In this document: in pieces, positions 1 to 28,624 of the stretch
How positions within the stretch are numbered: position 1 is the stretch's first letter
Layout: each line of letters begins with the position of its first letter
Source: a virus
Reading direction: 5' to 3' (one strand)
Virus record (IMG/VR): IMGVR_UViG_3300023176_003391
Location: 1 to 28,624 of that record
Length of the DNA stretch: 28,624 bases
The notes under the pieces: generated by a model
The model's input: only the letters and a program-made list of their open reading frames with translations
Database searches by the model: none
Told to the model about the DNA's origin: nothing
Made by a program: the position numbers and the translations under genes

Positions 1-13
1 GAAGGTGAAGACA

Positions 14-325
14 ATGACAATGACAACTGATATGATCCAAAATGCATTGAATAAAGATTATAATAAAGCCAATGAAATTTTTGGTGAAATTATGACACAG
101 CGAGTAAATGATGCATTAGATCAAGAGAAAATTAAACTCGCTGATCAAATCTATAACGGAGCTGAAGAAGAACAGCTTGAACTCGATCTCGAGGATGATG
201 ATGTCGGAGAAGAAGATAATATCACACAATCCGATGAAGAAAGTGAGACCGAAACCTTACAAGAGCCCGATAATGATGCTGAACTCGAAATGGGAGACGA
301 GGACAGTGAGGACGACGACTCATAA
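14..325 (+). CDS. 67: Prohead core protein gp67-like
   Basis: Small, very acidic protein of about 103 residues. The N-terminal half is helical and of mixed charge; from about residue 50 to the end it is almost all Asp/Glu/Ser. This is the layout of T4 gp67, an internal prohead core protein that helps set head shape and is cut up by the gp21 protease. Position supports the call: it is followed by a gene-68-like gene, 21, 22 and 23, as in T4. The ATG at 14 is preferred because GAAGG at 1-5 lies 8 nt upstream; an upstream in-frame GTG at 5 and a later ATG at 32 are alternatives. The window begins just before the gene, so its promoter is not visible. Confidence 0.8.
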   Translation: MTMTTDMIQNALNKDYNKANEIFGEIMTQRVNDALDQEKIKLADQIYNGAEEEQLELDLEDDDVGEEDNITQSDEESETETLQEPDNDAELEMGDEDSEDDDS

Positions 326-389
326 TGGAGACGTACGTGAATCTACGTATCGTGTTCTCATAAGTTTAGACAGTGAAAATTTAAATTAT

Positions 390-397
390 TATAAATA
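390..397 (+). promoter_or_regulatory. T4-type late promoter (TATAAATA)
   Basis: Exact match to the T4 late promoter octamer, recognised by host RNA polymerase carrying gp55 with gp33 and the gp45 clamp. It lies in the gap after gene 67. The predicted start of transcription is near 403, about 12 nt before the gene-68-like start. It should drive 68-21-22-23 as far as the terminator at 3738. gp55 and gp45 are both encoded in this window. Confidence 0.8.
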
Positions 398-414
398 ATA
401 GTAAGAAGAAACAA

Positions 415-615
415 ATGAAACGGTTTAACTCTCTACGGAAACAAAAAGTTAAAGGAAAAACAAGATCCTTTAATGGAATTAAAGTAGTAGTAACAAACGA
501 AAAAGGAAAATATGTTGCTTATGTAGATGGAGATCCGCTTGATGCATACCGCACTGAACGAGAAGCATTTAAAGCTGGAGAAACATTTATTAAACAATAT
601 AGGGATATGAAATGA
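415..615 (+). CDS. 68: Prohead core protein gp68-like
   Basis: A 66-residue, strongly basic protein (many Lys/Arg in residues 1-30). Assignment to gp68 rests mainly on position between gene 67 and the prohead protease gene, the T4 order; T4 gp68 is about twice as long, so this is a short form. The basic N-terminus would complement the acidic gp67 and gp22 in the prohead core (inference). A purine-rich AAGAAGAA at 403-410 may serve as a weak ribosome binding site. The stop codon overlaps the start of gene 21 in an ATGA, implying translational coupling. Confidence 0.6.
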   Translation: MKRFNSLRKQKVKGKTRSFNGIKVVVTNEKGKYVAYVDGDPLDAYRTEREAFKAGETFIKQYRDMK

Positions 616-1271
616 GATTAATAGCGGAATATACAGAAGACCATCTAGAGGTACTTACTGAAGCTCGTAAAGACGGGTCTAAAAAGTACTCTATTGAAGG
701 CGTGTTTATGTCCGCTGAACAGAAGAACAGAAATGGTCGCATTTACCCACGTGCTGTAATGGAAAGCGCTGTTAACAAATACGTTACTGAGCAAGTACAA
801 AAAGGACGTGCGGTTGGTGAGTTAAATCATCCTGAAGGACCAACTGTTAATCTGGATAAGGTTTCACACAAGATTGATAACCTCGAATGGTCGGGGAACA
901 ATGTTGTGGGAAAAGCCACAGTATTGGAGACTCCTATGGGTAAGATCGTACAAGGTCTACTCGAGGGCGGTGTTCAACTGGGCGTTTCGACTCGTGGTAT
1001 GGGAAGCTTACAGCGAACTAATGACGCAATGGTCGTTAAAGACGACTTTCTACTCAATGCAGTAGATATTGTTCAGGATCCCTCCGCACCTAGCGCTTTC
1101 GTAAATGGGGTAATGGAAGGTGTTGAGTGGGTATGGAACAACGGCATTATTGAGCGAAGAGCAATTGAAGAAATGGAGACTGAAATTAAAAAGGCTCCGC
1201 GGGCAAATCTGTACGAAACAGAGGTTCGTGAGTTTAAGAATTTCCTCTCGTTACTCAAATCTAAATTTTAA
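612..1271 (+). CDS. 21: Prohead core maturation protease gp21
   Basis: A 219-residue serine protease close in length to T4 gp21 (212). It degrades the scaffold and trims capsid proteins during head maturation, cutting after Glu in L/I-X-E sites. The herpesvirus-assemblin-like signature is visible: His73 in GELNHPEG and Ser126 in LGVSTRGMGS match the expected catalytic His and Ser. The start ATG at 612 overlaps the stop of the preceding gene (ATGA). Its substrates gp22 and gp23 follow immediately. No second internal initiation product is obvious. The assignment is firm from motif spacing and gene order. Confidence 0.93.
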   Translation: MRLIAEYTEDHLEVLTEARKDGSKKYSIEGVFMSAEQKNRNGRIYPRAVMESAVNKYVTEQVQKGRAVGELNHPEGPTVNLDKVSHKIDNLEWSGNNVVGKATVLETPMGKIVQGLLEGGVQLGVSTRGMGSLQRTNDAMVVKDDFLLNAVDIVQDPSAPSAFVNGVMEGVEWVWNNGIIERRAIEEMETEIKKAPRANLYETEVREFKNFLSLLKSKF

Positions 1272-1283
1272 AAGGAGTCATCT

Positions 1284-2375
1284 ATGACTGATGAAAATCA
1301 AGTAGAAGATCAGGATGTAGAACTCCATGACGAAGAGAACGAAGTCGTGGAAGGAACTCATGATCCTAAAAACGCTGAAGCTCAGTCAGTTGCATCTGTA
1401 GATTCTGCAGGTGACAAAGGACCTAAAGCTAAGGCACGTAAAGGTGATAAAGGATCTTCTGATCCTATGGTAAAAGCTCCTGCCGATCCAATGCCTAAAA
1501 CAAAAGCAGGCATGATTAACGCTGCATACATGAAAATGTCAAAAATGAAAAAAGAAGATTTGGCTGGCATGTATGGCAAAATGTTTGCAGAAGGCGTTGA
1601 GGATTCTGAAGAAGTAATGGAAACAACAACAGCAGCTGATTTCCAGTACGAAGCAGATTTCTCTGATGATCTTAACGCATTGATTGCTGATGAAGCAACT
1701 CTAAGCGAAGAGTTCAAGGATAAAGCAGGTGTGATTTTTGAAGCAGCTATCAAATCGAAGCTAGCAGAAGAAATCGATCGCCTTGAAGAAAAATACAACG
1801 AAGAGCTTGCTGAAGAGATTGAATCTACTAAAGCAGATCTTGTAGATCAAGTAGACAACTATTTGAACTATGTTGTAGAAGGCTGGATGGAAGACAACAA
1901 AGTTGCAATCCAATCAGGTCTACGTACAGAGATCGCAGAAAAATTCATGAATAGCTTGAAAGATCTATTCACTGAATCTTACATCGAAGTACCAGAGTCT
2001 AAAGTCGACCTAGTTGACGAACTAGCCGAAACAGTTGAAGAACTTGAAGAGAAGCTTAACAGTGCAACTGGCAAGCAGATCGAAATGGTTGAAGAACTAG
2101 AAACACTAAAGCGCGAAAAAGTTGTTCGTGAAGCTTCACGTGATTTAGCCGAAACTCAAGTTGAAAAGCTGAAAGGCCTAGTAGAAGATATTGATTTCGA
2201 AAACGAAGAAACATTTGCAGCGAAAGTTGCAACTGTTAAAGAATCATATTTCAAAAAATCAGTAACCGAGTCTGCAGACTTAGATCCAACTGATGTTGAT
2301 GACGGAGCAGAAGTAACTGCAACAGATTCAATGGCAAAATATCTATCTGCACTAAGACAAACAAATAGGGAGTAA
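1284..2375 (+). CDS. 22: Prohead scaffolding core protein gp22
   Basis: A 363-residue acidic protein, longer than T4 gp22 (269). The first ~70 residues are low-complexity (Glu/Asp then Lys/Ala/Pro-rich), and residues ~115-330 are rich in Glu/Leu/Lys heptads typical of long helices and coiled coils. Function by family and position: major scaffold around which gp23 assembles, later digested by gp21. A gp21-type site F-A-E|G is seen at residues 101-104. A strong AAGGAG at 1272-1277 lies 6 nt before the ATG. The extra N-terminal low-complexity tract is unlike T4. Confidence 0.88.
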   Translation: MTDENQVEDQDVELHDEENEVVEGTHDPKNAEAQSVASVDSAGDKGPKAKARKGDKGSSDPMVKAPADPMPKTKAGMINAAYMKMSKMKKEDLAGMYGKMFAEGVEDSEEVMETTTAADFQYEADFSDDLNALIADEATLSEEFKDKAGVIFEAAIKSKLAEEIDRLEEKYNEELAEEIESTKADLVDQVDNYLNYVVEGWMEDNKVAIQSGLRTEIAEKFMNSLKDLFTESYIEVPESKVDLVDELAETVEELEEKLNSATGKQIEMVEELETLKREKVVREASRDLAETQVEKLKGLVEDIDFENEETFAAKVATVKESYFKKSVTESADLDPTDVDDGAEVTATDSMAKYLSALRQTNRE

Positions 2376-2381
2376 TCCATT

Positions 2382-3716
2382 ATGCAAGTAGCATACGACA
2401 AACTCGTCGAAAAGTGGAGCCCAGTTCTTAATGAAGAATCTGCCGGCTCGATTAAAGACGCTCACAGAAAAGCTGTAACAGCAGCAATTCTTGAGAACCA
2501 AGAAAAAGCTCTTATGGAAGAGGGCATGATTGCAGAAGCAGCGCCAACAAACAATACTGGTGCGGCTGCTAACTGGAATCCAATCCTAATCGCACTTGTA
2601 CGTCGCGCAATGCCAAACCTAATGGCATATGACGTATGTGGTGTTCAGCCAATGACAGGACCAACAGGTCTTATCTTTGCAATGCGTTCACGTTACAAGA
2701 CAGCTGCTAACGGTCAGTCTGTAGATGATGAAGCATTGTTCGACGAAGCAAACACAGGTTACTCAGGTGACTCAAGCTTCACACAGCCAACAGACGGTTC
2801 AGGTCTTGGTACCTCAACTGATGGTGACGGCGACAGCACAATTGCTGACTCCGTAACTACTGCTCTTGCAGGTTCAGCAATGCCATTGGCAGATGCTGAA
2901 GCACTTGGTTCAACAGGTGGTTCTGCGTTCAACGAAATGGGTTTCACCATTGAAAAAGCAACTGTGACTGCGAAGTCACGTGCGTTGAAAGCGGAATACA
3001 GCTTAGAACTAGCACAAGACTTGAAAGCAATTCATGGTCTTGATGCTGAAACTGAGTTGGCGAACATTTTGTCAACTGAGATCATGGCTGAAATTAACCG
3101 CGAAGTAATTCGTACAATTAACTCACAAGCGAAGCTTGGTGCTCTTACAACTAACACAGCTGTCAACGGTATCTTCAACGTACAAACAGATGCAGACGGT
3201 CGTTGGTCAGTAGAGAAGTTCAAAGGCTTAATCATGCAGATCGAGCGTGAATCAAACGTAATCGCAAAAGAAACACGTAGAGGTAAAGGTAACTTTATCA
3301 TCTGCTCAAGCGACGTTGCTTCTTCTTTGAGCGCAGCAGGTATGTTGGACTACACACCAGCTCTAAGCACTAACTTGAACGTTGACGACACAGGCAACAC
3401 ATTTGCTGGTGTACTAAACGGTCGTACTCGCGTATACATCGACCCATATGCAACTAATGACTATGTAACTGTTGGTTACAAAGGCACTAACCCATATGAC
3501 GCTGGTGTATTCTACTGCCCATATGTACCACTAACTATGGTACGTGCAGTTGGAGAAGACACATTCCAGCCAAAAATTGGTTTCAAAACACGCTACGGCA
3601 TGGTATCAAACCCATTCGTAGATGTTGGAAATATGTCTGGCCGCGATGGTCTTGCAACAGCAAAAACCAACCAATACTACAGAATCTTCAGAGTGGACGA
3701 CATTCTAGGTTCTTAA
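2382..3716 (+). CDS. 23: Major capsid protein gp23
   Basis: A 444-residue precursor of the major head protein (T4 gp23 is 521), with a HK97-type fold expected from the family. The N-terminal ~52 residues form a helical pro-region ending in I-A-E52|A53, a good gp21 cleavage site equivalent to T4 cleavage after Glu65. The mature part would be about 392 residues. A Gly/Ser/Thr/Asp-rich stretch at ~125-165 may be an exposed loop. GGGAG at 2368-2372 precedes the ATG by 9 nt. Codons are richer in C-ending forms (AAC, TTC, TAC) than neighbouring genes, as expected for the most abundant late protein. A strong terminator follows. Confidence 0.96.
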   Translation: MQVAYDKLVEKWSPVLNEESAGSIKDAHRKAVTAAILENQEKALMEEGMIAEAAPTNNTGAAANWNPILIALVRRAMPNLMAYDVCGVQPMTGPTGLIFAMRSRYKTAANGQSVDDEALFDEANTGYSGDSSFTQPTDGSGLGTSTDGDGDSTIADSVTTALAGSAMPLADAEALGSTGGSAFNEMGFTIEKATVTAKSRALKAEYSLELAQDLKAIHGLDAETELANILSTEIMAEINREVIRTINSQAKLGALTTNTAVNGIFNVQTDADGRWSVEKFKGLIMQIERESNVIAKETRRGKGNFIICSSDVASSLSAAGMLDYTPALSTNLNVDDTGNTFAGVLNGRTRVYIDPYATNDYVTVGYKGTNPYDAGVFYCPYVPLTMVRAVGEDTFQPKIGFKTRYGMVSNPFVDVGNMSGRDGLATAKTNQYYRIFRVDDILGS

Positions 3717-3737
3717 TAAAAAGTTCTATCTCAACTC

Positions 3738-3763
3738 AGAGGCGCTTCGGCGCCTCTTTTTTT
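3738..3763 (+). terminator. Rho-independent terminator after gene 23
   Basis: Perfect 8-bp GC-rich stem (AGAGGCGC, 3738-3745, with GCGCCTCT, 3750-3757) closed by a UUCG tetraloop and followed by a run of seven T (3757-3763). It ends the head operon and separates it from the next late promoter only 12 nt downstream. Confidence 0.95.
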
Positions 3764-3774
3764 ATGTAAACTGT

Positions 3775-3782
3775 TATAAATA
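3775..3782 (+). promoter_or_regulatory. T4-type late promoter (TATAAATA), likely leaderless transcript
   Basis: Second exact late octamer, between the gene 23 terminator and the tail-tube-like gene. Only 5 nt separate the octamer from the ATG at 3788. By the usual T4 spacing, transcription would start at or next to the A of that ATG. No Shine-Dalgarno sequence lies between, so the first gene is probably read from a leaderless mRNA. Confidence 0.8.
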
Positions 3783-3787
3783 GAATC

Positions 3788-4288
3788 ATGGCAGAACTAA
3801 CATCAAATATTAACTACTTACAGCCCACGTCGTTTAAGATAACGATTGATAGAAAAAACTTCCCAAATTTGGAGTTTTTCTGTCAGGACTTTACTCATCC
3901 TGGTATGATAATGAATGCTGTTGAAGTACCATTTAGAAAACTGCAATCAATTCCATTTGTGGGTGATAAACTTACATTTAATGAATTACTTGCAAATATT
4001 ATTGTAGATGAAAATATGGATGCATATAATGAGATGTACAATTGGATGAGAACTAATCTTGATAATAATGAAAATTCAAGATTAGAAGATGCAGGTGTAA
4101 GACCACCAACTGTATCAGATATTGTGTTATCGATATTGTCAAGTCATAATAATGTGACAAAACAAATTAAATATATAGATTGTATGCCAGTTGCATTAAC
4201 AGATGTACAATTTCAATCTACTGCAAGTGGTACTGAGTTCGTTACTTTTGGAGCATCGTTTAGATTTAGTTATTTTGAATTATTATAA
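3788..4288 (+). CDS. Tail-tube-fold structural protein (gp19/gp3-like)
   Basis: A 166-residue protein with the look of the T4 gp19 tail-tube superfamily: an N-terminal FKITID strand, a central segment ending GDKLTFNELLANIIVDE followed by an E-M-Y-N-W-M helix, and a C-terminal run of strands ending FRFSYFEL. T4 tube, tube-initiator and tube-terminator proteins share this fold. In related marine phages the gene next to 23 and uvsY is often called gene 3 (tail terminator), so that is the likeliest identity; a second tube-like protein cannot be excluded. It is the first gene after a late promoter, fitting a virion protein. It has no ribosome binding site (see the promoter at 3775). Confidence 0.6.
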   Translation: MAELTSNINYLQPTSFKITIDRKNFPNLEFFCQDFTHPGMIMNAVEVPFRKLQSIPFVGDKLTFNELLANIIVDENMDAYNEMYNWMRTNLDNNENSRLEDAGVRPPTVSDIVLSILSSHNNVTKQIKYIDCMPVALTDVQFQSTASGTEFVTFGASFRFSYFELL

Positions 4289-4296
4289 GGTATATT

Positions 4297-4740
4297 ATGG
4301 ATTTGGAGAAAATTCTCGCTGAATGGCGAAGTGAAAATGCTATTGATGAATATCATTTAGATGAAACCTCAAGAGATACACCAATTTTACATGGTAAATA
4401 TCTCGAATATCTTTCCACAGCAAAACTAATGTTAAAGAGAGCAGAGTTTAAACAAAAAACTTTGTTAAAACAAAAGTGGTTGTATTATAATGGAAAGATG
4501 ACAGAAGAAGAAATAAAAGAAACTGGATGGGCATTAGATCCTTTTGATGGTATGAAAATTTTAAAAGGTGAAATGGAATATTATTATGATGCAGATCCTG
4601 AAATACAAAAATCAGAAGAAAAAATTCTGTATTATAAGACAATGATTGAGACATTACAAGAGATTATAAATAATCTTAATTGGCGTCATCAGACTATAAG
4701 TAATATGATTAAATGGAAACAGTTCGAGTCAGGAAATTAA
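4297..4740 (+). CDS. uvsY: Recombination mediator UvsY
   Basis: A 147-residue helical protein aligned along its length with T4 UvsY (137): a start of MDLEKILAEW type, a central KLMLKRAEFKQKTLLKQKWLYYNGK segment and a C-terminal MIKWKQFESG end. UvsY loads the UvsX recombinase on gp32-coated single-stranded DNA during recombination-dependent replication and repair. TAAGG at 4286-4290 lies 6 nt before the ATG. No promoter of either class is seen directly upstream, so it is probably read from the late promoter at 3775 or from read-through of the upstream terminator. The end overlaps uvsW by 28 nt. Confidence 0.9.
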   Translation: MDLEKILAEWRSENAIDEYHLDETSRDTPILHGKYLEYLSTAKLMLKRAEFKQKTLLKQKWLYYNGKMTEEEIKETGWALDPFDGMKILKGEMEYYYDADPEIQKSEEKILYYKTMIETLQEIINNLNWRHQTISNMIKWKQFESGN

Positions 4741-6191
4741 CTCACGCTAATTTACATGTAGAATGTAATAGTGGTATCGCAGCTGAATTAAGAGAATATT
4801 TCTCATTCTATGTGCCTGGTTATAAATTTATGCCAGCATTTAAAAATAGAATGTGGGATGGTAAGATTCGTTTATTTGATTCTAATACTGGAGAATTGCC
4901 TGCTGGTTTATTTTTCCACTTGCAAGAATTTTGTAAACAACGTGCTTATATGCTTGGTAGTGAAACCACTAAATATGGTGGTCCTATCGATACAGTACAT
5001 ATTAATCCTAAACTTATTATGGAGTGGATTGAAAGTTTAGGTTTACCATTTAAAGTACGAGATTATCAATTCGATGCTTTATGTCATGCTCTACATAACA
5101 AAAGAAATATACTTGTATCTCCTACTGGTTCTGGTAAATCTTTAATTATATATTTGCTTGCTAAATTTTGGTTACAAATGTTAACTGATGGTGTAGCATA
5201 TCCAAAAGCTGGAAGAGTTTTAATTATTGTACCTACTACTTCTTTGGTTGAACAAATGTATAATGATCTTATTGAATATGGTCAGGGACCTAAAGGTATG
5301 CATCGTATATATAGTGGTAAGGACAAAAAATTTGATGCTGCGATTTGTATATCTACATGGCAATCAATTTATAAATTGCCAAAAGCATGGTTCGATCAAT
5401 TTGGAATGGTAATTGGTGATGAATGTCATGGTTTTAAATCTAAATCATTGATGAATATTATGAATAAAGCTACAGAAGCTGGATTCAGATATGGTACAAC
5501 AGGAACATTAGATGGCACACAAACCCACGAGCTCGTCCTTCAGGGACTTTTTGGTAAGATACACCGCGTCACTACCACAAGAGACCTCCAAGACGAAAAA
5601 ACCCTTGCAGACCTCAACATTGACAGGTTGGAAATTAAATATAAAGACACTTCTGACTTCGGTAAAAGGACTTATCAAGAAGAGATCGATTGGATTGTCA
5701 AGCACGATTTACGTAATCGCTTTATTCGTAACTTGGCTTTGGCTTCTGTGGGCAATACTCTCGTCTTATACAACCTTGTGGATAATCATGGAAAACCACT
5801 CTTCAATTTAATTAAAGATAAGGCAGCTGAAGACAGAAAAATATTTTTTGTATCTGGACAAACACACACTGAAGATAGAGAAGCAATTCGTAAAATAGTG
5901 GAGAAACAACATGGCGCTATTATTGTTGCAAGTCTTGGTACCTTTAGTACTGGTATTAATATTCGGAATTTGCATAATATCGTATTTGCTAGTCCGTCAA
6001 AATCCCAGATACGTGTTTTACAATCGATCGGTAGAGGCCTCAGACAAAGCGAAGACGGATCAGTAACTAAGTTGTATGATATTATAGATAATATTACAGG
6101 TAAGAATTTTGCTTATTCACATGGTGAAGAGCGTCTTAAGATTTACCAAAAAGAAAAATTTAAATATAAAACTCATACGGTGGATTTATGA
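4713..6191 (+). CDS. uvsW: DNA/RNA helicase UvsW
   Basis: A 492-residue superfamily 2 helicase, similar in length to T4 UvsW. The N-terminal ~110 residues match the UvsW double-stranded-DNA-binding domain (NRMWDGKIRLF). Walker A SPTGSGKS is at 136-143, DECH at 236-239, and motif VI QSIGRGLRQ lies near the C-terminus, all intact. UvsW unwinds R-loops and branched intermediates and switches T4 from origin- to recombination-dependent replication. The start lies inside uvsY and the stop overlaps the next gene by ATGA. The stretch 5510-5800 uses many more C-ending codons than its flanks, a possible recombination tract. Confidence 0.95.
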   Translation: METVRVRKLTHANLHVECNSGIAAELREYFSFYVPGYKFMPAFKNRMWDGKIRLFDSNTGELPAGLFFHLQEFCKQRAYMLGSETTKYGGPIDTVHINPKLIMEWIESLGLPFKVRDYQFDALCHALHNKRNILVSPTGSGKSLIIYLLAKFWLQMLTDGVAYPKAGRVLIIVPTTSLVEQMYNDLIEYGQGPKGMHRIYSGKDKKFDAAICISTWQSIYKLPKAWFDQFGMVIGDECHGFKSKSLMNIMNKATEAGFRYGTTGTLDGTQTHELVLQGLFGKIHRVTTTRDLQDEKTLADLNIDRLEIKYKDTSDFGKRTYQEEIDWIVKHDLRNRFIRNLALASVGNTLVLYNLVDNHGKPLFNLIKDKAAEDRKIFFVSGQTHTEDREAIRKIVEKQHGAIIVASLGTFSTGINIRNLHNIVFASPSKSQIRVLQSIGRGLRQSEDGSVTKLYDIIDNITGKNFAYSHGEERLKIYQKEKFKYKTHTVDL

Positions 6192-6649
6192 ACGAACCAA
6201 CAATTAAACAATTTAAAATGGTAAATGACGATGAAGTAATTTGTGAAGTAGTTTCTTCTGATACAGGAGATGCTGGCCTTGTTGTAAGATCTTGTATGAA
6301 AATTATGGTGGTCGAAGATTTTCAACGAGGCGTAAGATTTTATGCTTTTCGTCCATGGTTTTCTTTTGTTGATGATCCAAGTGAATTACATATTTTAAAT
6401 TCCAATCAAGTAATTGGTGAAGCAAATCCAAGTGATAGTATGTTATCACATTACGCGCGAAGTATTTTGGGATTAAAACAAGAAAAAAATAGAACAGATT
6501 TTTCATTCGATCAACTCGCCGAACAAATGGGTATGGACATAGATAGTATTACAGATGAAGATTTCGATAATTTTTTAGACAGTATGCATAGTCCAGATTC
6601 TGATAACAATGTAATTAAATTTCCTACAGGTAAAAATACAATACATTAG
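6188..6649 (+). CDS. Conserved phage protein of unknown function downstream of uvsW
   Basis: A 153-residue protein not confidently recognised. Residues ~5-70 look like a small beta-barrel (alternating hydrophobics, DDEVICEVVSS, then SCMKIMVVED and a YAFRPWFSFVD segment), reminiscent of Sm-like or SH3-like folds. Residues ~100-150 are acidic and probably flexible. It is translationally coupled to uvsW by an ATGA overlap, so a role in nucleic-acid handling is plausible but unproven. The gene ends before a 150-nt non-coding gap. Confidence 0.7.
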   Translation: MNEPTIKQFKMVNDDEVICEVVSSDTGDAGLVVRSCMKIMVVEDFQRGVRFYAFRPWFSFVDDPSELHILNSNQVIGEANPSDSMLSHYARSILGLKQEKNRTDFSFDQLAEQMGMDIDSITDEDFDNFLDSMHSPDSDNNVIKFPTGKNTIH

Positions 6650-6696
6650 AAGGGGGTATTCTCTCCTCCCTCCTAACTACAGTTAATTCTACCATA

Positions 6697-6730
6697 GTTT
6701 TTACCGTTTGTAAACCCTTTATTTTTTCCT
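6697..6730 (+). terminator. Possible weak terminator before gene 55
   Basis: The 153-nt gap between 6650 and 6802 holds an imperfect hairpin (GTTTTTAC at 6697 against GTAAAC ending at 6715) followed by a T-rich run to 6730. A G-run at 6652-6656 facing CTCCC nearby could form another short stem. Both are weak. The rest of the gap is the promoter for gene 55. Confidence 0.25.
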
Positions 6731-6750
6731 TTTAAACTAAAAAAATTATA

Positions 6751-6779
6751 TGTACATTTCTTTATTTTTTTGATAGAAT
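6751..6779 (+). promoter_or_regulatory. Host-type promoter of gene 55
   Basis: TGTACA (-35) at 6751-6756, exactly 17 bp, then TAGAAT (-10) at 6774-6779, with TGA just upstream of the -10 box (extended -10). It is a member of the eight-site family in this window. Expected start near 6786 gives a short leader carrying GGAG at 6792-6795 before the gene 55 ATG. Confidence 0.75.
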
Positions 6780-6802
6780 ATTATTATTAATGGAGTTATA
6801 TT

Positions 6803-7390
6803 ATGGCAAAAAGAAAAAGCATACACTATGTAAATAATGCTGATTTTTCTCAGGCTGTGGTAGACTATGTAACAGTAGTAAATGAAGCTAAAAACAATCA
6901 AGACAAAATTCCACTTGTACCAGATTATATTGCTCAGTGTTTTCTTAGAATCGCTGAAGGTTTGTCTCACAAATCAAATTTTATTCGTTATACTTATCGC
7001 GAAGAAATGGTAATGGATGCTGTAGAGAATTGTTTGAAAGCTATCAATAACTATGACATTGAAGCCGCTACTCGTACAGGTAAACCAAATGCTTTTGCTT
7101 ATTTTACGCAAATCTCATGGTATGCCTTTCTAAGAAGAATCGCAAAAGAAAAGAAACAACAAGACATCAAAATTAAGTATCTTACTCGCTCAGGAGTTGA
7201 AAACTTTATTGATGTTGGTGGTGAGGATATAGCAGCGCATGTGGCTGGAGCATTTGTGGATACGTTGCGTGACCGTATCGATAAAGTTCGAGCGGCTGAT
7301 GCAGAAGTTAAAGACTTTGTCAAAGAAGAAAAGAAAAAGATTAAACGTCAAACAAAATCAGCAGACTCGGATTTAAGTGATTTTATGTAA
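6803..7390 (+). CDS. 55: Late-transcription sigma factor gp55
   Basis: A 195-residue protein aligned with T4 gp55 (185): an N-terminal YVNNADFSQAVVDY segment, a central IAEGLSHKSNF and an EEMVMDAVENCLKAINNYD region corresponding to sigma region 2. gp55 replaces the host sigma factor on RNA polymerase to recognise TATAAATA. The C-terminus ends DSDLSDFM, resembling the T4 gp55 tail that binds the sliding clamp. GGAG lies 7 nt before the ATG. The gene is driven by a host-type promoter, so the late factor is made before late transcription. The stop overlaps gene 47 as TAATG. Confidence 0.93.
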   Translation: MAKRKSIHYVNNADFSQAVVDYVTVVNEAKNNQDKIPLVPDYIAQCFLRIAEGLSHKSNFIRYTYREEMVMDAVENCLKAINNYDIEAATRTGKPNAFAYFTQISWYAFLRRIAKEKKQQDIKIKYLTRSGVENFIDVGGEDIAAHVAGAFVDTLRDRIDKVRAADAEVKDFVKEEKKKIKRQTKSADSDLSDFM

Positions 7391-8451
7391 TGAAAATAGC
7401 TGTACTAAATGATACTCATACTGGAATTCGTAATTCATCAGAAATATTTTTAAAAAATGCTCAAGACTTTTATGAAAATATTTTCTTTCCAGAATGTGAT
7501 AAACATGATATTAAGCAAATCGTTCACTTGGGCGATTATTATGATCATCGCAAGTTTGTTAATTTTAAAGCTCTCAACCATAATCGTAAACACTTCTTAA
7601 ATGAGTTGAGAAATCGTGGTATGTCAATGGATATTATTCCTGGTAATCATGATACATTTTATAAAAATACAAATGATTTAAATTCATTAAAAGAATGCCT
7701 TGGTCATTATATGAATGAAATCCATATTATTATGGAACCTACTGTAATGGAATATGGATCTCTTAAACTTGCTTTACTTCCTTGGATTTGTCAAGATAAT
7801 TATGACAAATCTATGAAGTTTGTGGCCACCTGTGAAGCTGATTGGCTTGGAGGTCATTTAGAACTGAATGGTTTTGAAATGATGAGAGGTGTAAAAAATA
7901 CACATGGCATGGATGCAAGTCTATTTAGTAAATTTGAACAAGTTTTAACTGGTCATTTCCATGTAGGTTCTAAACAAGATAATATTTGGTATTTAGGATC
8001 ACAAATGGAATTTTTCTGGTCTGATGCTGGTGATAAAAAATATTTTCATATCATTGATACTGAGACTCGTGAGATAACACGTATACATAATCCTTATACT
8101 CTATTCGAACGTATCTATTATGACGATGAAAAACAAAACTATGAAGATTTTGATGTATCTTATCTTGATGAAAAGTTTGTAAAAATCACTGTGATTAATA
8201 AAAATGATGGGTTTACTTTTGATCGATTTGTTGATAGAATACAGAATAGGAATATTCACGAATTAAAAATCTCTGAAAATTTCAGTGAATTTGTTGGTGA
8301 TAATGTAGATGATGAAGGTTTGCGTGTTGATGACACTGCAGAATTAGTAGATGACTATATTGATGGCGTTGATACTGAATTGGATAAAGACAAAATCAAA
8401 GTCCAAATGCGCGAACTAATGACAGAAGCACAGGCACTAGAAATAGCATGA
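7390..8451 (+). CDS. 47: Recombination nuclease subunit gp47 (Mre11/SbcD-like)
   Basis: A 353-residue metallophosphoesterase (T4 gp47 is 339). Motifs seen: Asp8 and His10 in NDTHTG, GDYYD at 48-52, GNHD at 85-88 and GHFH near 188-191, together the two-metal nuclease site. With gp46 it forms the T4 Mre11-Rad50 complex that resects DNA ends for recombination and helps degrade host DNA. The start overlaps the gene 55 stop and the stop overlaps gene 46 (ATGA), so 55-47-46 are translationally coupled. The C-terminal ~70 residues are acidic, as expected for the part that contacts the ATPase. Confidence 0.95.
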   Translation: MKIAVLNDTHTGIRNSSEIFLKNAQDFYENIFFPECDKHDIKQIVHLGDYYDHRKFVNFKALNHNRKHFLNELRNRGMSMDIIPGNHDTFYKNTNDLNSLKECLGHYMNEIHIIMEPTVMEYGSLKLALLPWICQDNYDKSMKFVATCEADWLGGHLELNGFEMMRGVKNTHGMDASLFSKFEQVLTGHFHVGSKQDNIWYLGSQMEFFWSDAGDKKYFHIIDTETREITRIHNPYTLFERIYYDDEKQNYEDFDVSYLDEKFVKITVINKNDGFTFDRFVDRIQNRNIHELKISENFSEFVGDNVDDEGLRVDDTAELVDDYIDGVDTELDKDKIKVQMRELMTEAQALEIA

Positions 8452-10166
8452 TTTTATTTAAGAAAGTACGTTGGAAGAATTTTTTATCTACTGGAAATTC
8501 TTTTACAGAAATCGATTTGAATAATACCAAATCAACATTAGTTGTTGGCCAAAATGGAGCTGGTAAATCTACAATGTTAGATGCCATTTCATTTGGCTTG
8601 TTTGGAAAACCACATCGTAATATTAATAAACCACAACTTGTAAATTCTATTAATCAAAAATCTTGTATTGTTGAAGTAGAATTTAGTATTGGTTCTACTC
8701 ATTATAAAATTGTACGTGGTATTAAACCAAACGTATTTGAAATTTGGCGTAATGATAAAATGATTAATCAATCATCACATGCCAAAGAGTACCAAAAGAT
8801 CCTCGAACAAAACATCTTGAAACTTAATCATAAAAGTTTTCATCAGGTGGTAGTACTTGGCTCCTCATCTTTCATTCCTTTCATGCAGCTTGCAGGTTGG
8901 CACCGAAGAGATGTTATCGAGGATCTTTTGGACATTAATGTGTTTTCAAAAATGAATGCACTTCTAAAAGAAAAAACTGGTAAGTTAAAAGAAGATCTTA
9001 AGTCTACAGATTATGATTTAGAAATCACAAAAGAAAAGATTGATCTTCAGCGTAAGTATATTAAAGAAGTAGAAGCTTTAAGCAATGATCAAATTGAAGA
9101 AAAAGAAACACAAATCTTCCTCGCAGAAGATTCCATCGAGAATCTACAGTTGGAAAACGTCAACACGTCCGAAGAAATCGAGAAGCTATCGATTGGGCTT
9201 GAAGAAGGTCTCAAGAAAAATCACGACAAAAAACAAGCTCTCTTACAGTATAAAGCTGAATTCAATCAAAAAATCTCGACCCTCGTCAAAGACTCGAAAT
9301 TTTATGAACAAAATGATACATGCCCCACATGTTCCCAAGATATTGATTCAGATCTTCGATCGAAGAAATTGTCCACCGCCAAAACTAAGGCAGCAGAGAT
9401 ACAAAAAGCGTTGGACGATGTCTCTGACCAGTCGTCTATTGTGGAATCAACTATTGAACGGCTCAACACCGCAGCTAATGCAATCAGAGAAAAAACCGCA
9501 CTTGTATCTGGCAACAATAGAGAAATCGTACGGTTGCAAGGACAGATTAAAGGTCTCACCTCTTCCATATCACAAATACGTAGCAATGATGGTGATGTAG
9601 CGAAATCAAAAACAGATCTTGAAAATTTAAAAGATTTGAAAGATAATTTACTTGATAAAAAATTATCTTATAAAGATGAATTAAATTATAATATGGTTAT
9701 GAGCGAAATGCTCAAAGATACTGGAATTAAAACTAAAATTATTAAACAGTATTTGCCTGTTATAAATAAACTCGTTAATCAGTATCTACAGGTTCTCGAT
9801 TTCTTTGTTCACTTTGATTTAGATGAAGAGTTTAAAGAGACTATTCGATCACGTCATAGAGATGAATTTACATATGATTCGTTTAGTGAAGGTGAAAAAC
9901 AAAGAATCGACCTTTCATTGCTATTTACATGGAGACATATAGCAAAGATGAAAAACTCTGTGGCTACTAATTTATTGATACTAGATGAAACGTTTGATTC
10001 TAGTCTTGATCATGATGGAGTTGAAAACTTGTTGAAAATATTACATACGCTTTCTGATGATACTAACGTATTTGTTATATCTCATAAAGGTGATATACTT
10101 GATGGCAAATTTGAATCTAAAATTGAGTTTAAAAAAGAAAAGAATTTTAGTAAGATGGCAGCATGA
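8448..10166 (+). CDS. 46: Recombination nuclease ATPase subunit gp46 (Rad50/SbcC-like)
   Basis: A 572-residue SMC/Rad50-type ATPase (T4 gp46 is 560). Walker A GQNGAGKST at 34-42, ABC signature FSEGEKQ at 479-485 and Walker B LLILDE ending at Glu514 are intact. The middle is coiled coil with a zinc hook Cys292-Pro-Thr-Cys295, which joins two molecules. It partners gp47 in DNA end resection. Codon choice shifts abruptly to C-ending codons at about 9105-9570, within the coiled coil on both sides of the hook, then reverts. The stop is followed closely by the gene 45 promoter. Confidence 0.95.
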   Translation: MILFKKVRWKNFLSTGNSFTEIDLNNTKSTLVVGQNGAGKSTMLDAISFGLFGKPHRNINKPQLVNSINQKSCIVEVEFSIGSTHYKIVRGIKPNVFEIWRNDKMINQSSHAKEYQKILEQNILKLNHKSFHQVVVLGSSSFIPFMQLAGWHRRDVIEDLLDINVFSKMNALLKEKTGKLKEDLKSTDYDLEITKEKIDLQRKYIKEVEALSNDQIEEKETQIFLAEDSIENLQLENVNTSEEIEKLSIGLEEGLKKNHDKKQALLQYKAEFNQKISTLVKDSKFYEQNDTCPTCSQDIDSDLRSKKLSTAKTKAAEIQKALDDVSDQSSIVESTIERLNTAANAIREKTALVSGNNREIVRLQGQIKGLTSSISQIRSNDGDVAKSKTDLENLKDLKDNLLDKKLSYKDELNYNMVMSEMLKDTGIKTKIIKQYLPVINKLVNQYLQVLDFFVHFDLDEEFKETIRSRHRDEFTYDSFSEGEKQRIDLSLLFTWRHIAKMKNSVATNLLILDETFDSSLDHDGVENLLKILHTLSDDTNVFVISHKGDILDGKFESKIEFKKEKNFSKMAA

Positions 10167-10169
10167 TGG

Positions 10170-10198
10170 TTTACAAAACGATAAAAATGTGGTATGAT
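10170..10198 (+). promoter_or_regulatory. Host-type promoter of gene 45
   Basis: TTTACA at 10170-10175, 17-bp spacer ending TGG, TATGAT at 10193-10198. It sits in the 58-nt gap after gene 46 and yields a short leader with GGAG at 10214-10217 before the clamp gene. Confidence 0.75.
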
Positions 10199-10224
10199 AA
10201 TCTATATTCTAACGGAGCTATATA

Positions 10225-10902
10225 ATGGAATTGAATGAAAATACTCTAAGTGTACTAAAGAATTTTTCTGGTATTAATCCTAATATCATTATTCGACAAG
10301 GCACAACAATTAAAACAATTAGTGAGGCACGCAATGTATTTGCTCGTGCTTCTGTAAATGAAGACTTTCCAAAAGATTTTGGTGTCTATGATCTTAACGA
10401 ATTTATTGGTGTTCTCGGTCTTGTAGATACTCCTCAACTTAAGTTTGAGGATGATTACGTAATTGTGGCAGATTCCACTGGTAGATCTAAAGTCAAATAT
10501 TTCTATTCAGCTGAAGAAACATTGACTGCCCCAGGCAAGGATGTTACAATGCCTGCCGTAGATGTGACGTTTGAGTTAACTAATGAAACACTTAATAAAC
10601 TAAAGCGCGCAGCTTCAACTCTTGGACATGGTGAAGTTTCTATCTCAGGAAAAGATGGAGTCTTGAGCCTCTCAGTAGTTGATAGCAAAAACTCAACATC
10701 AAATGCTTTCTCGATCGATGTAGATGGTGAGTTTCCATCTGATGCTACATTTAATTTTATTGTAAGCATTAATAATCTAAAAATCCTACCAGGTGATTAT
10801 ACTGTAGGTATTTCGTCTAAACTTATTTCAGAGTTTAAACATAAAGAAATGAACGTTCAATATTGGATTGCACTTGAAAAATCCTCAACATATGGAGTAT
10901 AA
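10225..10902 (+). CDS. 45: DNA polymerase sliding clamp gp45
   Basis: A 225-residue protein matching T4 gp45 (228) along its length: an LKNFSGINPNIII start, the YDLNEFIGVLGLVD segment, FNFIVSINNLKILPGDY and the WIALEKSST end. It forms a trimeric ring that tethers gp43 to DNA and, in T4, also acts as a mobile activator of late transcription through gp55 and gp33. It has its own promoter and a GGAG site 7 nt before the ATG. It is followed 1 nt later by a small gene and then the clamp-loader operon. Confidence 0.95.
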   Translation: MELNENTLSVLKNFSGINPNIIIRQGTTIKTISEARNVFARASVNEDFPKDFGVYDLNEFIGVLGLVDTPQLKFEDDYVIVADSTGRSKVKYFYSAEETLTAPGKDVTMPAVDVTFELTNETLNKLKRAASTLGHGEVSISGKDGVLSLSVVDSKNSTSNAFSIDVDGEFPSDATFNFIVSINNLKILPGDYTVGISSKLISEFKHKEMNVQYWIALEKSSTYGV

Positions 10903-10903
10903 T

Positions 10904-11122
10904 ATGGGTTCTAAAGAACTTTACGCACAGCTGCGCGACAATGCAAATAAAGCTAGCCGTAGTACGGTGGCAGTTATCGATGCGATGACACAACGTGGCG
11001 CTTTCAAAGGAGAAGAACTCTCCACTATTGGTCAACTTCGTGATCAATGTATTTTCATTATTCAGACTTCTGAGCAAATTGAGCAAGAAGAAGCAATGGA
11101 AACTGGAGATGAAGAAAAATAA
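10904..11122 (+). CDS. Small conserved protein between clamp and clamp-loader genes
   Basis: A 72-residue mostly helical protein, not recognised. It has a mixed-charge N-terminus, a central DAMTQRGAFKGEEL motif and an acidic tail of Glu/Asp. The ATG at 10904 is chosen because GGAG at 10894-10897 lies 6 nt upstream and the ATG is 1 nt after the gene 45 stop; an upstream in-frame ATG would lie inside gene 45. Position implies co-expression with the clamp. T4 carries the RNA-polymerase-binding protein gene rpbA beside 45, but I see no convincing similarity. Confidence 0.7.
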   Translation: MGSKELYAQLRDNANKASRSTVAVIDAMTQRGAFKGEELSTIGQLRDQCIFIIQTSEQIEQEEAMETGDEEK

Positions 11123-11151
11123 TTTACATTCTTGACTAACTGTGATATAAT
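11123..11151 (+). promoter_or_regulatory. Host-type promoter of the 44-62-regA operon
   Basis: TTTACA at 11123-11128, 17-bp spacer ending TGA, TATAAT at 11146-11151: the closest member of the family to the sigma-70 consensus, with an extended -10. The -35 box begins immediately after the upstream stop codon. The leader carries GGAG at 11161-11164. Confidence 0.8.
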
Positions 11152-11171
11152 TTTTGTAATGGAGAATGTAA

Positions 11172-12095
11172 ATGAATGAATTCTTATGGGTTGAAAAATA
11201 CCGTCCTCAGTCTGTGGCAGAAACAATTTTGCCACAGGCTCTTAAAAATCAACTACAAGCAATAGTTGATAATGGCGAATTGCCAAATATGTTATTTACG
11301 GGCACTGCTGGTCTTGGTAAAACCACAGCAGCAATGGCCATGTGTAATCAACTTGGATTAGATTATATCCTAATCAATGCTTCGAAATCTGGTAATATTG
11401 ATACACTAAGAACTACTCTACAACAATTTGCGAGTACTGTTTCTTTACAAGGTGGATACAAAGTTATTATTCTTGACGAAGCTGATTATCTTAATGCGCA
11501 ATCTACTCAACCAGCTCTTCGTGGATTTATAGAAGAGTTTAGTAGTAATTGTAGATTTATTCTTACTTGTAATTTTAAAAATCGTATTATTGAACCACTA
11601 CATTCAAGATGTGCTGTATTTGAATTTAATACAAGTAAAAAAGACTTACAACCTTTATGTGCTGAGTTTATGAAACGGGCTAAAGTTATTTTAGAACGTG
11701 AAGGTGTAAATTATGAACAACAAGCGGTCGTAGATCTTATTATGAAGTTTGCTCCAGATTGGAGACGCATCTTAAACGAACTACAAAAATATAGTGTTGT
11801 GGGATCTATTACGACAACTGCTTCAAATCATTCTTTTGATGATTTATTTAAATATCTTAAGACTAAAGATTTTAAAAAGATGAGACAATGGGTAGCCAAT
11901 AATGTAGATACAGATTCGTCTGCTATATTTAGAGGTATATATGATCGTATGTATGATCAACTAAATCCACAATCAATTCCTCAACTCGTTCTCATATTGG
12001 CAGATTATCAATATAAGAATGCTTTCGTTGCTGATCATGAATTGAATATTGTTGCATGTTTAACAGAGATTATGGCTAATGTCGAATTCTCGTAG
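11172..12095 (+). CDS. 44: Clamp loader large subunit gp44
   Basis: A 307-residue AAA+ ATPase (T4 gp44 is 319). It begins FLWVEKYRPQ, as clamp loaders do, with Walker A GTAGLGKT at 44-51, Walker B LDEAD at 101-105 and the SRC arginine finger at 145-147. With gp62 it opens the gp45 ring and places it on primer-template DNA. It has its own promoter and GGAG 7 nt before the ATG. The end overlaps gene 62 by 17 nt, which would keep the two subunits in proportion. Confidence 0.95.
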   Translation: MNEFLWVEKYRPQSVAETILPQALKNQLQAIVDNGELPNMLFTGTAGLGKTTAAMAMCNQLGLDYILINASKSGNIDTLRTTLQQFASTVSLQGGYKVIILDEADYLNAQSTQPALRGFIEEFSSNCRFILTCNFKNRIIEPLHSRCAVFEFNTSKKDLQPLCAEFMKRAKVILEREGVNYEQQAVVDLIMKFAPDWRRILNELQKYSVVGSITTTASNHSFDDLFKYLKTKDFKKMRQWVANNVDTDSSAIFRGIYDRMYDQLNPQSIPQLVLILADYQYKNAFVADHELNIVACLTEIMANVEFS

Positions 12096-12468
12096 TCCTT
12101 TCGATTTTTTACAAGAAATCAACTATGGTAAAAAGAATATCATAGTTGATGATATTAGTGAAGATCAATATAATTCTTTTATGGTTAATCGTGGACTCTC
12201 TTATTTTGCTGATACTGTATTGATGGCAAATGAGATGAATCGAAACCACCACCTTGACAATAAGTTACAAAACGATTTTCTTATAAATATAGTTAGAAAA
12301 AAGAAACGATTCTCAAAATGGAATAAACCTGAGATCGTAAGTGATGTGGAAGTAGTCAAGGAATATTATGGGTATAATGATGAAAAAGCTAAACAAGCCT
12401 TGTCCCTTCTTACAAAAGAACAACTAAATATATTGAAAAAGAAGGTTTATAAAGGTGGAAGAAAATAA
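12079..12468 (+). CDS. 62: Clamp loader small subunit gp62
   Basis: A 129-residue protein, shorter than T4 gp62 (187), but with the segments seen in marine T4-like gp62: PFDFLQEINYGKKN near the N-terminus, then NRGLSYFADTVLMANEMN and NIVRKKKRFSKW. It has no ATPase site, as expected; one copy joins four gp44 subunits. It starts inside gene 44 and runs into regA, so 44-62-regA are translationally coupled. The exact late octamer inside the gene at 12282 appears to be coincidental coding sequence. Confidence 0.88.
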   Translation: MSNSRSPFDFLQEINYGKKNIIVDDISEDQYNSFMVNRGLSYFADTVLMANEMNRNHHLDNKLQNDFLINIVRKKKRFSKWNKPEIVSDVEVVKEYYGYNDEKAKQALSLLTKEQLNILKKKVYKGGRK

Positions 12469-12868
12469 TATAGTCGAGTGGACACCTGCTTCTATGTTAG
12501 AAGTCACACTCAACGAGCCAGATGATTTTCTCAAAGTAAGAGAAACACTAACTCGCATCGGTGTAGCCTCACGTAAAGATAATAAATTATATCAATCTTG
12601 TCATATTTTACATAAACAAGGTCGATATTTTATTGTACATTTCAAAGAATTATTTTTACTTGACGGAAAGAAATCCAATTTAGAAGAAAATGATATTGCG
12701 CGTAGGAATACGATTGCTCAGCTTATGAGTGATTGGGGTCTTATTAGTATTGAATCACAGAATAATCTACAAGAATTGGCCCCACTTCGTCAAATTAAAA
12801 TTATTTCTTATAAAGATAAAGACAATTGGAATTTATGCCCTAAATATAATATTGGAAATAAAAATTAA
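12455..12868 (+). CDS. regA: Translational repressor RegA
   Basis: A 137-residue protein closely matching T4 RegA (122): the DDFLKVRETLTRIG, LYQSCHILHKQGRYFIVHFKE and SDWGLI segments are clear. RegA binds the start regions of many early mRNAs, including 44 and 45 in T4, and blocks initiation. The proposed start is a GTG at 12455, inside gene 62, with GAAGG at 12441-12445. The internal ATG at 12494 aligns with the T4 N-terminus and has a weaker ribosome site, so the first 13 residues are uncertain. It ends the clamp-loader operon. Confidence 0.93.
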   Translation: MEENNIVEWTPASMLEVTLNEPDDFLKVRETLTRIGVASRKDNKLYQSCHILHKQGRYFIVHFKELFLLDGKKSNLEENDIARRNTIAQLMSDWGLISIESQNNLQELAPLRQIKIISYKDKDNWNLCPKYNIGNKN

Positions 12869-12878
12869 TTCTAACCTA

Positions 12879-12910
12879 TGTACTTTTAAAAATTAATAAT
12901 TATATATAAT
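12879..12910 (+). promoter_or_regulatory. Probable promoter of the hsp20-DUF1127 cluster (irregular spacing)
   Basis: TGTACT at 12879-12884 and TATAAT at 12905-12910 resemble the promoter family, but the spacer is 20 bp and lacks TGN; overlapping TATATA boxes at 12901 or 12903 give 16 or 18 bp. The 96-nt gap after regA is otherwise very AT-rich with no terminator seen. The hsp20 ribosome site GGAGG (12954-12958) lies about 45 nt downstream. Confidence 0.45.
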
Positions 12911-12964
12911 GTATGGATGCCAATAATGGGTCCATCTACAACCTTACTTAATAGGAGGTCAAAT

Positions 12965-13438
12965 ATGACTACTAACTTTAGCTTCCCTCGTGGAGCATTC
13001 GTGGGTTTCGACCACATCTTTAACGAACTCGAGCAAATGACATTTGATCATCGGCACGGGAAATATCCACCTCATAACGTAGTAAAAAATACTGAAGACG
13101 AGTATCTCATTGAACTTGCTGTTGTCGGATTTAAAGAATCAGACATTGATATTACTATGCATGATGGTATTCTTACTGTTAGAGGTGATAGAGAAAAACG
13201 TCGGAATCAAGAACTTTATGTCCACAAGGGCATTAGCGGTCGTAAATTCGAGAGGTCATTTAGGCTCTCTGAATTTGTAGAAGTCACTGGAGCCGATCTG
13301 GAAGATGGATTACTTACAATTCATTTGGAGCGAATTCTTCCTGAAGAGAAGCGTCCCCGTAAAATTTCAATTAACGGGGTATTAACAAATGACTCAACTA
13401 GTACTGGAAGTAAGCAACTTCTTAACGAAACCGCTTGA
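12965..13438 (+). CDS. hsp20: Hsp20 small heat-shock chaperone
   Basis: A 157-residue small heat-shock protein with the alpha-crystallin domain at about 35-135, including VVGFKESDIDITMHDGILTV and the GADLEDGLLTIHL consensus near 109-121, and a C-terminal KISI motif resembling I-X-I. It holds unfolding proteins without ATP. Such genes are common in marine T4-like phages and are thought to help virion protein folding or DNA replication during infection. The ATG at 12965 is chosen for the strong GGAGG 6 nt upstream; an in-frame ATG 48 nt earlier lacks one. It overlaps the next gene by 50 nt. Confidence 0.93.
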   Translation: MTTNFSFPRGAFVGFDHIFNELEQMTFDHRHGKYPPHNVVKNTEDEYLIELAVVGFKESDIDITMHDGILTVRGDREKRRNQELYVHKGISGRKFERSFRLSEFVEVTGADLEDGLLTIHLERILPEEKRPRKISINGVLTNDSTSTGSKQLLNETA

Positions 13439-13640
13439 AGGTCTTTTCGATTTTCTTCGATCTTGGAACGCATACGTAAAGCGTCAAAGAGAAATCAATG
13501 AAACTGTGAAAGAATTATCACGGTTAACTGATGCAGAATTGACAGATATTGGAATTGCCAGAGGCGACATTTATTCAATCGCTAAAGGTGATACTGATAT
13601 GAAAAGATCAGTAAATCAAAACCTAACGGGGTGGGTGTAA
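13389..13640 (+). CDS. DUF1127 (YjiS-like) protein
   Basis: An 83-residue protein whose residues ~36-67 carry the DUF1127 signature ELSRLTDAELTDIGIARGDI. These small arginine-rich proteins are abundant in alphaproteobacteria, where some influence RNA turnover and phosphate or stress responses. In a phage this points to host acquisition and an alphaproteobacterial host (inference). The N-terminal ~30 residues (LTKPLEGLFDFLRSW) are hydrophobic/aromatic and amphipathic. The gene starts within hsp20 and its stop overlaps the following gene by one base (TAATG), so the three are coupled. Confidence 0.8.
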   Translation: MTQLVLEVSNFLTKPLEGLFDFLRSWNAYVKRQREINETVKELSRLTDAELTDIGIARGDIYSIAKGDTDMKRSVNQNLTGWV

Positions 13641-13816
13641 TGGATACAGTAATGAAATACACATTCACACCTCTTCAAGGTTTTTGGTCAGGCTTTAATC
13701 ATTTCTGTGAAATAGCAGGATATAGTAGAGCCGCAGCGCATCTTGCTTCACTTGGTTATTATGAAGAAGCAAAACATTGTATGATGCAAGTAAAATCACT
13801 TAGAGGGGAGCGTTAA
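13640..13816 (+). CDS. Small unknown protein, possible DUF1127-related partner
   Basis: A 58-residue protein with an N-terminal FTPLQGFWSGF stretch recalling the LTKPLEGLFDFL stretch of the preceding DUF1127 protein, then a helical SRAAAHLASLGYYEEAKHCM segment and a basic end. The shared start could mark an old duplication that lost or replaced the DUF1127 motif. The ATG at 13640 overlaps the previous stop (TAATG), with a GGGGTGG sequence at 13628-13634 as a ribosome site. Function unknown. The stop codon lies in the loop of a stem-loop. Confidence 0.65.
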   Translation: MDTVMKYTFTPLQGFWSGFNHFCEIAGYSRAAAHLASLGYYEEAKHCMMQVKSLRGER

Positions 13817-13825
13817 GCTCCTCTC
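13803..13825 (+). other. Stem-loop spanning a stop codon
   Basis: GAGGGGAGC (13803-13811) pairs with GCTCCTCTC (13817-13825) through 9 pairs including one G-T, with loop GTTAA holding the TAA stop of the preceding gene. No T-run follows (CCACACAC instead), so it is not a standard terminator. It may act as an mRNA processing or stability element between the hsp20 cluster and the next gene. Confidence 0.55.
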
Positions 13826-13851
13826 CCACACACAACACACAGGAGGCCAAA

Positions 13852-14088
13852 ATGGCAAATAACCCTTATCAAATTCGTTACGATGTATTGAATATGGCAA
13901 AAGAAATGCTTGACAAACAATACGATATTCAAATGGAAGTTGCTTATAAAGCAATGGACATGTATAAAGACAATGCTGAACAAGCATTAGAAGCTTATAA
14001 AAATTATATTCCAAAGGCAATTACACCTGACGAAATTAAAGCACAAGCTGATAAGCTTTATGAATTTGTAACAACAAAAGAAAAATGA
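13852..14088 (+). CDS. Small helical conserved phage protein
   Basis: A 78-residue, probably all-helical protein: an N-terminal NPYQIRYDVLNMAKEMLDKQYD segment, then a helix rich in Ala/Glu/Lys and a final helix around ITPDEIKAQADKLYEFV. Not assigned. The look is that of small conserved T4-like proteins of unknown role; the amphipathic helices also recall phasin-like proteins, but weakly. A near-perfect AGGAGG at 13841-13846, 5 nt before the ATG, predicts strong translation. It is the last gene before a terminator, so it is expressed with the Hsp20/DUF1127 cluster. Confidence 0.75.
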   Translation: MANNPYQIRYDVLNMAKEMLDKQYDIQMEVAYKAMDMYKDNAEQALEAYKNYIPKAITPDEIKAQADKLYEFVTTKEK

Positions 14089-14091
14089 TGG

Positions 14092-14114
14092 AAGGGGCTT
14101 TATTGCCCCTTTTT
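14092..14114 (+). terminator. Rho-independent terminator after the hsp20 cluster
   Basis: Stem AAGGGGC (14092-14098) with GCCCCTT (14105-14111), 6-nt loop, and a T-run through 14114. It ends the accessory cluster just before a late promoter, so early and late units are insulated here. Confidence 0.9.
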
Positions 14115-14121
14115 CATTTAA

Positions 14122-14129
14122 TATAAATA
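14122..14129 (+). promoter_or_regulatory. T4-type late promoter (TATAAATA) of the lysis genes
   Basis: Exact late octamer 8 nt after the terminator. Predicted start near 14135 gives a leader of about 27 nt with AAAGGAAA at 14150-14157 before the endolysin ATG. Late timing fits a lysis function. Confidence 0.8.
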
Positions 14130-14161
14130 TACATTAATAGCAACAATCAAAGGAAATTACT

Positions 14162-14629
14162 ATGGGATTTAGTTTATCGTCACGAAGCCGTGGAAAACTA
14201 GAAGGTGTACATCCAGATATGGTTGCCGTTGTAGAACGTGCAATTGAATACACAAAAGTAGATTTTGGTGTAACATATGGAGTACGGACAATTGAAGAAC
14301 AAGAGAAGCTTGTTGCTTCGGGACGTTCTCAAACAATGAAATCAAAACATCTTATTCAAGATTCCGGTTATTCACATGCCGTGGATGTAGTAGCATACGA
14401 TGGATCGGATGTAGTTTGGGAACTTAATGTATACGACGATATTTGTGACGCTTTCAAACAAGCCGCTGAAGAGCTTGGAGTAGCGATCAAGTGGGGCGCC
14501 GCTTGGTCTGAAGGAGATATTAGGGACTACCCTGGATCGGCTGAAGATGCTATGAACGCATATATAGATCTTCGTCGAAGCCAAGGTCGGAGGCCTTTTA
14601 TCGATGGACCACATTTCGAACTTATGTAA
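14162..14629 (+). CDS. Endolysin, M15-type peptidoglycan peptidase
   Basis: A 155-residue zinc peptidase of the VanY/L-Ala-D-Glu peptidase type, which cuts peptide stems of the cell wall. Seen: an LEGVHPDMVAVVERAIEYT start typical of phage members, a YGVRTIEEQ segment, His63, then SHAVDVVAYD with His72 and Asp75, a KWGAAW turn and DGPHFEL with His151. The Zn ligands are expected to be His/Asp of the first cluster and the last His. The spacing between His63 and Asp75 is 12 rather than the common 7, suggesting a short insertion. There is no signal peptide, so a holin elsewhere would be needed. The gene is driven by a late promoter. Confidence 0.88.
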   Translation: MGFSLSSRSRGKLEGVHPDMVAVVERAIEYTKVDFGVTYGVRTIEEQEKLVASGRSQTMKSKHLIQDSGYSHAVDVVAYDGSDVVWELNVYDDICDAFKQAAEELGVAIKWGAAWSEGDIRDYPGSAEDAMNAYIDLRRSQGRRPFIDGPHFELM

Positions 14630-14930
14630 AGTATTAGCAATATGTTTTTTGGGCCTGATCCCATTATCATCTAGTGCTCAACAAGCTCAACAAAGATTTG
14701 TTGGCGCTATGTGCGGTGATTTAGTTTCACTTGTTCAATGGTTAAATGATGAACAATATACTATGATTATGATGGGTCAGACTTTTACCGAAGGAGTTGC
14801 TGACTCATTATGGGTTAAAGTACCTGATGAATTTGTTTATATTAGAGCAGTTAAACGAACTGGTGAAGGTTGTATGATTGCTTCTGGTAAAGTAGCTTAT
14901 TCATATTTTTTAGACCAAGAACGCATTTAG
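14604..14930 (+). CDS. Secreted protein of unknown function overlapping the endolysin
   Basis: A 108-residue protein with a clear Sec signal peptide: a polar start, hydrophobic KVLAICFLGLIPLSSSA, and a likely cut after Ala25. The mature part, about 83 residues, has two Cys (AMCGDL and EGCMIASG) that could form a disulfide in the periplasm. It overlaps the endolysin end by 26 nt in another frame and shares its late promoter, so a role in lysis or cell-envelope change is plausible. It lacks the transmembrane or lipobox features expected of a classical spanin. Function unknown. Confidence 0.75.
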   Translation: MDHISNLCKVLAICFLGLIPLSSSAQQAQQRFVGAMCGDLVSLVQWLNDEQYTMIMMGQTFTEGVADSLWVKVPDEFVYIRAVKRTGEGCMIASGKVAYSYFLDQERI

Positions 14931-14933
14931 CGG

Positions 14934-14962
14934 TTTACATTCCAACGCAATTGTGTTAGAAT
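14934..14962 (+). promoter_or_regulatory. Host-type promoter of gene 43, leaderless
   Basis: TTTACA at 14934-14939, 17-bp spacer ending TGT, TAGAAT at 14957-14962. Only 6 nt follow before the ATG at 14969, so transcription should begin at or within a base of the start codon. No Shine-Dalgarno sequence exists in those 6 nt. Confidence 0.75.
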
Positions 14963-14968
14963 TATATT

Positions 14969-17455
14969 ATGTCAAACTTTTACACTTCTGTAGTTCGCTA
15001 CGGTAACTCTATGTTGTACCGTGGCTATGATAACTCTGGCAAAAATGTTTATCGTAAGGATAAGTTTTCGCCAGAGTTTTTTGTTATGTCTGAAAAAGAT
15101 ACAGGTTGGCGATCATTATATGGTCAAAAAGTTGGTCGACTGTCTTTTGATTCTATGAGAGATGCCAAAGGTTGGCTCGAATCAAATAAAGATGTGGCTA
15201 ATAGATCTGTGTTTGGTAATCCAAATTATATTCATCAATACATCACATCTAAGTTTCCAAAACAAATCGAATTTAAACGTGAGCTTATTAATGTGGCCAC
15301 GATCGATATCGAAACTGAATACGATGATGGATTTCCACATCCGTCTGAAGCCAATCAACGTGTCTTAGCTATCACTGTAAAATCAAGCAAATCTGATGTG
15401 TATTGGGTTTGGGGTTATGGTGATTTCGACACAGATAAAGCTCTTATTCAACCTGTTTTGTATACTAAATGTCATGACGAAGAAGATTTATTTCGTCAAT
15501 TTCTCAATTGGTGGTCAGATCCTGCTCGTACGCCTGATGTTATCACAGGTTGGAATACTCGATTCTTTGATATTCCGTATCTTATTAATCGTTGTGCCAA
15601 AATCCTTGGTCTTAATGATATCAAGCGATTCTCTCCATGGGGTATGGTAGACTATCGTAAAATTACTCGTCGTGGTAAAGAAGAAGATGTATACGATATT
15701 AAAGGTATTCAAACACTCGATTACCTCGAATTATTTCAAAAATTTGGTTATACATATGGTCCACAAGAATCATATAAACTTGACCATATTGCTTATGTAG
15801 TTCTTGGCGAGAAAAAGCTTTCGTTTGAAGAATCTGGTTCTCTTCGCAATCTTTATAAAGATGATTTCCAAAAGTATATCGACTATAATATGAAAGACGT
15901 ACAACTTGTTGATCGTCTCGAAGATAAACTTGGTCTTATTACTTTGGCTATGACTATCGCATATAAAGGTGGTGTAAATTATCAAGATACATTTGGTACT
16001 ACAGCGATATGGGAATCAATCATCTATCGTAAACTTAACTCACAAAAAATTGTACCACCTGCTTTTCCACCTGAAGCACATAAATCAAAATTTGCTGGTG
16101 GTTATGTAAAAGATCCTATGGTTGGTGCTCATGATTGGGTTGTATCATTCGATTTAAATTCACTATATCCTAATATTATTGTTCAAAACAATATGTCACC
16201 CGAAACTTTGATTAGCCAAAATCAAATTAATAGTGTTGACCATTATTTGAATGGTGGACTTCCAACTGAAAGTAATTACGCAGTAGCAGCTAATGGTTCT
16301 ACATATCGTAAAGATATTGATGGTGTAATTCCAAGCATTATTGAAGATTACTATGACGAACGTCGATCTATCAAAAATATGATGCTTGCTACTGAGCAAC
16401 AATATCAAAAAACAAAAGACGAAAGTTTACAAAATGAAATAAATACTCTTGGTAACCAGCAAATGGCGATTAAGATTTTGATGAACTCACTGTATGGTGC
16501 ATTGGGTAATCAATACTTTAAATATTTTGATTTGCGACTTGCCGAAGGCGTAACTTTATCTGGTCAGCTTGCTATACAATGGGCTGAAAAAGCTATGAAT
16601 ATGACCATGAATCAACTATTAAAAACCGATGCAGACTATGTTATTGCTATTGATACTGATTCTTTGTATGTTAATTTTGGCCCTTTGGTTGGGTTATTAA
16701 AACCTAAGAATCCAGTTCAATTTTTAGATAAGATATGTAAAGATCATTTTGAGCCAGCATTAGCCAAAGCATATAAACAATTGTTTAAAAATATGAATGG
16801 CCATAAAAATCGTATGGAAATGGGTAGAGAAGTTATTGCTGATCGTGGTATTTGGACAGCAAAGAAACGCTATATTCTAAATGTTCATAATAACGAAGGC
16901 GTACAATATGCTGAGCCAAAACTCAAAATTATGGGCATCGAGGCTATTAAATCTTCTACACCTGAAGTAGTACGTGACAAATTTAAAGAAGTCTTTAAGA
17001 TTATCTTGTCTGGTACAGAGGCCGAAACTCAAAAATATATCGCAGATTTTAGACAACAATTCAATAGTCTGCCTCCAGAGCAAGTAAGTTTTCCAAGATC
17101 TATATCTAATATTACGGATTGGATGGAACGTGGTTCATATAAGAAAGGTACACCGATTCATGTTCGTGGTGCTATCTTATATAACAAATACTTAAAACAA
17201 CATAAGCTTACAAAAAAGTATGAGTCGGTTGTAAATGGTGATCGCCTCAAATTCACGTATCTTAAAGTTCCAAATCCAATTCAAGAAAACGTAATCGCAT
17301 ATCCAGATGTTTTGCCCGAAGAATTCAAGCTACACCGATATGTTGATTATGATTTACAATTCGAAAAGACTTTCATCGAGCCACTTAACTTTATTCTCAA
17401 TGCGGTTGGGTGGTCAGCCGAAGAACAAGCAACACTAGAAGATTTCTTTGTGTAA
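14969..17455 (+). CDS. 43: DNA polymerase gp43 (family B)
   Basis: An 828-residue replicative polymerase (T4 gp43 is 898). Proofreading motifs are present: Asp113 and Glu115 in TIDIETE, ITGWNTRFFD, and YNMKDVQLVD. Polymerase motifs are also intact: DLNSLYPN (Asp395), KILMNSLYGALGN, and IDTDS (Asp562, Asp564). The N-terminus aligns with T4 from residue 1, which fixes the start. The C-terminus ends ATLEDFFV, a clamp-binding-like tail. In T4 gp43 represses its own translation by binding a leader hairpin; the apparent absence of any leader here would rule out that control. Its promoter is of the host type. Confidence 0.97.
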   Translation: MSNFYTSVVRYGNSMLYRGYDNSGKNVYRKDKFSPEFFVMSEKDTGWRSLYGQKVGRLSFDSMRDAKGWLESNKDVANRSVFGNPNYIHQYITSKFPKQIEFKRELINVATIDIETEYDDGFPHPSEANQRVLAITVKSSKSDVYWVWGYGDFDTDKALIQPVLYTKCHDEEDLFRQFLNWWSDPARTPDVITGWNTRFFDIPYLINRCAKILGLNDIKRFSPWGMVDYRKITRRGKEEDVYDIKGIQTLDYLELFQKFGYTYGPQESYKLDHIAYVVLGEKKLSFEESGSLRNLYKDDFQKYIDYNMKDVQLVDRLEDKLGLITLAMTIAYKGGVNYQDTFGTTAIWESIIYRKLNSQKIVPPAFPPEAHKSKFAGGYVKDPMVGAHDWVVSFDLNSLYPNIIVQNNMSPETLISQNQINSVDHYLNGGLPTESNYAVAANGSTYRKDIDGVIPSIIEDYYDERRSIKNMMLATEQQYQKTKDESLQNEINTLGNQQMAIKILMNSLYGALGNQYFKYFDLRLAEGVTLSGQLAIQWAEKAMNMTMNQLLKTDADYVIAIDTDSLYVNFGPLVGLLKPKNPVQFLDKICKDHFEPALAKAYKQLFKNMNGHKNRMEMGREVIADRGIWTAKKRYILNVHNNEGVQYAEPKLKIMGIEAIKSSTPEVVRDKFKEVFKIILSGTEAETQKYIADFRQQFNSLPPEQVSFPRSISNITDWMERGSYKKGTPIHVRGAILYNKYLKQHKLTKKYESVVNGDRLKFTYLKVPNPIQENVIAYPDVLPEEFKLHRYVDYDLQFEKTFIEPLNFILNAVGWSAEEQATLEDFFV

Positions 17456-17459
17456 AGTA

Positions 17460-17488
17460 TGTACAAAAAATGAAAAATGGAGTATAAT
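17460..17488 (+). promoter_or_regulatory. Host-type promoter of the mazG operon, leaderless
   Basis: TGTACA at 17460-17465, 17-bp spacer ending GAG, TATAAT at 17483-17488. The ATG at 17495 follows after 6 nt, the same spacing as gene 43 and gene 42. An in-frame ATG at 17477 lies inside the spacer and would not be transcribed from this promoter. Confidence 0.75.
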
Positions 17489-17494
17489 AGGCCT

Positions 17495-17908
17495 ATGAGT
17501 GAAAATTGGGTAAAAGATATCAATGAAATGCACCAGAAATACGGTGTACATGATTGGTTTGAAAATAATAAAGACAACAAAGATCTTATGAAAAAGTATC
17601 TTATGTTTCGTCTTTTGATGTGTAATGAGGAATTACATGAAACAATGCAAGCAATTAATAATGGCGATTCCGAGGAAATCGTTGACGGTCTTATTGACCT
17701 TTGTGTTTTTGCTATCGGTACTCTCGACGTTTTTGGTGTGGATGCCAATAAAGCATGGGATGAAATTTATAAAGCAAATATGGCCAAAAAAGCAGGCGTA
17801 AAACCTGGTCGACCAAATCGCTTTGGTCTTCCTGATCTATTAAAGCCAGGTGGATGGACACCACCAAATCATGAGGATAATCATGGAGATCTCTCTAACG
17901 CTGTTTAA
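17495..17908 (+). CDS. mazG: MazG-like nucleotide pyrophosphohydrolase
   Basis: A 137-residue all-helical NTP pyrophosphatase of the MazG/PRA-PH type, which splits NTPs or dNTPs to NMP and pyrophosphate. The metal-binding set is seen as Glu45, Glu46 and Glu49 (NEELHE), then Glu61 and Asp64 (EEIVDGLID), followed by a DEIYKANMAKK helix and a GLPDLLKPGGW tail. Phage versions are linked to control of (p)ppGpp or nucleotide pools; with a dCMP hydroxymethylase downstream, a dCTP-clearing role like T4 gp56 is a possible alternative (inference). The start is set by the promoter. It overlaps the next gene by 26 nt. Confidence 0.85.
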   Translation: MSENWVKDINEMHQKYGVHDWFENNKDNKDLMKKYLMFRLLMCNEELHETMQAINNGDSEEIVDGLIDLCVFAIGTLDVFGVDANKAWDEIYKANMAKKAGVKPGRPNRFGLPDLLKPGGWTPPNHEDNHGDLSNAV

Positions 17909-18809
17909 AAGCGTATTTGACAATAAGACACATCGTCGTATGGACTTGGACAATTTTGACCAGTTCAAACAATTGTTATACGATCTCGCTAAAGTGCCTC
18001 GTGAATCTAAACAAGAAGCACAACTCATATCTCCTGCCACTTACCAACCCAATACAACTCGAGCTAATGCCAATGTAGTTGATTGGGGTGGTTGGTGTGC
18101 CGTTGATGTTGATGACCATAAGTTTGAAGGAGATCTACAAAATGAGTTGGTTACCTTATATAATAAGTTCAGCTTTATTTGCTATAGTACTGCTAGCAGT
18201 CGAGAAGATTATCCTAAGTTTAGGCTTGTGTTCCCACTTACGAAAAGAGTTGAAGCAGATAACATCAGAGCTTTCTGGTATGCCCTCAATACCGAACTCG
18301 GTTCGATTGGAGATAAACAGACTAAAGATTATTCACGAATGTATTATATCCCTGGCACGTACAAGTCTGCTTTCAACTTTATTTTTGATCATACTGGTGT
18401 GGCTATAGATCCAGATGTTTTGATGGCAAAACATCCAGCTCCAATTAAAACAAGTAATAATTTTTTCGATAGATTGCCTGAAGTAATTCAATCTCAAATT
18501 ATCGAACATCGTAAATCTAAACTTGATAATACAAATTTTAATTGGTCATCATATCGTGATTGTCCATTCTTTCCTAAAAATTTGGAATCTGAATATCGCT
18601 TAATAAATAATACTGGTTGGTATCATAAAATGTATCAAATTATGGTTGCTATTGCTGGTAATGCTGTAAAAAATAATTATCCAATCACATGTCAAGAAAT
18701 TACTACTATGTGTAGAGAACTTGATCAAGAAACCGGTAATTGGTACGAAAACAGACAAATGGAAAAAGAAGCAGATAGAGCTTTAGAATATGTTTATAAA
18801 AATTTCTAG
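17883..18809 (+). CDS. AEP-like primase/polymerase domain protein
   Basis: A 308-residue protein resembling archaeo-eukaryotic-type primases of mobile elements. Residues ~68-175 show the core pattern: WCAVDVDDH with acidic Asp75 and Asp77, a strand ending FICYSTASS, then PKFRLVFPLTKRV, and DYSRMYYIPGTYK near 149-161. The C-terminal part is helical with RDCPFFPKN and a WYHKMYQIMVAIAGNAVKN segment, perhaps a primase C-terminal helical domain. Activity is unproven, and T4-like phages normally prime with gp61/gp41. GAGGAT at 17873-17878 supports the ATG at 17883; an ATG at 17871 is possible. It overlaps mazG. Confidence 0.6.
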   Translation: MEISLTLFKSVFDNKTHRRMDLDNFDQFKQLLYDLAKVPRESKQEAQLISPATYQPNTTRANANVVDWGGWCAVDVDDHKFEGDLQNELVTLYNKFSFICYSTASSREDYPKFRLVFPLTKRVEADNIRAFWYALNTELGSIGDKQTKDYSRMYYIPGTYKSAFNFIFDHTGVAIDPDVLMAKHPAPIKTSNNFFDRLPEVIQSQIIEHRKSKLDNTNFNWSSYRDCPFFPKNLESEYRLINNTGWYHKMYQIMVAIAGNAVKNNYPITCQEITTMCRELDQETGNWYENRQMEKEADRALEYVYKNF

Positions 18810-18818
18810 GGAGTTAAA

Positions 18819-19541
18819 ATGAAAGATTTAAATTATTATGTGGCTGTAAAAGGCGAACTTGGTCATAACATTGAAGGTGATTTTTTATCTAGAGAAAAAC
18901 CTGAATGGTTTAAAAAACATCCTACATTGGTTGATGGAACTATCACAAGTCGTACTGATTTCTTGAGAAAAAATTGGGAAAATATAATGAACGGATTATA
19001 TACTCCTCGTGCACTTTCGAATATAAAAACATCTCGTGCTTGTCCAGCTTTTAATACGCTATTTAAACATTCAGTTGCTATTAAATTTCCTTGTGATATT
19101 ATGATAGAAACAAGTGATAAAGGTGAATATAATTTTCAATACAAAAATCGATTCACTACTTTAAAAACAATATCACATCATTCAGCCGAACAAATGGGTG
19201 GAGATCTTGATAATTATATTGCCTTAAAGTTTGAATTCGATTGTACTATCAATGTTAAAGATACATTTGTTCAATTTGTCGATCCAATTTTTTGGAATGA
19301 TCAACCATATTTAGTTTCTCCAGGATTAGTTCCTGCTACACATTTGCCTTTAAATGTCATAGTGTTTTTTCCTAAAATAAATGAAAGATATGTTTTAGAT
19401 TGTGGTACAGTATGTGCAATAATGTCTTTTTCAAATCCAATTAAAACCCTTGTAGAAAAAGATATGAGTAAACCTATAATGAAAAGATTTTGGGAAATTG
19501 ATAAACACTTTTTTAAACTTGGAAAATATAACGATGATTAA
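18819..19541 (+). CDS. Unknown protein, 240 residues
   Basis: Not recognised. An N-terminal EKPEWFKKHP segment is followed by a helical part (RTDFLRKNWENIMNGLY), a RACPAFNTLFKHSVAIKFPCDIMIE stretch whose two Cys could bind metal or be structural, and a beta-rich C-terminal half with FVDPIFWNDQPYLVSPG. There is no membrane segment or signal peptide. AGGGAG at 18808-18813 precedes the ATG by 5 nt. Position after mazG and the primase-like gene, and overlap with the next gene, puts it in the replication/nucleotide operon. Confidence 0.7.
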   Translation: MKDLNYYVAVKGELGHNIEGDFLSREKPEWFKKHPTLVDGTITSRTDFLRKNWENIMNGLYTPRALSNIKTSRACPAFNTLFKHSVAIKFPCDIMIETSDKGEYNFQYKNRFTTLKTISHHSAEQMGGDLDNYIALKFEFDCTINVKDTFVQFVDPIFWNDQPYLVSPGLVPATHLPLNVIVFFPKINERYVLDCGTVCAIMSFSNPIKTLVEKDMSKPIMKRFWEIDKHFFKLGKYNDD

Positions 19542-20040
19542 TCAACTTTCTAATTTAGTGACTCGCGATATTGTAGTTACTCAAGACTTTTGTAATTATG
19601 CTAATCATCAATACGCTAAAGGATCATATATAGACAGAAAACACTGTGATTATCTTTTACTTGAGTGGTGGTTACTTTATGGTGCTGACAAACCTTTAGT
19701 AAAAATGCCAAGTAATTATAAACATGATTTTAAAATTCTTGATCATCTTGTTGATGCTAAAAGATTAGAAAGCATTAACTATAATATAACGCGAAGCAAG
19801 TCACGTGATGGTAAAACTGCAGAGCAAAAATTAGAAATGATGAAATCTCGAGCTTCTCAAGGCGAACTTACTCATTTCTTATTTTATAGTACTATCGACA
19901 CTAAAGAGCTTTTTAAAGTTGGTCAAGTTGTACCACATACATTTTTTGCTTATGAAGAAGCTAATAAAGTTTTACTTAAAATGCAAAAGAGTCAGTATGA
20001 TGGTTATTATTATAGACCGAAAAAAATGATAAGCCATTGA
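19534..20040 (+). CDS. Unknown protein, 168 residues
   Basis: Not recognised. It begins at an ATG overlapping the previous stop by 8 nt. The N-terminal half has many aromatic residues (DYLLLEWWLLYGADKP); a basic KSRDGKTAEQKLEMMKSRAS helix follows; the end is FFAYEEANKVLLKMQKSQYDGYYYRPKK. The mix suggests a soluble protein that could bind nucleic acid, but this is only composition. A longer in-frame start at 19498 lies inside the preceding gene. It is the last gene before a new promoter. Confidence 0.65.
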   Translation: MINQLSNLVTRDIVVTQDFCNYANHQYAKGSYIDRKHCDYLLLEWWLLYGADKPLVKMPSNYKHDFKILDHLVDAKRLESINYNITRSKSRDGKTAEQKLEMMKSRASQGELTHFLFYSTIDTKELFKVGQVVPHTFFAYEEANKVLLKMQKSQYDGYYYRPKKMISH

Positions 20041-20060
20041 TTTCAAATGAAACAAAAGCA

Positions 20061-20089
20061 TGTACAATGTATTCTGGTTATGGTAGGAT
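20061..20089 (+). promoter_or_regulatory. Host-type promoter of the DUF1599/nucleotide-sugar operon
   Basis: TGTACA at 20061-20066, 17-bp spacer ending TGG, TAGGAT at 20084-20089. The leader contains AAGGAG at 20104-20109, 6 nt before the first ATG at 20116. Confidence 0.7.
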
Positions 20090-20115
20090 AGATATATCAA
20101 ATGAAGGAGAATACT

Positions 20116-20370
20116 ATGAACGCCGTTAAAACTCTTATCGATCAAACATTTAGCTACTCAATCGAAGACAAAGATTTGAAAGATCTTTATCTTGATGATC
20201 TAAAAGCGTTTCAATTTGTTGACGTTCAAATTTCTCTTGGCAATATAGAAAATGCCGTTAATACAATTAATGATATGGATACAGAGCCTCGTGAACAAAT
20301 AGTATGTGCTATCGCAAAAGATAAAGGCAACGATTGGGTTGTAGAAAATTTAGGTTGGGAAGTTTGTTAA
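20116..20370 (+). CDS. Small unknown protein heading the nucleotide-sugar operon
   Basis: An 84-residue acidic, mostly helical protein, not recognised. It shows helices around LIDQTFSYSIEDKDLKDLYLDDLKAF and ENAVNTINDMDTEPREQIVCAIAKD, ending with GWEVC. The ATG at 20116 is preferred to the in-frame ATG at 20101 because AAGGAG lies just upstream of it. The stop overlaps the next start as TAATG. Nothing indicates a specific function. Confidence 0.65.
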   Translation: MNAVKTLIDQTFSYSIEDKDLKDLYLDDLKAFQFVDVQISLGNIENAVNTINDMDTEPREQIVCAIAKDKGNDWVVENLGWEVC

Positions 20371-20735
20371 TGAAAGACAGTTTAAAGATCCTGCAAAAAG
20401 CAGCTGAAATTCAAAATAAAAAAGGTAACGATTACCAAAATCCAAATTCACGTATTCGTCAAGCCATGTATTATCCGCGTGGTTGCGCAACCATTCTTGA
20501 TATCATGCATGCCAAGATTTTACGTATGCAGTCAGTACTTGAAGCAATGGAAAGTGATCCTGATTACGCACCAAATTTTGAATCGCTCGAAGATTCATGT
20601 ATAGATATGATTAACTATGCATCCTTCTTTGCAGCCTATATGCAAGGTGGTATGGATGGTCAAGAACCAGGTCGTGATTTTTTGAATAGGCCAATTAATG
20701 TCAATACCACACGTAAATCGCAAGCAGAAGAATAA
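20370..20735 (+). CDS. DUF1599 protein (nucleotide modification associated domain 1)
   Basis: A 121-residue helical protein with the DUF1599 pattern: KKGNDYQNPNSRIRQAM near 17-33, a helix with DIMHAKILRMQSVLEAM, and SLEDSCIDMINYASFFAAY near 72-90. The family is recurrent in phages and has been linked by genome context to base or nucleotide modification; its biochemical role is not settled. The ATG at 20370 overlaps the previous stop. Its presence between a promoter and sugar-nucleotide genes, upstream of a dCMP hydroxymethylase, fits that theme. It overlaps the next gene by 38 nt. Confidence 0.75.
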   Translation: MKDSLKILQKAAEIQNKKGNDYQNPNSRIRQAMYYPRGCATILDIMHAKILRMQSVLEAMESDPDYAPNFESLEDSCIDMINYASFFAAYMQGGMDGQEPGRDFLNRPINVNTTRKSQAEE

Positions 20736-21429
20736 ATATATCTTTGACGTAGATGGCACGCTAACTCCAAGCCGTGGACGTATGGATAAAAAATTTGCTG
20801 TATGGTTTTCTAAGTTCATCGAAAAGAACGAGGTCTATCTTGTAACTGGCAGTGATAGACCAAAAACTATTGAACAGATTGGTGAATGTATTTACGAATC
20901 GTGTAAACGTGTTTATCAATGTGCTGGTGCACAAGTTTTTAGAAAAAACGTTTGTATTAATGAAAGTGATTGGACGGCATCTGATCATCTCATTCGTATT
21001 TTGGAATTTGAATTAAGAGAAAATAAATTTCCACTTCGAACAGGTAATCACATTGAACAACGAGTAGGTCTACTTAACTTTAGTATTGTTGGTCGTAATT
21101 GTACTCTTGGTGAACGTAAATTATATGTCGAATATGATCAACTAAATCAAGACAGAGATAAAATTGCAAGTAGACTTAGAGAACATTTTAAAGATATTGA
21201 ATTTAAAGTGGCTGGTGAAACTGGAATTGATATTACTCCGTTAGGTTGTAATAAGGCTCAAATTCTAAAAGACTTCAATCGTTACGATAATATATATTTC
21301 TTTGGCGATAAAACACAATTTGGTGGTAATGACGCTGAAATTTATGATGCAGTAAATGAAATGCCATGCGGTAAATCATTTACAGTTATGGATTGGAAAA
21401 ATACGTGGAATATTCTAAAGACACTATAG
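20698..21429 (+). CDS. Eukaryotic-type phosphomannomutase, HAD family
   Basis: A 243-residue HAD phosphotransferase of the PMM type, which interconverts hexose-6-phosphate and hexose-1-phosphate. The nucleophile and acid/base are Asp17 and Asp19 in FDVDGTLTP. A VTGSDRP motif II follows; the substrate-cap region has RTGNHIEQRVGLLNFSIVGR, and the GDKTQFGGNDAEIYDA end motif is nearly diagnostic of PMM. It would feed mannose-1-P or glucose-1-P into nucleotide-sugar synthesis. AGG at 20688-20690 is a weak ribosome site. Product specificity cannot be read. Its end overlaps the cytidylyltransferase gene. Confidence 0.85.
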   Translation: MSIPHVNRKQKNKYIFDVDGTLTPSRGRMDKKFAVWFSKFIEKNEVYLVTGSDRPKTIEQIGECIYESCKRVYQCAGAQVFRKNVCINESDWTASDHLIRILEFELRENKFPLRTGNHIEQRVGLLNFSIVGRNCTLGERKLYVEYDQLNQDRDKIASRLREHFKDIEFKVAGETGIDITPLGCNKAQILKDFNRYDNIYFFGDKTQFGGNDAEIYDAVNEMPCGKSFTVMDWKNTWNILKTL

Positions 21430-21839
21430 GTTTTACATGTAGTACATTTGATTTACTGCATGCTGGGCACGTAGCAATGTTGCGTGAAGCTAAATCAATT
21501 TGTGATTATCTCATTGTTGGATTACAGGTGGATCCTTCGATTGATCGCAGATTAAAAAATACACCTGTACAAACTGTTGTTGAGAGACAGGCACAATTAG
21601 CAGCAATCAAATATGTCGATGAAGTAGTCGTATATACGACTGAAAATGATTTACTCGACATTCTCAACATGTATCCTATTGATATTCGAATACTCGGTGA
21701 AGAATATCGGGATAAAGAATTCACAGGAAAAGACGAATGCAGGAAAAGGGGAATACAACTTTATTTCAACAAGAGGGATCATCGCTTTTCGACGAGCGAT
21801 TTAAGGATGAGAGTTTCGGAATGCACGAACAAAAAATAG
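21405..21839 (+). CDS. Cytidylyltransferase-like nucleotidyltransferase
   Basis: About 144 residues of the glycerol-3-phosphate cytidylyltransferase/HldE-C type. Seen: GFTCSTFDLLHAGHV with the HAGH nucleotide-binding motif at 19-22, a LIVGLQVDPSIDRRLKNTP loop, and the C-terminal RFSTSDLRMRV segment equivalent to the ISST signature. It transfers CMP or AMP to a phosphorylated sugar or polyol; the substrate is unknown. The start is uncertain: GTG at 21405 is used here, a TTG at 21393 is the alternative, and neither has a strong ribosome site. Both ends overlap neighbouring genes. Confidence 0.75.
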   Translation: MEYSKDTIGFTCSTFDLLHAGHVAMLREAKSICDYLIVGLQVDPSIDRRLKNTPVQTVVERQAQLAAIKYVDEVVVYTTENDLLDILNMYPIDIRILGEEYRDKEFTGKDECRKRGIQLYFNKRDHRFSTSDLRMRVSECTNKK

Positions 21840-22642
21840 CTATTGTCGGATTAGGATTTGTCGGTGGCGCAGTTGCATATGGATTTAATCATCCTCATGT
21901 AACTCAACAACACATTGATCCAAAACTTGGCACTGAAATTATGGACATTGATGATGATACAGATTTTATTTTCGTTTGTGTTCCAACACCAATGGACGAT
22001 TTTAGTATTGTTCGAGAAGTCATGGAAGAATTACTCTCAAATGATTTTCCAGCAAAAATTATTCTAAAATCTACTGTTCCACCTCATATCGTTGAAGAAA
22101 TGATGCATCCAGATGTGGTGTATAATCCAGAATTTCTTACTGAAAAATCAGCAGCAGAACAATTTATTAATCCACAATTTCATATTTTAGGTGGCCCAGT
22201 TGAAGCTGTAGATGATGTTATAGATTTATATGTGGGTTATAGTTTATGTAATCCTGCATCGTTTTTTACTATGACTATGATTGAAGCTTCTTTAGTTAAA
22301 TATACTATTAATTCTTTCTTAGCGACTAAAGTAACGTTCTTTAATCAAATGTATGATCTTTGTGCACAATACGATGCTAATCCTTCTGTAGTATTTAATG
22401 CTGCTGGAGCTGATAAGAGAATTGGTCATGGTCATACTAAAGTTCCAGGATTTGACAACAAAAGAGGTTTCGGTGGAGCATGTTTCCCGAAAGATACAAA
22501 AGCAATTGTTGAAACCGCAGGTCTTGGAGTTCTTTCGATTATTGAAGAAGTCATTAAAGCGAATAATAAGTATAGAGAACAATATGAACGAGATGATCGA
22601 GAAAAAGAACAAAATATTGTTTACTTTAAGAAAGATTTGTGA
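21821..22642 (+). CDS. Short nucleotide-sugar (UDP-glucose-type) dehydrogenase
   Basis: A 273-residue NAD-dependent dehydrogenase of the UDP-glucose/GDP-mannose 6-dehydrogenase family. The Rossmann motif GLGFVGGA (10-17) and CVPTPMD are present, with NPEFLTEKSA, then EASLVKYTINSF, and the catalytic Cys221 in GFGGACFPKD. Full-length enzymes are about 400-450 residues; this one stops about 50 residues after the Cys and lacks the usual C-terminal nucleotide-sugar domain. It may be a compact phage form, or need a partner. The ATG at 21821 gives the N-terminus expected for the fold; an earlier in-frame ATG lies inside the previous gene. The gene 42 promoter's -35 box lies in its 3' end. Confidence 0.82.
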   Translation: MHEQKIAIVGLGFVGGAVAYGFNHPHVTQQHIDPKLGTEIMDIDDDTDFIFVCVPTPMDDFSIVREVMEELLSNDFPAKIILKSTVPPHIVEEMMHPDVVYNPEFLTEKSAAEQFINPQFHILGGPVEAVDDVIDLYVGYSLCNPASFFTMTMIEASLVKYTINSFLATKVTFFNQMYDLCAQYDANPSVVFNAAGADKRIGHGHTKVPGFDNKRGFGGACFPKDTKAIVETAGLGVLSIIEEVIKANNKYREQYERDDREKEQNIVYFKKDL

Positions 22643-22648
22643 TAGAAT
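22620..22648 (+). promoter_or_regulatory. Host-type promoter of gene 42, leaderless
   Basis: TTTACT at 22620-22625, 17-bp spacer ending TGA, TAGAAT at 22643-22648. The ATG at 22655 follows after 6 nt with no Shine-Dalgarno sequence. The promoter is mostly inside the 3' end of the dehydrogenase gene. Confidence 0.75.
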
Positions 22649-22654
22649 ATAACC

Positions 22655-23365
22655 ATGAAATTAAATAGTGTACATGATATCCGTGAATATTTTATTGGCG
22701 AATTGAGCGATGAAGCATTCACCACTGATAAAACAGGCCAAAAAACAATTGAATTGATTGGTGCTTCGTTCATAGCAGATGAACCAAGTATTTTTGGCAC
22801 AGTTAATGAAGACTATGTTGCTGCTGAAATTGCATGGTATCAGTCGATGTCGACTAATATTTATGATATTCATAAAGAGTCTGGTGCTGATGCTCCAGCT
22901 GCATGGAAATATACAGCTAATACTCATGGAGAAATCAATTCTAATTACGGAAAATTGATTTTCGATGATATATATTATAGCCAGTATAATCAAGCACTTG
23001 ATGAATTACTTGCAAATCCTGATAGTCGTAGAGCTACGATGATTTATAATCGCCCTTCAATTTGGCAAGAGTACAACGAAAATGGTAAAAATGATTTTAT
23101 TTGTACTAATGCCGTTAGTTACTATATTAGAGATGGTCAAATCAATGCAGTTGTTCAAATGCGATCAAACGATGTCGTATATGGATATAAAAACGATTAT
23201 GCGTGGCAACAATTTGTGTTATCAAGTTTTGTAGAAAATTATAATAGCCTATATCATGCTCAAGCTTGGGACAGTGATTATAGAAAGGATATGGAAGTAG
23301 GTCATATTATTTGGCAAGTACAAAATCTTCATGTCTACGAAAGGCATTTTCACCTTGTTAAATAA
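22655..23365 (+). CDS. 42: dCMP hydroxymethylase (T4 gp42-like)
   Basis: A 236-residue thymidylate-synthase-fold enzyme far closer to T4 gp42 than to ThyA: IELIGASFIADEPSIFG, GEINSNYGK, NPDSRRATMIYNRPS, RSNDVVYGYKNDYAWQ and NLHVYERHF. The nucleophile Cys150 and Asp181 match T4 Cys148 and Asp179; the Asp replaces the Asn of thymidylate synthases and selects cytosine. It should convert dCMP to 5-hydroxymethyl-dCMP with methylene-tetrahydrofolate, implying modified cytosine in the phage DNA. A cytosine 5-hydroxylase variant cannot be excluded. It ends about 20 residues before the T4 C-terminus. It overlaps the deaminase gene by 35 nt. Confidence 0.9.
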   Translation: MKLNSVHDIREYFIGELSDEAFTTDKTGQKTIELIGASFIADEPSIFGTVNEDYVAAEIAWYQSMSTNIYDIHKESGADAPAAWKYTANTHGEINSNYGKLIFDDIYYSQYNQALDELLANPDSRRATMIYNRPSIWQEYNENGKNDFICTNAVSYYIRDGQINAVVQMRSNDVVYGYKNDYAWQQFVLSSFVENYNSLYHAQAWDSDYRKDMEVGHIIWQVQNLHVYERHFHLVK

Positions 23366-23822
23366 ATGGGATTATCGTTATTTAGATCTTGCTGAGCATA
23401 TTGCTACATGGTCTAAAGATCCATCACGCCAAATAGGCGCTGTGGCTATTGGTGATAAAGGTCAAGTATTGGCTCAAGGCTATAATGGATTTCCACGTAA
23501 AATACTAGATTCAACAGAAAGGTATACAAATCGAGAAAAGAAATACAAATTTGTAGTTCATGCTGAAATGAACTGCATCTATAATGCTGGTTTCAATGGT
23601 GTTTCATTAGATGGATCAACCATGTATGTGACTGGCTTACCAACTTGTTCTAACTGCGCGTTAGGTGTAATTCAAGTTGGAGTAAAAAGAGTCGTGATGC
23701 GCGCTGATGTAGATGAGCGGTGGCATGATTCATGGTCGTTAACAAAACAATTATTTCAAGAAGCAGGAGTTAGATATGAACTTATTGCAAAAACTGAGAG
23801 AAGCTCACGGTGTCAAGGATAA
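23331..23822 (+). CDS. cd: dCMP deaminase
   Basis: A 163-residue zinc deaminase that converts dCMP to dUMP for dTTP synthesis. The site is intact: His77-Ala-Glu79 and Cys106-X-X-Cys109 in LPTCSNCA, with substrate segments SKDPSRQIGAVAI and AQGYNGFPR. T4 Cd is slightly longer. Pairing with the gene 42 product puts both dCMP-consuming steps in one operon, splitting the pool between hydroxymethyl-dCMP and dUMP. It starts within gene 42 and overlaps the next gene by 47 nt. Confidence 0.93.
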   Translation: MSTKGIFTLLNKWDYRYLDLAEHIATWSKDPSRQIGAVAIGDKGQVLAQGYNGFPRKILDSTERYTNREKKYKFVVHAEMNCIYNAGFNGVSLDGSTMYVTGLPTCSNCALGVIQVGVKRVVMRADVDERWHDSWSLTKQLFQEAGVRYELIAKTERSSRCQG

Positions 23823-24036
23823 CGAAGACGATGTTTTCGATACAAGAAATCATCGTGAACCATATTATGATTATATGATGAGACGAAGTCGTGAAGAAGA
23901 TGCTAAATTAAAAGCACAAGAAGAACTTGAAAAGAATAAAGAAATAATTGAACTAAAAGAACGAATCACTAAACTTGAAATTGATATGGCGCATATGCAA
24001 GCCGAACAACAAACCATTTTTGGTGATCGTTACTAA
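23776..24036 (+). CDS. Small coiled-coil protein
   Basis: An 86-residue charged protein. Residues ~1-35 include LLQKLREAHGVKDNEDDVF and an EPYYDYMMRRSREE stretch; residues ~38-80 are a heptad-rich coiled coil (ELEKNKEIIELKERITKLEIDMAHM). Function unknown; it may be a dimerising adaptor. AGGAG at 23765-23769, 6 nt before the ATG, supports the start in spite of the 47-nt overlap with the deaminase gene. An 11-17 nt gap separates it from the next gene. Confidence 0.65.
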   Translation: MNLLQKLREAHGVKDNEDDVFDTRNHREPYYDYMMRRSREEDAKLKAQEELEKNKEIIELKERITKLEIDMAHMQAEQQTIFGDRY

Positions 24037-24053
24037 AAAAGAACTCTTTGATT

Positions 24054-25043
24054 ATGAACTTATCACCTAATGAATATGATATCTTATATGAAAATACATC
24101 AGTAGTAGACCTTAATAAAAAAGGAAAACCTGTTGATAGTTGGATGAAAGATTGGACTCAAGAACAGAGATTCGAAAAGTTCTTTGAGTTTTGTCATAAG
24201 TTCGATCAAAGACAAGATACATTACTCAAACAAGATTATCAAATCTTTTCACATCGGTTACACTGGCATGAACATCCATTTTGTGATATTATGTCAGATG
24301 TAACCGATGATTTTCATCGTATGTGGTATACTCTCGTTTTTAGTTTTACTAATGAACATTGGTTAACACTTACAACTCTAATGAATCATGGTGTACAAGG
24401 ATTAAAAGAACGATTTGAACATCATAGACATGCTCGAAATGATTTATTTCAAATCTATTATCCTAAAGGTACTAATGTTCGTGAATGGTTATTAACTGGA
24501 CCAAAGCAAGCTGCTGAAGATATGGGTCATATCTTAAGTTCTAAAAATAGACCTTGGACTATGATGGAACTTGCAAAAGAAATGGCACAGTATTTTGCGA
24601 AGGAACAAGGATTTAGAAATCCTATGTATCCATGTAAAAACTTTGCTCGTTATATTGCTATGGCATATCCTAATGTCTGTGATCCAGAATCTGTTCTGTT
24701 TGGAGGTACTGGTCATTTTGATGGCATGCACCAAATATTTGGTGGCAAAAATTTAATGAGTAAAGTAAAATACGAAATAGATGAAAATGGACTATTTACT
24801 TCTACTAACGAATATGGTAGAATATGGCTAGAACAAATGGAGATATTGTCGAATCATCCTATGAATCCAATTAAAGAGCAAAAGCTTTTGAACATAGAAG
24901 ATAAGACATGTTTCTTTTATAAGCATATTGCTATTAATCATGGAGTAAAATCACCTACGAAAAGAATTCCATATGAATGGATCTTTCCAAAGGATTTCAG
25001 CTTGAGGTCAGTATATGAAAGTCATAACGAATCCTATCACTAA
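24054..25043 (+). CDS. Unknown large protein 1 of the putative modification cluster
   Basis: A 329-residue soluble, helical-looking protein, rich in His/Trp/Phe. Prominent segments: WMKDWTQEQRFEKFFEF, RLHWHEHPFCDIMSDV, NFARYIAMAYPNVCDPESV directly followed by LFGGTGHFDGMHQIFGGKNL, and a C-terminal RIPYEWIFPKDF. The NFARY...GGTGHFDG block looks like an active or binding site. I cannot assign a family with confidence; relation to predicted phage base-hypermodification enzymes is a guess from context after genes 42 and cd. The ATG at 24054 is used; an in-frame TTG lies at 24048, and there is no clear ribosome site. It overlaps the SGNH-like gene by 29 nt. Confidence 0.7.
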   Translation: MNLSPNEYDILYENTSVVDLNKKGKPVDSWMKDWTQEQRFEKFFEFCHKFDQRQDTLLKQDYQIFSHRLHWHEHPFCDIMSDVTDDFHRMWYTLVFSFTNEHWLTLTTLMNHGVQGLKERFEHHRHARNDLFQIYYPKGTNVREWLLTGPKQAAEDMGHILSSKNRPWTMMELAKEMAQYFAKEQGFRNPMYPCKNFARYIAMAYPNVCDPESVLFGGTGHFDGMHQIFGGKNLMSKVKYEIDENGLFTSTNEYGRIWLEQMEILSNHPMNPIKEQKLLNIEDKTCFFYKHIAINHGVKSPTKRIPYEWIFPKDFSLRSVYESHNESYH

Positions 25044-25971
25044 TATTCCTAAAACTGAAAAGTCGCATGTTTTAGGATGGACACAAATTTGGCAAAACCA
25101 ACTAAATGCCGCAATAGATCATAAGTGCTCTGCTAATATTCTAAAAGCCGATCAAGTTTACGTTGATCATGGTGTGAATTTTGGTGGGACACTTAATTTA
25201 TTTGGTGGAGCTACAAAAGAAATATTTGATAAAATAAACACGTTGTTAGCGTGTAACAATATCACGTCACTTGATTGTGATATGCCAGACTATGGAGCTA
25301 TGCTAAAAGTTCGTATAGGTAATAATACTACATATGAAGGCATCACTGAAAAGTGGTGTGATATGGTTTCTGAAAGAATAAAATATATTCCTTTCTTAAC
25401 ACAAAAAAATATTATATCAGATGGAATTACCTATGGAGATTCTCATACAATTGCTTTTAGCGCTACTGGCGATCGTGTTTATCGTACTGATGGCAAAACA
25501 CTTTATGGATCTCTTAGAAGAGGACTTAGAGAAGACTTCAAAGAATCCGTACATAGACTTACGATATGCCTTGGTTCTATTGATATTCGTCACCATATAT
25601 TGCGTTATCCTAGTTTTGACTTAAAAGAAACTCTTAAAGAATATGTTCGTCAAGGTAATGAACTTGGTGATGACGTTTGGTTTACGGCTCCTGTTCCAGT
25701 AGAATACGAAGGTCGTAAGTTGCCTAAAACTGGTTATTTTAAAAAGACTCCATTCTTTGGATCATGGAAAGAACGTTATGATCTCACAAATCGTTTTATT
25801 GAAATATTACACGATGAATCAAAAGGTAAAGTAGTAATGCCACCTGAACATTGGTATACTATGGATCCAGAAAAATATGCGAATACTTATATGGAACACG
25901 GTGGAAGTGTACACATTGCTCCTCCATTTCATAGAAGAAATGATTGGGGAGTATCACCACTTGGCGTTTGA
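25015..25971 (+). CDS. SGNH/GDSL-hydrolase-like protein
   Basis: A 318-residue protein. Residues ~138-195 carry YGDSHTIAFS (GDS at 141-143, candidate Ser143 nucleophile) and TICLGSIDIRHHI (block III-like, with Asp190), separated by about 45 residues; a C-terminal HGGSVHIAPPFH could give the final His. SGNH enzymes deacylate or acylate sugars and other esters. The canonical block III Asn is replaced, so catalysis is unproven. The N-terminal ~130 residues are a separate domain with NFGGTLNLFGGA. GAGGT lies 8 nt before the ATG. It is embedded between two unknown genes with overlaps at both ends. Confidence 0.6.
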   Translation: MKVITNPITNIPKTEKSHVLGWTQIWQNQLNAAIDHKCSANILKADQVYVDHGVNFGGTLNLFGGATKEIFDKINTLLACNNITSLDCDMPDYGAMLKVRIGNNTTYEGITEKWCDMVSERIKYIPFLTQKNIISDGITYGDSHTIAFSATGDRVYRTDGKTLYGSLRRGLREDFKESVHRLTICLGSIDIRHHILRYPSFDLKETLKEYVRQGNELGDDVWFTAPVPVEYEGRKLPKTGYFKKTPFFGSWKERYDLTNRFIEILHDESKGKVVMPPEHWYTMDPEKYANTYMEHGGSVHIAPPFHRRNDWGVSPLGV

Positions 25972-26845
25972 AAATCATGTTATAGATGGAGTAAATAAAG
26001 ATATAAACCCATTCTACGGAGATCCAAAAGAATATTATTTAGATTTAGCAAAAGATTGGGAAGATCCTTATGGTGAACCAGTGGTTGATATGCACGATGG
26101 TGTACGAGTTGTTCGTGACGACTATCTTGTGGGTTCTAAAGTTCGTGGCGGTGATTGTCTTATTAGTAGTCTTGATTCTCGAATCGATACTATCGTTTAT
26201 GTTCAACCTCGGACTGGTCTTGCTGGTGTTAGTATACTTGACGTAGCGAAGAAGCATAATAAAGATGTCATGCTCTTTATGCCTTCATCAAAAAAGATTA
26301 GTCACCATCAAGCCTGTTGTATTGAACGAGGAGCTAAATACGAATTTCATAGAATAGCTGCTATGCCAAATCTAAATGCCATTGCAAAGAAATGGGCTTC
26401 TGAAAGAAAAAATGCTTTCTTTGTACCGCTTGGATTAAAACACGAAATGGTCACAGCTGGTATTGTAAAGACAGCTTCAAAAATACGAGAGCCAGAAGAA
26501 GTTTATACTGCTACATCAACAGGTGTACTTACTCGTGCCCTTCAGATTGCATGGCCAAATGCGAAGTTCTATTCGGTTTGTGTATCTCGTAATATGAAAG
26601 CTGGAGAACTTGGAATCGCCGAACCTATATGTGAACCTCTTGCATTTTTGCAAGCAGAGAAAAAAGAAAACCTACCACCTTTTCCCACTATAGATACTTA
26701 TGATGGTAAAGTATGGAAGTATATTCCTAAAAATACTAATAAAGACATTCTCTTTTGGAATGTAGGAAAAGAACCAATTTTACAAAATTTAGAATTAGCA
26801 AATACTATAGATTCATATAGGGAGTGGGCGAAGAATGTGGCTTAA
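25940..26845 (+). CDS. PLP-dependent-enzyme-like protein (fold type II)
   Basis: About 301 residues. Features recalling ACC-deaminase/cysteine-synthase-type enzymes: VVRDDYLVGSKVRGG with Lys67 as candidate PLP lysine, an QPRTGLAGVSILDVAKKH loop-helix, FMPSSKKISHHQACCIERGAKYEF (the typical 'increase of entropy' strand-helix), and VYTATSTGVLTRALQ in place of the usual Gly-rich phosphate loop. The assignment is by pattern only and could be wrong. The start is uncertain: ATG at 25940 overlaps the upstream gene by 32 nt; a TTG at 25961 has a better ribosome site (GGGGAG at 25946-25951). Coupled to both neighbours. Confidence 0.55.
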   Translation: MIGEYHHLAFENHVIDGVNKDINPFYGDPKEYYLDLAKDWEDPYGEPVVDMHDGVRVVRDDYLVGSKVRGGDCLISSLDSRIDTIVYVQPRTGLAGVSILDVAKKHNKDVMLFMPSSKKISHHQACCIERGAKYEFHRIAAMPNLNAIAKKWASERKNAFFVPLGLKHEMVTAGIVKTASKIREPEEVYTATSTGVLTRALQIAWPNAKFYSVCVSRNMKAGELGIAEPICEPLAFLQAEKKENLPPFPTIDTYDGKVWKYIPKNTNKDILFWNVGKEPILQNLELANTIDSYREWAKNVA

Positions 26846-27872
26846 CGAAAAAGCAATTGATATTTTAGTTGATTATTATTATCCAAGAGCCAAGTGGTTA
26901 CAAATTAATTGTAATTGGGGGAAAGTTCCTTATACAGGTGAAGTAGCAAATAAAGAAGTAAATGACGATCTTATGCAAGAGATTGATATTTACGATTGTT
27001 ATACAAGAGATGCCGCTGGTTTTTCAAATGTTTTACAAGATTTAAGATATCGTAGTGAAACACCAAAAAGACATCATCAATTAAAGAATAAAGCTTTAGG
27101 TCAAAAACACGTAGACTTAGTTGATAGTTATATCACTGAAAAATGGGATCTTAAAACGTGGTTATTTGCTTATATGTGTCATAGAGCCACAGGATCTGGA
27201 GCATCATTTACAAGAGATCATGGTTATAGAAATAATTGTGTCCATAAATGGGGAGTTTTAGAATCAATCGAAGAAATGAGTGCTGATCTTAAATATCGTA
27301 AAGCAAATAAAATTCCAACTTTTACTTCAATTGGAAATCAACCTCCAGCTCCTCGTAAAGGTGTAAGTGTTATTGATTATCTTACTGAAGAATTACCGCA
27401 TCTTTTAGATAGACTCATTGATTGGTTATATAGTGGCCAAAAGAAAACACATAAACAAGTTACAGATTTTTTAAATGCATATAATGCTGAACAAGGACAT
27501 AGAAAATTTAACTTTGTTTATGCTGCTTTTTCATATGATTTAGGTGATTATCATAAAGATCTTGTGGATGATCAGTCTCATGGATACTTTGGTAATAATG
27601 CTGTTAGGTGTATGAAAATGATGTCAAGTGGATATAGTACTGATAAATTTATGGATATATTATGTGAACGTATGGGTGGAGCTCCACGAGATAACGAAGA
27701 TGTTCTATGTGATTTTGTTAGATTTGGTCAAAATTATGTACCACGAAATGATGATACATTTGACCATATTGCTGCTGATATTCAAAATAATTCTGGTTGG
27801 GTATCAGGATGGGCACAAAGACAAGGTCGACCTCCAGAAAAGAGTGTACTATTAGACGAATTTATGGTATAA
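26835..27872 (+). CDS. Unknown large protein 2 with clamp-binding-like C-terminus
   Basis: A 345-residue soluble protein, not confidently recognised. Notable segments: TWLFAYMCHRATGSGASF followed by DHGYRNNCVHKWG, a FNFVYAAFSYDLGDYHKDLVDDQS stretch, and YFGNNAVRCMKMM. The composition suggests an enzyme. The extreme C-terminus, SVLLDEFMV, resembles the tails of this phage's gp43 (TLEDFFV) and gp55 (DLSDFM), which in T4 contact the sliding clamp. This would place it at replicating DNA, consistent with a DNA-base-modifying role (inference). GGGAG at 26820-26824 precedes the ATG; it overlaps the previous gene by 11 nt. Confidence 0.7.
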   Translation: MWLNEKAIDILVDYYYPRAKWLQINCNWGKVPYTGEVANKEVNDDLMQEIDIYDCYTRDAAGFSNVLQDLRYRSETPKRHHQLKNKALGQKHVDLVDSYITEKWDLKTWLFAYMCHRATGSGASFTRDHGYRNNCVHKWGVLESIEEMSADLKYRKANKIPTFTSIGNQPPAPRKGVSVIDYLTEELPHLLDRLIDWLYSGQKKTHKQVTDFLNAYNAEQGHRKFNFVYAAFSYDLGDYHKDLVDDQSHGYFGNNAVRCMKMMSSGYSTDKFMDILCERMGGAPRDNEDVLCDFVRFGQNYVPRNDDTFDHIAADIQNNSGWVSGWAQRQGRPPEKSVLLDEFMV

Positions 27873-27873
27873 T
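27845..27873 (+). promoter_or_regulatory. Host-type promoter of the epimerase gene
   Basis: TGTACT at 27845-27850, 17-bp spacer ending TGG, TATAAT at 27868-27873. It lies inside the 3' end of the preceding gene, whose TAA stop is within the -10 box. Confidence 0.7.
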
Positions 27874-27875
27874 AG

Positions 27876-27883
27876 GATAAATA
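27876..27883 (+). promoter_or_regulatory. Possible late promoter (GATAAATA, one mismatch)
   Basis: One mismatch (G for the first T) to the T4 late octamer, 2 nt after the TATAAT box of the host-type promoter. If used, it would add late expression of the epimerase gene. AGAGGA at 27898-27903 is the ribosome site for the ATG at 27911. Confidence 0.3.
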
Positions 27884-27910
27884 GCTTCAGTAATATTAGA
27901 GGATTCTCAA

Positions 27911-28624
27911 ATGAAAATTGTAGTAACTGGATCACATGGGTTCATTGGATCCCATTTGGTAAAGGAACTGATTGCAGCTGGACATGTTGTAGATCAGTGG
28001 GATCGAAAGATTGAGAGACATATCGATAATTTTGAATTGCCTTCTGGTGTAAGTTGGGTAATTCATTTAGCAGCACAAGCCGATGTAAGACGTAGCATTG
28101 AATATCCACAAGAATATTGGAAAAACAATGTAGAAAATACAACTCGAATACAACAAATCTGTAGGAAGAATAATGTACCATTATTATATGCTTCCTCATC
28201 TTGTATTCACAGATGGTGGTTATCTCCTTATGGAACAACAAAGAAAGTTAACGAAGAAACTGCAAGAGCTAGACAAACCGCGCTTCGCTTTACAACTGTG
28301 TACGGTGATGGTGCTCGCGATACTATGTTCATGGGTAGGCTTCTTTCAGGCAATCTTGAGTATAGTACTAATCACGTGCGTGACTTTATTCACGTTAGTG
28401 ATGTTGTCTCAGCGATATTGGCTATTATCAATTCGGACACTGAGCCACAACAGCGCGCTTACGATATTGGTACTGGAGTGGGTAATACTGTATCTGATTT
28501 GGCAGAATTGGCTGGCTATGACGTACCTATAAAAGAAGGTGCTACATGTGAAGCACCAGATAATACTGCTGATAATACTCATATAAAAGAAGAATTTGGT
28601 TGGGAACCAACTACTGATGTAAAA
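27911..28624 (+). CDS. NAD-dependent nucleotide-sugar epimerase/dehydratase (partial)
   Basis: An extended short-chain dehydrogenase, 238 residues before the window ends with no stop. The NAD-binding GSHGFIGSH follows the first strand, with VIHLAAQADVR, the substrate segment ASSSCIH and the catalytic SPYGTTK (Tyr/Lys), then TTVYGDGARDTM and a VRDFIHVSDVV segment typical of UDP-sugar epimerases and related dehydratases or decarboxylases. The exact product is not readable. Together with the phosphomannomutase and dehydrogenase upstream it could complete a nucleotide-sugar pathway, for example a UDP-pentose or uronate route. Strong AGAGGA lies 7 nt before the ATG. Its own promoter makes it the start of a new unit. 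Confidence 0.85.
   Translation, partial: MKIVVTGSHGFIGSHLVKELIAAGHVVDQWDRKIERHIDNFELPSGVSWVIHLAAQADVRRSIEYPQEYWKNNVENTTRIQQICRKNNVPLLYASSSCIHRWWLSPYGTTKKVNEETARARQTALRFTTVYGDGARDTMFMGRLLSGNLEYSTNHVRDFIHVSDVVSAILAIINSDTEPQQRAYDIGTGVGNTVSDLAELAGYDVPIKEGATCEAPDNTADNTHIKEEFGWEPTTDVK

What the first reader, a model, noticed from the sequence alone, without database searches (positions are those of the whole stretch)
14957..22657. Three early promoters placed to give leaderless mRNAs with identical 6-nt spacing
For gene 43 (14969), mazG (17495) and gene 42 (22655), the ATG begins exactly 6 nt after the -10 hexamer and no Shine-Dalgarno fits in between. The other members of the same family (genes 55, 45, 44 and 20116) have leaders with GGAG. 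The identical spacing in three unrelated sequences is unlikely by chance. It implies deliberate leaderless initiation for DNA polymerase and two nucleotide enzymes, which would also escape RegA-type or gp43-type leader repression known in T4.
Basis: partly seen in the sequence, partly recalled or inferred. Interest (0 to 1): 0.75.

Follow-up and report, generated by a model that had tools for sequence, protein, structure and literature searches.

The report
Leaderless replication genes in T4-like phages
In this uncultured T4-like phage three early promoters sit so close to their genes that the messenger RNA should begin at the start codon itself, and comparison with many related phage sequences shows that this arrangement recurs, above all at DNA polymerase and other replication genes, too precisely to be chance.

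Summary
Genes 43, mazG and 42 each have TTTACA-like / 17 nt / TATAAT-like / 6 nt / ATG; genes 55, 45, 44 and 20116 have 20-26 nt between -10 and ATG, with GGAG. One correction: mazG has a GGAG abutting its -10 (17479-17482), upstream of the predicted RNA start.

It is not chance. In 2.3 Mb of relatives, 599 non-redundant promoters show two classes of -10-to-ATG distance: 5-7 nt without Shine-Dalgarno (56), or about 17-34 nt with one. In leadered promoters the base 6 nt after the -10 is A (68%) after a pyrimidine, the usual RNA start; in the close class that base is the A of the ATG. Hexamers lacking a -35 show almost no peak. A separate sample of the viral database repeats it, including seven polymerases only 42-65% identical to this one. 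Gene 43 switched between leaderless and leadered at least eight times on its tree.

Leaderless initiation is well supported by sequence but unproven, since no RNA ends exist. Escape from gp43-type repression is not supported as the reason: leadered relatives are also too short for a T4-type operator. Escape from RegA is possible but untested.

The parts
14934..14962 (+). gene 43 early promoter: -35 TTTACA 14934-14939, 17-nt spacer, -10 TAGAAT 14957-14962
   Evidence: conserved in relatives
14963..14968 (+). 6-nt spacer TATATT between -10 and ATG of gene 43; predicted RNA start is 14969
   Evidence: initiator signature 6 nt after -10
14969..17455 (+). gene 43, DNA polymerase B; predicted leaderless
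   Evidence: PF00136 2.1e-31
17460..17488 (+). mazG early promoter: -35 TGTACA 17460-17465, -10 TATAAT 17483-17488
17479..17482 (+). GGAG abutting the mazG -10; Shine-Dalgarno for read-through RNA or promoter element (unresolved)
   Evidence: 18/18 close-spaced and 0/34 leadered mazG promoters have GGAG/AGGA/AAGG here
17489..17494 (+). 6-nt spacer AGGCCT before the mazG ATG
17495..17908 (+). mazG; predicted leaderless from its own promoter
   Evidence: PF01503 4.7e-10
22620..22648 (+). gene 42 early promoter: -35 TTTACT 22620-22625, -10 TAGAAT 22643-22648
22649..22654 (+). 6-nt spacer ATAACC before the gene 42 ATG
22655..23365 (+). gene 42, thymidylate synthase / dCMP hydroxymethylase family; predicted leaderless
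   Evidence: PF00303 5.6e-12, phrog_160 2.3e-44
6751..6802 (+). contrast: gene 55 promoter and leader with GGAG (ATG 6803)
10170..10224 (+). contrast: gene 45 promoter and leader with GGAG (ATG 10225)
11123..11171 (+). contrast: gene 44 promoter and leader with GGAG and a RegA-like TTGTAATG (ATG 11172)
20061..20115 (+). contrast: promoter (weak -10 TAGGAT) and leader with GGAG (ATG 20116)
12455..12868 (+). regA, translational repressor homologue
   Evidence: PF01818 1.7e-45, phrog_242 2e-62

Best explanation
Genes 43, mazG and 42 are transcribed by sigma-70-type RNA polymerase from early promoters whose start point is the A of the ATG, giving leaderless mRNAs that ribosomes read by recognising the 5'-terminal AUG. 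Shown by sequence: the promoters, the fixed spacing, its recurrence in relatives, the lack of a Shine-Dalgarno sequence, and repeated switching with a leadered form. Inferred: the RNA 5' end, 5'-AUG initiation, and the consequence, which I take to be that translation is tied to the gene's own promoter: read-through RNA of gene 43 or 42 has no ribosome site, the intergenic gap shrinks by about the leader length, and no leader remains for a repressor. mazG may be an exception that keeps a GGAG for read-through RNA.
For: Exact spacing at three genes. Two-class distance distribution in 599 non-redundant promoters; peak depends on a -35; repeated in a separate sample of the viral collection. Initiator signature (pyrimidine, A, T) at 5, 6, 7 nt after the -10 in leadered promoters. 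Gene 43: 17 close-spaced, none with Shine-Dalgarno; 65 leadered, nearly all with one; at least 8 changes of state on the tree. Same arrangement at gene 43, a methyltransferase and primase of the cultured phage C48C1 with a different -35 consensus, and at seven polymerases of 42-65% identity. Promoter pattern follows gene direction in five records. An unrelated small ORF inserted behind the mazG promoter also starts 6 nt after the -10.
Against: No RNA 5' ends or protein data. Host unknown, so its ability to translate leaderless mRNA is unknown. Most gene 43 relatives are leadered (65 of 97) and most gene 42 relatives have no promoter directly upstream (42 of 47). mazG has a GGAG that may serve read-through RNA. 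The regulatory benefit is not shown: the same kind of lysis gene lies upstream of leaderless and leadered gene 43.
Confidence: 0.85

Rival explanations
1. Neutral or compaction-driven leader loss: deletions of about 17 nt remove the leader, a host that translates leaderless mRNA tolerates it, and no regulatory benefit is involved. The mRNAs are leaderless, but not for a purpose.
For: Gap between the upstream stop and the gene 43 ATG is about 40 nt in leaderless and about 58 nt in leadered loci. 18 of 47 leadered gene 43 leaders have an AUG at the predicted 5' end exactly 17 nt before the true ATG, so one deletion would convert them. State is gene-specific: gene 43 and mazG states in the same contig are not linked.
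Against: The leaderless spacing is kept over long distances (42-65% identity) and is concentrated on replication genes in a blind sample, though the promoter pattern used favours early genes.
Confidence: 0.45
2. Dual-mode start: the genes are translated leaderless from their own promoter and by a Shine-Dalgarno site from read-through RNA; at mazG the GGAG is fused to the -10 for this.
For: GGAG/AGGA/AAGG directly 5' of the -10 in 18/18 close-spaced and 0/34 leadered mazG promoters; mazG lies directly behind early gene 43.
Against: Distance to the ATG is 11-13 nt, outside the 5-8 nt usual in this family (132 of 146). Genes 43 and 42 of the window lack it. T4-type RB14 has GGAG before a gene 43 -10 although its Shine-Dalgarno is elsewhere, so it may be a promoter element. 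Relatedness inflates the count.
Confidence: 0.3
3. Leaderless starts exist to escape RegA-type (or GGAG-targeting RegB-type) leader control.
For: regA is present; T4-RegA-like UUGUUAUG lies in leaders of gene 44 only; leaderless mRNAs have no GGAG.
Against: T4 RegA sites can overlap the AUG (PMC3014915), so a leaderless mRNA need not be free of it. No regB was looked for. Leadered relatives of gene 43 manage without this escape. gp43-type operators fit neither form.
Confidence: 0.15
4. Chance: the hexamers are not promoters, or the spacing is coincidental and translation uses read-through RNA only.
For: A loose general promoter scan finds no excess over shuffles.
Against: Direction bias, sharp distance peak with controls, conservation in relatives.
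Confidence: 0.04

Closest known systems
Leaderless mRNA of the phage lambda cI type
   Same: Promoter places the RNA start on the AUG; no Shine-Dalgarno; 5'-AUG initiation described for cI (PMC9031893, PMC4965119)
   Different: Here it concerns replication and nucleotide genes of a T4-like phage and recurs across many lineages; RNA 5' ends not measured
-10 motif adjacent to ORFs in Deinococcus-Thermus (PMC12340547)
   Same: -10 element 6-7 bp upstream of the ORF giving leaderless mRNA
   Different: Here a -35 at 17 nt is always part of the definition and GGAG-led genes from the same promoter family coexist; not a host-wide pattern
5'-terminal AUG on Shine-Dalgarno-led E. coli mRNAs (PMC4965119)
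   Same: 20 of 47 leadered gene 43 leaders have an AUG at the predicted 5' end plus a Shine-Dalgarno site
   Different: Seen in relatives only, not in the window; no ribosome binding measured
T4 early gene control (RegA repression, gp43 autoregulation; PMC3014915)
   Same: Homologous genes, sigma-70-like early promoters, regA present
   Different: T4-type gene 43 has a long leader with an operator hairpin (RB14); no room for one here

Membership tests
Leaderless mRNA (lambda cI type) | -10 ends 6-7 nt before the start codon, so that the RNA starts at the AUG | tested here: met
   6 nt at genes 43, mazG, 42; initiator signature at that position
Leaderless mRNA (lambda cI type) | RNA 5' end at the AUG | not testable with these tools
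   needs 5'-end mapping
Leaderless mRNA (lambda cI type) | No Shine-Dalgarno sequence in the mRNA | tested here: met
   none of 17 close-spaced gene 43 loci has one; mazG GGAG lies upstream of the predicted start
Leaderless mRNA (lambda cI type) | Translation by 5'-AUG recognition | not testable with these tools
   needs toeprints or reporters
Sigma-70-type early promoters of T4-like phages | -35/-10 hexamers at about 17 nt, in gene direction | tested here: met
T4 gp43 autoregulated gene 43 | operator hairpin about 40 nt upstream of the AUG in the leader | tested here: not met
   no leader in the window; 20-29 nt from -10 to ATG in leadered relatives
RegA-regulated early genes | RegA site overlapping or just 5' of the AUG | tested here: inconclusive
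   T4-RegA-like motif only in gene 44 leaders; specificity of this RegA unknown
5'-terminal uAUG with Shine-Dalgarno leader | AUG at the 5' end and a separate Shine-Dalgarno-led start | tested here: not met
   not in the window's three genes; present in 20 of 47 leadered gene 43 relatives

The most novel reading that the evidence does not exclude
T4-type phages repeatedly put replisome and nucleotide genes under promoters that fix the RNA start on the ATG, as a regulatory device that ties translation to the gene's own early promoter and frees it from leader-acting control, with a composite GGAG-TATAAT element at mazG that lets one ATG serve both leaderless and read-through mRNA.
Probability: 0.25. 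Interest if true: 0.78.

Novelty: new variant of a known kind. Interest (0 to 1): 0.6.

Why it matters
Leaderless mRNAs are rare in enterobacteria and a standard phage example is lambda cI. Finding them, by strict and recurrent spacing, at DNA polymerase and other replication genes of T4-like phages would change how early gene control in these phages is read, would explain why start calling by ribosome sites can fail there, and gives many natural leaderless/leadered pairs of one essential gene for testing what a leader is for. I found no report of it in the held literature.

Tried and rejected
1) Link of the leaderless state to a late-promoter motif upstream (7 of 12 leaderless against 1 of 36 leadered): rejected as evidence, since independent pairs on the tree do not support it and lysis genes lie upstream in both states. 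2) General promoter scan against shuffles: no excess, too loose to be of use. 3) Excess of AUG at the 5' end of leadered promoters in general: not supported at 6 nt (9 seen, 8.8 expected); it is concentrated in gene 43 (14/29 against 18/179). 4) An AUG excess 11 nt after the -10 goes with the common AATGGAG form of the Shine-Dalgarno region. 5) Upstream in-frame ATG of mazG (17477) as true start: rejected, because relatives with 5-nt spacing have it out of frame. 6) Host by genome contigs: nothing. 7) Near DNA match in phage records: none.

Full report
WHAT WAS CHECKED. The window is a 28.6-kb viral record of a T4-like phage with genes 55, 45, 44, 62, regA, 43, mazG, primase and 42. The three promoters are as described: TTTACA-17-TAGAAT-6-ATG (gene 43), TGTACA-17-TATAAT-6-ATG (mazG), TTTACT-17-TAGAAT-6-ATG (gene 42). 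The leadered comparison genes are also as described. The one correction is at mazG: a GGAG abuts the -10 on its 5' side (17479-17482).

IS IT MORE THAN CHANCE? I collected relatives of the three genes from IMG/VR and scanned 2.3 Mb with a strict promoter definition. Among 599 non-redundant promoters the distance from the -10 to the first ATG of an ORF of 80 codons or more has two modes: 5-7 nt (12, 33, 11 cases; none with a Shine-Dalgarno sequence) and about 17-34 nt (nearly all with one); positions 1-4 and 8 hold 0-1 each. Cases at 9-11 nt are partly in-gene artefacts or starts read upstream of a Shine-Dalgarno-led ATG. -10 hexamers without a -35 show little of the peak (47/3752 against 89/945 at 5-7 nt). 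Related sequences inflate these p-values, so I also drew a separate sample by pattern from the whole viral collection: at 6 nt 54 of 125 ATGs open a gene-like frame, at 3 nt 7 of 93, at 12 nt 7 of 110. Promoters of this pattern follow one direction in five larger records (16:1, 2:15, 18:2, 18:3, 17:1).

WHERE DOES THE RNA START? In leadered promoters (gene 43 excluded) the base 6 nt after the -10 is A in 122 of 179, the base before it is T or C in 119 of 179, and the base after it is T in 102. That is the usual initiator signature, and it falls on the A of the ATG in the close class. This is inference from sequence; no RNA ends are available.

RECURRENCE AND SWITCHING. Of 97 distinct gene 43 sequences, 17 are close-spaced (5-7 nt, none with Shine-Dalgarno), 65 leadered (20-29 nt, Shine-Dalgarno in all but two), 2 at 9 nt and 13 without a recognised promoter. 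On the protein tree (77 rows) the two states need at least 8 changes, and supported branches force at least 6 for the leaderless label; the window's own clade is 5 leaderless and 1 leadered, the latter 96% identical to the window's protein. The phage C48C1 (55% identical, -35 consensus TTGACA, host not stated) has the arrangement at gene 43, a methyltransferase and primase in a row. The separate sample brought seven further polymerases at 42-65% identity and three gene 42 homologues at 48-52%, and also UvsY, exonuclease, ligase, gp44, gp62, DnaB-like helicase and SbcC-like genes. Cyanophages checked have gene 43 starting at the end of the upstream gene, without such a promoter, and T4-type RB14 has 44 nt from -10 to ATG, holding the operator region. 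The state is gene-specific: gene 43 and mazG states in one contig are not linked.

HOW IT MAY SWITCH. Twenty of 47 leadered gene 43 leaders have an AUG at the predicted 5' end, 18 of them exactly 17 nt before the true ATG, so one deletion between the two ATGs would give the close form; the gap to the upstream gene shrinks from about 58 to about 40 nt accordingly. In the sister pair L066 (leadered) and L065 (leaderless) the first eight bases after the -10 are identical. This is an inference about mutation, not a demonstration.

mazG. All 18 close-spaced mazG promoters carry GGAG, AGGA or AAGG directly before the -10 and none of 34 leadered ones does (Fisher p about 2e-14, with relatedness inflating it). 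In two relatives a small ORF of about 40 codons is inserted behind the same promoter and again starts 6 nt after the -10. The GGAG could be a Shine-Dalgarno site for RNA read through from gene 43, but its 11-13-nt distance is outside the family's usual 5-8 nt, and it could be a promoter element. I leave this open.

FUNCTION. The most that follows is that a leaderless gene without any upstream Shine-Dalgarno site is expressed from its own promoter only and has no leader for a repressor. Whether that is selected, or whether compaction is merely tolerated, is not settled. The RegA part stays possible: regA is present and gene 44 leaders carry a T4-RegA-like motif (PMC3014915).

LITERATURE. Closest precedents: leaderless cI and general leaderless translation (PMC9031893), the -10 motif of Deinococcus at 6-7 bp (PMC12340547), 5'-terminal AUGs on Shine-Dalgarno-led mRNAs (PMC4965119). 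From memory, a study of Thermus phage P23-45 may report leaderless phage transcripts; it was not held. The searches found no report for T4-like phages; the library is partial.

Noticed in passing
window 11152-11174; L014, L015, L017, L029, L039, L068, L073, L077 (gene 44 leaders): TTGT[TA]ATG followed by GGAG and TGTAAATG lies in gene 44 leaders only and resembles the T4 RegA SELEX consensus AAUUGUUAUGUAA (PMC3014915): a candidate RegA operator.
   Followed up: partly
L250 from about 13450 (G001) and L004 from about 2610: A small ORF of about 40 codons (MKKTLKAFKDKYGEG...) is inserted between the mazG promoter and mazG, and it too starts 6 nt after the -10.
   Followed up: partly
Leadered gene 43 loci such as L012, L019, L020, L046, L090: An out-of-frame AUG at the predicted RNA 5' end, 17 nt before the true ATG, is kept in 18 of 47 leadered gene 43 leaders.
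   Followed up: partly
L383: One contig has the 6-nt arrangement at gp44, gp43 and a gene 42 homologue together.
   Followed up: no
window 14122-14129 and 14162-14930: A T4-late-promoter-like TATAAATA precedes an endolysin gene (phrog_465) and a small ORF that run straight up to the gene 43 promoter; late read-through into gene 43 would lack a ribosome site.
   Followed up: partly
L245 (RB14) upstream of gene 43: The -10 of this T4-type gene 43 promoter is also preceded by GGAG (TTTGGAGTATAAT), although the gene has a long leader with its own Shine-Dalgarno site.
   Followed up: no
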